A DNA stretch of 61,705 nucleotides from SAR202 cluster bacterium AC-647-P02_OGT_505m (GTDB lineage: Bacteria > Chloroflexota > Dehalococcoidia > Lucifugimonadales > UBA826). Numbering within the stretch: position 1 is the first letter of the stretch; every line of letters starts with the position of its first letter. Below are positions 1 through 61,705 of this stretch, one piece after another. The notes under the pieces were generated by a model. That model saw only the letters and a list, made by a program, of their open reading frames with translations, ran no database searches and was not told the origin of the DNA. The DNA lies in the NCBI GenBank assembly GCA_009391195.1, contig VEXB01000006.1, positions 1 to 61,705 of the forward strand. The letters are read 5' to 3'. The translations under genes were made by a program, and so were the position numbers.

Positions 1-28
1 TACCTGTATTGGAAGAGATAATTAGCAG

Positions 29-1294
29 TTGATTGATATAAATGTAATAAGAGAACATTCTGAAATTCTTGAGGATTCTGCCACTAGGCGAGGTATAAAT
101 ATTCCAATTTTGGAAGCCTCTAATCTTGATAGGCAAAGACGGTCAGTTATCGTGGAATTAGATGACCTCAGAGCAAGAAGAAACGACGTTTCACGGGAAA
201 TAGGTCACTCAAAGGAAAAACCTGTGGACTTGATTGATGAGATGAGAGAAGTCGGTGGTCGAATCAAGAAATTAGAAGAAGAAGAACGCAATATTTCGAT
301 AAAACTTGATTCGATTTTGTTGAATATTCCAAATATACCTTCCGACACCGTGCCTGTTGGTGATGATGAAGATAGTAACGTCGTGATTAGGGTTGTGGGA
401 GATAAGCCCGAATTCAATTTTGAGGCGAAACCACATTGGGAGATCGGGGAGGATCTTGGGATTATTGATATTCAGAGTGGAGTTAAACTGGCACAGTCGA
501 GATTTTATGTACTTAGAGGGAAAGGTGCGGCTCTTCAAAGGTCCCTCATACAGTGGATGCTTAACTTACATACTTCAGAGAACGGATATGATGAGCTATA
601 TCTTCCCTACATGGTTAATCGGGAGACTGTAACGGGGTCAAGTCATCTCCCACATTTTGAAGAAAATATGTACCACGACTTGGAGGATGACCTCTTCATG
701 GTTCCAACTGCAGAAGCTCCAGTGACCGGGATGTTCCGCCAGGAAATAATAGATTACTCACAGCTTCCAATGAGATTTGTTTCTCATACGCCGTGTTGGC
801 GTCGAGAGAAATTTTCTGCTGGTCGAGATACCAGAGGGATAAAAAGGGTTCACCAATTCGACAAAGTGGAGATGTATAAGTTTGTTGAGCCGGGCGTTTC
901 ATACGATGAACTAGAACTTCTTGTTGGAGATGCGGAGCGAGTTTGTGAAAAATTGGGCATCCAGCATAGGGTTCTTGAGCTGTGCACTGGAGATTTAGGT
1001 TTTGCCGCCGCAAAAAGTTATGACGTGGAGATGTGGGGGGCCGGTACCGAGGAATGGTTGGAAGTCTCCTCATGCTCAAATTGTACCGATTTTCAATCAA
1101 GAAGAGCCTCGATTCGATATAGACCTGACGGAGGGGGTAGACCACGCCTTTTGCACACGCTTAATGGATCGGGCCTTGCGATACCTAGGGTAATGATTGC
1201 AATAATGGAAAATTTTCAGCAGGAAGATGGCAGTGTCGTTATACCGGAAGTTCTGCAGCCTTACACTGGATTTGCTGTTATCGATAAATCTTAG
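29..1294 (+). CDS. serS: Seryl-tRNA synthetase
   Basis: This class II aminoacyl-tRNA synthetase charges tRNA-Ser in the cytoplasm. The 421 aa length is normal for the family. The N-terminal 100 residues are charged and helical, as in the tRNA-binding coiled-coil arm. Motif 2 is visible as CWRREKFSAGRDTRGIKR, and motif 3 as NGSGLAIPRVMIAIMENF near the C-terminus. The TTG start at 29 is chosen because the family begins with a hydrophobic-D-I-N/K-x-I-R pattern, here MIDINVIRE. Only 28 bases of upstream sequence are available, so its promoter cannot be judged. Confidence 0.96.
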   Translation: MIDINVIREHSEILEDSATRRGINIPILEASNLDRQRRSVIVELDDLRARRNDVSREIGHSKEKPVDLIDEMREVGGRIKKLEEEERNISIKLDSILLNIPNIPSDTVPVGDDEDSNVVIRVVGDKPEFNFEAKPHWEIGEDLGIIDIQSGVKLAQSRFYVLRGKGAALQRSLIQWMLNLHTSENGYDELYLPYMVNRETVTGSSHLPHFEENMYHDLEDDLFMVPTAEAPVTGMFRQEIIDYSQLPMRFVSHTPCWRREKFSAGRDTRGIKRVHQFDKVEMYKFVEPGVSYDELELLVGDAERVCEKLGIQHRVLELCTGDLGFAAAKSYDVEMWGAGTEEWLEVSSCSNCTDFQSRRASIRYRPDGGGRPRLLHTLNGSGLAIPRVMIAIMENFQQEDGSVVIPEVLQPYTGFAVIDKS

Positions 1295-1359
1295 ACTATA
1301 AAAACTAGGTTGAACCAAAGTTTTCTAAGCATATTAAGTTAATGAAGAGGAGATGATAA

Positions 1360-1734
1360 ATGGAAGTAGTTAGACAGGAAAATATCGAGGCCCAGGATGC
1401 AACCAATGCCCCATTATTTTACGGTGGTAAAGTTACTAGAAAACCTCTTGTGGGAGATCCTAAGACGGATCAATATAGCTTCTCTCTTGTGTCTTTCTAC
1501 GACGGAGCAAAGAATCATTTTCACACACACACGAGTGATCAAATTTTGTTTGCTACTGAAGGGGTTGGGATCGTAGCTAATGAATCCGAAGAAATTCGGA
1601 TGAAGGCAGGAGATACAGCATTTATACCTGCTGGAGAGAAGCACTGGCATGGCGCTGCAGATGCCGAGGATTTTTTCCATATATCGCTAACTCGGCCCGA
1701 CAGTGTCACGGAGATGTTTCTACCAGAAGATTAA
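1360..1734 (+). CDS. Small cupin-domain protein
   Basis: This is a single-domain cupin of 124 aa. The first cupin motif is seen as FHTHTSDQILFATEG and the second as GDTAFIPAGEKHWHG, giving a His-rich metal site as in the family. The Shine-Dalgarno GAGGAGATG lies just before the ATG. Cupins of this size are metal-dependent enzymes or small-molecule sensors, and the substrate cannot be told from sequence. It stands alone after serS with a 65 bp gap. Confidence 0.85.
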   Translation: MEVVRQENIEAQDATNAPLFYGGKVTRKPLVGDPKTDQYSFSLVSFYDGAKNHFHTHTSDQILFATEGVGIVANESEEIRMKAGDTAFIPAGEKHWHGAADAEDFFHISLTRPDSVTEMFLPED

Positions 1735-1789
1735 ACTTATATCACAGCTGTGTAGAAATGAGGGTGCATTAGACTTTGCCGGTATCGGT

Positions 1790-2272
1790 TTATGCGCCCG
1801 GGTAGTCAATTTTGCAGTCTTCGCAGACCGAGTCTGGAATTATTCCAAATCTCATAAGCCAACCAAAGACGTAACAACCTGTGCAAAAACCGAGGAATGC
1901 TTCAATCGAGGCAAATAATCCTAAGGTACCAATCAAATATCTGGTTATTACTACGGAATCTCCGAGGTAAAAAGTGACGAGTGCAGCGATACTAAATCCG
2001 AGCCCGATAGATTGTGCAAACCTTTTAGGAGGGCCCGCTACTGGCTTGTTCGGGATTCTTAAAAGTGGGATCAGAACTCTTGTAACGAGTTGACCTATTG
2101 GGCTTAGGCTGGGGCCGGTCAAAGTTCGGGCCGCAAAACCATAGGCTAGAAAAATCAAGATGTATTCGTTTCCTGTAATTTGAAACGCTAAAGCCAATGC
2201 AACAACAAACAATGCCACCATTCGAGCAGCATAGTCATTCACGGGATTTGGGAAGCTAAATAGCGTTTTCAT
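1790..2272 (-). CDS. DUF4395 membrane protein
   Basis: This integral membrane protein of 160 aa begins MKTLFSFPNPVNDYAARMVA and has about four hydrophobic segments (around residues 14-45, 88-108 and 112-140). The NDYAAR opening and the C-terminal GFCTGCYVFG motif with paired cysteines match DUF4395 proteins, which are often found near thioredoxin-like or rhodanese proteins. No such partner is adjacent here. The gene is convergent with the cupin and divergent from the dehydrogenase downstream. The function is unknown. Confidence 0.75.
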   Translation of the reverse strand: MKTLFSFPNPVNDYAARMVALFVVALALAFQITGNEYILIFLAYGFAARTLTGPSLSPIGQLVTRVLIPLLRIPNKPVAGPPKRFAQSIGLGFSIAALVTFYLGDSVVITRYLIGTLGLFASIEAFLGFCTGCYVFGWLMRFGIIPDSVCEDCKIDYPGA

Positions 2273-2425
2273 CTTAATTTAGGTTAGATTCTACACTTAA
2301 CTTGGGATATGAAACTACCGTGTATTCTCAAGTAGTAGTTTTTAGGTTGCGCTAAATGTTGAAGTATCACTAGAATAGGAAAGTTTTTACCGACTTAAAG
2401 CAATAATATAGGGAGACGGTCGCGA

Positions 2426-3406
2426 ATGTTTGCAGCTAGAATAGCGAGCCCAAAAAAGTATGAGATTGAAGATATAGATGTACCTGTAATAAATGATGGA
2501 CAGTGTCTGATAAAGCTGGAGCGGTGGTCTGTTTGTGGAAGTGACATACGACATGCCTATGGACCTGTTCATCCTGAAGAGGAATATCCTATGCGCCATG
2601 GTGGTGCCTGCCACGAATGTGCAGGAACCATTGTGGAGAGTAAGTCAGACAAGTTTAAAGTTGGCCAGCGTGTCATAGTACTTCCCGGTCAAGACGGACC
2701 TGGGGGTCTTGTTGAATACTATCCTGGCGATGAAGGGCGCATGGCATTGTTGCCTGATCATGGTGACTTGGGAGAGTGGATTATGTGCCAGCCTTCTGGG
2801 ACTGTACTCTACTCATGCCAACAAATGGGAACAATTCTCGGCAAAGACGTTGTCGTTATGGGACAAGGCAGTATAGGCCTGTCCTTTACCGCAATAGTCG
2901 CCAGGGCGGGTGCCCGCCGTGTGATAGCTGTGGACCCTCTTGACTATCGGCTAGAGTGGGGCAAAAAGTTTGGTGCTACCCACACAATTAACCCGGACAA
3001 GGATGATGTTGACGAGGCTCTTGCTGAAATTACCGATGGCAAATTGGCAGATATTGCTGTTGAAGCTTCTGGTTTTCCTGATGCATTGAGTGCCGCCATT
3101 AGGGGTGCAACCAAACACGGTAAGGTAATCATATTCGGTATTCAAGCAGGACCCACTGGAAGGAAAACGGAAATTGATACATCGATATTCCTTAAAAATG
3201 CTCCTACAATTATCCCAACTTCAGGAGCGGGAAGTGGGGATCCTATAGGACATATAGATAGGATGATTGAGTTGAAGGAAAGAGGTTGGTGGGACCCGGG
3301 TCAAATGAAGACACATGAAATGAAATTTGATAACGTGCAAGAAGCATATGATCAATATGAGCAGTATGAAGATAACGTTATCAAGGTGGTGCTGGGTAAC
3401 GACTAA
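2426..3406 (+). CDS. Zinc-type medium-chain alcohol dehydrogenase
   Basis: This is an MDR-superfamily NAD(P)-dependent dehydrogenase of 326 aa. The catalytic zinc ligands appear as Cys37 (CGSD) and His63-Glu64 in ACHECAGT. The Rossmann fold is seen as VVVMGQGSIGLSFTAIVARAG, followed by an acidic Asp in VIAVDP that suggests NAD preference. The four-Cys structural zinc lobe is absent: residues 80-120 contain no such cysteine cluster, and the protein is shorter than classical ADH. A GGGAGA ribosome-binding site lies 9-10 bases before the ATG. An intrinsic terminator follows, so it is probably transcribed alone. The substrate is likely a polyol or sugar alcohol, by inference. Confidence 0.88.
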   Translation: MFAARIASPKKYEIEDIDVPVINDGQCLIKLERWSVCGSDIRHAYGPVHPEEEYPMRHGGACHECAGTIVESKSDKFKVGQRVIVLPGQDGPGGLVEYYPGDEGRMALLPDHGDLGEWIMCQPSGTVLYSCQQMGTILGKDVVVMGQGSIGLSFTAIVARAGARRVIAVDPLDYRLEWGKKFGATHTINPDKDDVDEALAEITDGKLADIAVEASGFPDALSAAIRGATKHGKVIIFGIQAGPTGRKTEIDTSIFLKNAPTIIPTSGAGSGDPIGHIDRMIELKERGWWDPGQMKTHEMKFDNVQEAYDQYEQYEDNVIKVVLGND

Positions 3407-3435
3407 ATATGCTGCGCGTAACAAGTAGCTAAATT

Positions 3436-3467
3436 AAAAGGGGAAGACAATCAGTCTTCCCCTTTTT
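3436..3467 (+). terminator. Intrinsic terminator after the alcohol dehydrogenase
   Basis: A perfect 13-bp stem (AAAAGGGGAAGAC pairing with GTCTTCCCCTTTT) encloses a five-base AATCA loop and ends in a T run. It separates the dehydrogenase from the following enolase-superfamily gene. The symmetric A/T flanks mean it could work in both directions. Confidence 0.92.
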
Positions 3468-3530
3468 GCGTATATACAATCGCTATCAGGTTGTGATGGT
3501 CACAGGAATTATCAAAATTAGGAGATAGAT

Positions 3531-4694
3531 ATGAAAATTACTTCAGTGAAGGCAGTTCCTGCGTCTCATAGCACAACAAGGGCGGGTATAAAAACTTCGC
3601 GAAATTATGTTTTTGTGAAGATAGAAACTGATGAGGGAATTACAGGCTGGGGAGAGGCCACGTGCGGTCCTCTGAGTGTTGCCACGATGGTCGATGAGTT
3701 CGGGAAAGTTATTCTCGGTAAAGATCCTATGGAAATAGAGAAACATTGGCAGACTCTTTATCACCACTTCCACGTGAGAGGAGGCATTGTTCAGATGTCT
3801 GCCATTAGTGGAATTGAAATTGCCCTCTGGGACATCAAAGGAAGAGCTCTTGGCGTACCTGTCTATGAACTTCTTGGAGGAAAAATACGTGACAAGATAT
3901 GGACTTACGGAAGATGGGACGGGACTACACCTGAGTTAGCGGTGCAAAATGCCATGGACCATGTCGAAAGAGGACTGACTGCCTTAAAAGGTGACCCATT
4001 CGAGCACAGAGGTATTTTTATTGATCGAGATTCTGAGGAGTTGGCTGTTGCAAAAATGAAAGCAGTTCGTGAGGCTGTAGGAAATGATGTGGAGTTGTTT
4101 GTTGAGGTGCATGGAAGGTTGGCACCGTCGGACGCTATCAGGATCGGAAATAGACTCGAGGAGTTCAGGCCTTTTTTCTATGAAGAACCTGTTCCTCCAC
4201 AGAACCTTGAAGCTCTGAAAAAAGTTGCCGACAATGTAAATATTCCAATTGCCACTGGAGAGAGACTCCTAACAAAATTCGATTTCGCTGATCTTTTACC
4301 TCTCCAGGCTGTTGATTTGATTCAGCCCGACGTTGTTCAAGCAGGAGGTATATTGGAACTTAAAAAAATTGCAGCTATGGCTGAGGCGTACTATGTAGGC
4401 TTTCAGCCTCATAATCCATATGGTCCATTCTGTACCATAGCGGCATTACATCTTGATGCTTGTACCCCCAATTTTCTTATCCAGGAAGGTGGCATACACC
4501 CATGGTTTCAGGATTCGACCGTTGGAGATTTCCCCCAGCAGGAGGACGGATACTTTGGTGTCCCTCCCGGACCTGGTTTAGGAGTTGCCATGGACGAAGA
4601 CTGGTTATCTGTTAATCCATGGGATGATGATGCGTTTCCGTGGAGGCCAGGTACGGGCATAAATCCCTCCAGGCAGGATATTTACTGGTCTTAA
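3531..4694 (+). CDS. Enolase-superfamily sugar-acid dehydratase, galactonate/mannonate dehydratase-like
   Basis: This 387 aa member of the mandelate racemase group probably removes water from an aldonic acid. Metal ligands are read as Glu192 (FVEVHGR), Glu218 (FYEEP) and Glu244 (ATGER). His194 and His294 (QPHNPYGP) match the two catalytic histidines of D-galactonate and D-mannonate dehydratases. The first ligand is Glu where those enzymes normally have Asp. The capping domain starts MKITSVKAVPA. The C-terminus ends in the usual GPGLGVAMDEDWL signature. A GGAGATAG ribosome-binding site precedes the ATG. A lactonase lies convergently just downstream, which fits an aldonate pathway. Confidence 0.88.
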   Translation: MKITSVKAVPASHSTTRAGIKTSRNYVFVKIETDEGITGWGEATCGPLSVATMVDEFGKVILGKDPMEIEKHWQTLYHHFHVRGGIVQMSAISGIEIALWDIKGRALGVPVYELLGGKIRDKIWTYGRWDGTTPELAVQNAMDHVERGLTALKGDPFEHRGIFIDRDSEELAVAKMKAVREAVGNDVELFVEVHGRLAPSDAIRIGNRLEEFRPFFYEEPVPPQNLEALKKVADNVNIPIATGERLLTKFDFADLLPLQAVDLIQPDVVQAGGILELKKIAAMAEAYYVGFQPHNPYGPFCTIAALHLDACTPNFLIQEGGIHPWFQDSTVGDFPQQEDGYFGVPPGPGLGVAMDEDWLSVNPWDDDAFPWRPGTGINPSRQDIYWS

Positions 4695-4781
4695 TTGATG
4701 TTGTGTTATGCGGATGCTACTTTTTTAAAACAGGGTGTCAGGGGGAATAGCTCTGGTGTAGGTCTAGAAGAGATTATATGA

Positions 4782-5756
4782 CTAACTGAGAGCAGCCCCT
4801 GTGGCGCCCGTGTATATTGAGTAAACTGACTGACTGGCTGTTATAAACAGTCTGTTCCTTTTTATTCCACCAAAGGTGAGATTTGCAGGAACTTCTGGTA
4901 CATAGATACGGCCTATTAACTTTGCATCAGGGGAATAGATTGAGATTGAATTGGTCCCGCGTTGGGCTGAAGCCCATATATTTCCGTCGCTGTCACAGCG
5001 AATTCCATCTGTGGAATCATTTCCAGTCTCTGTAAAAACTGTTTTTTCATTGAGCGATGATCCATCGCTGGTCACTTCAAATACGTAAATCACTTTCGGG
5101 TTATCGGACCCGGAATCAGACACATAAAGCTTTGTGAAGTCTGGTGAAAAACAAAGGCCGTTTGGTTTAAGTATCCCTGTAGCCTTTGCCTCTACTGAGG
5201 CCGTAACCGGGTCGATTCGATATACAGCTGTAGGTAGTTCGGGTTCTGATTTATCACCCTCGTAGTCATTGAGTATTCCGTAATCAGGATCTGTGAACCA
5301 GACCCCTCCATCAGAATGGACTACCACGTCGTTGGGAGAATTCAAAGGCAGATTTTCAAAAGAACTGGCTATTACATTCACCGTTCCATCGTGCTCGGTT
5401 CTAGTAACCCTCCTCGTAAGATGCTCGCAAGAAATTAATCTACCTTCCCTGTCTCGTACATTTCCATTGGAATTATTGGAAGGTTTGCGAAATTCACTTA
5501 CTGATTCAGTTTCCTCGGTCCAGCGCAACATTCGGTTATTAGGGATATCACTCCAAAGTAGGTATCTCCCATCCCCAAACCATGCCGGTCCTTCAGCCCA
5601 GCGACAACCAGTGTAAATACGCTCCATTCCAGCATTTCCGATAACATATTTTCGAAAGCTTTCATCTATGATTTCCACAGCGGGCTCGGGATATGAAACT
5701 ATGTCTGTTTCCCAGTCCCGGTCCAAATATCTATCAACTTTATTCTCACCAACCAT
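4782..5756 (-). CDS. SMP-30/gluconolactonase-family protein
   Basis: This is a six-bladed beta-propeller lactonase of 324 aa. Family hallmarks include CRWAEGPAWFGDGRYLLWSD near residue 50, LNSPNDVVVHSDGGVWFTDP, PNGLCFSPD, and a late DGIRCDSDGNIWAS. These supply the metal-binding Glu, Asn and Asp residues of SMP-30 enzymes. No signal peptide is seen, so it should be cytoplasmic. The ribosome-binding region on the minus strand is AAAGGGGAAATC before the ATG. It probably hydrolyses the sugar lactone that feeds the neighbouring dehydratase, by inference from position. Confidence 0.86.
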   Translation of the reverse strand: MVGENKVDRYLDRDWETDIVSYPEPAVEIIDESFRKYVIGNAGMERIYTGCRWAEGPAWFGDGRYLLWSDIPNNRMLRWTEETESVSEFRKPSNNSNGNVRDREGRLISCEHLTRRVTRTEHDGTVNVIASSFENLPLNSPNDVVVHSDGGVWFTDPDYGILNDYEGDKSEPELPTAVYRIDPVTASVEAKATGILKPNGLCFSPDFTKLYVSDSGSDNPKVIYVFEVTSDGSSLNEKTVFTETGNDSTDGIRCDSDGNIWASAQRGTNSISIYSPDAKLIGRIYVPEVPANLTFGGIKRNRLFITASQSVYSIYTGATGAALS

Positions 5757-5927
5757 GATTTCCCCTTTTTAGGAAGTTCCATTGTCAATATGTGGAAACC
5801 TCATGCCACGGGTTTATTGACTCTAGCCAATCACTATAATTAGTTTCCGTGGTACGATTTCCAGCGTGCTTTCATTGCTGTCTCTCCCCTAAATTAACAG
5901 GTTGAGCATAGGTTAAACAAATCTTTC

Positions 5928-7244
5928 ATGGCTACCAAAACTATGAATAACGGTTCAAGGAATCTTTACTACGGCTGGTTCGTTCTTGCCGTTTGTTTTT
6001 TCATTGCACTTTCTGCGTTTGGAATTCGGTCATCGATGGGTGTTTTCGTTACGCCTTTGGAAGCGGATATGGGTTGGTCAAGAGCTGATATTACCCGAGT
6101 TCTGTCTCTTGGCATCTTGGTTGGCGCCGTATCGTTCTTGGTTACTGGATACCTGCATGATCGTTTTGGTGGAAGATTAGTTATTGGAGGTGCTCTAATC
6201 ATGCTGGGCGTATGCACAGCGCTGATGAGTACTGTTAATTCGATCCCATCATTTATTTTTATCTATGGGTTTCTCGGTAGTTTCGCATCTAGCGGCGTTT
6301 CTTTTGTCACAATACACTCACTGTTGGCCCGGTGGTTTTTCAAGCGGCGGGGTTTGGTAATGAGTATTTCGGCAGCAGGTGGATCATTTGGGCCTTTGAT
6401 GTTTGCTCCTCTTTCGGCGTATTTGATTCAAACTTTTGATTGGAGATTCGCTTTTATTGTCCTTGGTTGTATCATCGCTTTTATAGCGGGTCCTATGGCC
6501 CTTGCTTTTTTGAAAGATAGTCCCTCATCGCTATTGCCGAAATCTGGAAAAGTGGTTGAAGAAGACGTAGATGAAGGTAAAACTACGACACTTGACGGGC
6601 CACTATTCACATCGGGTCGAGGTGGTTGGAAGCAGGCTCTCTCAACTTCGCCTTTCTGGCAGTTGTCAGCGGCTTATCTGGTTTGTGGGATTACAACCAA
6701 TATTCTTTCAGTTCATTTTGTGCCATTTGCGGAGGATCAGGGAGTTCCTAAAATGACCGCTGCCAGCATATTTGGAGTTATGATGGGGCTCAACTCAATA
6801 GGAGTTCTTACGGCAGGAATGTTGTCGAATTGGTGGAGCCAAAAGCTGGTACTTGGGTCTACTTATGCTCTTCGTGGAGTCGCCTATGCTGTGTTGTTGA
6901 CTGTAGGAGGAGTCGAAGGAATGTGGGCGTTTGCTTTCATAGCTGGGATGTCTTGGATTGCAACGGCCTCAATGACTTCTTCACTTACTGCGGACATTTT
7001 TGGGTTGAGGAATTTAGGGACACTGAACGGTATGACAAACATGTCGCATCAGATTGGAGGAGCTCTCTCCGTTCTTATGGCAGGAGAGTTACAGCAGCTT
7101 ACTGGCTCTTATGTCATACCTTTTGCTATTGCTGGACTGACCTTGATAGGTGCGAGTATAGCGGCCTTCAGCGTCAACGAGAAGAAATATTCGTACAGGT
7201 ATAGCACTGTTGGAACAGTTCCCCAGCCTGGACCAGCAAGTTAA
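5928..7244 (+). CDS. MFS transporter, monocarboxylate/oxalate-formate carrier-like
   Basis: This 12-helix major facilitator protein has 438 aa. It opens with LYYGWFVLAVCFFIAL, the YGW start typical of the MCT/OFA branch. The loop 2-3 motif is seen as GYLHDRFGGRL. A hydrophilic central loop (about residues 197-230) splits the two six-helix halves. It is divergent from the lactonase and convergent with the RraA pair. The likely cargo is a carboxylic acid used by the surrounding catabolic enzymes. It lacks the R-x-x-PE...LPDGD motif shared by three other carriers in this window. Confidence 0.88.
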   Translation: MATKTMNNGSRNLYYGWFVLAVCFFIALSAFGIRSSMGVFVTPLEADMGWSRADITRVLSLGILVGAVSFLVTGYLHDRFGGRLVIGGALIMLGVCTALMSTVNSIPSFIFIYGFLGSFASSGVSFVTIHSLLARWFFKRRGLVMSISAAGGSFGPLMFAPLSAYLIQTFDWRFAFIVLGCIIAFIAGPMALAFLKDSPSSLLPKSGKVVEEDVDEGKTTTLDGPLFTSGRGGWKQALSTSPFWQLSAAYLVCGITTNILSVHFVPFAEDQGVPKMTAASIFGVMMGLNSIGVLTAGMLSNWWSQKLVLGSTYALRGVAYAVLLTVGGVEGMWAFAFIAGMSWIATASMTSSLTADIFGLRNLGTLNGMTNMSHQIGGALSVLMAGELQQLTGSYVIPFAIAGLTLIGASIAAFSVNEKKYSYRYSTVGTVPQPGPAS

Positions 7245-7262
7245 CTGCCAACACTCCAGAAT

Positions 7263-7964
7263 CTATTTTCCTAAAGTTTTACGATATTGCCTGATGGTTT
7301 CCTCTGTCGGGGGATAATATTTACCGGGTGCCACATTCTCTTTCTCAATTAGAGTTTTAATCCACTCCTCAACTTCCTCATGTTCTTCAACCCAGTCGAT
7401 AACTTCCTCGATTATGCATTCTGGAACTATAACCACACCGTCATCGTCTGCCATCACCAGATCACCAGGCCTTACTGCTACTCCCCCACACTGGATTGTC
7501 ACGTTAGCCTCAAACGGATCAATTTCGTCTGCTCCACCCATTGGGGTTCTTCCCCCTGCAAAAATGGCTAGTCCATAATCCGCCACGATATCGAGATCTC
7601 TGATAGAAGCGTCAGTTACAAGACCTGAAGCTTTGCGCATTTTAAGTTGAAGAAGTTTCACGTCGCCACCAATGGCCGCATACTTTTTGCCTAGTCCATC
7701 AACGACTAATACATCACCAGGTTCACAAGATCCCATGGCAATATATTCGGGGGATTTCTCACCGATATGTGTTTTTTCCATTATGTCTTTTCTCGGAGGT
7801 ACAAATCTTAGCGTTTTAGCCGGACCTACAAGCGTTAAACCAGGGGTAAATGATTCTACGCCACGCATGAAACATGGTTCATATCCTAGGCGCCTAACGG
7901 CAGAGTAGACAGTGGCAGATGCTACTTTTTTGTAGCGGATTATTACGGATTCTTGAATGCTCAT
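7263..7964 (-). CDS. RraA-family protein, copy 2 of a tandem pair (HMG aldolase-like)
   Basis: This 233 aa protein belongs to the RraA/dimethylmenaquinone-methyltransferase-like family. Enzymatic members are class II 4-hydroxy-4-methyl-2-oxoglutarate/oxaloacetate aldolase-decarboxylases. The conserved Arg-Asp metal-binding pair is seen in VTDASIRDLD, with GSCEPGDVLVVDG and PGDLVMADDDGVVIVPE on either side. The C-terminal acidic helix and PGKYYPP tail match the upstream copy. It is the second gene of a two-gene unit with a 24-base gap. The Arg-Asp retention favours an enzyme over the RNase E-inhibitor role. Confidence 0.87.
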   Translation of the reverse strand: MSIQESVIIRYKKVASATVYSAVRRLGYEPCFMRGVESFTPGLTLVGPAKTLRFVPPRKDIMEKTHIGEKSPEYIAMGSCEPGDVLVVDGLGKKYAAIGGDVKLLQLKMRKASGLVTDASIRDLDIVADYGLAIFAGGRTPMGGADEIDPFEANVTIQCGGVAVRPGDLVMADDDGVVIVPECIIEEVIDWVEEHEEVEEWIKTLIEKENVAPGKYYPPTEETIRQYRKTLGK

Positions 7965-7988
7965 ATTAGCCTCAGATATATGGGTCTT

Positions 7989-8696
7989 TTATTTGGTAAG
8001 GTTGCTAAGTTTTGAGAAAGTTTTGGGATTGTAATATTTGCCAGGAGCAACACCTTCCTTCTCAATTAAATCTTTTATTTGCTCTTCAACTTGTTCGTGG
8101 TCTTCAGCCCAATCAATTACTTCTTCAGCAACCCTTTCCGGAACAACAACGACCCCGTCATCATCACCAACTATTACGTCGCCAGGTTTGACGGTAACTC
8201 CTCCGCATTGAATGACGCCATTTGCTTCGTAGGGCCAGACATCTGGTTCTCCGACTCGAGCTGTGTTTCCGGCAGCGAACAACTTTATTCCGTACGGCAG
8301 AACCGCATTAATGTCACGGATTGAACCATCAGTGACCAACCCTTCTGCATCTTGATTTTTGAGTTGGATGAGTTTTACATCACCGCCTATAGAAGCTTCA
8401 TTTCTTCCCATAGCGTCGAATACTGCCACGTCACCCGGGCCACAAGATCCCATAGCCACGTATTCCGGTGATTGCTCACCGACCTGAGTATCTCTTTTTA
8501 TATCTGCACGTGGTGGTATAAACCTGAGAGTTTTTGCTCTCCCAGCCATTCTATCTTCACCGCTTTCCTGGTGAGTGTAGGCTTTGATGCCACGCATGAA
8601 GCATGGTTCATATCCTCCCAACTCTCTAACAGCCGAATATACAGTTGCTACGGCTACCTTTCTATATCTGGCTAATACCTCATCTGAAATTGCCAT
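7989..8696 (-). CDS. RraA-family protein, copy 1 of a tandem pair (HMG aldolase-like)
   Basis: This 235 aa paralogue of the following gene shares the opening pattern RYRKVAVATVYSAVRELG, the VTDGSIRDIN metal pair and the PGKYY tail. A strong AAAGGAGAAAT site precedes the ATG at 8696, so this is the leading gene of the pair. The two copies differ in the segment after the Arg-Asp pair (NTARVGEPDVWPYE here against RTPMGGADEIDPFE in the other). Differing substrates or a hetero-oligomer are therefore possible. It probably cleaves a keto acid delivered by the adjacent carriers, by inference. Confidence 0.88.
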   Translation of the reverse strand: MAISDEVLARYRKVAVATVYSAVRELGGYEPCFMRGIKAYTHQESGEDRMAGRAKTLRFIPPRADIKRDTQVGEQSPEYVAMGSCGPGDVAVFDAMGRNEASIGGDVKLIQLKNQDAEGLVTDGSIRDINAVLPYGIKLFAAGNTARVGEPDVWPYEANGVIQCGGVTVKPGDVIVGDDDGVVVVPERVAEEVIDWAEDHEQVEEQIKDLIEKEGVAPGKYYNPKTFSKLSNLTK

Positions 8697-8858
8697 ATAT
8701 TTCTCCTTTATGATGAATCTTGGCTAGGTTACTCATGGGAATAGACATGGTCAATGGCTATTCCAACCGCACGGATCATGGTGGGAGTACAATACGGGCG
8801 CTTATTTATCTGTATGTATAAGCTTCACAACAGACTCCTTGCATGATGGGGTGATTTT

Positions 8859-10190
8859 CTGGACGCAATAGTAAGGCTTAGCAGTCGTAATGGCCGCATT
8901 TTTTATGGCTGGATTATTGTGGCTGTTATGGCTATAACTAGCGCTGTTAGTATGGGGATGGGGTCACTCAACTTCGGGTTATATATAAAGCCTATGGGCG
9001 ATGAATTGGGTATCGGCCGAGCATCTTTTGGCTGGGCGATGTCGGCAAGAAGTGCTTCAGGAGCCCTCACAGGGCCGTTGATTGGGAAATTACTCGATCT
9101 ATATGGGGCAAGATGGATTCTTTCAGTAGCCACGGTAATTTCAGCCGGATGCATGATTTCCCTAGCCTACATTAAAGAACCCTGGCATCTAGTAATAGTG
9201 TTCGCCATAATGGGTTTGGTTGGTATGAGTGGTCCTGGGGCTCTTACTACATCGGTTCCACCTACCAAATGGTTTATCCGGGACAGGGGTAAAGCTCTCG
9301 CTTATTCTTCGGCAGGAATTTCTTTGGGTGCGGTCATATTTGTCCCGTTAACCCAGTTGTTTATTGAACAGTACACCTGGCATGGGGCTTGGATAATCCT
9401 AGCGATAATGGGTGTGGGAATCATAGTTCCTTTGTCTCTGTTGTTTATAAGGCGCGAGCCGGAAGATGTTGGATTACTACCGGATGGTGACGCCGGGATT
9501 GAAAATTATTCAACAACTGAGCAGTCAGAAAACATAGAATTGTCCTGGCCGACCCGCCAAGCACTTAGAACAGTCTCAATGTGGACTCTTACAGCAGCTT
9601 TTTCGATTCTTTCTTTGGGAATACTTACACTGGCGTTACATCGGATTCCGGCTTTTATGGATAGAGGCCTCGATCCTGGGCTTGTAGCAATAGCCACTGC
9701 GTTCGATGCCGTATGTGCCGGTGCAGGTAGTTTTTTAGCTGGTATGTTGGTTCGGAGGATATCTGCTAAATTAATCGGGACATCAGCCTTTCTTATGCTA
9801 GCTCTAGCGAGCATTATGTCCATATACGCCTATGATTTCTGGATGATGTTCTGGTCTATGGCTTTGTTTGGGCTGGGTATAGGAACCAATATGTTTAACC
9901 AAAATTATATCTGGGCTGATTATTTCGGAAGGGAGAATGTAGGCACAATCAGAGGTATTGTCACGCCAATAAACCTTGCAATTGGTGGGATTGGTGCACC
10001 TGCTGCAGGTTATGTTGTAGACATAACAGGTTCCTATGACCCCGCCTGGTGGACTGGGGCGGTTTTAATGTTATTGGGAGCTCTACTTTTTGCAGTATCA
10101 CGTAATCCAGGTCCCCCGCCTACTATTGGATGCGAGGACGACTATAATGACATCTGCCCGTTTGATTTCAAAGAAGGAGAAAAGTCTTGA
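8859..10190 (+). CDS. MFS transporter, monocarboxylate-carrier-like, start uncertain
   Basis: This 12-helix MFS carrier is of the YGW branch. The first ATG/GTG-type start in frame is GTG 8919, but that would cut off the first helix. The frame is open from 8847 and reads RIFYGWIIVAVMAIT, the exact family opening, upstream of that GTG. A CTG at 8859 preceded by GGGGTG is the best-placed initiator, giving 443 aa. The central loop carries RREPEDVGLLPDGD. The DLYGAR loop motif follows the second helix. The stop overlaps the start of the flavin monooxygenase by 3 bases, so the two are translationally coupled. Confidence 0.82.
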   Translation: MDAIVRLSSRNGRIFYGWIIVAVMAITSAVSMGMGSLNFGLYIKPMGDELGIGRASFGWAMSARSASGALTGPLIGKLLDLYGARWILSVATVISAGCMISLAYIKEPWHLVIVFAIMGLVGMSGPGALTTSVPPTKWFIRDRGKALAYSSAGISLGAVIFVPLTQLFIEQYTWHGAWIILAIMGVGIIVPLSLLFIRREPEDVGLLPDGDAGIENYSTTEQSENIELSWPTRQALRTVSMWTLTAAFSILSLGILTLALHRIPAFMDRGLDPGLVAIATAFDAVCAGAGSFLAGMLVRRISAKLIGTSAFLMLALASIMSIYAYDFWMMFWSMALFGLGIGTNMFNQNYIWADYFGRENVGTIRGIVTPINLAIGGIGAPAAGYVVDITGSYDPAWWTGAVLMLLGALLFAVSRNPGPPPTIGCEDDYNDICPFDFKEGEKS

Positions 10191-11308
10191 AGTTTGGATT
10201 GTTTATGGAATGGCCGAATCCGTCGGTTAGGAGTTTTTCTAGTCGCTTTGATGAGGGCATAAAACAGATACAACTTTCTGAGGAGCTTGGGTATGACTAC
10301 GTTCTGATCGCAGAACATCATTTTTCTAACTATGGTTTTTCACCGGCTCCTTTGCTCCAAGCTCTGAAAATTGCTGAAAGTACAGATAGAATCAAGATAG
10401 GCACAGCAGCGATTATAGTTCCCGAATGGCAACCGATTAGAGCTGCCGAAGAAATGGCGGTTTTAGACCACTTCACAAAAGGAAGAGTTTTTTGTGGAGT
10501 AGGAAGAGGATATCAACCTTACGAGATGGGAGGCTTTGGCATTGAACTGGAGGAGTCTCGTCCTCGGTTTCAAGAAGGTGTTGAGGTCATGATGAAAGCA
10601 TGGACGGAAGAGGAGGATTGGACCTACCAAGGCGAATTCATAAAAGTTGATGAGCCGATAACCGTATTTCCAAAACCTTATCAAAAGCCACATCCTCCGC
10701 TATGGCTCGCTGGATCCTCAGAAGGCTCATTGAAGCTTGCCGCAGCCAAAGATATAACTCCTTTGACTTCCAGCATGATGGGTATGGATGGCGTGGCATC
10801 TCAATTTGGAAGCTATGTTAGGGCTCGAAAAGATCTGGGTAAGTCTGTCGAAGATCTTCAGATGTCATTGCAATGTATGACTCATTGTGCCCCAACTATG
10901 GAGGAGGCCCTGAATCAATTGCCTTATATAAGATGGCAGATTCGTGCCCAAAAAGCTCTTACAGCGAAGAGAGTGATAAATGGAAAAACTCAGGCTGAGC
11001 CATATGAGGGTGAAATGGCTCAGGATATCTTTCTAGACAGGACTTATCTCGGTGATCCTGAATCGTTGATTAAGAAGTTTAAGCGGGCAAATGATATTGG
11101 TATTACTAATATCAGTCTCTGGATGGATTGGGGTGGCATTGAACATGAGAAACTTATGAGATCTATTAAACTTTTCGGTGAAGAAGTTCTCCCTGTTTTG
11201 AAGGATCTTGATCCTCCAGAAAGTGCTGTTACAGAAGTGATGAGTTTAGATGAAGTTGAGGGGACTTTTACTGTTACAGGAGATAGATTGTCAGCTGATG
11301 GGGGATAA
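10187..11308 (+). CDS. Luciferase-like flavin-dependent monooxygenase
   Basis: This 373 aa protein is of the bacterial luciferase/F420-FMN TIM-barrel family. Key features are the N-terminal KFGLFMEWPNPS strand, AEHHFSNYGFSPAP, the conserved IKIGTAAIIVPEWQP strand, and GRVFCGVGRGYQ. The TTG start overlaps the preceding carrier's stop in a TTGA junction, with GAAGGAGA upstream. The family oxidises organic substrates with reduced flavin and oxygen. Such enzymes are abundant in SAR202 genomes and proposed to attack recalcitrant compounds. Its coupling to a carrier suggests the carrier imports its substrate. Confidence 0.88.
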   Translation: MKFGLFMEWPNPSVRSFSSRFDEGIKQIQLSEELGYDYVLIAEHHFSNYGFSPAPLLQALKIAESTDRIKIGTAAIIVPEWQPIRAAEEMAVLDHFTKGRVFCGVGRGYQPYEMGGFGIELEESRPRFQEGVEVMMKAWTEEEDWTYQGEFIKVDEPITVFPKPYQKPHPPLWLAGSSEGSLKLAAAKDITPLTSSMMGMDGVASQFGSYVRARKDLGKSVEDLQMSLQCMTHCAPTMEEALNQLPYIRWQIRAQKALTAKRVINGKTQAEPYEGEMAQDIFLDRTYLGDPESLIKKFKRANDIGITNISLWMDWGGIEHEKLMRSIKLFGEEVLPVLKDLDPPESAVTEVMSLDEVEGTFTVTGDRLSADGG

Positions 11309-11323
11309 AAGTACTTCGACTAA

Positions 11324-11992
11324 ATGAACATTTTGGTAACAAATCCAACTTCACGATTGTCCCGTGAGATCGTACAGTCTCTCACTTTTGCTCATGAAGT
11401 AGAGTTGGCAGCGGGTCCATTTAGTCATGGAGAGACCCAAAATGAACTTGTAAAGGATGTGGATGTTGTACTCCATTCCCTACAGGATTCTCCGTCGATA
11501 GATGAATCTGAACGCCTCGATCAGGCGATGCGTCAGACTTATAACTTGTTATGGGCCTGTGTCCAGGAGAGAGTTTCCAGGTTTGTTTTCCTGTCCTCAC
11601 TTTCTTCTATGAAGGCCTATCCAGAGAACTATATCGTTAATGAAAAATGGAGACCGCTCCCGACAACGGAAATTAATGGGCTATGTTTTCATTTAGCTGA
11701 GTTTGTATGCAGAGAATATGGACGCGAACGAAGTATCGATGTTCGTGTACTTCGACTGGGCGACCTGGACTGGGATGGGAAAACAGGATCTGATTCTGTT
11801 CTTCACGGTGCTGATGCTGTAAACGGGGTTATGAGGGCAATTGAATTTGACTTGGAACCGGGTTCATGGGCACCTGCTAGCACATGGAACGTTTTCCACC
11901 TGCAGTCAGGGGGTCCCTTAAAACCATCAAGGTTTTCAACGAGGAAAGCGGAAGCGGAGCTAGGATTTATACCTGAGGGTATCCAGAAATGA
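11324..11992 (+). CDS. Degenerate NAD-dependent epimerase-like protein
   Basis: This 222 aa protein has the extended-SDR layout (VDVVLHSLQ, RFVFLSSLSS, VRVLRLGDLD). The nucleotide-binding glycine motif is replaced by TNPTSRLSR, and the expected Tyr-x-x-x-Lys is GLCFHLAE. Both catalytic signatures are therefore missing. It overlaps the next gene by four bases (ATGA), so the two are translationally coupled and may form a hetero-complex in which this one is non-catalytic. It is shorter than typical epimerases (about 300 aa). Confidence 0.7.
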   Translation: MNILVTNPTSRLSREIVQSLTFAHEVELAAGPFSHGETQNELVKDVDVVLHSLQDSPSIDESERLDQAMRQTYNLLWACVQERVSRFVFLSSLSSMKAYPENYIVNEKWRPLPTTEINGLCFHLAEFVCREYGRERSIDVRVLRLGDLDWDGKTGSDSVLHGADAVNGVMRAIEFDLEPGSWAPASTWNVFHLQSGGPLKPSRFSTRKAEAELGFIPEGIQK

Positions 11993-12738
11993 AGATTCTT
12001 ATTTTGGGATCCAATGGAATGCTGGGGCCGCATGTTGAGAGAGTTTTGCAGGAAGATCATCAGCTTCTTCTCACTGACGTTGGCAAAACATATGATGGGC
12101 CTAATGAATACAGGCAGCTTGATGTCGCAGACCTAGAGGGAGTTGTATCTGCAGCTGAAGGTGTGGATGCTATTGTTAATCTTTCAGTTCTCAGACCTGA
12201 CCGGAAAGTTGCTTTTGATGTTAACTCACGAGGTTGTTACAACATGATGGAAGCCGCCGTGCGGCACGGCATCCCCCGGATAATAAACACCGGACCTCAC
12301 TTCACTATTGCCGGTCCCAACTACGAAGATTTCGAGTTCAATATAAGCACGGAAATACCCTCGCAGTCCGGAACAGGTTTGTATGCTCACACTAAATCTC
12401 TGGGACAAGAGATCTGCAGGGTCTATTCTGAAAACCACGATCTACATGTCGTTACATTACTTTTTTATAACTTCAAGGAACATCAGGATCACAAGCCTCC
12501 AGAATCTAAAATTGATCCTCACCAGTTTGTGCCATTCTCAGTGACCTGGGAAGATGCTGCACGTGCTTTTCCACTTGCGTTGGAAATTCCTGATGCACAG
12601 CTACCTTCCAAGTGCGAGATATTTAACATATTTTGTGACTTGCCTCACGGACAATTTCAAAACGAAAAATCCCGGCGTATCCTAGGGTGGGTTCCGACGG
12701 ATAATCTTGATCAGTACTGGAAAAGAGATTCAGTTTAA
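11989..12738 (+). CDS. NAD-dependent epimerase/dehydratase
   Basis: This 249 aa extended SDR has an intact Rossmann motif (ILGSNGMLGPHV) and an intact YAHTKSLGQE Tyr-Lys pair. NTGPHFTIAGPN supplies the usual strand and catalytic-region context. It partners the preceding degenerate epimerase through a four-base overlap and is followed 28 bases later by the gamma-glutamyltransferase. The substrate is probably a nucleotide sugar or small hydroxy compound and cannot be told from sequence. Confidence 0.8.
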   Translation: MKILILGSNGMLGPHVERVLQEDHQLLLTDVGKTYDGPNEYRQLDVADLEGVVSAAEGVDAIVNLSVLRPDRKVAFDVNSRGCYNMMEAAVRHGIPRIINTGPHFTIAGPNYEDFEFNISTEIPSQSGTGLYAHTKSLGQEICRVYSENHDLHVVTLLFYNFKEHQDHKPPESKIDPHQFVPFSVTWEDAARAFPLALEIPDAQLPSKCEIFNIFCDLPHGQFQNEKSRRILGWVPTDNLDQYWKRDSV

Positions 12739-12766
12739 GGGCATATTAAGCGTGAAGGAGAGTGAT

Positions 12767-14587
12767 ATGGCTGGTGAAGGAACAACTCAGGGGCGAGACG
12801 TAGGATTTATTCTTGAGCAGGGAGACATTAGTAGACCGCCTACCGGGAGGCCTGTGATATATGCTACCAACGGGATTATCTCTAGTGGACATTACCTGAC
12901 TTCTATGGCAGGTATGAGGATGTTGATGTCGGGGGGAAATGCGTTCGATGCATTAGTTTCAGCCACTTTCGCTGCTGCGGTGGTGGAGCCAGTAGCATCC
13001 TATTCTCTAGGTGCTGAGGCCACGTTCATGTTTCACGACGTAGGAACTGGGGACTTTTTGTCTTTAAGTGGACAAGGTCCTGCATCCTTGAAAGCAACCC
13101 CTGAATTTTTTAAATCGAGAGGACATGATTCCATACCGACGGGCCCGGGTGAAGATGCCCCACTTTCATTTACCGTTCCAGGGGTGGCAGCAGCCTGTTT
13201 CTCCATGTTGGAAAAGTACGGGACCAAAAGTGTTCAAGAAGTTCTGTCGGTATCCATTGAATATGCTGAAAAAGGAATTCCTAACTATGAATACATGACC
13301 GGACGCCTAGATGCCGGCGGTGCAGTGAGTCAGTTTGAACTTTTTCCTCCCGGAGGGTTGGAAATTTTTTTCAATGAAGGTGATATACCCGATCCAGGAA
13401 CTCTGCTGGTTCAGAAGTCTTTAGCTCGCACATTTCGCATGATGTCTGAGGCAGCTGACAAAGCAGGTTCCGCAAGGCTTGATGGCATAAGTGCTGCCAA
13501 AGATTGTTTTTACAGTGGAGATATTGCATCGGCTATTTCAGATGCCTCACGTAGAGTTGATGGGATTTTGGACGAGTCGGATTTAGAAAATTATGTGCCG
13601 AAATATTCCGAGCCTATAGGCACTACCTACATGGGATATGGTGTCCACGGACACTCGACGTGGACCCAGGGTCCAGTTTTGCAACAGGCTCTTAATATAT
13701 TGGAGTTTTTCGACCTCAAATCCATGGGTCACAACAGTGCGGAATATGTGCATACAGTTACCGAGGCTTTGAAACTTGCACTGGCTGACCGTGAAGCTTT
13801 TTACGGGGATCCTGACTTCGCTTCAGTTCCAGTCGATGGGCTCCTATCAAAGGAGTATGCGGCTGAAAGGGCGAAAGAAATCGACGATCTGCGGGCCCAT
13901 CCCGGAATGCCTGGTCATGGTAACCCATGGGCATATTCAGAATTTCAAGGTGAGGTATCTCCCCAGCCTTCGTACCCTTCCGGTGGCCCGATGGACCTCC
14001 AGCACGAAAGCGGCACTACCCACATTACTGTCATAGATGGACACGGAAATATTGCCTGTTCCACTCCGAGTGGGGGTGCTTTTAACAAGTCTGTATTTTT
14101 CCCAGAATTAGGATTTGCTATAAGCACTAGAAGTGAGATGCTTAATTTCACAGAAGGTCATCCTAATGTGGTAAAACCTGGGAAGCGTCCTCGTACTACC
14201 ATAATCAACTATATGATAACTAGGGACGGCTCTCCTATAGCAACTATTGGATGTCCTGGTGGGGATGCCCAGGCCCAGGCTAACCTTCAGCTTGTTCTTA
14301 ATACGTTACTTTGGGGTATGAACCCGCAGGAAGCGGTGGAAGCTCCAAGATTTTCCAGTTTGAGTGCGCCTAATTCATTTTATCCACACACTTATTTACC
14401 GAATCAATTGTCGATGGAAGATGGGTTTCCTGAAGGAGTTTCGGACGTTTTATCCAAAAAGGGACATCGCATCGTTCACGCTGCCACGTGTGGTATGGGC
14501 GCTGCAGTAGCGATTCGGAATCCTGACAATGGTGTACTTGCGGCAAGTGCCGATCCCAGAAGAGCTTCTTATGCGATTGGTCTTTAA
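12767..14587 (+). CDS. Gamma-glutamyltransferase-family Ntn hydrolase
   Basis: This 606 aa protein is of the gamma-glutamyltranspeptidase family, which matures by self-cleavage before a nucleophilic Thr. That Thr is about residue 417 in HESGTTHITVID. The downstream GGAFNKS, GKRPRTT and GCPGGDAQAQA segments match the small-subunit substrate site. The start is set at ATG 12767 rather than an upstream ATG at 12707, because GAAGGAGAG sits directly before it. No signal peptide is seen, although classical GGT is periplasmic or secreted. It may hydrolyse a gamma-glutamyl or cephalosporin-like amide inside the cell. Confidence 0.88.
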   Translation: MAGEGTTQGRDVGFILEQGDISRPPTGRPVIYATNGIISSGHYLTSMAGMRMLMSGGNAFDALVSATFAAAVVEPVASYSLGAEATFMFHDVGTGDFLSLSGQGPASLKATPEFFKSRGHDSIPTGPGEDAPLSFTVPGVAAACFSMLEKYGTKSVQEVLSVSIEYAEKGIPNYEYMTGRLDAGGAVSQFELFPPGGLEIFFNEGDIPDPGTLLVQKSLARTFRMMSEAADKAGSARLDGISAAKDCFYSGDIASAISDASRRVDGILDESDLENYVPKYSEPIGTTYMGYGVHGHSTWTQGPVLQQALNILEFFDLKSMGHNSAEYVHTVTEALKLALADREAFYGDPDFASVPVDGLLSKEYAAERAKEIDDLRAHPGMPGHGNPWAYSEFQGEVSPQPSYPSGGPMDLQHESGTTHITVIDGHGNIACSTPSGGAFNKSVFFPELGFAISTRSEMLNFTEGHPNVVKPGKRPRTTIINYMITRDGSPIATIGCPGGDAQAQANLQLVLNTLLWGMNPQEAVEAPRFSSLSAPNSFYPHTYLPNQLSMEDGFPEGVSDVLSKKGHRIVHAATCGMGAAVAIRNPDNGVLAASADPRRASYAIGL

Positions 14588-14696
14588 ACACTCCTATACG
14601 ACTCTATAACTTAGAGCGTTGGTAAATTATGTTTTGGTGTGTAGAAGTACCTTGAAACCGTAGCCTTCTCCCAACCTTTATGGGTAATATGCGCCT

Positions 14697-15722
14697 ATGA
14701 GGAAAGTCACCTTAATTTTTATGCTTGCTGTTTCACTGTCGGTTATGGTTGCCTGCCAACAAAGTGGTGGTGGCTTATATTTCACATCTGACCGCGATGG
14801 CAACCTAGAGATATATCAAACAGTGATAGGTTCTGGAGAAGAGATAAACATCACGGAGACTTCGGAGGATGAGTATGATGCTGTTCTCTCTCCAGACAGG
14901 CAATGGATAGCTTTTCGCGTTGGTGATGAGGAAAACTCTTCAATTGATGTTTTGAATCTAGGATCAGGAAATGCTCCTGAAAGGTATACGGCCTCACGAG
15001 GTTCAGGGAATTTCTTTACGCCTGTATGGAGCAGTGACAGTAAGCGTATAGCTTTTGCAGGAGATATTGGGAACCAGGGTGCCAGAGTTTTTATAACGGA
15101 AATAACGGAATCGTCACCCGCTAGATTGTCGGATATAGAAGTAACAGGTGTTGGCGACTGGTCCCCTGACGGAGATTCGGTTGTTTTCTTCTCTGAAACT
15201 GAACCGAGGTTGGGGATACATGTTAGAAATCCTGATGGTGTTAACCAGAGACAAATGACTTGTGCTAAGGACTACGATGCGGTGTGGTCTCCTGACTCCA
15301 AGCGCCTGGCGTTTATTTCTGAGAGAGAGGGGAATCCTGATATATATATTATGGAGAGAGACGCCGAAGACGAATTGTGTCCAAATACGAAGGACTCCCG
15401 CAAAGAAGTTTTGCGTCTAACAGAGACTGATGAGGCAGAATCGGATATCTCTTGGTCTCCTGATAGTCGGCAAATTCTTTTTGTATCTGAAAGAGATGGG
15501 AACAAAGAGATCTACGTGATGGAAAGCAGCGGAAATAAGCAATCTCGTCTCACGTTCAATGAAAAAGCCGATTACTCACCAGCATGGTCTCCGGATGGAA
15601 GAACTATTGCATTTGTTTCGGAACTAGATGGGGACCCAGACATTTTTACGATGGATGTTAACGGACAGAATCAAACTCGTATAACTAATAACGATTCCGC
15701 TGACACACATCCTAGGTGGTAG
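14697..15722 (+). CDS. TolB-like beta-propeller lipoprotein
   Basis: This 341 aa secreted protein starts with a lipoprotein signal (MRKVTLIFMLAVSLSVMVAC), with the lipidated Cys at 20. It then has about six PD40/WD40-like repeats. Each has an SPDxxxIAF strand followed by an ERDGNxEIYVM-type strand, for example SPDSKRLAFISEREGNPDIY. Such propellers are the TolB C-terminal type. Without other Tol genes nearby it is more likely a surface-bound scaffold or binding protein than a true TolB. Confidence 0.85.
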   Translation: MRKVTLIFMLAVSLSVMVACQQSGGGLYFTSDRDGNLEIYQTVIGSGEEINITETSEDEYDAVLSPDRQWIAFRVGDEENSSIDVLNLGSGNAPERYTASRGSGNFFTPVWSSDSKRIAFAGDIGNQGARVFITEITESSPARLSDIEVTGVGDWSPDGDSVVFFSETEPRLGIHVRNPDGVNQRQMTCAKDYDAVWSPDSKRLAFISEREGNPDIYIMERDAEDELCPNTKDSRKEVLRLTETDEAESDISWSPDSRQILFVSERDGNKEIYVMESSGNKQSRLTFNEKADYSPAWSPDGRTIAFVSELDGDPDIFTMDVNGQNQTRITNNDSADTHPRW

Positions 15723-15938
15723 TTGTTCTCTGAACCAAAAGTTTTGAACTTTTTGTTAGTGGGGACATTAATTTTTAGGTCAGCTTTACATCTAATGAGT
15801 TTGTAAGAGAATCTTATCTTGATATGTGTCCACTGATATAATTTTCATGTTGATCCATCCACCCATTTATAATCTGAGTTATCGTAGAAGTATGGGTTTT
15901 TGAGTTGATATTTAAAGAGAATTTCCAAAGATCGTTTC

Positions 15939-17096
15939 ATGTCTAACACCGTCAAGGGTAATCATAGGCGCATCGTAGTTAAGGTGGGCACAAGCCTCCT
16001 AACGGGAGGAACAGATGAACTCGACTTAGCTATGGTTGGAAATGTGGTCTCACAGATTGCTATCCTCAGTCTTAGTGGGATGCAAATCATATTGGTATCT
16101 TCAGGTGCTGTTGCGGCTGGAAGGGGTGTTCTAAGAAGCTTTAGTGGTCAGAGTGGCACTGGTGATTTACCTGGTAGACAGGTATTGGCTGCTGTTGGCC
16201 AAGGTAGATTGATCCATGTGTACGAGGAGGAATTTGCTTCTCATGGTTTGGTATCAGCGCAAGCGCTTTTGTCGCGTAGAGACGTAAATGATAGGCTCGG
16301 ATATCTTAATCTAAGAAATACCCTCTCTGCTCTTATGGATAATGGTGTCATTCCTGTAGTTAATGAAAACGATGTTGTGGCGGTAGATGAGTTAGAAGGG
16401 GAAGTTTTCGGTGACAATGATAATTTGTCTGCTCTAATAGCTAATTTGGTTGATGCTGACCTACTAATAATTCTTGGAACTGTAGGAGGCATGTACACGA
16501 GAGATCCCAACCTTCACGCAGATGCAGAAATTATTCCTGTTGTTCACCGCTTAGATGACAGTATAAGTTCCTTAGCTGGACCTTCTGCTGACAAAATGGG
16601 CAGAGGTGGTATGGTCACCAAGATTGAAGCTGCGCGTTTGGCAACAGCCTCCGGCGTCGATGTTGTTATAGCGAGCGGGTTGGATGGAGACGCGATCACG
16701 CGTCTTGTGGCAGGAGAGAGTCTGGGAACTCTATTCAAAGCTACAGTGAGCAAATTAGAGAGTCGAAAACGTTGGATGTTGAGTGGGTTGAGGGATGCTA
16801 CTGGTGCTAAAAATTCCATTGAAGTGGATGGAGGTGCAGTTAATGCAATGATAAGTGGTAACACAAGTTTGCTTCCGGCCGGAATAGTTGGGAGCCGAGG
16901 TACATTTGTCAGAGGAGATATCGTTTCGGTTCAAGACTCCAGCGGATTTGTCATTGCCGCAGGGATCTCCAATTATGGAGCAGATGATGTAAAAAAACTA
17001 AGAGGAGTCAGGTCGAGTAGAATTGAGCAGATACTTGGTTACCACCATGGAGATGAAGTCATCCACAAGGACAACTTAGTACTTCTGAACGATTGA
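15939..17096 (+). CDS. proB: Glutamate 5-kinase
   Basis: This enzyme phosphorylates glutamate in the first step of proline synthesis. The 385 aa length includes the amino-acid kinase domain (RRIVVKVGTSLLTGG, LVSSGAVAAGRG, NENDVVAVDE, FGDNDNLSALIA) and a C-terminal PUA domain (from about residue 285, GTFVRGDIVSVQD). It forms an operon with proA 13 bases downstream. The proline pathway is then completed by proC, which is not in this window. Confidence 0.96.
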   Translation: MSNTVKGNHRRIVVKVGTSLLTGGTDELDLAMVGNVVSQIAILSLSGMQIILVSSGAVAAGRGVLRSFSGQSGTGDLPGRQVLAAVGQGRLIHVYEEEFASHGLVSAQALLSRRDVNDRLGYLNLRNTLSALMDNGVIPVVNENDVVAVDELEGEVFGDNDNLSALIANLVDADLLIILGTVGGMYTRDPNLHADAEIIPVVHRLDDSISSLAGPSADKMGRGGMVTKIEAARLATASGVDVVIASGLDGDAITRLVAGESLGTLFKATVSKLESRKRWMLSGLRDATGAKNSIEVDGGAVNAMISGNTSLLPAGIVGSRGTFVRGDIVSVQDSSGFVIAAGISNYGADDVKKLRGVRSSRIEQILGYHHGDEVIHKDNLVLLND

Positions 17097-17109
17097 TACA
17101 GGATAAGGT

Positions 17110-18378
17110 GTGGATTCTGTGGAATTGAGAAAAATAGGAAAAGCTGCCACGTCTGCTGCAAGAAGCTTGGCTTCTTTATCGGGGGATGTTAGGAATAAAG
17201 CTATCAGCAATATTGCTGATGGCCTGTCATCGTCCAGATCGGAAATCGTCCTGGAGAATAGTCGCGATATTGAGAAGGGCAGGAAAAAAGGACTTTCTGA
17301 GGCTGTCCTAGATCGACTTTTATTGAATGATGAACGTATTGACGTTATTGCGCGTGATGCTTTGAGCGTTGTTGGGTTGTCTGATCCTGTTGGGGAAATC
17401 ATCGAAATGAATACGATGCCCAATGGGCTTGAAGTTAGTCGAAGAAGGGTTCCGCTTGGTGTGATAGGCGTGATTTATGAAAGCAGGCCCAATGTAACTG
17501 TAGACATATCTGCTTTGTGCTTGAAGTCTGGTAATGCGGTGATACTTCGGGGAGGGAGTGAGGCTTTTCATTCCAACACTGTTTTGGCAGATGTTATCAG
17601 GGCTGCGATTTTAGACGCAGGGATATCAAAAGACGCTGTTCAAATCGTCGGTAGTACGGACAGAAAATTTGTATCTGAAATGCTAAAAATGGATGAGTTT
17701 ATAGATCTCATGATTCCAAGGGGTGGAGCGGACTTGGTCGCCCGAGTTGCGAAAGAAGCTTCGATGCCCTCCATAATAGGAGGAGTTGGAGTGTGCCACA
17801 CGTATGTGGATGAGTCAGCTTCTCTAGATATGGCAGTGGATATAGTTTTCAATGCGAAGGTTCAAAGACCATCTGTTTGCAATGCCTTAGATACAATGCT
17901 TGTTCATGTTTCTGCGGCTCCAGAATATTTACCTAAAATTGCCAATGCATTTGCTGAGGCAGGTGTGGAAATGCGGTGTGATACAAGGTCAATGTCAATT
18001 TTGGGAAGCCGAGAGGATGTAAAAATTACACCTGCTGTTGAAGAGGATTGGGATACTGAGCATCTCTCTCTTACTGCCGGGGTGAAAGTTGTTGACTCTT
18101 TGGAAGCTGCTCTCGACCATATACTGGATCATGGGACTGGCCATTCCGAAGCGATCGTGACTGAGGATACTTCTTCTGCAGCCAGATTTTTAAACGAGGT
18201 TGATTCGAGTGCCGTAATGGTTAATGCTTCGACAAGGTTTAACGATGGTGGTCAGTTCGGTTTAGGTGCAGAAGTTGCGATAAGCACCAATAAAATGCAC
18301 GCTCGCGGTCCAATGGGGCTAAAGGAATTAACTTCTTATAAATGGATAGTTTTAGGTGATGGCCACATCAGGGAATAG
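17110..18378 (+). CDS. proA: Gamma-glutamyl phosphate reductase
   Basis: This is the second enzyme of proline synthesis, reducing gamma-glutamyl phosphate to the semialdehyde with NADPH. The 422 aa length is normal. The catalytic Cys is about residue 257 in QRPSVCNALDT, and the cofactor loop is PLGVIGVIYESRPNVT. The HTGHSEAI-type segment is seen as GTGHSEAIVTED. The start is GTG at 17110, immediately after proB. An esterase follows after three bases, so all three are probably co-transcribed. Confidence 0.96.
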   Translation: MDSVELRKIGKAATSAARSLASLSGDVRNKAISNIADGLSSSRSEIVLENSRDIEKGRKKGLSEAVLDRLLLNDERIDVIARDALSVVGLSDPVGEIIEMNTMPNGLEVSRRRVPLGVIGVIYESRPNVTVDISALCLKSGNAVILRGGSEAFHSNTVLADVIRAAILDAGISKDAVQIVGSTDRKFVSEMLKMDEFIDLMIPRGGADLVARVAKEASMPSIIGGVGVCHTYVDESASLDMAVDIVFNAKVQRPSVCNALDTMLVHVSAAPEYLPKIANAFAEAGVEMRCDTRSMSILGSREDVKITPAVEEDWDTEHLSLTAGVKVVDSLEAALDHILDHGTGHSEAIVTEDTSSAARFLNEVDSSAVMVNASTRFNDGGQFGLGAEVAISTNKMHARGPMGLKELTSYKWIVLGDGHIRE

Positions 18379-18381
18379 GTA

Positions 18382-19335
18382 ATGCAAGAAGAAACGTCTT
18401 TTTTTACTTCAGAAGTCCAAGTGGAACTTAGAGAATTTGTCTCTCAGCTTGAAGAGGACCTCAGTAAGCAGGTGCAAATAACGGAAATGGGTCCTGTTGC
18501 TGCTAGAGAGGAACGTGAAAATGGGACGCCTACAAGGCCAAAGCCAGTCCTTTCGGATAAAGCTATTACACGCGAAATACCCACAGATAATAGATCGGTT
18601 CCGGTAAGAGCGTTCATTCCGACGACGCAGATTGATGGGGTGTATTTGCATATTCATGGTGGAGGGTTTGTTACGGGAAGAGCACATCATCAGGACGACC
18701 AGTTACTGGAGATTATGGAAGATGCTAATGCGGTCGTTATTAGTGTTGACTACCGATTGGCTCCAGAAGATCCATATCCAGCTGCTCAAGATGACTGTGA
18801 AGTAGTTGCAGAGTGGGTTATAGAAAATGCTCAGACAGAGTTCGGCACAGACCGAATTGCGATAGGTGGAGAATCCGCCGGTGGTCATCTAGCTGCTTCA
18901 ACTATGATTCGAATGAGAGATAGACACGGATACTCCGGCTTTTCCGGGGCCAATCTCGTCTATGGATGGTTTGATTTATCTTCCACCCCAAGTAGCCGTC
19001 TCTGGGGAGATCGTTACCTGATTTTGAATACACCTATAATGGAGTGGTATTCGGAGCAGTATGTTCCGGACCCTGAAATGCGTAGAGACCCCGATGTGTC
19101 ACCTCTATTCGCTTCCTTGCATGACCTGGCTCCGGCTCTGTTTACGGTAGGTACATTGGATCCTTTGTTAGATGATTCGTTGTTCATGCATTCACGTTGG
19201 TTTGCTTCTGGAAACCCGTCCACATTAAATGTATATCCTGGTGCAACTCATTCTTTTGACAAGCAACCAACGAAGTTGGCTGAACTTGTCAAAACCAGGA
19301 TGAGAGGATTTATAGCGGAGAGTTTTCAGTCTTAA
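18382..19335 (+). CDS. Alpha/beta hydrolase, hormone-sensitive-lipase-type esterase
   Basis: This 317 aa esterase carries the HGGG oxyanion motif (YLHIHGGGFVTG) and the nucleophile elbow GGESAGGHLA. The acid DPLLDDSLF and the final His in GATHSFDKQ complete the triad. HSL-type esterases split short-chain carboxyl esters. It starts three bases after the proA stop, and nothing links it functionally to proline synthesis. Its 3' end overlaps the convergent MFS gene by 26 bases. Confidence 0.88.
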   Translation: MQEETSFFTSEVQVELREFVSQLEEDLSKQVQITEMGPVAAREERENGTPTRPKPVLSDKAITREIPTDNRSVPVRAFIPTTQIDGVYLHIHGGGFVTGRAHHQDDQLLEIMEDANAVVISVDYRLAPEDPYPAAQDDCEVVAEWVIENAQTEFGTDRIAIGGESAGGHLAASTMIRMRDRHGYSGFSGANLVYGWFDLSSTPSSRLWGDRYLILNTPIMEWYSEQYVPDPEMRRDPDVSPLFASLHDLAPALFTVGTLDPLLDDSLFMHSRWFASGNPSTLNVYPGATHSFDKQPTKLAELVKTRMRGFIAESFQS

Positions 19336-20617
19336 CGCTAGAATAAAGAATTATCACAAGAATATATCCGACAATTGCAGTAACGAATATGGGGTTGTAG
19401 CTACCTCTCCAACTTGCTACTAAGGCCCCTGCGGTTGGCCCTAGTCCCATTGCAGCTGTCCTGCTTGGGCCTGTTATTCCGGTTACTGTTCCGAAAGAGC
19501 CTCTGTTAAAAACGGTCCCTAGCATCATGCTTCCCAGGACATTTACGGCTCCTGTGATGGCAGTCCATGTTACGACGAGTGGAAAGCCCAAACTGAGTGG
19601 CGTCACCATCGTGAAAAGAAGGGTTGGGAAAATTGCTGTTAAGACAATAAGAATAGATATTTTCTTTATCGTGAACCGATCGGTGAGCCACCCCCATAAT
19701 GGGACAGTCATTCCCCCTAAGAGGTTTCCTAATGTAAGAGCGCCTGCAGCTGTGACTTGTGTCATCCCCCCGTCTACAAGGAATGGAACCAATTGAAACA
19801 CGACCATGGACGTTGCCGCCACTGCTACGAATTCTGCAGTAAGTATGAACCAGAACGATGGTAGAGATATGATTTCCCGTATAGACCATTTACGTTCTTT
19901 AGAAGATTTCTCGCTGTTACTTGACGATAGTTTTTCACTTTCCTGAGATGAATCCCCATCTGGAAGTTGGCCAACGTCTTCTGGCTTGTGTCTCACCATT
20001 AAAAATATCGGCAACGATAGTGGAATGGCGGCTAGTCCAAGAGTTCTGTACGCCACTCGCCAAGAGAATGCGGTGGAGAGCGCTGTTATTATCTGAATGT
20101 TTACAGATTCACTCGCGATACGGTTTAAAGAAGTGAATCCCATCGCTAGATTTCTTCGCTTACTGAAAAAATTTACTGCTATTGTCCTGGGTATAAGGTT
20201 CTGCAGGTTAGGTCCTGCTATGGATCGGACAATAATGTAAGCAAAGAAAAACTGCCAAATGGTCTGAGATTCTGAGAGGAATATTAGTCCTAAACCCACT
20301 AGTATGGCCGCACTCAACATCATCCACCTTGGCCCGAACCTGTCGACCAGTCTACCTATGAATGGCATTGTCATACCTGAAGTCCAGGTACCCAGTGTGG
20401 CGGCAAGAGCAATGGTTTTTCTGTCCCATTCCATGTCTTGAGCAATTAAGTCCTGAACTCCTGCTAGGACGGTTTGAGAAACGCTGGCCGCTATAAAAGC
20501 TCCCACAGCCGCGACTCCCAAGACCAACCACCCGTAGAAAAATGGAGGTCTGGGGTGCCATGAGTAGATGAGATTTAGAAGATTTTTCAAATGTATTCCA
20601 ATTGGTGCCTGTGCCAT
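19310..20617 (-). CDS. MFS transporter, monocarboxylate-carrier-like
   Basis: This 435 aa, 12-helix carrier has an N-terminal soluble lead of about 25 residues before FFYGWLVLGVAAVGAF. Loop 2-3 reads GRLVDRFGPRWMML. The central loop has RHKPEDVGQLPDGD, the same motif found in the carriers at 8859 and 53671. It overlaps the 3' end of the esterase on the opposite strand and is divergent from the enoyl-CoA hydratase gene. Cargo is probably an organic acid, by family. Confidence 0.87.
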   Translation of the reverse strand: MAQAPIGIHLKNLLNLIYSWHPRPPFFYGWLVLGVAAVGAFIAASVSQTVLAGVQDLIAQDMEWDRKTIALAATLGTWTSGMTMPFIGRLVDRFGPRWMMLSAAILVGLGLIFLSESQTIWQFFFAYIIVRSIAGPNLQNLIPRTIAVNFFSKRRNLAMGFTSLNRIASESVNIQIITALSTAFSWRVAYRTLGLAAIPLSLPIFLMVRHKPEDVGQLPDGDSSQESEKLSSSNSEKSSKERKWSIREIISLPSFWFILTAEFVAVAATSMVVFQLVPFLVDGGMTQVTAAGALTLGNLLGGMTVPLWGWLTDRFTIKKISILIVLTAIFPTLLFTMVTPLSLGFPLVVTWTAITGAVNVLGSMMLGTVFNRGSFGTVTGITGPSRTAAMGLGPTAGALVASWRGSYNPIFVTAIVGYILVIILYSSVKTENSPL

Positions 20618-20754
20618 AGTCTCTGTGGCACGTCAGAGGATTCTAATATCTTTCAGTTAAATTAATTGAAACGTAAGCCCACATGATACTATTTCGCGGC
20701 TTTTCTACTACTATCTCGGAACCTGAAGAAGCCGTGTTGCTAAAGGAGAAGGAA

Positions 20755-21585
20755 ATGAGTTACGAATTCATTAAATATGAAGTTTCCGACAATGGGGTTG
20801 CCAATGTGCTACTCAATAGGCCAGAGAAGCTCAATGCTCTCAGTCTTCTATTACAGAAGGAATTATATGACTGTCTTCAGGAGGCTGACGACGATCAGAA
20901 TGTCAGAGTTATAACTTTAAGAGGTGCCGGTAGGGCTTTTTGTGCCGGGTACGACGTAACACCTCCCCAGACGGAGGAAGAGAGGACAGCCTCGGCAGAG
21001 AGGAGAGGGAACATCAGGCAGGACATGCACAGGTTGAGAAAAACTGCCCGTCTTATGACCTCGGTTTTTGATCTAAGTAAGCCGGTGATTGCTGGGATAC
21101 ATGGTCACGTTATAGCAGGTGGAACTGATTTGGCCCTTCACTGTGACATTGTCATAGCGGCTGACGACGCCAATATTGGTTTCCCGCCAGTTCGTTCCAT
21201 GGGCACTCCTCCTACCCATATGTGGACATACATGGTGGGTCCACAGAGAGCGAAGTGGTTTATGCTCACAGGTGAGACAGTATCGGGTAAGGAAGCGGAA
21301 AAGATGGGTTTGGTGATGCAATCAGTGCCTGCTGAAGGACTTGATGCTGCCGTCGATGATCTAGCAAACAAAATGGCGAAAATCCCGTGGGACATGCTTG
21401 CTGCAAATAAGAGCATTGTGAACAAGGCACTCGACCTCATGGGCAGAAACATGATGCAGATAATTGCGGCTGAAACGGATGCTGTTGCCCATCAATCGGA
21501 GATCGTTAGGGAGTTTAATCGGATATCAAATGAGCAGGGATTAAAAGCTGCTCTTGCCTGGAGGGATGCTCCCTTCAGTGATTAG
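20755..21585 (+). CDS. Enoyl-CoA hydratase/isomerase
   Basis: This is a crotonase-fold enzyme of about 276 aa. It is recognised by NRPEKLNALSLLLQKEL, the oxyanion-forming RAFCAGYDVTP, and GHVIAGGTDLALHCDIVIAA. An in-frame ATG exists at 20683, but AAAGGAGAAGG lies directly before ATG 20755, where the homologous region MSYEFIKYEV begins. The crotonase catalytic acid cannot be placed with confidence, so hydration versus isomerisation or CoA-ester hydrolysis stays open. It leads a run of five same-strand catabolic genes. Confidence 0.87.
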   Translation: MSYEFIKYEVSDNGVANVLLNRPEKLNALSLLLQKELYDCLQEADDDQNVRVITLRGAGRAFCAGYDVTPPQTEEERTASAERRGNIRQDMHRLRKTARLMTSVFDLSKPVIAGIHGHVIAGGTDLALHCDIVIAADDANIGFPPVRSMGTPPTHMWTYMVGPQRAKWFMLTGETVSGKEAEKMGLVMQSVPAEGLDAAVDDLANKMAKIPWDMLAANKSIVNKALDLMGRNMMQIIAAETDAVAHQSEIVREFNRISNEQGLKAALAWRDAPFSD

Positions 21586-21653
21586 GAAACTGCTTGAATG
21601 AACAATTTTTAGTTTAATTCGACGTAATAGAGACGTAATAGATAGGAGGGATA

Positions 21654-22442
21654 ATGCCTGAGAGTAGGATAGAAAGAGCGGGTCAGTCTCTTTATAAGGA
21701 ATTCATTGCCAGAGAGGAATTTTCCTTAATGGTCGGACCAGAAGCTCCAGCAGACATAGAAGAAGCGTATTCTGTGCAGGACGTCTATATGGATCTTAAG
21801 GCTAGGGATGCGGGAGGCTATGCGGGTTACAAGATTGCCTATACTACAAAAGTAATGCAGGAGAGACTCGGAGCCAAAGAGCCCGTATATGGAAGAATAC
21901 TCTCCGACGGTGTCTTTAATTCTCCCTGTAAAGTGAAAGCCTCAGATTACGTAAATATTGGAGTTGAGTGCGAGGTCGCCGTCACACTTGGAAATGATTT
22001 ACTCCAAAGCGAAGCTCCTTTTACAAGAGAGACTGTTTATGGGTCAGTGGCACATATCGCACTGGCTTTTGAGATTATTGATGGAAGGCCTTCCCTAGGA
22101 GATGCCAGTATCCCGCAGTCCATAGCCACCAACATCAGTGGTGCCGGAGTCGTAATAGGTGATACGGTCGAAAACTGGCGAGACCTTGATATTCCGGGAT
22201 CGGTCTGTGAACTTAAGTTAAATGGACAATCAGCTGGAACAGCCAAAGGAGAGGATGTTAACGGACATCCAGTTGAACCGATGATATGGATAGCCAATGC
22301 AGTTGCATCTCGAGGTAAATCACTCCGAAAAGGGGACGTTGTAATTACCGGTAGCATGATACCCCCGATATTTATTGAATCAGGCACCCTAGCTGTAGTT
22401 GAAATGGATAATTTAGGGACTGTATCACTTGATGTGGGGTGA
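21654..22442 (+). CDS. 2-keto-4-pentenoate hydratase-like (MhpD/FAH-type) protein
   Basis: This 262 aa protein resembles hydratases and decarboxylases of meta-cleavage pathways. It shows the N-terminal EAYSVQDVYMDL helix and GYKIAYTTKV with the substrate Lys. The metal ligands are in NIGVECEVAVTLG and ALAFEIIDGR. A clean ATAGGAGGGATA precedes the ATG. Enzymes of this type add water to 2-hydroxypenta-2,4-dienoate or decarboxylate 4-oxalocrotonate. It follows the enoyl-CoA hydratase and precedes an SMP-30 gene. Confidence 0.85.
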   Translation: MPESRIERAGQSLYKEFIAREEFSLMVGPEAPADIEEAYSVQDVYMDLKARDAGGYAGYKIAYTTKVMQERLGAKEPVYGRILSDGVFNSPCKVKASDYVNIGVECEVAVTLGNDLLQSEAPFTRETVYGSVAHIALAFEIIDGRPSLGDASIPQSIATNISGAGVVIGDTVENWRDLDIPGSVCELKLNGQSAGTAKGEDVNGHPVEPMIWIANAVASRGKSLRKGDVVITGSMIPPIFIESGTLAVVEMDNLGTVSLDVG

Positions 22443-22476
22443 GCGTTTCACACTTAGTAAGTAGGGCTTTAACACT

Positions 22477-23385
22477 GTGAATAATAAGCAACCTGGACAA
22501 CCACTTTTAGACGTGCACGAATCTGTCTCCTACTGCGTTGGTAGTTTTGGACAGGGACTGGACCATCCAGAATGTGTAGCCTGGGGGTGTGACGGGTTTG
22601 CCTACGCAGGTGGAGAAAGCGGACAAATATACCGTATTGACCTAGTTCAAAGCACCTTTGAACAGTTCGCCACCACTCCGGGTTTCGTGGGTGGGATATG
22701 CCAGGACTTGGACCATAACCTTTATGCCTGTGTTGCCAATGGTGTTTATAAGATTACTACTACAGGAAAAGTGTCCCTGTATTCCGGAGGTGCTGAAGGC
22801 AATGAGATGCTTGCGCCCAACTATCCCGTTTTCGACGCTCATGGGAATCTATATGTATCTGATGCAGGTATATGGGGTGAATCGAACGGAAAAATCTTTC
22901 GCGTTACGCCGGAAGGTTATACCGATGTGTGGTCTGAGTACCCAAAAACTTTTCCAAACGGTTTGTGTCTGTCTCCTGAGGGTGAGTATCTTTACGTGGC
23001 GGTCAGTCTCGATCAACCGCGGATAGAACGAATCTCTATAAATGATGATGGTACGTCGGGATCTCGGGAAATAGTGACTCTGGTACCTCGAAGTGTGCCT
23101 GATGGACTTGCTTTTGATAATGAAGGAACGCTTTACATATCTTGCTACCGCCCCGATCGTATATGGCGCTATAGGCAAGATAGAGGGCTGGAAGTTCTTG
23201 TCGATGATTATGAAGGGACCTTGATGGCAAGCCCAACTAATATAGCCTTTTGTGGATCTGACCGTTCTGATTTGTTGAGTGCAAACCTAGGAAGGTGGCA
23301 TATCAGCCGCTATGACCTCAGTGAAATCGGCAGTCCTAGAGGCGCTCCATTAAATTATCCGAAGATTTTAAGTGTCGAGGACTAA
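22477..23385 (+). CDS. SMP-30/gluconolactonase-like beta-propeller protein
   Basis: This 302 aa propeller starts from GTG 22477. It carries SMP-30 signatures (LDHPECVAWGCDGFAYAGGE, FPNGLCLSPEG, PDGLAFDNEGTLYIS). The acidic residue of the classic EGP opening is present as HPECVAW, a divergent form. It is probably a lactonase or a strictosidine-synthase-like esterase. It lies nine bases before the SDR gene, within the same likely operon. Confidence 0.8.
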   Translation: MNNKQPGQPLLDVHESVSYCVGSFGQGLDHPECVAWGCDGFAYAGGESGQIYRIDLVQSTFEQFATTPGFVGGICQDLDHNLYACVANGVYKITTTGKVSLYSGGAEGNEMLAPNYPVFDAHGNLYVSDAGIWGESNGKIFRVTPEGYTDVWSEYPKTFPNGLCLSPEGEYLYVAVSLDQPRIERISINDDGTSGSREIVTLVPRSVPDGLAFDNEGTLYISCYRPDRIWRYRQDRGLEVLVDDYEGTLMASPTNIAFCGSDRSDLLSANLGRWHISRYDLSEIGSPRGAPLNYPKILSVED

Positions 23386-23394
23386 GGAGAGTGG

Positions 23395-24237
23395 ATGTCA
23401 GACTTAACAGGTAAAGTTGCAATTGTCACCGGGGGTGCCCAGGGAGTGGGTGGTGGTATATCTCGAAAAATGGCCTTAGCTGGTGCCAAAGTACTTGTGG
23501 CTGATATAGATCTCAAAACGGCCAATAAAACAGTAGACGGGATATTGGATATAGGCGGCATGGCCTCAGCTATAAAAACGGATGTGAATTCTTATGAAGA
23601 TTTGAAATTGATGGTAAACGAAGCTCAAGTTCTGTGGGGGAGAATCGATGTATTGGTTAATAATGCCTATAACGCTGCAGATGGGCAGCAAGGTGGAGCA
23701 CTAGAGGTTTCGGAGGAAAGGTGGGAGAGAGACATACATTCATTGGTTACCTCTGTGTATGCAGGTAGTAAGTATGCGATACCAATACTTGCAGAAGGTG
23801 GAGGAGGATCAATCGTTAATATCGCGTCTGTTCATGGGCTACTGATGGCACGGAAGGCACTTACTTATGAAACAGGTAAGGCTGCTGTTATAGCTATGAC
23901 ACGTCAGATGGCAATTGACTACGGTGAAATGGGGATAAGGGTTAACGCAATCTGTCCGGGACATATTGTGACGGAACGGATATTTGAGAGCACGTGGAAA
24001 GATAACCCGGGTGGACTAAAATTTTTTGAAGATCAGTACCCGGTTAGACGGACTGGAGTTCCGGAAGACATTGGGAACGCTGCTGTTTTTCTCAGTTCAG
24101 ATGAAGCATCTTTTATAACAGGTCATGCTCTTCCGGTTGATGGAGGTCTTACAATCCAGTTACAGGAGAATTTTGGCGTTCAGCAGGTTCAATATGTCAA
24201 TGATAATCCTGATGCCAAGATGCCCTACAAAAGATAG
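23395..24237 (+). CDS. Short-chain dehydrogenase/reductase
   Basis: This classical SDR of 280 aa has cofactor motif TGGAQGVGGGISR, the NNAY strand, Ser in VNIASVHG, and the catalytic pair in YETGK. An Asp in VADIDLKTA after strand 2 suggests NAD(H). The start is preceded by AAGGAG. The C-terminal extension of about 20 residues (from QENFGVQQ) is longer than usual. It sits in the five-gene catabolic run and probably oxidises a hydroxy intermediate. Confidence 0.9.
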   Translation: MSDLTGKVAIVTGGAQGVGGGISRKMALAGAKVLVADIDLKTANKTVDGILDIGGMASAIKTDVNSYEDLKLMVNEAQVLWGRIDVLVNNAYNAADGQQGGALEVSEERWERDIHSLVTSVYAGSKYAIPILAEGGGGSIVNIASVHGLLMARKALTYETGKAAVIAMTRQMAIDYGEMGIRVNAICPGHIVTERIFESTWKDNPGGLKFFEDQYPVRRTGVPEDIGNAAVFLSSDEASFITGHALPVDGGLTIQLQENFGVQQVQYVNDNPDAKMPYKR

Positions 24238-24245
24238 GTATAAAT

Positions 24246-25028
24246 ATGTCAAAAATCGACGTTAATGGAATAAAAATGGAGTACCAAAGGTACGGACCAG
24301 ATAACAACGAGGCAGAATCCATTGTATTTGCTCATGGAGCTGGTGGTAATCTACTTTCCTGGTTTCAACAAATTCCTTATTTTTCCCGCAAATACGACTG
24401 TGTTGTTTTTTCACACAGGGGATTTGGTCATTCATATGATTTAGAAGATGGTCCAGGTATGGAGGCATTTGCTGATGATTTAAGGGGGCTTGTGGACGCA
24501 CTTGGAATCGAGAGATTTCATCTAGTTGCTCAGTCTATGGGTGGCAGGACAGCTCTAGGATTTGGAGTCAATTATCCTGAAAGAGTCGCGAGCATAACTT
24601 TTGCTGATACCACCGGGGCCATGGGAGAAAGAGATGTTGAAAAGGCTCTCACTGACTGGAGAGAATCCCATCCGGATACGAGAGGAATTGGCTTTAGAGC
24701 ACTTTCAGAAGGTTTTCGTGAAAGAAACCCGGATATGGCAAATCTATACCTTCAAATACAGAGATCCAATCCCCCCAGGGATATGGGAGGTGGCATACTT
24801 TACGGTGGACCCAAAGGTGCCGACATTAAGAAACTCACCATGCCTGTTCAGTTCATAGTAGGTGAGGAGGATGAGCTCACGCCCCCTCATGTTCTTAAAT
24901 TAGCATCGAAACACATTGAAGGATCTCAGGTGACTGTTATCCCGGATTGTGGTCATTCCGTCTATTTTGAAAAGCCGGATATATTCAATTTTGAAGTAGC
25001 AAGATTCATCGATCCACAATCAAACTAG
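24246..25028 (+). CDS. Alpha/beta hydrolase
   Basis: This 260 aa hydrolase has an HGAGGN oxyanion region and a VAQSMGGRT nucleophile elbow. The acid is in GEEDELTPP and the catalytic His is in PDCGHSVYFEKP. The layout resembles ring-fission-product or enol-lactone hydrolases. It is the last gene of the run, eight bases after the SDR. It may cleave an ester, lactone or C-C bond released upstream, by inference. Confidence 0.88.
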   Translation: MSKIDVNGIKMEYQRYGPDNNEAESIVFAHGAGGNLLSWFQQIPYFSRKYDCVVFSHRGFGHSYDLEDGPGMEAFADDLRGLVDALGIERFHLVAQSMGGRTALGFGVNYPERVASITFADTTGAMGERDVEKALTDWRESHPDTRGIGFRALSEGFRERNPDMANLYLQIQRSNPPRDMGGGILYGGPKGADIKKLTMPVQFIVGEEDELTPPHVLKLASKHIEGSQVTVIPDCGHSVYFEKPDIFNFEVARFIDPQSN

Positions 25029-25089
25029 GTGACCCGAAATTGTGCCCCAGTAAAGTGAATAACTTATGAAACGGAACTATTTCAAGCCC

Positions 25090-26187
25090 CTACAACACAC
25101 GATACTGCTCTAAGAATTCCAGATCGGGCTCCATACCGAAACCAGGGAGGTCTGGTGGGCTAACAAAGCCATTTTCTACCTGTAGTGTATAGCTGAAGAC
25201 TTTGTCGAATATAGGATCAGTTTCTCCTCTGTAATACTCAAGGATCAGACCGTTTGGTATTGCACAGAGAAGGTGAATGTGTACTTCCTGTCTTCCATGG
25301 GGTGCTATCGGGAGATTATGTGCCTGCGCCTGTGCAGCAACCTTCATGAATTCAGTCGGCCCACCCATAATCAGTGCGTCGGGTTGTAGGATTGCGGCAG
25401 CCCTGCTTTCTATGAGGTCCCTGAATCCATACTTCGTATACTCATTTTCCCCGGTGGCTATAGGTATGGATGTTGCCTGGCTAATTAGAACGTGACCCTT
25501 GTAATCGTCTGGTGGGATAGGCTCTTCGAACCAGAATATGTCATATGGTTCCATTTTTCGGGCTATCTCAATTGCCTCGTAATAACGATAAGCGCAGTTT
25601 GCATCGACAAGTAGTTTCACGTCCGGTCCCACCGCTTCCCGAACCGCTTTCACCCTCTCCACATCCTCGTTAATCGGGACAGCACCTATCTTCATTTTTA
25701 CGGCATCCGCCCCCATTTCAACACTGGTAACCATCTCATTTTGCAGCTCAGGTAAACCTTTTCCTTCCTCGTAATATCCTCCTGCTATATAAACCGGAAC
25801 CTTCTCGGTATAACCGCCTAGCAGTTTGTACACGGGCTTATTGGCTGCTTTACCCTTTATGTCCCAAAGGGCTATGTCGATACCACTGATAACACGGGTT
25901 GAAAGGCCGCGTCTTCCAGTTATCTTAGGCTCCCAAAGTTCGTCCCATATCCGTTCATTATTGAACGGGTCCTGTCCAATTACGAAATCCTTGTAATAGT
26001 TAAAAATTGACTTAACCACCTCGTCTGAAGAGTGTGTTCCACCGATCTGACCCACCCCGGTAATTCCTTCATCTGTTTCTACAAATACAAAATTTCGTCC
26101 GTCATGAGTGTATGTGTGCTTGCCATTACTTTGTGGAACTCTTTTAGGCCAGCGATAACACTCTACTCTCATGTTAGTTATTTTCAT
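25090..26187 (-). CDS. Mandelate racemase/muconate-lactonising enzyme-like enolase-superfamily protein
   Basis: This 365 aa enolase-superfamily protein has the K-x-K base motif (AVKMKIG) of the MR subgroup. Metal ligands lie in LLVDAN, FWFEEP and ATGENEY. A His in IAPHGRQEVH, with the Asp of LQPDALIMGG, supplies the second base dyad. Two-base chemistry points to racemisation, epimerisation or acid-sugar dehydration. It faces the five-gene run tail to tail, with a 61-bp gap and no clear terminator. Confidence 0.87.
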   Translation of the reverse strand: MKITNMRVECYRWPKRVPQSNGKHTYTHDGRNFVFVETDEGITGVGQIGGTHSSDEVVKSIFNYYKDFVIGQDPFNNERIWDELWEPKITGRRGLSTRVISGIDIALWDIKGKAANKPVYKLLGGYTEKVPVYIAGGYYEEGKGLPELQNEMVTSVEMGADAVKMKIGAVPINEDVERVKAVREAVGPDVKLLVDANCAYRYYEAIEIARKMEPYDIFWFEEPIPPDDYKGHVLISQATSIPIATGENEYTKYGFRDLIESRAAAILQPDALIMGGPTEFMKVAAQAQAHNLPIAPHGRQEVHIHLLCAIPNGLILEYYRGETDPIFDKVFSYTLQVENGFVSPPDLPGFGMEPDLEFLEQYRVL

Positions 26188-26312
26188 TCCATCAACTCCA
26201 GCGATTAATTTTTTAGTTCTAATTATTGATTACACAGGCTGCCGATTCTAGCATGACAAAACCCATTAGGTAATTTCAAATTTGCTGCACTCATTGATGT
26301 AGTATTCCAGTT

Positions 26313-28388
26313 ATGGGTACCAGATATACATACTCGCAATGGGATGGGACCCAAAGTCCCTTTGAAGAGTTAGAAACAGCGTTTGATCGGCTCGCCTCGG
26401 AGATACTCGAGGCCGGTGACGTAAACCAAGCCTTGCGGAATCTCTATGCTGATGGATTTAGTTCCGATAGGCCTGACGTATATGCAGATGCCGAGAGGGG
26501 ACATTCAACGGGTATTAGGCCTGTAGGAGGCCTCAAAGATCTCCTAAGGAGACTTGAGGAACTTAGGAGGCTAAACCAGGAATACTACGACCTGGGATCA
26601 CCGGTGCGTGAAATTTCTGAGCAGTTGCAAGATGTAGTTGATACGGAATTAGATGGAATCGCCCGTCGAGTCTCCGATGCTTCGCAGAATTTTGAGCATT
26701 CCAGTGAATCAGAGAAGGAATCACTCGAATTTGCTATGGAACTTCTTAAAAAAAGAGCCGCTGGTGGGAGGCGAAAGCTAAAGAATCTTCCAGAAAGTAT
26801 TTCAGAGGCTATAACCCACCTGTCTCACTATGAATTTATGGATTCCGGTGCACGTGATAAATTCCAGAACTTGCTTGAAGTTTTTCAGGAACAGATGATC
26901 CGTGGTTTTTTTCAAGATGCTAAAAATAGCCTGGATTACCTGACGGGCGATGACGAAGTAAATATTAGGGATGCAATAAACGAAATTAATCGTATGCTCA
27001 GAGATCGCCTCGCTGGTGAAGATGAGAAATTTGATGAGTTTATGGATAGGTACGGAGATCTTTTCGGTTTGGAAGGGGATCGGAAAAGACCATCAAATCT
27101 TGACGATCTTATCCAAAATTTTAGAAATAACTTCATTGCTATGCATTCGATTGCGGCTAGTCTTTCTGATGACGTCAGACATGAGCTTTCAGAAATATTT
27201 GAACAATCTATGGATCGCGAACTGTTTTCGTTATTGAGTGAGCTTGCTAGTCACATTCAGGAGATTTCACCCTTTGAGGATTTGATTGATGCTTATAACT
27301 TTACGGGGTCCTCTCAGATTTCATTGGGAAAAGGAATGGAATTAGTTGAAGAAATGAGGCGGATCAATGAACTGGATGCCACAATCAGAGAAGTGATGAG
27401 AAGTGGAAGGCTGACGGATCTTGATTTAGACGAAGTAGAAGATCTTCTGGGGGAGGAAGCGAGATTCGAATTGGAAGAGGTTCGCCGAATGGTGCAGGCA
27501 CTGGAAGAGGCTGGTTATCTTAATTCAACGCGGGATCGATTCACGCTTGGACCTTCGGCCATAAGACAGATAGCTCAGAAGGCTATGAAACAAGTTTTTG
27601 ATCGAATGAAAAAAGATAGAGCGGGAGATCATGAGGCTTATATTAGTGGTGACTGGGGAGACCTAACTGGAGAGACACTTCCTTATGAACCTGATAGGTC
27701 ATTCAATATCAATTTGCAGAGATCACTGTTTAACACTGTTAAACGTCAAGGTGCCTCTCTGCCTCTAAATATGTCTTATGAAGATCTTGAAATCAATGAA
27801 CATGAACATTTAACTAGGTCAGCAACGGTGTTAATGATTGATCAAAGTAGGTCCATGGGAATGTATGGCACCTATACTTCGGCCAAGAAAGTGGCCTTGG
27901 CTTTATATTGGCTCATTAAAACCAAGTTTCCTCGAGATAAATTTTTCGTTGTCGGATTTTCTGACTACGGGATGGTTATACAGGGAGAAGATATCGCTGA
28001 GTCAAATTGGAACCATTGGGTTGCGGGAACTAATATGCATCACGGCCTTATACTGGCTCGTCAATTGCTGGCTAGAGAGAATGCTGGTAATAAACAGATA
28101 CTTATGGTCACAGACGGTGAACCGACTTGTCATATGGAGGGTGGCCAGGCTTATTTCAGCTATCCACCCAGTGATAGAACCCTGGACCAGACCTTGCGAG
28201 AGGTGAAGCGTTGCACTGGTGAGGGCATAGTCATAAACACGTTTATGTTGGAAGAGAATTATACCCTTATGGAATTCATAGATAGCATGGTTAAGATTAA
28301 CGGTGGCAGAGCCTTTTACACGAGTCCGGACGAGCTGGGGAAATACGTTCTTGTGGATTACATAAAGGGGAGAAGGCTTCGGGTTTAG
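26313..28388 (+). CDS. von Willebrand factor A-domain protein (CoxE-like C-terminus)
   Basis: This 691 aa protein has a highly charged, mostly helical first 480 residues and a C-terminal vWA domain. The metal site is DQSRS (Asp510), with the Thr in GTNMHHG and the Asp in VTDGEP completing it. Such proteins usually pair with a MoxR-type AAA ATPase to remodel or load metals into enzymes. No ATPase gene is adjacent here. No signal peptide or membrane segment is visible, so it should be cytoplasmic. Confidence 0.85.
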   Translation: MGTRYTYSQWDGTQSPFEELETAFDRLASEILEAGDVNQALRNLYADGFSSDRPDVYADAERGHSTGIRPVGGLKDLLRRLEELRRLNQEYYDLGSPVREISEQLQDVVDTELDGIARRVSDASQNFEHSSESEKESLEFAMELLKKRAAGGRRKLKNLPESISEAITHLSHYEFMDSGARDKFQNLLEVFQEQMIRGFFQDAKNSLDYLTGDDEVNIRDAINEINRMLRDRLAGEDEKFDEFMDRYGDLFGLEGDRKRPSNLDDLIQNFRNNFIAMHSIAASLSDDVRHELSEIFEQSMDRELFSLLSELASHIQEISPFEDLIDAYNFTGSSQISLGKGMELVEEMRRINELDATIREVMRSGRLTDLDLDEVEDLLGEEARFELEEVRRMVQALEEAGYLNSTRDRFTLGPSAIRQIAQKAMKQVFDRMKKDRAGDHEAYISGDWGDLTGETLPYEPDRSFNINLQRSLFNTVKRQGASLPLNMSYEDLEINEHEHLTRSATVLMIDQSRSMGMYGTYTSAKKVALALYWLIKTKFPRDKFFVVGFSDYGMVIQGEDIAESNWNHWVAGTNMHHGLILARQLLARENAGNKQILMVTDGEPTCHMEGGQAYFSYPPSDRTLDQTLREVKRCTGEGIVINTFMLEENYTLMEFIDSMVKINGGRAFYTSPDELGKYVLVDYIKGRRLRV

Positions 28389-28577
28389 CTTAGCTGAAAC
28401 TGTGATACCGCAGTTTTCTATACTTGTGCATTCGAAGGTGTGCTCATAGAGCGCCTCACTGATATCCTATACTTATTGCCGAATGAGCCGGTTTTTGGCT
28501 AGAATAGGCGTGATTCTGCAGTGAGTGTAGTGTCAAGTATTTATTAGCTTAATTCGTTGATAGGAAGGTTTAAGAAG

Positions 28578-29981
28578 ATGGGAAGTAATGATCTTGCTCT
28601 AAAAGCACATCTTCTCAGACGCGCTGGGTTCGGAGCATCCCGGGGCGAACTTGAGGAAATTGCCAAGAACGGATACGAGGAAATCGTGGAGGATTTGATT
28701 CATCCTGAAAGGTTTGAAGATCTGGATGAAGACTATATACGGCGGTATAACCCAGAACTTTCTTACCATGATGGTTTCCAGAACCATGCTGGTAGATGGA
28801 TATGGAGGATGATAAATACTAAGAGACCTCTTGAAGAGAAGATGGCTCTTTTCTGGCATCACGTGTTTGCTACTGCCTATTACAAGAGTGAACATGTCCC
28901 TACTTTGATAGCCCAGATAGAAACATTCCGAAACAACGGGTTGTCTAATATAAAAAAGGTTCTTAACGATTTGGCCAAAGATCCTGCCATGAACTACTGG
29001 CTGGACAACTGTGAGAATCACTCGGATCAGCCAAATGAGAATTGGGGACGAGAACTTCTTGAGCTGTTCTCAATGGGTGTAGGTAATTACTCGGAGGACG
29101 ACATAAAAAATGCCTCCCGGGCGTTTACAGGATGGACTTTTGAACAGCCTCACCCTCTCTATCCTTTTGGTCACTTCGCATCTTCGTTTATTTTTGATGA
29201 GGATGACCATGATGGATCTGAGAAAACGTTTTTAGGTAAGACGGGTAATTTCAATGGCGAAGATATCGTTGAAATTATTTGTGAACAGCCTGCAACTGCC
29301 AAATTTATCTGTCGCCATCTCTACACATTTTTCGTTGAGGATGAACCCCAGGTTCACACATGGAGTATCGAGGAGCCGCGGAATCCCGAAGCCATCGATG
29401 AAATGATTAAAGTGTTCATGGAAACAGATGGAGATATAAGATCGATACTTAGATTTGTGTTCAACTCAGATTTCTTTAAGGATGCTTGGTACAAGAAAGT
29501 GAAAAATCCTACAGAGCTAGTTGCAGGCACAATTAAGTTAACAGGTATGTACGATGTTATACCTAAGGAAGGAGAGGCTCTTGGAACCCTGTATGGGAGT
29601 GCCTCTGTAATGGGACAAGCTCTAATGAATCCTCCCACTGTGGAGGGTTGGCATACAGGCTCTGAGTGGATCGACGGTGGGACTCTCAACGAACGTGTGA
29701 ATTTTGCCGTAAATCAATTCGACGATGTATCTACACCTGGATTTAAAGATATTCTGTCTCGATTGGGTGACCAAGTTAAATCTGATGACCTCGTTGGTAG
29801 ATGTCTCGATCTGATCGGTCCCATAGAGGTTGGTAATGAAACTCATGCTGCCCTCAGCAGTTATGCAGACGCTGTGGGAGATCTTGATCTAAGCACTGAT
29901 CAGGCGCGAACCGAGAATGCGGTTAAGATTGCTAGAATGATTCAATTAATTGTCTCGACCAGAGAATACCAATTCGCATAG
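28578..29981 (+). CDS. DUF1800-domain protein
   Basis: This 467 aa protein is of the DUF1800 family. It opens with HLLRRAGFGASRGELEEIA and contains EKMALFWHHVFAT, NENWGRELLELFSMGVG, and FTGWTFEQPH. DUF1800 genes are almost always followed by a DUF1501 gene, as here. ATG 28578 is preferred over TTG 28557, since GGAAGG sits about ten bases before it. No signal peptide is seen. The biochemical role of the family is unknown. Confidence 0.87.
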   Translation: MGSNDLALKAHLLRRAGFGASRGELEEIAKNGYEEIVEDLIHPERFEDLDEDYIRRYNPELSYHDGFQNHAGRWIWRMINTKRPLEEKMALFWHHVFATAYYKSEHVPTLIAQIETFRNNGLSNIKKVLNDLAKDPAMNYWLDNCENHSDQPNENWGRELLELFSMGVGNYSEDDIKNASRAFTGWTFEQPHPLYPFGHFASSFIFDEDDHDGSEKTFLGKTGNFNGEDIVEIICEQPATAKFICRHLYTFFVEDEPQVHTWSIEEPRNPEAIDEMIKVFMETDGDIRSILRFVFNSDFFKDAWYKKVKNPTELVAGTIKLTGMYDVIPKEGEALGTLYGSASVMGQALMNPPTVEGWHTGSEWIDGGTLNERVNFAVNQFDDVSTPGFKDILSRLGDQVKSDDLVGRCLDLIGPIEVGNETHAALSSYADAVGDLDLSTDQARTENAVKIARMIQLIVSTREYQFA

Positions 29982-30035
29982 CCAGCAAATTTAAAAATTT
30001 TCAAGATAAACAATTACATTTGAGAGGGATAGCGC

Positions 30036-31178
30036 ATGGCCACAACGACAAAGAAGGATCCGGTCTTCGTAGTTGTTCAACTTTCCGGCGGAAATGACTT
30101 TATGAATACGGTAATTCCGTACACAAATCCGCTCTACTATGACAACAGAACATTTTTGAACATTCCAGAAGAGGACGTTCTTCCGCTTGACAGTACTCTA
30201 GGATGGCATCCGGAGATGGGGCCCTTCAAAGAACTGTACGACAGAGGCATGGTAGCGATTGTTCAGGGAATTGGTTATCCGGATTCCAACCGGAGTCATT
30301 TTAGAGGGATGGATATCTGGCATACCTGTACGCCGGATGAGGTATCCACCATTGGATGGTTGGGTAACACCATAGAACAACTGGATCCTACAGGAGAAAA
30401 TCCTCTGACTGGGATTAACTTTGGGGTCGGACTACCCAAGGCTATGACAAAGGCAGGTGTTCCCGTAACAAGTGTTTCCAATCTCGATAATTATGGTCTT
30501 ATGAGTGGTATCACGGCAGAAGATCAAAAAGATGAAGCGCTTCAAATATTTAAAAATATGTATGGTCAGGCGGTCGGTACGGGACCTGTAATGGATTACC
30601 TCTCCCGGACCGGGAATGACGTCCTGACTGGGGCTGACATAATAAAGGTTGCTCCTGAAAGATATGAATCTACGGTAGAGTACGCAGACAGTCCTATTGG
30701 GAAATCATTGAGGGATGTTGCTCGTGTACATACTGCCGATCTTGGCACACGTATTTTTTACACCCAGCAAGGTGGATACGACACACATGCTAACCAGCTC
30801 CCTACTCAACCAGGTCTCTTCAAAGACCTGGCTAGGGCTGTTAATGACTTCTTTGCGGACTTGGAAGAGCATGATGCTGATGACAATGTCATCATGCTTA
30901 TATTCTCGGAGTTTGGCAGGCGCATTGCTGACAATGGGTCGGGGACTGACCATGGATCCGGAGGGGGAGCCTTCCTAGTTGGAAAGCCTGTTGACGGTGG
31001 ACTGTACTGCGAATACCCCTCCCTGGAACGTGATCGCTGGGCCAAAGGTGAAGACCTTGAACATACCATTGATTACAGAGGGATATATGGGACGGTGCTA
31101 GAACAGTGGCTCGGCCTGGAGGCAGCACCTATCGTCCAGGGGACATTTGAGCAGATAAATCCTTTCAAGACTAACTAG
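30036..31178 (+). CDS. DUF1501-domain protein
   Basis: This 380 aa protein is of the DUF1501 family, predicted to share the alkaline phosphatase/sulfatase fold. Hallmarks are VVQLSGGNDFMNTVIPY, SHFRGMDIWHT, QQGGYDTHANQ, FSEFGRRIADNGSGTDHGSG, and the C-terminal DYRGIYGTVLEQWLG. The metal-binding Asp and His residues of these motifs are present. Homologues often have a Tat signal, but this one starts MATTTKKDPVF and seems cytoplasmic. It lies 54 bases after DUF1800. Confidence 0.87.
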   Translation: MATTTKKDPVFVVVQLSGGNDFMNTVIPYTNPLYYDNRTFLNIPEEDVLPLDSTLGWHPEMGPFKELYDRGMVAIVQGIGYPDSNRSHFRGMDIWHTCTPDEVSTIGWLGNTIEQLDPTGENPLTGINFGVGLPKAMTKAGVPVTSVSNLDNYGLMSGITAEDQKDEALQIFKNMYGQAVGTGPVMDYLSRTGNDVLTGADIIKVAPERYESTVEYADSPIGKSLRDVARVHTADLGTRIFYTQQGGYDTHANQLPTQPGLFKDLARAVNDFFADLEEHDADDNVIMLIFSEFGRRIADNGSGTDHGSGGGAFLVGKPVDGGLYCEYPSLERDRWAKGEDLEHTIDYRGIYGTVLEQWLGLEAAPIVQGTFEQINPFKTN

Positions 31179-31200
31179 AAATTATCGTGGAGAAGTAGGC

Positions 31201-32184
31201 ATGGCGTTAGCACACGAATTATTGAGGTCTGGATTTCCTTACTACATGACGTTAGGTCAACGACGAGTGACATCCAACCCCGTGGATATTGGGTTTGGAA
31301 AAGAAAACGTCTACGTACTTACCAAAGGTGGGCTTGGCACAGAAGTGAGAGTTATAAACTGGGAGGATGAGAACCTTGGTGTCCTCGGAGGCACGGATCT
31401 TTTCCAGTGGCCCGCTGCACTTTTAGTTGATTCGGAGGAGAACCTGATCGTTTCCGATGAAGCTAAACACACCGTTGTTACCATGGATAAAGATGGGAAT
31501 CACCTAGAAACCTGGGGTGTGAAAGGTGATGGAGAAGGTGAGCTTGATAGGCCATCAGGAATGTCGTTTGATAGTGAAGGGAATATAGTCCTTTCCGACA
31601 CCATGAATAATAGGGTCCAAAGGTTCACTCGAAGTGGCGAACATTTGCAGACAATAGGGGTAGGAGATCTGGATAGCCCATGGGGGGTGGCGGTAGACCA
31701 ACTTGACAATGTATATGTGGTTGATTGGAAAAATGACAGGATAGTCAAATACTCCCGTGATGGGGATCTCGTTATGACTTTAGGGTCAAGCGGTAGTGGG
31801 AAGGGAGAATTTAATCGACCTTCTTCTGTTGCTGTTGATAACCATGGAGATATATATGTATGTGACCGTCAGAATAATCGAGTTCAATTATTTAACAAAG
31901 AGGGGAAATATATACAGAGTTTCCATGGCAATGCCTCCCTTTCGAAATCTGGACAGACTTACATATTGGCCAATGCGGTAACTCTTCGGCTAAGAGCAAT
32001 GAGCGATGTGGAAAAAACTCAGTTACTAGATGTCCCTATGACAATAAGGGTGGATGACGATTTTCGCTTATTCATTACCGATTTTGGTAACCACAGAATC
32101 CAAATATACAAAAAAGATGCAATTGAGCTGTCACAGGATCAGATAGCTCCGGAGATGAGAAATCCGATTCTTTTCACCACCTAG
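31201..32184 (+). CDS. NHL-repeat beta-propeller protein
   Basis: This 327 aa propeller of NHL repeats shows RPSGMSFDSEGNIVLSDTMN, SPWGVAVDQLDNVYVVDWKN, and RPSSVAVDNHGDIYVCDRQN followed by NRVQ. There are about five to six blades. No signal peptide is visible. It begins 22 bases after DUF1501 and probably belongs to the same transcript. NHL propellers bind proteins, RNA or ligands, and the partner here is unknown. Confidence 0.85.
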   Translation: MALAHELLRSGFPYYMTLGQRRVTSNPVDIGFGKENVYVLTKGGLGTEVRVINWEDENLGVLGGTDLFQWPAALLVDSEENLIVSDEAKHTVVTMDKDGNHLETWGVKGDGEGELDRPSGMSFDSEGNIVLSDTMNNRVQRFTRSGEHLQTIGVGDLDSPWGVAVDQLDNVYVVDWKNDRIVKYSRDGDLVMTLGSSGSGKGEFNRPSSVAVDNHGDIYVCDRQNNRVQLFNKEGKYIQSFHGNASLSKSGQTYILANAVTLRLRAMSDVEKTQLLDVPMTIRVDDDFRLFITDFGNHRIQIYKKDAIELSQDQIAPEMRNPILFTT

Positions 32185-32263
32185 GTAGCCTGAATTGTTC
32201 TGTATAGGCTATGAAGAACTCTAGAACCAGTAGGTTTTAAACGCCCTAATTTCCAGAGGCTGA

Positions 32264-32635
32264 CTAATTTTCCCGCTTGCTTCGTATATAGCGAGCGAAA
32301 TCCAGAACCGACTCCCATTCTTCATCAGTGAGATCCCCTATGTCGGTAAGTCTTGTCAGATGGCTCGTTCCAAGAGATTTGTCATAAATAGCCGTGTCTA
32401 TATAGCCTGCTAAGAGTGCAAGTGTTCCATACGGAAGTCGTAGGGTTGTTGCGATTTTTCTAAGTGTTTCTACTGAGGGCTGTATTTTTCCACTCTCCAG
32501 ATGGGCTGCATATGCTCCACTCATGCCTAGTAAGGAGGATAAAGCCCTCTGTGACAATTGACGTGCCAGTCTGGATTCTCTGATAAGGCTAGCCATTTTA
32601 TGGTACGGAGCTTTTATCGTTTCGTCGTTCAACAT
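32264..32635 (-). CDS. XRE-family helix-turn-helix regulator
   Basis: This 123 aa protein has an N-terminal cro/C1-type HTH (about residues 14-70, with LSQRALSSLLGMSGAYAAHL). A C-terminal helical tail (about residues 90-123, DLTDEEWESVLDFARYIRS) probably mediates dimerisation. It is divergent from a candidate small RNA promoter 153 bases away. Direct repeats between them may be its operator, by inference. Confidence 0.86.
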   Translation of the reverse strand: MLNDETIKAPYHKMASLIRESRLARQLSQRALSSLLGMSGAYAAHLESGKIQPSVETLRKIATTLRLPYGTLALLAGYIDTAIYDKSLGTSHLTRLTDIGDLTDEEWESVLDFARYIRSKREN

Positions 32636-32761
32636 TATTGTTTTATATATTTGATGCGACCTATTTTGATTAATAATATTCTACACTTAGAAAATCATAG
32701 GAATGGGTTAGTAATGATTATGTTGCATAGTATATAAATGCCATTAAGCATGAAACTAGAA

Positions 32762-32782
32762 ATGTTCGAAAATATGTTCTAA
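32762..32782. promoter_or_regulatory. Direct-repeat operator candidate beside the XRE gene
   Basis: The 9-base units ATGTTCGAA (32762-32770) and ATGTTCTAA (32774-32782) are spaced 12 bases start to start, about one helical turn. They sit just upstream of the -35 box of the small RNA and between it and the divergent XRE gene. That position fits an autoregulator binding site. Binding is not shown by sequence. Confidence 0.45.
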
Positions 32783-32787
32783 ATAGG

Positions 32788-32817
32788 TTGACAAATATAG
32801 AACAGGTGTACTAATAT
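32788..32817 (+). promoter_or_regulatory. Sigma-70 promoter of the small RNA
   Basis: A perfect -35 box TTGACA (32788-32793) is followed after 18 bases by the -10 box TAATAT (32812-32817). No protein-coding gene follows on this strand, only the small RNA and its terminator. GAACAGGTGTAC in the spacer resembles a GAAC-N4-GTTC half-site pair with one mismatch. Confidence 0.8.
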
Positions 32818-32823
32818 ACTTAC

Positions 32824-32911
32824 ATCAGCTGAATAGTCGCTCCTCTTAAACGGCTAAGCGGCAGAGGGAATGAATCCCGGAGTGTCCTTAAAAGACATTC
32901 CGGGATTTTTT
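32824..32911 (+). ncRNA. Candidate small RNA (about 88 nt)
   Basis: This transcript is predicted from a near-perfect promoter and a strong terminator with no open reading frame between. The 5' part can form a small stem (TCCTCT at 32841-32846 with AGAGGG at 32863-32868). The 3' half is the terminator hairpin. I do not recognise it as any Rfam family I know. The start is set about seven bases after the -10 box. It could act by base pairing or bind a protein. Confidence 0.65.
32873..32911 (+). terminator. Intrinsic terminator of the small RNA
   Basis: A 14-bp stem (32873-32886 with 32894-32907, one G-U pair, core CCCGGA/TCCGGG) has a seven-base CTTAAAA loop and runs into a T tract at 32906-32911. 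This is among the strongest terminators in the window. Confidence 0.9.
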
Positions 32912-32972
32912 GCTTTATGTTCTCACTTATCCAGGATCGTAATTCCTTTAAGCATTGGTGAATAGAAATCTC

Positions 32973-34055
32973 CTAGACATTAGTTAACTTCTTTACGGCA
33001 TCCATATCTAGTTCAATTCCTAGTCCTGGGCCATTCGGAATGTCCATATACCCTTCAGAGATATTAAGGGGAGAGGCTAGCACCGGCGTTTCGTCCCTAA
33101 TGGAGACCGGTTCAATGTTGTATTCCTGTTTAAAGGGAACTCCAGTGGTAGCTGCTACAAAGTGTGCGTGTGCCACTGTACTTATAGTTGGCTGTGTGTT
33201 GTGACATGTAATCGGAACTCCCAAGGTTTCAGCCATGTTGGCTATTTTAATCATGGTTGTAAATCCGGGGGTTTTGACGATGTCAGGTTGAATTATATCT
33301 ACCTGACCTTTAACCATAAGGTCTTTGTATTCGTAGGGACTGTAGATCATTTCTCCTGAAGCTATGGGAATTGTCAGGGCATTGGCTACTTGAGAAAGTC
33401 CATCTAGGTCGTAGTGTGGCCTGGGCTCCTCAAAGTGGAAAACTCCAAGATTTTCCAGTTTTTTGCCTATCTCAATTCCATGGTGTACAGAATATGCTCC
33501 ATTTACGTCTACCAGTATGTCAACGTCGTCACCTACAGCTTTTCTAACTTCTGTGACAGTGTGGATCGTCTGATCACCGGGGTGGTCAATGTAGCCCGGA
33601 AGAGCACTATGTAGTTTGTATGCTTTGTATCCTTGTTCAACGAAAGAAGATGCTCGTTTTGCTTCTTCCAGGGGAGTCATATCCCGTTTCATTGAACTTG
33701 CGTACACTGGCATACGATCTCTGACTTTTCCGCCAAGTAGTTCATAAATAGGTAAGCCTAGTGCTTTACCTTTCAGATCCCACATAGCTATATCTAGGCC
33801 CGCGATACCGATCCATATGGCCCCCCCGATTTCAAGGGCACTTCCTGCCTTAGCCATATCTCTAAATCTTGATTCTGTTTGTGTAGGGTCTTTACCTATA
33901 ATTGAAGGAGCCAGTATGTCGTCCACTATTTTTTTTGTAACTGTGGGCTGTCTTCTGAAACATTCGCCTATTCCTGTTATACCTTCATCGGTATGCACCA
34001 AGATAAACGGGAAGGATTTGTCTAAAATCAGACATTCTACGGAGGTTATTTTCAT
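32973..34055 (-). CDS. Mandelate racemase-like enolase-superfamily protein with K-x-H motif
   Basis: This 360 aa enolase-superfamily enzyme has metal ligands in LVDVNG, FHFEEP and ASGEM. The usual K-x-K base motif reads YKLHS, with the second Lys replaced by His. A further His lies in CHNTQPTIS, near the C-terminal end of the barrel. It begins 36 bases after the fused CoA-transferase on the same strand, so both are probably one operon. The product cannot be assigned; dehydration or epimerisation of a hydroxy acid is most likely. Confidence 0.85.
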   Translation of the reverse strand: MKITSVECLILDKSFPFILVHTDEGITGIGECFRRQPTVTKKIVDDILAPSIIGKDPTQTESRFRDMAKAGSALEIGGAIWIGIAGLDIAMWDLKGKALGLPIYELLGGKVRDRMPVYASSMKRDMTPLEEAKRASSFVEQGYKAYKLHSALPGYIDHPGDQTIHTVTEVRKAVGDDVDILVDVNGAYSVHHGIEIGKKLENLGVFHFEEPRPHYDLDGLSQVANALTIPIASGEMIYSPYEYKDLMVKGQVDIIQPDIVKTPGFTTMIKIANMAETLGVPITCHNTQPTISTVAHAHFVAATTGVPFKQEYNIEPVSIRDETPVLASPLNISEGYMDIPNGPGLGIELDMDAVKKLTNV

Positions 34056-34091
34056 GAGAAATTCCTTATTTTCTGATTGTTATTTCTTTGA

Positions 34092-36383
34092 TTAGCCTAC
34101 GATTCCTCGCTCCCTGAAATCGAAAATTTGAGTGCTATCGAATCCTAGGGAATCTAAAATTTCGTCGGTATGTTCTCCGTGGTCTGGTGCTGGTATATCC
34201 AGCTTTCCGGAGGTTCGGGAAAATTGAAATGGAATTCCCATGGCCCTTATTTCTCCCAACTCGCCAAACGCCATATCGGTTGTCAGTAGCCCGAGCGCCT
34301 CAGCCTGCGGTTCTTTATGAATACGTGTGATCGACTGACTTTCTGAACATTTGACGTCGTGATTTCGGAGAGTAGTTATCCATTTTGAAACAGTTCCAGT
34401 AGCAAAAATTGCTTCTAACCAGGTATTCAAGTGTGTGTCTGCCTGAATCCTTTTGGATACATCCGAATACATTGACAGGTTATCCTCTCCTAAAGCTTTA
34501 CTCATTTTTAACCATTCAGAAGGCTCTTTACAGGATAAAAATATCCATCCGTCTGATGCTTTGTAGAGCCTATAATCTGCTGAATGACCAACACTTCCTA
34601 GGCGTGTCTGATCTTTTTTACCTGGATAATCAAAATATTCAGCTGCCTGGTACGCAAAGGCTGAATTAACAAGAGAAACCTCAACCCGTTGACCATTTCC
34701 TGTCCTGTCCCTATGGTAGAGCGCCGATACCATACCGAAGGCTGAAAGTATGGCAGAAGAGTAATCAGATGCGGCTACTCTAAGGAAAACAGGGTCCCCA
34801 TTCCCTCCTTGATCTCTCATAGCTCCTCCCTGCGCCTGTATTAATGGATCGAATGTAGGAAGGTGGCTTGATGGCCCGCTGCTTCCATAACCGGTTACCG
34901 TGGAGTAGATAAGACTTGGGTTTATTTTTCGGAGGTCTTCGTAATCTACCTTAAGGCGTTTCGCAATACCTCCCCTGAAGTTTTCTGCAACTATGTCGGA
35001 ATCTTTTACAAGATCGTGAAAAATCGCCAGTCCTTCGGGATCTTTCAGGTTCAGGATCATGCCTTGTTTACCCTGATTCCAGCCCTGAAACGCGGCTGAG
35101 TTTTGGCGAAAGCCATCCCCTGCGAAGGACTCTATTTTTAGAACCTCTGCCCCAAGATTGGCGAGTAGTCTTGTGCCGTATGACCCTGCTATGTATCCCG
35201 TCAGGTCAATTATCTTAATTCCTTCAAGCGGGTGATTTTTAGATGTACCAGGTGACGGGACGTTGGGAGACTTTTCAGAGACATTGATAACACTGGTACT
35301 ACCGGGTATGGGAGCTGGGCCTTGAATTGCTGGTACTGATTCTGACATTTCAATTGGTGGCCCAGGTTGCTCTGTTAAACCCAGTATAGGATCCTCTACA
35401 GTAGTCATCATGCCGTTGTATATGGCCTGAGGATGATTTTTGAACCATTCTCTCGTCTCCGCGGGTCCGCAAGGTACATCTCCATCACGAAGTACTTTTA
35501 GCCAATGCTCTCGAGTATTGGAGCCAAATAAAGGTTCTAGCACTTCTGATATTACGTGCCAGTCATCCATAGATATACCCCATGGTGCATTTGTGAATCT
35601 TTCATCTTCAAGAAATTCATATTGTTCTAGAGCAATACACATTTTGTTCCAGAAGACGTTGTTTCCACATGCCATGAAAAGCCAATCGTCACTACACTTG
35701 TATAGTCTGTACGTGGGCAGCCCTCCGGAAGCACTTGCAGGTCTCTTCCTAGGCGCGGGGACGTTAACTCCGTCGATAAATGACGTAGCCTGAATGATTG
35801 CTGAACCCGAGTACAGGGGCACTGTCACGTTTTGGCCTATACCACTCTGGTTTCTCTCCAACAGCGCGGAGGCCCCGGCCAGGCAGATGCTGAAAGCTGT
35901 TCCATATGAGACAAGGGGTAGTCTTACAAATAATGGAGTTCCGGTCTCGCCCCCCTGGCCCTCGTAGATCCCTGTGAAAGCTCCTACTGTACCGTCATCC
36001 CCAGGGATTTCTGCCATTGGGCCAGTATCGCCATAAGGAGGAGTTGAGCAGTATACTAAAAAGGGATTAATTTTGGAGACAGTTTCATAGTCCAAAAACG
36101 CCGATTTTGCTTCTGAAAGAAGCCAGGTTTCAAACAGCATATCTGCTGACTTTAAGATGTCTGTCAGCCTGATCATTCCTTCAGGGCTACTTAAATCTAG
36201 GAAAATAGATTTCTTTCCCCTGTCAAAAAGACGATTCGATTGATTTGATTCATTCGAGACGGCATCTGGGGATTCGACTCTTATCACCTCGGCTCCCATG
36301 TCAGCCATCATCATGGTTGCATATCTTCCTGCCATATCGCGGCTGAAATCCAGAACGCGAATGTCGGTGTATGGACCAGCCAC
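34092..36383 (-). CDS. Fused double-domain CaiB/BaiF (class III) CoA-transferase
   Basis: This 763 aa protein holds two class III CoA-transferase units, residues 1 to about 360 and about 385-763, joined by a Pro/Ser-rich linker. Both start with the Rossmann-like opening (VLDFSRDMAGRYA and IIDLTGYIAGSYG). The second keeps the catalytic Asp at residue 540 (AASDYSSAI), aligned with Asp169 of formyl-CoA transferase. The first has Ser159 there (LVSYGTAF), so only the second half is likely catalytic. The family normally forms interlocked dimers, which a fusion could mimic. It heads an operon with the enolase. Confidence 0.87.
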   Translation of the reverse strand: MAGPYTDIRVLDFSRDMAGRYATMMMADMGAEVIRVESPDAVSNESNQSNRLFDRGKKSIFLDLSSPEGMIRLTDILKSADMLFETWLLSEAKSAFLDYETVSKINPFLVYCSTPPYGDTGPMAEIPGDDGTVGAFTGIYEGQGGETGTPLFVRLPLVSYGTAFSICLAGASALLERNQSGIGQNVTVPLYSGSAIIQATSFIDGVNVPAPRKRPASASGGLPTYRLYKCSDDWLFMACGNNVFWNKMCIALEQYEFLEDERFTNAPWGISMDDWHVISEVLEPLFGSNTREHWLKVLRDGDVPCGPAETREWFKNHPQAIYNGMMTTVEDPILGLTEQPGPPIEMSESVPAIQGPAPIPGSTSVINVSEKSPNVPSPGTSKNHPLEGIKIIDLTGYIAGSYGTRLLANLGAEVLKIESFAGDGFRQNSAAFQGWNQGKQGMILNLKDPEGLAIFHDLVKDSDIVAENFRGGIAKRLKVDYEDLRKINPSLIYSTVTGYGSSGPSSHLPTFDPLIQAQGGAMRDQGGNGDPVFLRVAASDYSSAILSAFGMVSALYHRDRTGNGQRVEVSLVNSAFAYQAAEYFDYPGKKDQTRLGSVGHSADYRLYKASDGWIFLSCKEPSEWLKMSKALGEDNLSMYSDVSKRIQADTHLNTWLEAIFATGTVSKWITTLRNHDVKCSESQSITRIHKEPQAEALGLLTTDMAFGELGEIRAMGIPFQFSRTSGKLDIPAPDHGEHTDEILDSLGFDSTQIFDFRERGIVG

Positions 36384-36613
36384 TGACTATTTCTCCTCTC
36401 ATGATGTCCGATCGGATATTAGTAAAAGGAATGTACCATGCCAATTATGCTGATTGGGGAGGTTCCTCTCAAGTTAAAACTAACAAAAAGGGTTTTATTA
36501 CCCAAACGGTTATTGTTTAAAGTAATTCAAGTCAAAAATATACTTTCAACATAGAATGGTTGTAGTAAATTACGTTTAACATCACAAATTCAAAGGTTTT
36601 AAGGAAATATAAG

Positions 36614-36883
36614 ATGGAAATTTATTGGGAAATGACCCGTAGGGGCCAGAAATTTGTTTTGAGCTGGGATGAAAGGGTTGAAATGATAGGAGGAGTGCGT
36701 GAAACGAAATCTGGATTCGACGCCTTTGCAAAAACATTTACGATGACCCCTGAAAGAGCCACGAAAGGGTTAGCGTCTATGGAAGATGCTAAAGAATTTG
36801 TTGAGCAGTTCCGGCCTTGGGAGCTGTTCGTTGGTCCAGTAGATGTTGGCGTTGATGAAGTGGTTCGTGATCAACCTTCTTAG
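36614..36883 (+). CDS. Small hypothetical protein
   Basis: This 89 aa soluble protein has AAGGAAA before its ATG. It is rich in charged residues, has no cysteines and no membrane segment. The pattern MEIYWEMTRRGQKFVLSW suggests a small alpha/beta fold. I do not recognise a family. It follows a 230-base gap and stands alone. Confidence 0.55.
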   Translation: MEIYWEMTRRGQKFVLSWDERVEMIGGVRETKSGFDAFAKTFTMTPERATKGLASMEDAKEFVEQFRPWELFVGPVDVGVDEVVRDQPS

Positions 36884-37052
36884 AGTGTTACAAAGCTGTT
36901 GTAGTAACTGTCGATTTCATGTGAAATCTATAAAAGTTATATCTTTTGCTAATTTACTTTCATTGTTTTAGGACACATTATTTAGGGTGTCTCGAACTGA
37001 TGACTGGTGGTAGTCTCGTTTCATGATTGGGTAATTAATTCTGGAGTTGAAA

Positions 37053-37541
37053 ATGAACTGTTCTGTCTGTAGTGCGGAGCTAGAAGAGGGAGCGCAATTT
37101 TGCGGTGTCTGCGGAACTAGAGTAGAAGGAAATGATTTTTTACCTGGTGCCAACGAACAGGGTTATGAGCAGCCGATGGTTGGATTTATTCAGGCTATTA
37201 GTCTTGGATTTTCAAACTACATCAATTTCCAGGGACGTGCCACCCGAGCCGAATATTGGTGGTGGACTTTGTTCATAGTTATAGCTGATGTGGTTCTAGG
37301 AATTGTTGACTCTATATTGGGGACAGGTTTCTTAGGGAGTTTATTTGGTTTGGCCATAATAATTCCTGGATTGGCCCTAGGGGCGAGAAGGCTACACGAT
37401 ATAGGAAAATCGGGATGGTGGCAGTTATTGTGGTTTGCCATTATTGTCGGATGGATTATTTTACTGGTTTGGGCTATTAGGCAAGGTAATCGGGGACAAA
37501 ATCAGCATGGCCCGGATCCTCGTACTACGCCCCGTCAATAA
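37053..37541 (+). CDS. DUF805 membrane protein with N-terminal zinc ribbon
   Basis: This 162 aa protein opens with a double-CxxC zinc ribbon (CSVCSAELEEGAQFCGVC). A DUF805 membrane domain follows, with FSNYINFQGRATRAEYWWW, an ARRLHDIGKSGWWQL signature and about three to four hydrophobic segments. ATG 37053 is chosen over TTG 37047, with CTGGAG before it. DUF805 proteins are small bacterial membrane proteins of unknown role. Confidence 0.82.
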   Translation: MNCSVCSAELEEGAQFCGVCGTRVEGNDFLPGANEQGYEQPMVGFIQAISLGFSNYINFQGRATRAEYWWWTLFIVIADVVLGIVDSILGTGFLGSLFGLAIIIPGLALGARRLHDIGKSGWWQLLWFAIIVGWIILLVWAIRQGNRGQNQHGPDPRTTPRQ

Positions 37542-38375
37542 ACACTCACGCAAAAGATTTATATAAGTCGGATGTTAGTGGTAGGATCTGTTCGACTATC
37601 AGGTTCTGATGTTAGGTGAATGGAGTCTTAGACGAAACTTATATCTCCAAAGCGGAGGTATAAAAAGCTCCCATTCGCCGCTAATTATTTCCCAGATATA
37701 TCAATAATGCTTTTGGGTCACGTCGTGTTTTGGAGAAAACCTTGTTGGGCGAGATATCTGAAATCGGTACTTTGTACGGTGGAGATATTCGCTAGGGGCT
37801 GATACTCAACTCCTAGCGACTCGGAGAGAAAGGTTTTATCGGATTGCTTCCCTTTCAGGAGAAGCTAGTTTGTGTGACCAGTAATCAGCGAAATCCAGGT
37901 CAGAGGATTGGAAGTCCGCGGATGATCCAACTAAAACGTGGTGCAGAGCTACCAACACAGCTAGTGTTGAAAAAGCGAAAATCATTAATTCCATGCTCAG
38001 TATTATATTCTCCTATGGACATTATTAAATAGTATCGGTAAATATAATATAGGCGGTGGATGATATTCGTCAAGGACTTTTTAACAATCTCATTTCTTGT
38101 TCCAATCATGAGGCGTGCCGTAAAAGACCTAACTTTAGCCTTAACTAAAAATTAAAAAGTGGCCTGAAATTGCCTATCTTTATCAAATTTCAGTAAAGAT
38201 AATGGTCGGAAGTTTTCACTAGTCGGCAATTAGGAGGCAGAAAAAGGGGACATATTCGAATAAGTCGTTATGTTATCTCTGAGAATTGGACCGATAGTGG
38301 CTACTAATTACGCGGTCGAGTTCTCGACTATCTAGACTGGCTAATCCAGTTATAAAAGTAAATGGAGGAAAAATC
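37542..38375. other. Long gap with hairpin-forming segments
   Basis: I see no convincing gene here. Two structures stand out. An imperfect 65-base hairpin (37615-37679) pairs GGTGAATGG with CCATTCGCC and, inside, TTATATCTCC with GGAGGTATAA around AAAGC. A perfect 8-bp stem (37789-37796 with 37812-37819, TCGCTAGG/CCTAGCGA) lies about 110 bases further on. The rest appears unstructured. Confidence 0.5.
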
Positions 38376-38927
38376 ATGACAGATAAGATGGTTAATGGAA
38401 TATTGTTTATAATCGCTGGCCTTGGTCCATTTGTTGTTTATATTGGCCTAGGCGAAACAGGAATCGTAAGTATGGCCTACACGGAAAAAATTGCGGCCTA
38501 TGTATTGCTCACTTGGCCACTCGCTTTTATGATGACAAGAAATATTAAAAGAAATAATTTCATAGATGCAGGGTTTTTAATAATAGTTGTTGCTTGGGGT
38601 GCAGGAATCGTTACAGATGCCATTAACGGTGCGGAATTAGGTGGTGTTTCAGATTCAATTGGAGAAGCAATTGCACCGACAGCGTGGTCATTATTGTTTC
38701 TTGGGGTATTGATATCTGGAATAGGATATACACGAACTGACCTTTTCCCTAAATGGCTGTCAGGATTATTATCTGTTCTCTCCTTGATAGCGTTTGCTTA
38801 CTTGGCAATTATGAGCACGGAACATTTGAGTAGTAATGAAGGATTTATAGCGCCGCTATGGATGGCTGTTAGCCTAGTTATGGTTATCTTAGGAATATTC
38901 ACGATGAGAAGGAATGAAACAGAATAA
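38376..38927 (+). CDS. Hypothetical multi-pass membrane protein
   Basis: This 183 aa protein has about six hydrophobic segments, an AATGGAGGA ribosome-binding site and a short charged tail (RRNETE). I recognise no family. It resembles small integral membrane proteins of about 180-220 aa seen as lone genes, and its neighbour at 39243 is similar in kind but not clearly homologous. Confidence 0.6.
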   Translation: MTDKMVNGILFIIAGLGPFVVYIGLGETGIVSMAYTEKIAAYVLLTWPLAFMMTRNIKRNNFIDAGFLIIVVAWGAGIVTDAINGAELGGVSDSIGEAIAPTAWSLLFLGVLISGIGYTRTDLFPKWLSGLLSVLSLIAFAYLAIMSTEHLSSNEGFIAPLWMAVSLVMVILGIFTMRRNETE

Positions 38928-39242
38928 AGTAGTAAAACCGAATCTGGTTCATAAATTCGCTGTAAGTTAATTAAGAGCCATCGCGCCGACACAGTTAGAA
39001 GTGGGAAGGCCATACATTAGGCACTCCCACTTCACTCGTTATTTTGTTAGTCATGATTCATGCGTCTGTACATTGAATCTGACTTCTTTCGTAGACAGAA
39101 CACACAAAATTCATCAGAAATCTGGCCTTACGACATATTCATATTGTGTTTATAGCATCCTAGAATATTTCCAAGATGATTTTTATTAACTTATGAATAG
39201 TTATGTGGGTTTATCGATTAATTTAAATATATTGGAGTTATT
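38928..39242. other. Gap between two membrane protein genes
   Basis: No gene is supported. A perfect 9-bp stem GAAGTGGGA/TCCCACTTC (38998-39006 with 39025-39033) has an 18-base loop and is followed by a T-rich stretch. It might be a weak terminator for the upstream gene. Confidence 0.4.
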
Positions 39243-39902
39243 ATGAACTCAAAAACTTTAAGTAGTTGGATGTTGATCGTTGCACCTGTTTTGTTTTTTC
39301 TAGTTTTCTTTATTGGTTGGGATGTGTTGGTGGGTAGTTCTGAAAATACTTCGGAGGAGGTGGCCAATATTCTGGAGAAACGAGCGATCGTTGGTATATT
39401 CGGGATAGTTGGGACGATAATCTTGGCCTCTATGACGACAGGCTTCGCTCTTTTGGCGTGGTCTAAAGCAGATGGGTCAACGGCAGAAGGAACCCTGGCG
39501 TCTATAGCCGCTATGATTTTTGTAGGAATGACTACAATAGTTTTTCTTTCAATGGGGATGGGTTACCCAGTAATCGGTGAAGGTGCTGAGAATTTGATAG
39601 AGGCCGAATGGATATGGGCGGTAAGTGACTCTATGTTTGCGGGCCTCTTTTTGGCGTGGACGGCTGGGAATATTGTGCTAGGAGTTGCACTCCTTATTGA
39701 AAACAAAATCAACCAGATTGCGTCAGGATTATTATTACTTACAGGAATCTTGATGCTAATTTTGCATCTTCTTGTAGGGATTGACGATTTACCAGGAATA
39801 ATTTGGATTGTTCCATTCATATTGGCGATAATATCGGCCATAGTTCTTGGAATATTTCATCTACGGTCAGAATCCGTGGGGATGGGAAAATCTGAAGCTT
39901 AA
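39243..39902 (+). CDS. Hypothetical multi-pass membrane protein
   Basis: This 219 aa protein has about six hydrophobic segments, beginning with LIVAPVLFFLVFFIGWDVLV, and a hydrophilic C-terminus. A TTGGAGTT site precedes the ATG. The shape is like DUF4386-type small membrane proteins, but I cannot place it firmly. It ends 36 bases before a damaged tRNA-like sequence. Confidence 0.6.
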   Translation: MNSKTLSSWMLIVAPVLFFLVFFIGWDVLVGSSENTSEEVANILEKRAIVGIFGIVGTIILASMTTGFALLAWSKADGSTAEGTLASIAAMIFVGMTTIVFLSMGMGYPVIGEGAENLIEAEWIWAVSDSMFAGLFLAWTAGNIVLGVALLIENKINQIASGLLLLTGILMLILHLLVGIDDLPGIIWIVPFILAIISAIVLGIFHLRSESVGMGKSEA

Positions 39903-39938
39903 ATCAAATTTATAAGTTGGCGGAAACGCCTTTATAGT

Positions 39939-40012
39939 GACCCGTCTCATTCAAGTTGTTCTGACAACTTTTAATCCGTAGGTTTTCGGTTCAAGTCCGA
40001 TGCGGGTCACCA
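39939..40012 (+). pseudogene. tRNA-Lys(TTT)-like sequence with damaged 5' half
   Basis: The acceptor arms (GACCCGT with GCGGGTC), discriminator A, encoded CCA, T-loop TTCAAGT and a lysine anticodon loop CTTTTAA (anticodon at 39970-39972) are all present at correct spacing. The 3' anticodon strand TCCGT cannot pair with the 5' side GACAA, and the D-arm is unrecognisable. A competing 7-bp hairpin AAGTTGT/ACAACTT covers the anticodon. It looks like a broken gene copy or a relict tRNA 3'-end attachment site rather than a working tRNA. Confidence 0.5.
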
Positions 40013-40186
40013 CACATTCGTAGCTGTAGCCATACATTTCTCTTCTTCATGATTACACTCATCTAATATCGGATGGTGTATCTATGAATTTAATAGTTGA
40101 TGTAATCTGTTTTCGTACACGTTCTCACTGTAGACTTGGGGTTTAACAGATTTGTTGAATATTGAATGATTATCGAGGGAGATGAT

Positions 40187-40525
40187 ATGACGGATATGAT
40201 CACTACTGATTCAGGACTGCAGTATAAAGTTTTAGTAGAAGGTGCTGGAGCAACACCCGGGCCTACGGACACAGTATCGGCTCATTATCATGGAACCTTT
40301 GAGGACGGCCGTGTATTTGATAGTTCAGTGGATCGCGGTGAACCAATCGATCTTCCCGTTAATGGAGTTATAGCTGGCTGGCAAGAGGCACTTCAAATGA
40401 TGAAGGAAGGTGATAAATGGCGTTTGGTGGTCCCACCTGAGCTCGGCTATGGTGATGCAGGCGTTGGGCCTATTCCGGGGAATACTACTTTAGTTTTTGA
40501 GGTTGAGTTGATAAAAGTTAGGTAA
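40187..40525 (+). CDS. FKBP-type peptidyl-prolyl isomerase
   Basis: This 112 aa single-domain FKBP catalyses proline cis-trans isomerisation. Family signatures are VSAHYHGTFEDGRVFDSS, VIAGWQEALQMMKEGDKWRL, and PPELGYGDAG. ATG 40187 with GAGGGAGA before it is preferred over ATG 40166. No signal peptide is visible, so it acts in the cytoplasm. Confidence 0.92.
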   Translation: MTDMITTDSGLQYKVLVEGAGATPGPTDTVSAHYHGTFEDGRVFDSSVDRGEPIDLPVNGVIAGWQEALQMMKEGDKWRLVVPPELGYGDAGVGPIPGNTTLVFEVELIKVR

Positions 40526-40708
40526 TTGGACTTGTTCGGGTTCTTAGTAGCAATTGTGACGATGAGGTTCCTAGCAGATAGCTTTATTTCGAGTTAGGCA
40601 TAGTAAAAGGATTATTGCTTCGGGGGTTTTTGCATTAGCATCCAATTAGTCTATAACCCCCATGGACCAACCGCCCATAATACACCTCATATAGGCACGA
40701 AAACAGTG

Positions 40709-40714
40709 TATAAT
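40709..40714 (+). promoter_or_regulatory. -10 element upstream of tRNA-Ala
   Basis: A perfect TATAAT lies 18 bases before the mature tRNA 5' end, the expected distance for a short tRNA leader. No good -35 box is seen at 17 bases upstream. Confidence 0.5.
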
Positions 40715-40732
40715 AACTGTCCTTCACACTGT

Positions 40733-40808
40733 GGGGCTGTAGCTCATCTGGGAGAGCGCTTCAATGGCATTGAAGAGGTAGGGAGTTCGATCCTCCCCAG
40801 CTCCACCA
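40733..40808 (+). tRNA. tRNA-Ala(GGC)
   Basis: A complete cloverleaf is present. The acceptor stem pairs GGGGCTG with CAGCTCC, the D-arm is AGCTCATCTGGGAGAGC, and the anticodon stem pairs CTTCA with TGAAG around ATGGCAT with anticodon GGC. The T-arm is GGGAGTTCGATCCTCCC. The CCA end is encoded. The length is 76 with CCA. Confidence 0.96.
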
Positions 40809-40912
40809 TCTATCAGTACTAGCTATATCTATAGTCACTCCTTCGGTGAATTTGATTCAAGTTTTTCTCTGGGACTAAGAACCGATTAATGTGATGTTGA
40901 AAGGTGAATAAT

Positions 40913-41662
40913 ATGCGCGTAAAAAATAAGGTTGCTGTAATTACGGGTGCAGCCAATGGACAAGGGGCTTCGGAGGCAAAGCTTCTAGCCTCTGAAGGGG
41001 CCACAATTATAGTAGCTGACATACGGGAAGAATTAGGATTGGCTGTCGTGTCTGAAATAGAGCAGATGAATGGTTTGGCAGAGTACCTTAAATTAGACGT
41101 GAGAGATGAGAAGAACTGGCATGATGTTATTTCTCGTACAGCAGAGAAACACGAGAGAATCGATATATTAATTAACAACGCAGCAATTAGTGGTTCCCAA
41201 CCAGATCTTCTAAGTACAAGTGAATATGACAAAATAATGGAAGTAAACTCAAAGGGAGTTTTTTTAGGCATGAAAACATGCTTGCCCATAATGAAAGAAC
41301 AGGGCTTTGGTTCCATCGTAAACATTTCCTCCCATGCTGCATTTGTGGGACAGGAATACGTTCATATGGGGTACAGTGGATCTAAGGCAGCGGTTAGAAC
41401 CATGACAAAATCTGCTGCTGTTCAGTATGCAAAATTCAATGTTAGGGTTAACTCAGTGCATCCAGGAATGATGCCACCCATGCTGACATCGGCGGGGACC
41501 GCCAGACCAGAAATGAGAAAGGTTATGGTAGAAGAGATACCTATGAAACGAGAAGGCAAAGTCGAAGAAGTGGCTTATGCTGTCTTGTTCTTAGCTTCTG
41601 ACGAAGCTTCTTATATTACTGGAGCGGAACTAGTTGTGGACGGAGGAACAATCGCAAAGTAA
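40913..41662 (+). CDS. Short-chain dehydrogenase/reductase
   Basis: This classical SDR of about 249 aa has ITGAANGQGASEAKLL, VADIREE after strand 2 (Asp, suggesting NAD), INNAAISG, NISSHAAF and the catalytic YSGSK. It ends in the usual ITGAELVVDGG. ATG 40913 with GAAAGGTG upstream is chosen over GTG 40904. It lies alone downstream of tRNA-Ala. Confidence 0.9.
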   Translation: MRVKNKVAVITGAANGQGASEAKLLASEGATIIVADIREELGLAVVSEIEQMNGLAEYLKLDVRDEKNWHDVISRTAEKHERIDILINNAAISGSQPDLLSTSEYDKIMEVNSKGVFLGMKTCLPIMKEQGFGSIVNISSHAAFVGQEYVHMGYSGSKAAVRTMTKSAAVQYAKFNVRVNSVHPGMMPPMLTSAGTARPEMRKVMVEEIPMKREGKVEEVAYAVLFLASDEASYITGAELVVDGGTIAK

Positions 41663-41714
41663 AAGTTTTTCTGACTGATGGATAAATGGGTCTCTACCTG
41701 TCCAATTTCTCTCG

Positions 41715-41873
41715 CTAGTCCTTGTTTCCCCATATCTTGGTAATTAGCCTGTACAAAATCCAAGCCACAAATGCTCCCGCAATCAGGTTGCTCCACATGG
41801 GAGGAACTATGTCCGTTAGTGATACCACGATAACCAGTATCAAAAGAGCTAAAAATATTCTGAAATTTTTCAT
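41715..41873 (-). CDS. Very small two-helix membrane protein
   Basis: This 52 aa open reading frame reads MKNFRIFLALLILVIVVSLT at its start and ends in AWILYRLITKIWGNKD. It has two hydrophobic segments separated by DIVPPMWSN and a basic tail. No clear ribosome-binding site precedes it. It lies 71 bases after another small membrane gene on the same strand. I recognise no family, and coding status is inferred from composition. Confidence 0.45.
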   Translation of the reverse strand: MKNFRIFLALLILVIVVSLTDIVPPMWSNLIAGAFVAWILYRLITKIWGNKD

Positions 41874-41944
41874 GTCAAAAAGGTGGAATTTGGGTAGCCA
41901 TGGTATCTAAGAATTTTCCAGTTTGTTGCGAATGTTACCGACCT

Positions 41945-42160
41945 TTATTGGGCCCTATCCCCCAGTTTCTCAATGATTTTTGAGAAAAGGTAAATTGATC
42001 CTATACCGCCCAGCAAACCTATAATCCAAAATAGGGTTCTGCTCCCATCTGGGAATAGTGTTATAAGTACTCGAAGTATGACTATTACCGAGAGTAGATA
42101 TATTGCACCCTTAATGAAGCCTATAGCGCCTTCTGAGAATTTTTTATAGGTCGGCGGCAT
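41945..42160 (-). CDS. Small membrane protein
   Basis: This 71 aa protein has two hydrophobic segments, around residues 17-38 and 43-60, after a basic MPPTYKKFSEG start. No strong ribosome-binding site is seen. It and the 52 aa frame downstream are similar in kind and may be co-transcribed. No family is recognised. Confidence 0.5.
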   Translation of the reverse strand: MPPTYKKFSEGAIGFIKGAIYLLSVIVILRVLITLFPDGSRTLFWIIGLLGGIGSIYLFSKIIEKLGDRAQ

Positions 42161-42221
42161 TGCTGGTTTTTTTATACCTTACATTTAATCTATAGGTTAT
42201 TTAACTCGGGTGGATAAGTTA

Positions 42222-42494
42222 TTAACCCTTCGGTAGTCTGTCGATAGATCTCGTGGGAATACCACGGAATCCCTTGGATATATATTCATCAAGTCGAACA
42301 ATAGCCTCTTGGAATCTTTCTGACTCCAGAACTTTTAATTGTGGGGAATAATCTGCTGAAAACTTGTGTCGTTCTATCCATTCTATGTGAGGATATTTTG
42401 ATTTCCATCTGAGGCACATCTCACATTTATTATCAATGTGATGTGCTTTCAGGTGACCACATTTACATTTAGGCTCTGGGCGTGTTGAGGGCAT
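42222..42494 (-). CDS. Small zinc-ribbon-like hypothetical protein
   Basis: This 90 aa soluble protein has an N-terminal metal-site pattern, CKCGHLKAHHIDNKCEMC, with four Cys and several His. A basic and aromatic middle (RWKSKYPHIEWIERHKF) follows. The pattern suggests a treble-clef or ribbon zinc fold that binds nucleic acid or protein. No family is recognised. Confidence 0.55.
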   Translation of the reverse strand: MPSTRPEPKCKCGHLKAHHIDNKCEMCLRWKSKYPHIEWIERHKFSADYSPQLKVLESERFQEAIVRLDEYISKGFRGIPTRSIDRLPKG

Positions 42495-42665
42495 GATTAG
42501 ATTATAGGATAAAAATGTGTTTTATATGTACTTAACAGACGAGAAATTAACGATGCTGAACCCTAGGGTGTTATATTGGGCGGACTGATAGGTAGTTTCT
42601 AGGAACTTGAGATTGCCAGAGTTTTTATAGACAAACAGGAAATTCAGAACTAGTAGGTGTATTAA

Positions 42666-43070
42666 ATGACTGTTTCACGTACATCGAGTGATACTCAGAA
42701 GCCCCAAGTTTTTAACGGTACTCAACCTCTAGGAACAACGGCTCAGACTCGAGGAATGGAGAGAAGACCAGGAATCGATAACAGCACAGCTGGAGCAAAC
42801 CGAATATGGATGGGTCATGTTACTTGCGTGCCTAATGAACTGGGGCCACCCCATCATCATGGCGAAGCTGAAACAGCCGCCTACGTACTTAGTGGCAATA
42901 TTCGGGTGTATTTTGGAGAGGACTTCAAAGAGTATGTAGATGCTGGGCCTGGTGATTATATTTTTGTCCCCGCTAATACTCCGCATATAGAAGGCAATGT
43001 TACTGATGAACCGGCCGAGGCTGTGCTGACGAGGTCCCCGGACAATATAGTTGTTAACCTGGGTGAATAA
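42666..43070 (+). CDS. Cupin-domain protein
   Basis: This 134 aa cupin has the first motif PPHHHGEAETAAYVLSG and the second GDYIFVPANTPHIEGN. The three His and Glu ligands of the cupin metal site are present. It is not closely similar to the cupin at 1360. It is convergent with nothing and stands alone between small genes. Its substrate is unknown. Confidence 0.83.
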   Translation: MTVSRTSSDTQKPQVFNGTQPLGTTAQTRGMERRPGIDNSTAGANRIWMGHVTCVPNELGPPHHHGEAETAAYVLSGNIRVYFGEDFKEYVDAGPGDYIFVPANTPHIEGNVTDEPAEAVLTRSPDNIVVNLGE

Positions 43071-43176
43071 TTTTCTGTGAAGGTTTGAGTTTTATCAGCC
43101 CAAGGAGAGTATTCGCATCCAATTACGTCTGTACCTGATAAAGGTATTCAGTTTATTTCATCGTCTGGTCCTGATT

Positions 43177-43548
43177 TTGAGTAAGGGTCGTATAATGAAT
43201 TCTTTGTTAGGCCTAGATATGCTTCTTCTAGTCACCAAAGGGAGAAAATCTGGGAGACTACGGAGTATACCGTTACTTTATTTAAAGGATGCTTCTAACA
43301 GTTTTCTGTGTGCTGCATCATTCGGTGGAAGTCCAACTCATCCAGATTGGTATTGGAATGTTTATTCATCAAAGACAGTAACGATGCAGGTTGGGGTAGA
43401 AACTATAAGTGCTACTCCACAAATATTAGTAGGTAAGGAACGTTGTGAAGCTTGGAAAAAGTTAATCGCCTACTACCCTGCTTTTGCCAAGTATCAAAGC
43501 AACACAGATCGTGAAATTCCTGTAATAAAATTTATAGTCATTGACTAA
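43177..43548 (+). CDS. DUF385/deazaflavin-dependent nitroreductase-family protein
   Basis: This 123 aa frame has the flavin/F420-binding signature LLLVTKGRKSGRLRSIPLLY, then SPTHPDWYWNVYSSKTVTMQ and a YQSNTDREIPVIKF end. The only ATG/GTG/TTG starts are TTG 43177 and ATG 43195. The reading frame stays open upstream to 43081 and reads like a family N-terminus. A strong AAGGAGAG at 43102-43109 faces ATT 43111 or ATC 43117, so the true protein may be about 20 residues longer. Members reduce or bind F420/FMN substrates. Confidence 0.75.
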   Translation: MSKGRIMNSLLGLDMLLLVTKGRKSGRLRSIPLLYLKDASNSFLCAASFGGSPTHPDWYWNVYSSKTVTMQVGVETISATPQILVGKERCEAWKKLIAYYPAFAKYQSNTDREIPVIKFIVID

Positions 43549-43593
43549 GACTTAGTTGAGAAATATAAGGATGATTAATAACTATGTTGGTGA

Positions 43594-44025
43594 TCAATTT
43601 TCCTTTTTTGTCCCCTCTAATTGTGCCGATCCAGATAGGTAAGATGATCGGAGCTTAGCTCCCCATATTCCATCGACTTTAGTGAAAATCCATAGAGAAT
43701 CGAATCCGTTGTATTCGGTTTCATCTTTTCTTCTCCTAGACATACGTACTGTTACGTGGACTTTATTTTGATTGCTCTGGACAACGTCGAGTGAAACTAA
43801 GGAAGTATGGTGCCATCCTTCAGCATATAGCTTCTGGTTGATCTTATCGTTTCCATCAGCCCATTCTTTGGCTGTTTTCCATGAATTCAGCTTAGACCCT
43901 GCAAGTCGGTGATGAGGAAAGTGCATTTCATTTATTTGTTTGTTGACGTCCCTTGCATTGAAGCCATCTAACCATCTTCTAAATGAGGCTATAGCTGCCT
44001 CCTCTTCTTTCTTGTGTTCAGACAC
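43594..44025 (-). CDS. NTF2-like/SnoaL-type protein
   Basis: This 143 aa protein has the cone-shaped NTF2-like layout: an N-terminal helix (AIASFRRWLDGFNARD), then strands ending VHVTVRMSRRRKDETEYNGF and LWIFTKVDGIWGAKLRSSY. Such proteins are small-molecule binders or isomerases. It is the last of three same-strand genes after the GNAT and APH-like genes, 126 bases from the latter. Confidence 0.7.
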   Translation of the reverse strand: MSEHKKEEEAAIASFRRWLDGFNARDVNKQINEMHFPHHRLAGSKLNSWKTAKEWADGNDKINQKLYAEGWHHTSLVSLDVVQSNQNKVHVTVRMSRRRKDETEYNGFDSLWIFTKVDGIWGAKLRSSYLSGSAQLEGTKKEN

Positions 44026-44151
44026 AGTGTTTACTCCCTTAGTCGGTTCATACCTGTATGTATCGTTTCCTGAGAATTTTGATCTATAGATCGGTAATTA
44101 GTTTTCCGGACAAACGATTGTTGTGAATTCATGTGTTTTAGGAATCCATTA

Positions 44152-45417
44152 TTACGAGTGTTTAATTTCATAAATAGGTCTCTTTGAGGGAATGAGCCTC
44201 AACATCTGTAGCAAGTAGGGTGCTAACTCCCACCAAGAAGATGAAGGATACTTGTCTTTTAACTTTAGGTAGGATGCGGATCTAAAAGTCGCTGCGGTTC
44301 TTCCAACACTTTTATATTCATTAAGCAGTTGTTTTGGTGAACCGTAGTCAGACCATTCATCTAAATAATATGAAGTAATAACATCTAGGTTAATCTTTGT
44401 TCCCCAAAAAGAAGCTAGTGTGTAAAAAGGATGTGAGATAGATGAGTCGGACCAATCTGTGAAAATAGGATTATTGCATTGGATGAATACGTTACCTGCA
44501 TCCAGGTCTCCATGTTCTAGTCCAATGGGGATAATACTTGATTTCAGAGCATATGCATCTTTTTCTAATTCTGGCAGTACTGAACTTATTTGATTCATAA
44601 TTTTTGTGCTGACCATGCCCTGAAATTCTGCCGGATTTTCCCCTATGAAGTCTATGAATTTAGTAATGAGGGAAGGGTATTTAATAGGTAAACCTATATT
44701 GGTGAGGTCTCCTTTATAAAGTGATGAGCGTCGCTGTAGTTGAGCAAGAGTTTTCAGATAAGGTCCCACAGATTTCTGTTTTATAGACTCATCCCATTGC
44801 CGAGCTCCAAAGCTTTTCATAAGCATCCAATTCCGAGTTTGGTTCCACGCTATAACACGGGGGCTGCTTTTGGGGAATTTGGATGACATCCAGTGAGATA
44901 CAGCTGTTTCCGTTGCAAAATGTGTAGGGGAGGCTTTAAACCAAATTCTTCCGGCATTTGTTTCCGTATACGCGACATAAGAAACACTCCAGACCCTGTG
45001 CTGGATTAATCGGCCTATTTGTGAGATATCTAATTCGAAAAGTGCCTGGGACACCCAGCTTTCGGCTTCAGAATTCCACCCCGGTTGTGTCCAAGGTGTA
45101 GATCTGGCCACATTTGCATCTTGCAAACTATCTATGTTGCCGCCTTCAGAATCTAGGGTGTCCCAGATTAAATCTGAAGTCGATAAAGATTTTGTCGGTA
45201 GTTCACAGGACTGAGTTCTAGTTGATTGGGTCTCGGATAATGTCCTTAGAATTTTGATGTCTAAGCCATATTTTTCTTTAACCGCTTTTATGATTGGTTT
45301 AGACCAACTGTGATGCTCTCTACTCAAGAATACTTCAGGCAAATTACCTGAGATGTCTTTGGCACAAGCAGAGCCAGTTTCATCCAGTATTATTAGCTTG
45401 CAAGAGATGCTCTTCAT
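44152..45417 (-). CDS. APH-like phosphotransferase with an unusual N-terminal region
   Basis: This 421 aa protein has a kinase-like C-terminal half with the catalytic loop GLEHGDLDAGNVF and the metal Asp in IFTDWSDSSISHP. It belongs to the aminoglycoside/choline/homoserine kinase-like fold. The first 130 residues start like a Nudix-type strand (SISCKLIILDETG) but lack a Nudix box. It lies 50 bases after the GNAT gene in a likely operon. The substrate is unknown; a small hydroxyl or amine compound is likely. Confidence 0.72.
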   Translation of the reverse strand: MKSISCKLIILDETGSACAKDISGNLPEVFLSREHHSWSKPIIKAVKEKYGLDIKILRTLSETQSTRTQSCELPTKSLSTSDLIWDTLDSEGGNIDSLQDANVARSTPWTQPGWNSEAESWVSQALFELDISQIGRLIQHRVWSVSYVAYTETNAGRIWFKASPTHFATETAVSHWMSSKFPKSSPRVIAWNQTRNWMLMKSFGARQWDESIKQKSVGPYLKTLAQLQRRSSLYKGDLTNIGLPIKYPSLITKFIDFIGENPAEFQGMVSTKIMNQISSVLPELEKDAYALKSSIIPIGLEHGDLDAGNVFIQCNNPIFTDWSDSSISHPFYTLASFWGTKINLDVITSYYLDEWSDYGSPKQLLNEYKSVGRTAATFRSASYLKLKDKYPSSSWWELAPYLLQMLRLIPSKRPIYEIKHS

Positions 45418-45467
45418 TTCTTATTTAGGATCTTTTAGGTGATGTCGACATTTTGAAGCCTAAGGGA

Positions 45468-46028
45468 TCACTTACTGCTAACGTTATATTCTGTTTGTAG
45501 CATTCCCATAACCACTGAGTCATGGCGAGATCCTTCATGGGGTCGACTTTGCCTCAATGTTCCTTCATGTGTGAATCCCATGTGTTCAAATAGATTTTGG
45601 GCAGCTGAGTTGTACTCTGGTATGTCAGCCCAGACTCTGTAAAGTCCATACACTCCAAAACACAGATCTAAAGCTTCCTTCAGTCCAGATCGGCCGTATC
45701 CCATATGCCAACTTTCTTGTTCTCCGATTAATATAGAGATTTGAGCATCCCCTAAAGATTCTTCGATTGCTATATGTATCTCCCCAAGATGGTTTTTTTC
45801 TTTGTCATAAATGGAAAATATGCGGTGTTCAGGATTATCGAATACTTCCTCCCACTTGTCATCAGATAGATCATTAATCCGCTCTGGATGGTAACCAAGA
45901 TGAGCAGGGTCTCCGTATGAATATCTGCCAAACCAGCTTTCGGAGACTTCGTCGTTGGATAGCCATTTATTTATACGTGAAACGTCTTCTCGGGATACAT
46001 GTTCTAGGGTTACTCTCCTTTCAGACAT
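45468..46028 (-). CDS. GNAT-family acetyltransferase, RimJ/RimL type
   Basis: This 186 aa protein has a RimJ-like layout: VTLEHVSREDVSRINKWLSN, then ISILIGEQESWHMGYGRSGL for the acetyl-CoA site. A C-terminal AAQNLFEHMGFTHEGTLRQ motif follows. ATG 46028 is chosen because AAGGAG lies eight bases before it. It heads a minus-strand run with the APH-like gene. It probably acetylates an amine of a protein or small molecule. Confidence 0.85.
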   Translation of the reverse strand: MSERRVTLEHVSREDVSRINKWLSNDEVSESWFGRYSYGDPAHLGYHPERINDLSDDKWEEVFDNPEHRIFSIYDKEKNHLGEIHIAIEESLGDAQISILIGEQESWHMGYGRSGLKEALDLCFGVYGLYRVWADIPEYNSAAQNLFEHMGFTHEGTLRQSRPHEGSRHDSVVMGMLQTEYNVSSK

Positions 46029-46296
46029 CACTTATTCTCCTTTAGATTTATTATTTACTTAAATAATCTTTGTTAAGCTGTTGGCTTAATCTGTCTTATA
46101 GTCATTATTCAAATGAGTTGTATTAGCGTCAAGACACGCTGGTTTTCTGAATATTGATTCATGAACTTAATTGATTTGGGAGAATGACTAGGCTTAAATG
46201 GCCAGGTTTAGCGGATTCAGGATGAGGTATTATTTAAATCTGGTGTGACGTCAGTTGGTTGCGTCTTTGCGTATAACCTTGGGGAAATAAAAGCAT

Positions 46297-47367
46297 ATGA
46301 TCGACAGACTCTCCTCTTTTGAGGAGCGATACGAAGAATTAAATGAACTCTTGGCCAGTCCTGAGGTTGTTGCGGATTACACACAGGTTCAGAAATATGC
46401 CAAAGAGCAATCAAGTATTCGAGAGGTTGTGGAGCTTTCAAGAGAATATCGCCAATTATCAGAAGATATTAAAGATGCTCGCGAAATGACACATGGGGAA
46501 TCCGACCCCGAGATAGTGGCCATGGCAAGAGAGGAGCAGCAATCTCTGCAGATCATGCTTGAAAAAGTTGAAGAGAGTTTGAAGATTGCTTTGGTACCCA
46601 AGGATCCCAATGACGAGAAAAACGTCATTATTGAAATCAGGGCTGGAACTGGGGGAGATGAGGCAGGCTTATTTGCTTCAGTTCTCTACAGGATGTATTC
46701 CCGATTAGCCCAGAGACTTAATTGGAAAATGGATTTGATAGATACTAATTCGACCGGAATCGGGGGTATTAAGGAAGTTACATTTCAAGTTAATGGTGAT
46801 ATGGCCTATAGTCAGCTTAAACACGAAAGTGGTGTACATAGGGTGCAACGTGTCCCAACGACAGAATCTAGCGGTAGGATACATACCTCTGCTGCTACCG
46901 TTGCTGTTTTACCTGAAGCCGAAGAGGTTGATGTGGAAGTCCACCCCGATGATTTACAAATAGATATCTATCACGCAAGTGGGCATGGTGGTCAGAATGT
47001 ACAGAAAGTAGCTACAGCTGTCAGAATAACCCACTTGCCAAGTGGGTTGGTTACAACCTGTCAAGATGAACGTTCGCAGCTAAAGAATAAAGAAAAAGCA
47101 CTTTCGGTATTGAGATCAAGGCTACTTGCCGCTGAGATTGAGAGACAGCAGAAGGAAATTACCGATGAAAGGCGATCTCAAGTAGGTTCTGGAGATAGGT
47201 CGGAACGTGTTAGGACCTATAATTTTCCCCAAGGTAGAGTTACGGATCATAGAATTGGGTTGACTTCATATAATCTGGACCAAATTCTTGACGGCGACCT
47301 CATAGAGTTTATTGAGGCATTGGTACAGGAGGAGCAAGCACGTAAGCTAGAAGACTCCATAACATGA
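46297..47367 (+). CDS. prfA: Peptide chain release factor 1
   Basis: This 356 aa class I release factor recognises UAA and UAG. The PxT-type anticodon tripeptide reads VPTTES, and the peptidyl-hydrolysis motif GGQ is at residues 231-233 in [13 protein letters not shown]. The release-factor-1 signature [19 protein letters not shown] is intact. It is followed by prmC, which methylates the GGQ glutamine. Confidence 0.97.
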
Positions 47368-47401
47368 TCTATGGAACGGTTCCTGTATCTTGGTATTTCC
47401 G

Positions 47402-48256
47402 ATGAATTTGAAAGAAACTCTTAATGCCACAGGAGAGACTCTTATAAAAACGGGCTCTCCCGATGCTAAGCTTGAAGCAGAAGTATTGATTCGGCACGTT
47501 TTAGGAATTGATAGGGCTACCTTCTTTAGGGATTTAGAAGAGCCCGTTACTGACTCTGATAGGCAACACTTAGACGATCTTGTAGTCAGAAGACTTCGCC
47601 GAGAGCCCTTGAATTATATTACGGGTTTTCGGGAATTTTATGGTTTGAGTTTTGAGGTATCTGATAGTGTTCTTATTCCAAGACAGGAGACAGAATTACT
47701 TGTTGAAACTGTAATTTCTCTTGCTCGGTCACGTCCAAAACATGAAATCAAAATATGTGATGTCGGCACTGGAAGCGGTGCAATAGCCATTTCATTGGCG
47801 GTAAATCTTCCTTTCGCAGAAATCACCGCCATTGATATAAGCCAGAGCGCATTAGATATAGCAGATGCTAACAGGCGTACACACGGGGTGTATAACCGAG
47901 TTGCTTTACGACGAGGCAATTTATTGGAACCAGTAGATTTCAAACCTGAAATCATAGTTTCTAACCCCCCATATATTCCAATGGGAGATTTGTCATTGCT
48001 TCAACCTGAAATCCAATACGAACCTCGTGTGGCCCTGGATGGAGGGACAGATGGATTGGAACTTATTCGAGGTCTTCTTAGTCAGTCTTTGGACAAAGTT
48101 TCATCCACAGGTGCGATTCTGTTTGAGATAGATTCGTCTCAAGTAAATTCTGCAAGGATACTCGCTAGAGAGTATTTTCCGAATTCTCACATCTCAGTAC
48201 TTGATGATCTTTCAGGAAGCAGCAGGGCCATTTTGATCGAAGAAATTAGCCAATAA
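47402..48256 (+). CDS. prmC: Release factor glutamine methyltransferase
   Basis: This 284 aa SAM-dependent enzyme methylates the GGQ Gln of release factors. The catalytic NPPY is at residues 188-191 (IVSNPPYIP), and the SAM site reads ICDVGTGSGAIAISLA. A helical N-terminal domain with RREPLNYITGFREFYG precedes it. The ATG at 47402 is chosen over TTG 47390 on family alignment. It lies 34 bases after prfA, probably one transcript. Confidence 0.95.
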   Translation: MNLKETLNATGETLIKTGSPDAKLEAEVLIRHVLGIDRATFFRDLEEPVTDSDRQHLDDLVVRRLRREPLNYITGFREFYGLSFEVSDSVLIPRQETELLVETVISLARSRPKHEIKICDVGTGSGAIAISLAVNLPFAEITAIDISQSALDIADANRRTHGVYNRVALRRGNLLEPVDFKPEIIVSNPPYIPMGDLSLLQPEIQYEPRVALDGGTDGLELIRGLLSQSLDKVSSTGAILFEIDSSQVNSARILAREYFPNSHISVLDDLSGSSRAILIEEISQ

Positions 48257-48275
48257 AGAATTTGCGCAGGTAGGG

Positions 48276-49409
48276 CTATCCCAATCCTAGTTGGTAATGT
48301 TTCCCTTCAGTTTTGATTGATGGAGCTACGACGATCTCTGCAGAATGCATTTCTTTAACATTCATTGCTCCAACCATTCCCATGCAAGCTTTAAGGGCCC
48401 CTATAAGGTTTTGGGTTCCGTTTGAAACAGATGAGGGGCCAAAAAATAATTGTTCAAGTGTCCCCTTGGTGCCAACATCTACCCTTGTTCCCCTTGGCAA
48501 TGCTGGATGTGGGCTAGCCATACCCCAGTTGTATCCTTTTGCTGGGGCTTCCACTGACTGTGCAAGCGGTGTACCAATCATCACTGCATCGGCACCACTG
48601 GCGATCGCTTTGCAAAGCTCGCCCCCAGTCCTTATTCCGCCATCTGTGATAATGGGAACGTATCTACCACTACTATTAAAATAATCGTCTCTCGCCTGAG
48701 CGCAGTCCATAGTAGCCGTGACCTGTGGTACTCCCACTCCTGTGACTTCCCTCGTTGTGCATGCAGCGCCGGGTCCTACTCCGACAAGTAGTCCGTGAAT
48801 TCCCGTCTCCATAATTTCGATGGCTACGTCGTATCCCACACAGTTTCCTACCAACACAGGTACGTCTACCATTTCAAGTAGCTGTGGGAATTGCAGACCT
48901 TTAACGCTTGTAGAAGAGTGTCTTGCGGTAGTTACAGTTGATTGGACCACCAACATGTCTGCTCCTGCTTCCACAGCTAAAGGACCAAACTTCTTTGTAA
49001 ATGCAGGGGTTATAGAAACTGCGCAGTGAGCCCCAGTTTTCTTGATCTCCTTAACCCTCTTCTCTATCAAGTTTTCTTTGATTGGTTCTGAATATACTCT
49101 CTGCATAACGGAGGTGACATTTTCTCTGGATGCAGCAGCGATCTCTTCTATTGCTTCTTGGGGACTGTCGTAGCGGGTTTGAACACCTTCGAGATTCATT
49201 ACGCTCAATGCCCCCTGTCGGTGCATTTCTCCCGCGAAAGATGGGCTAGCAACTGCATCCATTGCCGAGCCTAGTACGGGTATGTCGGTGGTGACATTTC
49301 CTACTGAGAATTCAGTGTTAACCATTTCTGGATTTACTGTAACGGCACCTGGCGCTATGGCCACCTCATCAAATCCGTATACTCTTCGTAATTCCCTGAA
49401 ATTGGTCAT
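48276..49409 (-). CDS. GuaB3-like IMP dehydrogenase-family protein
   Basis: This 377 aa protein belongs to the GuaB3 branch, which lacks the CBS insertion of ordinary IMPDH. The active-site loop has Cys217 in GPGAACTTREVTG, and the phosphate region reads ITDGGIRTGGELCKAIASGA. GVQTRYDSP and a C-terminal GAMNVKEMHS are typical. The family oxidises IMP or a related nucleotide in purine synthesis. GGAGG lies about 12 bases before the ATG. The terminator of a structured RNA ends 41 bases upstream on the same strand. Confidence 0.88.
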   Translation of the reverse strand: MTNFRELRRVYGFDEVAIAPGAVTVNPEMVNTEFSVGNVTTDIPVLGSAMDAVASPSFAGEMHRQGALSVMNLEGVQTRYDSPQEAIEEIAAASRENVTSVMQRVYSEPIKENLIEKRVKEIKKTGAHCAVSITPAFTKKFGPLAVEAGADMLVVQSTVTTARHSSTSVKGLQFPQLLEMVDVPVLVGNCVGYDVAIEIMETGIHGLLVGVGPGAACTTREVTGVGVPQVTATMDCAQARDDYFNSSGRYVPIITDGGIRTGGELCKAIASGADAVMIGTPLAQSVEAPAKGYNWGMASPHPALPRGTRVDVGTKGTLEQLFFGPSSVSNGTQNLIGALKACMGMVGAMNVKEMHSAEIVVAPSIKTEGKHYQLGLG

Positions 49410-49449
49410 TATTTATGATCCTCCGTTTTGTGAAAATATCGGTGGGCCT

Positions 49450-49489
49450 AAAAAGAGAAGGGCCTACGACTTTTGAGTCGTAGGCCCTT
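49450..49489 (-). terminator. Intrinsic terminator 5' of the guaB3-like gene
   Basis: Read on the minus strand, a perfect 13-bp stem (AAGGGCCTACGAC with GTCGTAGGCCCTT, six-base loop) is followed by CTCTTTTT. It ends the structured RNA and lies about 41 bases before the guaB3 start, the position of a leader attenuator. Confidence 0.9.
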
Positions 49490-49704
49490 ACCACTTAGGG
49501 TTCTATTCTTTCACTTGTTTGCTGGCTTGATGTGTAAGTGAGCTTCCGGCGTTCCTCTGCTAATGGAAATCGTGTTGCGTGACAGGTGTAAGAACTACAA
49601 GCTGTCGTGGCTTCCGTAACCCTAGATGCCAACGCCTATCCTTAAGGAACTTAAACACATGTTACAAATCCTGCGCCAAGTATCTGAATCTTCCGATAAG
49701 ATTA
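49450..49704 (-). ncRNA. Candidate structured RNA or leader, about 250 nt
   Basis: The RNA lies on the minus strand between a near-consensus promoter and a strong terminator. Reading 5' to 3', it has a start hairpin (AATCTT/AAGATT) and a long central hairpin built of GGAA/TTCC, GACAG/CTGTC and TGTA/TACA. It also has a TCACTT/AAGTGA hairpin. Two long-range pairs cross, GGCGTT with AACGCC and TAGGGTT with AACCCTA, which implies a pseudoknot. No coding frame is seen. It could be an independent RNA or a riboswitch-like leader of guaB3. I do not recognise a known family. Confidence 0.7.
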
Positions 49705-49708
49705 AGTG

Positions 49709-49737
49709 ATGATATGGGGGTCTCAACTAAGTGTCAA
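49709..49737 (-). promoter_or_regulatory. Promoter of the structured RNA
   Basis: On the minus strand a perfect TTGACA is followed after exactly 17 bases by TATCAT (one change from TATAAT). The expected start, about 49704, coincides with the base of the first hairpin of the RNA. Confidence 0.85.
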
Positions 49738-49800
49738 CAGGGTAGTGCCTGATAAATGTTATTACCTAATTGATATGTGAAATACGGGGTATATCCTCTG

Positions 49801-50949
49801 ATGGAATTGAAAGAACGTATAAGAAAGCTTGCCCTTGCCAAAGGCTTTGATCTAGTGCGATTTACTAGCGCCGAATCATTTGCCGAGGATGAGAGTTCAT
49901 CGATTAAGAGAATAAGAGATGGACATATGGACGGCTATTCTTGGTATACAGAAGCTCGTGTCCGCAAGATGAACCGTCCGATGGATCTGCTGGAGGGGGC
50001 GAAATCTGTAATTTCGCTGGCTGTTAGTTACCTTGGAGAAAATCCTGAAAAAACCAGGTTGAATTATGGTCGAACCGCTAGATATGCTTGGGGTGAGGAT
50101 TATCACATAACTATTAAAACCAAGATAAAGGAGTTTACAAATTCTTTAGAAGAAGTGGTGGGTGCGAATGTCAGAACCCGGGCTTTTGTAGACGATGGAC
50201 CCATGAATGATAGAGCGGCAGCTCGTCGTTCAGGCCTAGGGTGGGTGGGGAAAAATACTAATGTAATATCACCACGTTTTGGATCTTGGATTTTACTTGG
50301 CCAGGTTGTGACTGATTTACATCTTGAACCCGATACTCCCCTAAAAAAGACATGTGGATCTTGTGTGAGATGCATAGATGATTGTCCAACCGGTGCTATT
50401 GTAGCCCCATATGTCATAGACAATACCAAATGCATTTCCTACCTCACTATAGAGCTTAAAGGCTCTATACCCATAGATCTGCGTCCACTCGTAGGTGATT
50501 GGGTTTTTGGATGCGATATTTGCCAAGATGTTTGTCCCGTTAATCGTAAGGCAGAATCCGGTGAGACGGCCCTCTCTGGGGACTTCAAACAGCGTCCTGG
50601 ATTTGCCACGCCAGATCTGGTTGCCTTACTCGAGTTGGATCAGAAGACGTTCAGCAGAATTTACAAAAATAGCCCAGTAAAACGAGCAAAAAGAATTGGA
50701 CTTCAGAGAAACGCATGTGTGGCTTTGGGAAACAATGGTGACAGTAGTGCTATTCAACCACTAATTAAGGCTTTAGAGGGGTCTGAATCATTGGTCAGGG
50801 CTCACGCTGCTTGGGCTCTTGGGAAATTCGCAGAATCTGGTGAATGCAAAGCAGTTAAGGCGCTTCAATCTGCACTTGATAAAGAAAACGATGACGACGT
50901 ATTACAAGAGATACAACTTGCCTTGTCACCCTTAGAAACGACATGGTGA
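49801..50949 (+). CDS. queG: Epoxyqueuosine reductase
   Basis: This 382 aa enzyme reduces epoxyqueuosine to queuosine in tRNA using cobalamin and two 4Fe-4S clusters. Cluster ligands are CGSCVRCIDDCP (from residue 185) and CDICQDVCP (from 238). The catalytic Asp lies in FVDDGPMNDRAAARRSGLGW. A C-terminal HEAT-like repeat (PLIKALEGSESLVRAHAAWA) binds tRNA in the family. Start ATG 49801 is preferred over GTG 49777 by family alignment. The next gene starts six bases after its stop. Confidence 0.95.
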   Translation: MELKERIRKLALAKGFDLVRFTSAESFAEDESSSIKRIRDGHMDGYSWYTEARVRKMNRPMDLLEGAKSVISLAVSYLGENPEKTRLNYGRTARYAWGEDYHITIKTKIKEFTNSLEEVVGANVRTRAFVDDGPMNDRAAARRSGLGWVGKNTNVISPRFGSWILLGQVVTDLHLEPDTPLKKTCGSCVRCIDDCPTGAIVAPYVIDNTKCISYLTIELKGSIPIDLRPLVGDWVFGCDICQDVCPVNRKAESGETALSGDFKQRPGFATPDLVALLELDQKTFSRIYKNSPVKRAKRIGLQRNACVALGNNGDSSAIQPLIKALEGSESLVRAHAAWALGKFAESGECKAVKALQSALDKENDDDVLQEIQLALSPLETTW

Positions 50950-50955
50950 CTTGAT

Positions 50956-51726
50956 ATGTCTGGGAACATTTACGTGGTTAATGTTGGAACCAACGCTTCG
51001 CATCCGTTTTGCAGCCCTATTTTTGAAGATGGAACCTTTGAATTCATACCTATACCAGAGGATAGACAGTTAGAAGGCGTGCATGGTGTGAAATATCGTG
51101 ATCTGAGGTCATTCTATAGGCCTACCGAGGACTTATCGAAGTATATTCCTGACCGATTTATGGACATAACTACTCATAATGATCCTGAATTCGACTCCCT
51201 CACATATGGGGATAACTGTGATATCAATGCTAGGGCTCAAGCTCTTAAAAGTGTGAAACGAGGTGATTTTCTTCTCTTTTTAGCCCGTCTTCAGAAATAT
51301 ATAAAAAATGGGCTTGAAGTGACACCCACAAGTGAATTTGGGTTTTATTTTGTTGGCTTCCTACACGTGGATAGTGTTTATATGTCAGTTACAAATCCGC
51401 TGTCAGCATTGGAGATGGAAGCTATTAACCTGAACGCCCACGTAAGACGAGCTATGACAGACAATTCATTATGGGATTCCTTCTGGGTATTTTGTGGATC
51501 TTCTTGGTCAAGGAGGTTTGAAAAAGCAGTCCCAGTGACTAAAAAACTATGCTGCGAGGTTTTCACTTCAGCAGATGGCTCCCCTTGGAGTTGGGATAAT
51601 GGACGTACCGAGCTACAGACAATAGGCTCCTATACGAGGACCTGTAGATGTGCCATCAACCCTTCTTCTCCTGAAGGTCAGAAAAGATATGCTGTTTTGT
51701 GGGATTGGATAAACCGGTTCTCTTAA
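50956..51726 (+). CDS. Putative Nmad3-like nucleotide-modification-associated protein
   Basis: This 256 aa soluble protein opens with IYVVNVGTNASH and SPIFEDGTFEFIPIPED. That order resembles the start of the Nmad3 family, predicted from comparative genomics to act with modified nucleic-acid bases. It further has YGDNCDINARAQALKSVKRG and GDFLLFLARL, like base-recognition EVE/Nmad folds. No metal motif is obvious. It starts six bases after queG, which makes queuosine, so a link to 7-deazaguanine chemistry is tempting but unproved. The family call is by pattern only. Confidence 0.5.
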   Translation: MSGNIYVVNVGTNASHPFCSPIFEDGTFEFIPIPEDRQLEGVHGVKYRDLRSFYRPTEDLSKYIPDRFMDITTHNDPEFDSLTYGDNCDINARAQALKSVKRGDFLLFLARLQKYIKNGLEVTPTSEFGFYFVGFLHVDSVYMSVTNPLSALEMEAINLNAHVRRAMTDNSLWDSFWVFCGSSWSRRFEKAVPVTKKLCCEVFTSADGSPWSWDNGRTELQTIGSYTRTCRCAINPSSPEGQKRYAVLWDWINRFS

Positions 51727-51858
51727 TGAGTTGGTATGTTAGGGCAATATCGAAGGATTTAGCCGTTACTAAATTAGGTACATATTTACAATTCTGAGAC
51801 TGTAACTGATACTACGATTCACCAAAATGCCTAGCGAATTCTCTAAGGTGACTTATTC

Positions 51859-52683
51859 ATGGTAGAAATAGGAACGCCCGTATCTCGAAAAATCATAGAA
51901 GCGGTTGATGCTTGTGTGGAATTCGGTTCAGAGTTGGCCTTGGACGATGTGACGTTTTCAGTTATGTCTGGAACTATGACGGGCGTTGTAGGTCCCAACG
52001 GTGGAGGCAAAAGCACTCTTTTTAATGCTCTTGCAGGGGTTCAAGAACTTGCTCATGGTTCTATATATATAAATGGTAAATCACCCAAACATGCTCGAGG
52101 AGAAGTTGGGTATGTTCCCCAGAGGGAACGGGTCAATTGGAGATTTCCATTATCAGCCCGCGATGTGGTTTCGTTGGGTAAAACTGGACGGGCTTCTCTG
52201 TTTGGTCGATCGACCCCTGCAGATGAAAGATCCATAGAGGAGTCTCTTCGACGAGTAGAAATGTGGGATCTGAGGAATGTTTTGGTGGATAAAATGTCAG
52301 GAGGACAAAGGCAACGGGTATTTCTTGCACGGGCCCTCGCTCAGGGTGCGGGCATTTTGCTGCTGGACGAGGCCTTCAGTGGTGTTGATGTGGGGTCCCA
52401 GGAAGGTTTGGTGGAGGTTCTAAAAGTTTTGAGGGATGAAGGTAAGTGCATTCTAATGGCAACTCATGATCTGAATACCTTGGCTGATAGATTTGACGAA
52501 GTTATTTGTCTGAATCGCCATGTTTGTGCTCAAGGTAGTCCGGAAACGGCTTTCACCCCCAGTGTGTTGGAAGAATTGTATGGTCCTCATGGGTCGATGT
52601 TTGCCGACCATTGGCAAGGCCATCACGGGCATGAAGGGCATAATCCTGATCATGAACCCGGTGAAAATCCTACATCTTTATAA
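51859..52683 (+). CDS. Zinc/manganese-type ABC transporter ATPase with His-rich tail
   Basis: This 274 aa ATPase has Walker A GPNGGGKST, signature MSGGQRQRVF and Walker B ILLLDEAF, as in ZnuC/MntB proteins. The last 22 residues are unusually His-rich (GHHGHEGHNPDHEPG), as if to bind metal. The permease gene follows after three bases. The periplasmic binding protein gene is not adjacent. Confidence 0.9.
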   Translation: MVEIGTPVSRKIIEAVDACVEFGSELALDDVTFSVMSGTMTGVVGPNGGGKSTLFNALAGVQELAHGSIYINGKSPKHARGEVGYVPQRERVNWRFPLSARDVVSLGKTGRASLFGRSTPADERSIEESLRRVEMWDLRNVLVDKMSGGQRQRVFLARALAQGAGILLLDEAFSGVDVGSQEGLVEVLKVLRDEGKCILMATHDLNTLADRFDEVICLNRHVCAQGSPETAFTPSVLEELYGPHGSMFADHWQGHHGHEGHNPDHEPGENPTSL

Positions 52684-52686
52684 ATA

Positions 52687-53517
52687 ATGACTGAAATCTT
52701 CGCTGTTTTCATAAGTCCATTCGAATACTCTTTCATGATACGTGCCTTGGTTATATCTGTATGTGTTGGGGTGATGTGCCCACTGCTTGGCGTTTATGTA
52801 GTCAACAGGGGCTTGGGCTTTATGGGGGACGCAATGGCCCACTCGGTACTCCCAGGTATGGTACTGGCATTTATGCTTGGAGTTAGTCCTTTTTTGGGTG
52901 CCATTCCAACTGGAATAGCGGTGGCCTTGGCTATTGGCTATCTGGGCAAGAGTTTCAGAGTGTCTGAAGATACGTCGATAGGTATATTGTTCGCGGCTCT
53001 TTTTTCGATTGGTCTAGTTATGATTTCTTTATCCAAAGGCTTATCGGTAAGAGTTGAGGATATATTACTGGGGCAGATTCTGGGAGTTTCGAATACAGAT
53101 GTCATAATCACATTTAGTTTGGCAGGTTTGGTTCTCATTATTATCGCTGCGCTCCATAGGCAATTAGTGTTTACCAGCTTCGACCCACTTGGTGCAACCG
53201 TAATCGGACTACCAACACGTTGGCTGGATTATCTGCTTTTAGTTTCTCTATCAGTTGTGATAGTCGTGTCGCTTCAGGCTGTAGGTATAGTTTTAGTTGT
53301 AGCTATGTTGATAACACCGGCTGCCGCTGGGGCTCTGATAGCTCGCAGATTTACGCGAGTGATGGCATCAAGTGTAGTTATTGGTGTTTTCTCCGCCGTT
53401 TGTGGACTGTATCTGGCATATCACCTCGATATTCCTTCTGGACCTTCCATGACTCTGGTTGCAACTGCAATTTTCGTTTTAGCGGTTATTTACAACCAGA
53501 TACGAGCTGACCAATAA
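52687..53517 (+). CDS. Metal ABC transporter permease, ZnuB/MntC type
   Basis: This 276 aa membrane protein has eight or nine hydrophobic segments and family motifs RGLGFMGDAMAHSVLPG near the N-terminus and LVVAMLITPAAAGAL later. It pairs with the preceding ATPase and would import Zn or Mn. No metal regulator or binding protein is found within the window. Confidence 0.9.
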   Translation: MTEIFAVFISPFEYSFMIRALVISVCVGVMCPLLGVYVVNRGLGFMGDAMAHSVLPGMVLAFMLGVSPFLGAIPTGIAVALAIGYLGKSFRVSEDTSIGILFAALFSIGLVMISLSKGLSVRVEDILLGQILGVSNTDVIITFSLAGLVLIIIAALHRQLVFTSFDPLGATVIGLPTRWLDYLLLVSLSVVIVVSLQAVGIVLVVAMLITPAAAGALIARRFTRVMASSVVIGVFSAVCGLYLAYHLDIPSGPSMTLVATAIFVLAVIYNQIRADQ

Positions 53518-53670
53518 CAATAGAATTAAAAGTAATCAAGCTACTAATTCACTAAAAAGGTTGGGTAACTTCCTGCAGTTAATGTAAGTTATTTCAGCCA
53601 GAGTTTGATATATCAGGTGATAGACTTTCATAAACGTCTTTGATCATATGTAATACAGAAAGTTTTCTCG

Positions 53671-55017
53671 GTGACCAGTTCGAAACATCCTAGAATTAGT
53701 AACGAATCCAATGATGAGTCCGGAAAGTTAAATCCTGAATCATCGCCTCCGACCGATCCATCCGGAGAAAAACGCAAATTCCATATTTTTTATGGCTGGT
53801 GGATCTGCCTGGGGGGCGCCTTCGTTATGGCTATGTCCTCAGGTATTAATTTTCATGGTTTTGGCAACTTTATAATTCCTCTAAATCGGGAATTTGGATG
53901 GAACCGAACTATTGTCTCTTCAATAGTCTCACTGGCGCGATTAGAAGCCGGATTTATTGGTCCGTTAGAGGGTTGGGTTGTCGACAGAATTGGCCCTCGA
54001 AAGCTGATGATTATTGGAATACCCATTATGGGTATTGGTTTTGTACTGCTAAGTAGAGTCACTGGACTCTTTACATTTATGGTCGTCTACATACTTGGCG
54101 TGAGCCTTGGTAACAGTGTAGGAATGCATACACCTGCATCCGCGGCAGTTGCTAATTGGTTTAATAAAAAAAGAGGATTGGCATTTGGAATAATGTGGTC
54201 CGGGGTTGGTATCGGGGGCCTCATTGTGCCCGCTTTGGGTTGGCTTATCGAAGAGTATGGTTGGCGAGACGCATCTGTATATGTTGGTGTTTTTGTTACG
54301 GTAGTAGGGATTCCTATTGCGATGCTGATGAGGCACAGGCCTGAACAGTATGGAATGCTGCCCGATGGAGATAAGCCAGATTCCTCTCAACTGACAGACG
54401 ATGGGGGTAGAATTAAGGTAGATTTATCGAAGGATTATACTGCCTCAGAGGCACTTCGTACCTCGAGCTTCTGGTATTTATCTTTATCAATAATGTCTCG
54501 ATCTTTGGTTACTGGAGGCGTTGGCCTTCATCTTGTTCCCTATTTTATTGGTCTTGGCGCAGAACCCATAGAGGCCGCTACTTATGCTGGGTCTGTAGGA
54601 CTGATGAGTATCCCAGGAAGATTTGGGCTTAGTTATTTAGGTGACTATTTCAATCGTCGTTATGTTATGTCTGTTTGCTTACTTGCGATGACATTGGCAA
54701 TTATTCTGCTTGCTCGTGCAGAGTCAATTTCAGAGTCTATACCGGCTATAGTTGCGTATTCGATTGGGCAAGGAGGAATATCAGTTATTCCTCAGGCATT
54801 GATTGCAGATTATTTTGGACGCAGGGCATTTGCGACGATATCTGGATTTAGAAGTACCATACAGATGATCGGCATCATAATTGGTCCCGTAATCTCTGGT
54901 TATGTTTATGATTCCACCGGGAGTTATGAAAAAGCATTTCTTGGTTTCGCGGTTGCGTCAATTGTTTCAATGTTCTTAGTTTTGATGGCGCGTCACCCAG
55001 GTGCGGCACCGAGGTGA
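53671..55017 (+). CDS. MFS transporter, monocarboxylate-carrier-like
   Basis: This 448 aa carrier starts at GTG with a hydrophilic lead of about 40 residues (SSKHPRISNESNDESGKLN), then HIFYGWWICLGGAFVMA. The loop 2-3 motif is VDRIGPRKL. The central loop carries RHRPEQYGMLPDGD, as in the carriers at 8859 and 19310. It precedes the TPP riboswitch and reads in the same direction, but the riboswitch has its own position before thiZ. Confidence 0.86.
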   Translation: MTSSKHPRISNESNDESGKLNPESSPPTDPSGEKRKFHIFYGWWICLGGAFVMAMSSGINFHGFGNFIIPLNREFGWNRTIVSSIVSLARLEAGFIGPLEGWVVDRIGPRKLMIIGIPIMGIGFVLLSRVTGLFTFMVVYILGVSLGNSVGMHTPASAAVANWFNKKRGLAFGIMWSGVGIGGLIVPALGWLIEEYGWRDASVYVGVFVTVVGIPIAMLMRHRPEQYGMLPDGDKPDSSQLTDDGGRIKVDLSKDYTASEALRTSSFWYLSLSIMSRSLVTGGVGLHLVPYFIGLGAEPIEAATYAGSVGLMSIPGRFGLSYLGDYFNRRYVMSVCLLAMTLAIILLARAESISESIPAIVAYSIGQGGISVIPQALIADYFGRRAFATISGFRSTIQMIGIIIGPVISGYVYDSTGSYEKAFLGFAVASIVSMFLVLMARHPGAAPR

Positions 55018-55138
55018 AGGCATTATATGTATTTCATTTAGTCGAGTCAGAAATGCAAATTCTGTCTTAAATTGATGTTGTGTTAATATCCTTTCCTAAT
55101 CTGAAATCAAATTCGATTAGACTAAGAAAATGAGTAAT

Positions 55139-55236
55139 CAGCTGGGGGAGCTTGGTTTATCCAGGCTGAGAGGGCAACAAATAGGTTGTCGACCCCTTAT
55201 TTACCTGATCTGGATAATTCCAGCGGAGGGAAAGCG
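55139..55236 (+). promoter_or_regulatory. TPP riboswitch (THI element)
   Basis: The aptamer is recognised by GGCTGAGAGGG (CTGAGA at 55166-55171), ACCTGATCTGGATAAT (55203-55218) and CAGCGGAGGGAA (55221-55232). GCT and AGC close the P1 base. Downstream, CCCCTT (55255-55260) can pair with AAGGGG (55280-55285), which overlaps the ribosome-binding site of thiZ. Translational control by site masking is therefore likely. TPP binding should close the thi operon. Confidence 0.95.
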
Positions 55237-55292
55237 CGCGTAAGTCCAAGCAGCCCCCTTAACCGGATTATCCGATAGCAAGGGGCGTCTCT

Positions 55293-56093
55293 TTGGACTC
55301 TAAAAGAGAAAGTAATCTTAAAGAAAAGATTATCGAGGTTGTTAATGTATCCCGCCGGATAGGGCAGGGTTCTGGTTACGTTGATGTACTTGCTAATGTG
55401 GACTTTTATGCCAGACGTGGTGAGGTTGTTTCGGTTATTGGCCCCAGCGGGTGTGGCAAGAGCACCTTCCTAGACATTCTGGCTGGTCTGGAGCGACCAG
55501 ACTCTGGAACAGTCACAGTTCAAGGCCTCCACACGGAGAATTTGCTTGGAAGCGTTGGATATATGCAGCAGAAGGATCTCCTGCTTCCGTGGCGGACCGT
55601 GATGAACAACGTTATTCTCGGACTAGAGATGCAAGGTATATCCAAAAAAATTGCACGTCGACAGGCCACAGAGCGTATGGATTCTTTTGGACTCAGTGGT
55701 TTTGAGGACGAATATCCATATGCTTTGTCCGGAGGCATGCGCCAGAGAGCTGCCTTTCTTCGCACCATTCTGACTGACACATCCGTGTTGCTACTGGATG
55801 AGCCGTTTAGTGCTCTTGATGCTCTTAACAGGTCTCATATGCAGGAATGGTTACTAAATTTACTTGAGAGTTATGACGAGAAAACGGTCGTTTTGGTAAC
55901 TCATGATGTGGAGGAGGCATTGTTTCTTTCCGACCGAATCTACGTAATGTCGCCCAGACCAGGCCGCATCGTGGTGGCAGAGAAAATAGTATGGGACCTA
56001 CCTCGGAGTAGAAACTTACTTAGCACTCAACAATTTACTGAGACCAAGTCACGTATTCTGTCTTATTTGTTGTCTAGTGAGACTGTGTTATGA
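55293..56093 (+). CDS. thiZ: Thiamin-precursor ABC transporter ATPase ThiZ
   Basis: This 266 aa ATPase has Walker A GPSGCGKST, Q-loop MQQKDLLLPW, signature LSGGMRQRA and Walker B VLLLDEPFSALD, of the nitrate/taurine-type family used for thiamin pyrimidine. TTG 55293 starts 7 bases after AGGGGC. It follows the TPP riboswitch and overlaps thiX by four bases (ATGA). Confidence 0.93.
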   Translation: MDSKRESNLKEKIIEVVNVSRRIGQGSGYVDVLANVDFYARRGEVVSVIGPSGCGKSTFLDILAGLERPDSGTVTVQGLHTENLLGSVGYMQQKDLLLPWRTVMNNVILGLEMQGISKKIARRQATERMDSFGLSGFEDEYPYALSGGMRQRAAFLRTILTDTSVLLLDEPFSALDALNRSHMQEWLLNLLESYDEKTVVLVTHDVEEALFLSDRIYVMSPRPGRIVVAEKIVWDLPRSRNLLSTQQFTETKSRILSYLLSSETVL

Positions 56094-56878
56094 AAAAAGT
56101 GTTAGTTCCCGTTATGGAATGGCTACCTGCGATAGGTATTGTTGTCACCATTCTTGTCGGCTGGGAAATATTTGTGCGAGTTTGGAATATAGCTGACTGG
56201 CTTCTTCCTGCTCCATCTGCAATTGGATATACCTTGTACGACAGCTGGGGATTACTAGCGGGACACACGTTGGTAACTCTTGAAGAAGTAGTCTTGGGAT
56301 TCGGTTTGGCGCTTGTATCTGGGATGCTTTTGGCTTCGGCAATAACATTATCTAAAACGATTGAAAAAGCTTTATACCCATTCGTTATTGCCTCCCAAAC
56401 TGTCCCAATTATTGTTATAGCTCCGATGCTTCTAGTATGGATTGGCTATGGTCTTACTCCAAAAATTATTGTTGTTGCATTGATAAGTTTTTTCCCAATA
56501 GTTGTGAATACTGTTGATGGAATGAGATCTGTTGATTCCGATATGCAGAAAATGATGAGAACGATGGGAGGTAATAGGTGGTCTATATTTCTCAAGGTCC
56601 AATTGCCTGTATCCATGCCTTATCTTTTTTCCGGGCTTCGAGTTGCTATTGCTGTAAGCGTTATAGGTGCGGTCATTGGGGAATGGGTCGGATCAAGTGA
56701 AGGGCTTGGTTACTTGATGATTCGTTCTAAACCTCAATTTCAAACAGAGAGAGTTTTTGCTGCAATAGCAATTCTTTCCGTAATGGGAATAGCTCTTTTT
56801 GCTTTGATCGGGCTTTTGGAGAGATTGTTAATTCCTTGGTGGCACAGGGAAAGGGAAGGAAGGCCCAGAATCAGTTAA
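56090..56878 (+). CDS. thiX: Thiamin-precursor ABC transporter permease ThiX
   Basis: This 262 aa permease has about six hydrophobic segments and the EAA-type loop seen in MMRTMGGNRWSIFLKVQLP. It belongs to the BPD-type permeases of the SsuC/TauC group. It overlaps thiZ and is followed by the binding protein gene, completing the ThiXYZ importer for formylaminopyrimidine or HMP. Confidence 0.92.
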   Translation: MKKVLVPVMEWLPAIGIVVTILVGWEIFVRVWNIADWLLPAPSAIGYTLYDSWGLLAGHTLVTLEEVVLGFGLALVSGMLLASAITLSKTIEKALYPFVIASQTVPIIVIAPMLLVWIGYGLTPKIIVVALISFFPIVVNTVDGMRSVDSDMQKMMRTMGGNRWSIFLKVQLPVSMPYLFSGLRVAIAVSVIGAVIGEWVGSSEGLGYLMIRSKPQFQTERVFAAIAILSVMGIALFALIGLLERLLIPWWHREREGRPRIS

Positions 56879-56931
56879 AAATTTAGGTTTACTCGTGGAA
56901 AATATTCGAGTCTAATGAAAGGGAATAAATA

Positions 56932-57990
56932 ATGAAAAGTATATTTGGGATTACGGTTGGATTAGTCTTATCAATTGCGATTCTAGGAGTACTGGTTTCA
57001 TGTACCTCTAGTGAATCCGTTAAAAATATTGCGGAGCCCAAAGTTGGAATAGCCAATGTGCCTGCTGCACCCACTCCGATAGCAAGTCCGGATAAAGTAA
57101 AGTTGGCGCTCGATTGGTTTCCCAACTCTAACCATTTGGGGCTCTATATAGCAGAGGAAAAAGGGTACTTTGCCGCTGAGAATTTAGAGGTGGAAATTTA
57201 TACTCCCTCTGATCCATCTACGGTTTTGGCAACGGTGGCCTCACGATCAGATGACTTTGGAATGAATTATCAGCCGGATGTTTTGTTAGCCCGTGGTGAA
57301 GGAGTGCCTGTTGTTTCGATACTAGGTATGGTGCAACATCCTTTGAACTCTTTGATGACCCTGAAGGCATCAACTCTAGATTCTCCGGCAGATCTGGAGG
57401 GAAAAAAAGTTGGATATCCTGCAATTCCATGGAATGAGCATGCGCTTGATAGCATGTTGAAGGCTGATGGTTTGAAAGGTCTTGAGGACATTGAATTAGT
57501 TAATGTTGGTTGGGAGCTTGGCTCTTCTTTAATGTCTGAGCGTGTTAGTGCAATAATCGGGGCATATTTTACCCATGAGAGCATTAGTTTAGAAAATGAA
57601 GGTTATCCTGTTAATGTTTTAAGGATGGAAGAATGGGGCGTACCTGACTACTATGAACTTGTTATGGTCACTAGCGAACAGTATCTTTCTGAAAATCCGG
57701 GTATCGTGGAAAGATTTACGAGGGCAGTGCGTAAAGGATACGAGGAGGCAATTAGAGATCCTCAAGCCGGAGTAGATATATTAGTTAAATACGCTCCTGA
57801 AATAGATGAGAAAATTGATCGGCCTGGAGCGGATCTCCTACAACAACTTTGGAAAGATGATGAAGGAAAATTTGGGCGTCAAAATCGAGATAAATGGGTC
57901 GGATTTGCTGAATGGATGCAGGAGAATGGGTTGTTAAGTGAAGATGTTGACGCAAATAAGGCCTTCACCGACGAATATTCGAGTAAGTAG
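56932..57990 (+). CDS. thiY: Thiamin-precursor binding lipoprotein ThiY
   Basis: This 352 aa NMT1/THI5-like binding protein has a lipoprotein signal with lipobox LVSC around residue 24. The pyrimidine-binding region starts LDWFPNSNHLGLYIAEEKG, as in ThiY proteins. AAAGGG before the ATG is a good ribosome-binding site. It should capture formylaminopyrimidine or HMP outside the membrane and deliver it to ThiXZ. Confidence 0.92.
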   Translation: MKSIFGITVGLVLSIAILGVLVSCTSSESVKNIAEPKVGIANVPAAPTPIASPDKVKLALDWFPNSNHLGLYIAEEKGYFAAENLEVEIYTPSDPSTVLATVASRSDDFGMNYQPDVLLARGEGVPVVSILGMVQHPLNSLMTLKASTLDSPADLEGKKVGYPAIPWNEHALDSMLKADGLKGLEDIELVNVGWELGSSLMSERVSAIIGAYFTHESISLENEGYPVNVLRMEEWGVPDYYELVMVTSEQYLSENPGIVERFTRAVRKGYEEAIRDPQAGVDILVKYAPEIDEKIDRPGADLLQQLWKDDEGKFGRQNRDKWVGFAEWMQENGLLSEDVDANKAFTDEYSSK

Positions 57991-58015
57991 GTATTTCGTT
58001 TAGTTAGGAGAGAAT

Positions 58016-58675
58016 TTGACACTTACAGTTGACTTAAAGGAAAAATATTCGGGTTTGTGGGGAGACATGGTTCACCATCCATTCGTAAATGAGATGGGCA
58101 TCGGGACACTGCCCCCAGAAAAGTTTAGGCGATATTTTTTACAGGATTATGTTTTTGTAAAAGATTTGGTCACAATGTCAGGTCAGGCTGTAGCCAAGGC
58201 ACCCGATATGGAGTCGGCGTCAGTATTTAATAACTTTCTCGGTGGGATTCTAGATCCAGAAAATGATTTGTTCGTACGAGTATTTAAGGAATTTGGAGCA
58301 TCGTCAGAAGAATACTCATCAGTTGGTGCTAATCCTACGACCCAAGCTTTTGGGGATTTCGTGGTCAGAACAGCTGTTGAAGGTACTTTTGATGATATTG
58401 CGTTGGTTCTTTTCGTCACCGAAGGCACCTATCTTGACTGGGGAAGTCGCCTACTTAAAGAAGGTGCAAATCCTGATAGTCCTACCTATCGGGAATGGAT
58501 ATATCTGCATAGCCCGGAGGTTCTTGGATCTCTTGTAAGCTGGTTAGAGGTATACATCAACCACAGTACCTCAATGGATAGACTTAGAGCTGACTATTTA
58601 TTCAAGACAACTTTGAGATATGAATACCTGTTTTGGGAGGCGGCATATAGTGGGAATGACTGGTTTGATTCTTAA
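58016..58675 (+). CDS. tenA: TenA-family protein, Cys-lacking type
   Basis: This 219 aa protein is of the TenA/thiaminase II family, which releases HMP from aminopyrimidine precursors. FRRYFLQDYVFVKDL and RYEYLFWEAAYSGNDWF (with the conserved Glu) are typical. The region that carries the catalytic Cys in TenA_C reads ALVLFVTEGTYLDWGSR here, without Cys, so it fits the TenA_E group. TTG start with AGGAGA upstream. It sits between thiY and thiD. Confidence 0.88.
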   Translation: MTLTVDLKEKYSGLWGDMVHHPFVNEMGIGTLPPEKFRRYFLQDYVFVKDLVTMSGQAVAKAPDMESASVFNNFLGGILDPENDLFVRVFKEFGASSEEYSSVGANPTTQAFGDFVVRTAVEGTFDDIALVLFVTEGTYLDWGSRLLKEGANPDSPTYREWIYLHSPEVLGSLVSWLEVYINHSTSMDRLRADYLFKTTLRYEYLFWEAAYSGNDWFDS

Positions 58676-58731
58676 TATTTATACCCCATTGAATGAATCA
58701 TACATTTGGGGAATGAGGGAGGAATTAAGAA

Positions 58732-59556
58732 GTGCTTGATGTCCAGCCGGAACTGGCGAACATAAATAGAGCTATGACAATAGCTGGGTCTGACTCTGGA
58801 GGAGGAGCGGGTCTGCAAGCCGACCTAAAAGCATTTGCGGCAAATGGTGTCTATGGCACATCTGTAGTGACAACTGTAACGTCTCAAAATACCTTAGGAG
58901 TCCAAGAGGTATTGGAACTTCCAATTGCACTAATAGAAAGCCAGATAGATTCTGTCCTCACTGACATTGGGACTGATGTTGTCAAGACTGGTATGTTGTA
59001 TAGCTCAGAGGTGATTAGATCCGTGGCAGCTAAAATAAGCCAATACGATATTGCTCTGCTAGTTGTTGACCCGGTTATGAAAGCGAAAGGTGGCGCTAAA
59101 TTAATAAACGATGAAGCCATTGACACTTTACGTAATGTGCTCTTGCCGATGGCCACTGTGGTCACTCCAAATGCCCCTGAAGCGCAAGATTTGACTGGGA
59201 TCGTTGTAAATGACATTGATTCTGCAAGAGAAGCTGCTATAAAACTTGTTGAGCTGGGGGCAAAGTCAGCCGTAGTAAAGGGGGGACATTTTGACGTTGG
59301 TCCTGCGACAGATGTGCTCTTTGACGGAGAGGAATTTCGATTATTTACCACCCGTAGGATAGATACTTCAAACACACATGGCACCGGGTGTACATTTGCA
59401 TCGGCGACAGCGGCGGGTCTGGCAAAAGGAAAATCAATCCGCGAATCCGTAAGTGATGCTAAAGGTTATGTCACTGGGGCCATACGAAATAATTTCCCGA
59501 TGGGAAATGGACATGGCCCTCTTAACCATTTTTATCAGTATTGGAAGTCTGATTAG
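58732..59556 (+). CDS. thiD: Hydroxymethylpyrimidine (phosphate) kinase
   Basis: This 274 aa kinase phosphorylates HMP twice for thiamin synthesis. Signatures are [33 protein letters not shown], and the catalytic [20 protein letters not shown] start at 58732 is preceded by GGGAGGAATTAAGAA. It closes the thi unit. No thiE, thiC or thiG genes are in the window. Confidence 0.95.
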
Positions 59557-59681
59557 ATATATTGTGATAACAACAACTTCTAGGACGATGTTCAAAAATG
59601 TCCTCAGAATAGGTGGTATGATTCGCCCGTTTGGTGGTTAGTAACAGTAATTGTTTGGGTCCCCCGAAATGAGGTAATTGA

Positions 59682-60986
59682 ATGGCCGAGTCTGTAGATA
59701 GCCAAAAAATCGAGTCCGGGGACCTCTCTCCTGAAATTTTGGAGGGGCGTAACAGGTTAGCGGTTTCAGTCATAATAGGGCATGCGATTAAGCATGTATT
59801 TAACTCAGCACTTCCAATCCTTCTTCCCCTAATGAAACTAGATAGAGGTTTGAGCGTGACACAGTATGGGGCACTGTTCACGTTTAGGAATATCACATCT
59901 GGTGGTACCACGATGGTTGCCGGTTACTTGGGTGAACGGTTTGCCAACCGGTCTGGTGCTATGTTGTTTATTTCTCTCGCGCTTATGGGGGTATCTTACT
60001 TTTTGCTTGGAGTTGCTCCAAACTTCTTCTGGATAGTATTGGTAATATTTTTGGTTGGGATAGGTCCATCCCTCTATCACCCTCCTGCTATTGCATCCCT
60101 TTCCCGAAAATTTCCGGATCGAAGGGGCTTTGCTATTTCATTGCACGGTACGGGTGGATCAGTTGGCGAGGTGCTAGGGCCATTAATTGTTGGACTAGTC
60201 ACAACAGAAACATTTAAGGTGGGAAGCCTTATTACTGTTACATACCTGGTAGCGTTTCAGTGGGATGAAGTTTTTAGGATCAGTGTTATACCGGCATTGT
60301 TTTTTGCTGTACTTGTTTATCTGATGATGAGAAATATTCCTTCCGTAGAAACTGGTAGCAGTTCAATTAAAGACTACTTCGGAGATTTAGGTTCTCTTCT
60401 TAAGGTCTGGAATATGTTAGGCCTTATCCTAGTGACAGCGCTTAGATCTATGGGTCAGTCGGCAATTCAATCCTTCCTAATTCTCTATCTCATGGCTCCT
60501 ATTGACGAAGGTGGATTGAATAAAACTGCATTGGTGGCTGGCTTGTTTATTTCAGGTTCTCAAGCCGTTGGAATATTTGCCCAACCTGTTATGGGATGGG
60601 TTTCAGATAGGTATGGCAGGAAAATTGTTTTGGTGCCTTCAATGACAGCCTTAGGCCTTCTATTCATAGCGTTAAATTTTGCTGAAGATGGATATCAGTT
60701 GTGGATAAATGTGCTGGTAATGGGGGCTTTTGTTTACTCGTTGCATGTAATATTCATTGCCGCCGCTATGGACGTGGCCGAGGGTAAAGCGCAGTCTACG
60801 GTTGTCTCATTGATTTACGGTGCCAGCTTCCTGGGATCTTTTTCACCTTACATCGCGGCACTAATTGTTGATGGATTCGGGCTGCAGTCTGCCTTTGTGT
60901 ACAGCGGCGTTATGGTTTTGATCGCTACTGTATTACTTACCACCCTTAAGCTTCCCGAAACAAACAGGACTCTGTCTCCTCACTAG
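59682..60986 (+). CDS. MFS transporter, Fsr-like
   Basis: This 434 aa carrier has a hydrophilic lead of about 25 residues, then LAVSVIIGHAIKHVFNSALP. The segment GIGPSLYHPPAIASLSRKFP resembles the fosmidomycin-resistance family, and loop 2-3 is weakly conserved. GAGGTAAT precedes the ATG. It lies 125 bases after thiD and might be a readthrough partner, but it is more likely a separate exporter. Confidence 0.85.
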   Translation: MAESVDSQKIESGDLSPEILEGRNRLAVSVIIGHAIKHVFNSALPILLPLMKLDRGLSVTQYGALFTFRNITSGGTTMVAGYLGERFANRSGAMLFISLALMGVSYFLLGVAPNFFWIVLVIFLVGIGPSLYHPPAIASLSRKFPDRRGFAISLHGTGGSVGEVLGPLIVGLVTTETFKVGSLITVTYLVAFQWDEVFRISVIPALFFAVLVYLMMRNIPSVETGSSSIKDYFGDLGSLLKVWNMLGLILVTALRSMGQSAIQSFLILYLMAPIDEGGLNKTALVAGLFISGSQAVGIFAQPVMGWVSDRYGRKIVLVPSMTALGLLFIALNFAEDGYQLWINVLVMGAFVYSLHVIFIAAAMDVAEGKAQSTVVSLIYGASFLGSFSPYIAALIVDGFGLQSAFVYSGVMVLIATVLLTTLKLPETNRTLSPH

Positions 60987-61016
60987 GATTTAGAGATCAT
61001 AAGTAATGCGTGAGCT

Positions 61017-61705
61017 CTATACCTTTATTAGGTATGGTTCTGTCTGACGTTCAGTAGTTACTTTGGGACCTTCTTCGTAGTAGAAGATGTCTATTTCTGA
61101 CCTGACTCCGAATTCGCCTGGTAGGTAGATGCCAGGTTCTATTGTTACGGCAATTCTGGGTAGTAGGTGACGTGTGTCGTTTGTTTCCCAACCATCAAGA
61201 TTTACTGCGTTACTATGCACTTCTCGACCAAGGCTATGTCCAAGTCTATGACTGAAGAAATCACCGTAGCCTTTTTGATTGATGTACTTGCGAGCTACGC
61301 TGTCTAGTTCCCAACCTTCCAATTCTCTCCCTTGCCCATAGGATTTTTCAAATAGTGAGATGGCCGCATCCCGGGCCCCAATTACCGTTTTGAATACTTC
61401 TTGGTGTTTGGAAGGAACATCTGTGCCTACGTATGCTGTCCATGTAATGTCACCATACATGGCGTCTTGAGGTTGAGTAGAGCCATACCCGTTTTTTAGT
61501 TTTCCCCATAAATCAATTAGTATCCAATCACCTTCTTTTATACTTACTGATGTGTCCTCTGTTGGATCAAAATGAGGATCTGCAGCGTGAGCGTTAGCCG
61601 CGACAACAGGGCCGTCGGGTGAATAGAGGCCTTTTTCATCAAACCTTGATCTTATAAATTCGGCTACTTCATATTCAGTAGGTCCGGATTGAATGTTTTC
61701 TCCTA
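61017..61705 (-). CDS. M24-family metallopeptidase, aminopeptidase P-like (5' end outside the window)
   Basis: This pita-bread-fold metallopeptidase is cut off at the window edge, and the reading frame stays open to 61703. Metal ligands can be read in DWILIDLWGK (Asp), MYGDITWTAYVG (Asp), LGHSLGREVH (His), VTIEPGIYLP (Glu) and VRSEIDIFY (Glu). NAHAADPHFDP upstream is typical of Xaa-Pro aminopeptidases and related creatinases. It ends 30 bases past the MFS gene, tail to tail. Confidence 0.87.
   Translation of the reverse strand, partial: GENIQSGPTEYEVAEFIRSRFDEKGLYSPDGPVVAANAHAADPHFDPTEDTSVSIKEGDWILIDLWGKLKNGYGSTQPQDAMYGDITWTAYVGTDVPSKHQEVFKTVIGARDAAISLFEKSYGQGRELEGWELDSVARKYINQKGYGDFFSHRLGHSLGREVHSNAVNLDGWETNDTRHLLPRIAVTIEPGIYLPGEFGVRSEIDIFYYEEGPKVTTERQTEPYLIKV

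Follow-up and report, generated by a model that had tools for sequence, protein, structure and literature searches.

The described systems closest to the RNA considered here are the riboswitch leaders of purine genes (RF00167, 2'-dG-II, PRPP and the like), the leader-peptide attenuators of the trp, his and thr type, and 6S RNA (RF00013). In the riboswitch leaders a conserved 5' domain is followed by a divergent middle and by a terminator just before the ribosome-binding site of a gene for guanine-nucleotide synthesis; the attenuators carry a short open reading frame with a Shine-Dalgarno sequence upstream of an intrinsic terminator, ahead of a biosynthetic gene. A leader with both sets of features lies on the minus strand upstream of guaB3 in the marine SAR202 cluster bacterium AC-647-P02_OGT_505m (genus g1). 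Compared to the riboswitch leaders, it has no useful Rfam score, no visible known aptamer and no antiterminator above chance, and it occurs in a single genus. Compared to the attenuators, it has no run of regulatory codons and no supported antiterminator, and its terminator is about 130 nt downstream of the stop codon of the short upstream ORF (uORF). It resembles 6S RNA in its length and in having its own promoter, but it does not match that family and no rod is kept between the two species that carry it.

The preliminary description of this DNA could place the RNA in no known riboswitch, 6S, tmRNA or RNase P family, and the Rfam scan agreed. At both gathering and permissive thresholds, the window (ie the whole stretch analysed, 61,705 nt) and the same-genus metagenome-assembled genome OSU_TB06 gave chance scores only, and the terminator hairpin accounted for most of these. 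No covariance model for a purine, PRPP or other Rfam riboswitch matched the leader at its gathering score, and 6S RNA was matched in none of the 16 family genomes. The Thr_leader model reached 29 bits in OSU_TB06 (gathering score 55), mostly over the terminator hairpin. Neither a SAR202 small-RNA study nor an orphan guaB leader was found in the literature. We regard the leader as a real, conserved, genus-restricted RNA with a terminator, for which membership of a riboswitch class is not supported.

Promoter, terminator and conserved 5' domain

The features of the locus are collected in Table 1. The TTGACA-17-TATCAT promoter of the preliminary description is present on the minus strand at 49737-49709, with 11 of 12 consensus matches; the 61.7-kb window contains four near-consensus sites, this one included. 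As also described, a hairpin (H1) begins five bases past the -10 box. About 200 nt separate it from the terminator hairpin, which is perfect, as had been stated, although its length is 14 bp and not 13; it is followed by the tail CTCTTTTT and folds far better than shuffled sequence (z = -7.8, with none of 200 shuffles as good). Counting it, the window has three distinct hairpin terminators of at least 13 bp. The end of the predicted RNA is about 40 bases before the guaB3 ATG, in line with the 41 first given. Just upstream of the -35 box, at 49740-49760 (-), there is a conserved inverted repeat, a possible operator, which reads CAGGC-ACTA-GCCTG in OSU_TB06 and is imperfect in the window.

Table 1. 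Features of the guaB3 leader and gene, numbered as in the window
Feature	Position	Strand	Remarks
-35 box TTGACA	49732..49737	-	Kept in OSU_TB06; sister genera have similar promoters before guaB3
-10 box TATCAT	49709..49714	-	17-bp spacer to -35 box
5'-terminal hairpin H1, AATCTT-ATCGG-AAGATT	49687..49703	-	Perfect 6 bp; invariant in both species
Conserved leader core	49600..49703	-	About +1 to +104; ~92% identical to OSU_TB06; single copy; this genus only
Possible uORF, 12 codons, MCLSSLRIGVGI*	49622..49660	-	ATG and stop kept in OSU_TB06
Possible hairpin H2 (UUUAAG/CUUAAG)	49637..49659	-	Sole interspecies substitution in its loop; folding not above chance
Possible hairpin H3 (UGGC.UCU/GGA.GCCA)	49608..49631	-	Substitutions confined to its loop
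Unconserved linker	49490..49599	-	~110 nt; drifts at about neutral rate
Intrinsic terminator hairpin	49458..49489	-	Perfect 14 bp; kept in OSU_TB06 with compensatory A-U to G-C
Terminator tail CTCTTTTT	49450..49457	-
guaB3 ribosome-binding site GGAGG	49420..49424	-
guaB3	48276..49409	-	GuaB3-family IMP dehydrogenase-related protein, 377 aa

Among 197 related genomes searched, only OSU_TB06 (VFFS01000039.1; G001) has a clear homologue of the leader, which occupies the same position ahead of guaB3 and has the promoter, core and terminator as in the window. BLAST-like DNA matching in these relatives gave, beyond the genus, only short, weak hits, of which the three inspected fell in unrelated sequence. 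A covariance model of the core, run with strict filters that may miss weak relatives, recovered only the two known copies from 250 genomes of the order and a 400-genome sample of the phylum; leader-related DNA was absent from the other 248 order genomes and from the phylum sample. The exact core pattern had no match in viral contigs, and every copy of the core recovered in these searches stood before guaB3.

The two GuaB3 proteins are 93% identical, and 53-57% of the four-fold sites in guaB3, queG, prmC and prfA differ between the two genomes. The leader core (the first ~100 nt) is approximately 92% identical, compared to 83% for the guaB3 coding sequence, and the conservation spans the promoter and about 25 bp upstream of the -35 box. 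Most of the linker is 35-55% identical, which is about the neutral-site level. The terminator is conserved, with one A-U pair changed to G-C and one U-A to U-G. By this comparison, selection appears to act on three units, namely the promoter with the 5' domain, the terminator, and the ribosome-binding region of guaB3, and not on the linker. Outside the terminator, any covariation has to be read from this one pair of leaders, with cores ~92% identical.

The window holds other RNA elements. A second small-RNA candidate of about 95 nt, at 32788-32917 (+) between genes for an XRE-type regulator and an enolase-superfamily protein, consists of a TTGACA promoter followed by a 15-bp terminator (32872-32908). 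It is kept in place in OSU_TB06 and in a genome of another genus (G005), with terminator-like hairpins that differ in sequence and with an invariant CGCTCCTC...TAAGCGGCAGAGGG in which the pairs CGCU/AGCG and CCUC/GAGG might give an H-type pseudoknot. It has no convincing Rfam match. A TPP riboswitch at 55134-55249 (+) scores 55.5 bits, just over the Rfam gathering score of 54.3.

Coding capacity and folding of the leader

The preliminary description saw no coding frame in the RNA. It had missed the 12-codon uORF, whose Shine-Dalgarno sequence AGGA (49672-49669) lies 8 nt upstream of the ATG and whose stop codon is TAG in the window and TAA in OSU_TB06. There are no synonymous changes in the uORF frame, where about half of the four-fold sites would be expected to differ, so that the constraint does not look coding-like; longer frames over the conserved block are broken or shortened in OSU_TB06. 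A six-frame test of the conserved block likewise found no frame with a coding pattern, and the predicted uORF product MCLSSLRIGVGI shows no run of regulatory codons. A 57-aa ORF on the plus strand (49579-49752) was rejected, its frame being broken by a stop codon in OSU_TB06. The constraint on the 5' domain looks like one acting on RNA or DNA, not on protein.

Without its terminator, the leader folded no better than dinucleotide-shuffled sequence (z = +0.86 in the window and -0.92 in OSU_TB06), contrary to the several nested helices first proposed, and the core by itself did no better than its shuffles. The two crossing long-range pairs that had been listed, GGCGTT/AACGCC and TAGGGTT/AACCCTA, are present in the window, but both are lost in OSU_TB06, and their partners sit in the unconserved linker. 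As they are absent from the only homologue, they are probably due to chance. A failure of helices to be kept by compensating changes, which the preliminary description had named as telling against it, is seen for these pairs and not for the terminator. Substitutions between the two species avoid the stems of H1, H2 and H3, an observation that is suggestive only.

Pairing of an antiterminator with the 5' arm of the terminator was not above shuffles, 83% and 57% of which were as good. The core element AUAGGCGUU, inside the uORF, can pair with that arm with a probability of up to 0.96 in the window; in OSU_TB06 the arm prefers a different partner. Pairing between core and linker did not exceed shuffles either, save for one marginal value (0.048) among many. 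Any antiterminator may be weak, or antitermination may be mediated by a protein. The long unconserved linker makes a direct coupling of core and terminator less obvious.

GuaB3 and its promoters in related genomes

The guaB3 product scores 417 bits against TIGR01304 (cut-off 342). The gene lies divergent to queG, and the whole family and part of the order share the neighbourhood queG/guaB3/prmC/prfA. In none of the 16 family genomes does a canonical IMP dehydrogenase attain the family cut-off. Other members of the family encode a second IMPDH-like protein that is similar to GMP reductase, with a score under the curated cut-off; the search did not recover it from either g1 genome (56% and 87% complete). 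On these searches, the family seems to have no IMP dehydrogenase other than GuaB3. GuaB3 of Synechococcus elongatus has been described as the IMP dehydrogenase of that organism, essential and without CBS domains (PMC13273366). Taken with the lack of a canonical enzyme and the GMP-reductase-like nature of the relative, this makes GuaB3 plausibly the gate to GTP in genus g1.

We inspected the regions upstream of guaB3 from 13 family genomes and from 26 additional loci in the order. Much of the order has a promoter of the type TTGAC..TATNNT directly upstream of the gene, typically at -60 to -110. Within the family, promoters like that of the window, TTGACAC..CATATCATC, are found at about -237 in g2 and at -110 in g3; related promoters stand at -136 in g6 and -74 in g4. 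No strong terminator lies between promoter and gene in g2, g3, g4 or g6; in the family, only g1 has a terminator there. By eye, there seems to be a second, proximal guaB3 promoter in g2, f31 and f23. None is seen in g1, where the sole promoter-like match between the terminator and guaB3 overlaps the start codon.

The guaB3 leaders of six g2 species are also constrained, lack a strong terminator and are unrelated in sequence to that of the window; these leaders of about 200 nt (L036, L037, L039, L041-L043) show above-neutral conservation and the common block TCTAATCACATT[CT]GC. In g3 (L040, G003) the guaB3 promoter is within a long inverted repeat, CATCCATATCATCAAATA...TATTTGATGATATGGATG, that spans the -10 box. 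At one further locus (L059, G045), a Cys-rich frame of 39 codons (MKRTAREYRFAWEKSGCDDCHMRCPIPPCW...) was seen by eye upstream of guaB3, about 10 bases past a distal TTGAC..TATCAT promoter. Within the family, one promoter type feeds leaders that range from ~40 to 300 nt and have no sequence in common, ie leader turnover is rapid.

Proposed termination ahead of guaB3

Because queG is divergent, the minus-strand terminator most simply acts on a transcript begun within the intergenic region, and since no usable promoter is seen after it in genus g1, guaB3 there probably depends on transcripts that pass it. Conditional termination would be the simplest explanation. An intrinsic terminator between promoter and gene is the arrangement of a transcription attenuator, and by this layout attenuation at the guaB3 leader is likely. 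We give roughly an even chance to a leader that acts in cis on guaB3 and whose termination is conditional or leaky. RNA polymerase would start about six bases past TATCAT, make the conserved 5' domain of ~104 nt and then the freely evolving linker of ~110 nt, and run into the strong intrinsic terminator that immediately precedes the ribosome-binding site of guaB3. The majority of transcripts would end there, as an RNA of about 250 nt, and guaB3 would be expressed only by readthrough. We infer that transcription starts and stops at these sites and that a switch responding to some signal regulates the readthrough; the 5' domain would probably act through a ligand, a protein or translation of the uORF, and the level of IMP dehydrogenase would be matched to the demand for guanine nucleotides.

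A possible but clearly less probable explanation is an independent small RNA of about 250 nt, made up of a conserved functional 5' domain, a variable spacer and a terminator of its own, with guaB3 expressed by constitutive leaky readthrough or from an unrecognised promoter. A conserved 5' domain, a variable middle and a terminator form a common small-RNA pattern, which the layout here fits, down to the 5'-terminal hairpin and the perfect terminator; no antiterminator rises above shuffles, and the window has another candidate with promoter and terminator (32788-32917). However, the promoter resembles those directly before guaB3 in sister genera, no other guaB3 promoter is seen in g1, and the core was not seen apart from guaB3 in any relative searched. 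Of the two readings in the preliminary description, a leader is favoured over a purely independent RNA by these promoter findings and by the apparent standing of GuaB3 as sole IMP dehydrogenase. The suggested purine or nucleotide sensing is unsupported, there being no demonstrated aptamer fold, no antiterminator above chance and no match to a known class. It is a speculative extension of the leader model, and an improbable one, that the 104-nt 5' domain would be a new genus-restricted sensor RNA for a ligand or protein, controlling termination before a sole, CBS-less GuaB3 and so replacing the absent allosteric control by nucleotides.

Leader-peptide attenuation, in which translation of the uORF would decide whether the terminator forms, is unlikely. 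The AGGA-8-ATG and the stop codon are kept in both species, and AUAGGCGUU within the uORF can reach the 5' arm of the terminator; against this, that pairing is no better than in shuffles and is not the one preferred in OSU_TB06, the constraint does not look coding-like, there is no run of regulatory codons, and the terminator is ~130 nt away. Constraint on DNA alone, by an operator or the promoter, with a terminator that merely insulates guaB3 from other transcription, would account for the conserved ~25 bp upstream of the -35 box and the inverted repeat in them; we consider it very unlikely, as the conserved stretch extends to 104 nt beyond the start, taking in the 5' hairpin, and the divergent queG leaves little minus-strand transcription to insulate against. 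A diverged 6S or other housekeeping RNA could hide in a family where 6S was matched in none of 16 genomes, and would suit the ~250 nt with promoter and terminator, but the genus restriction, the lack of a long closed rod with a central bubble kept in both species, and promoter-to-gene distances in g3 and g4 too short for such an RNA leave it scarcely credible.

The arrangement of promoter, leader and terminator suggests that genus g1 controls guanine-nucleotide synthesis by premature termination of transcription. Should guaB3 be the sole route to GMP, and should its product lack the regulatory CBS domains found in ordinary IMP dehydrogenase, control at the level of RNA could set the GTP level in these deep-ocean cells.
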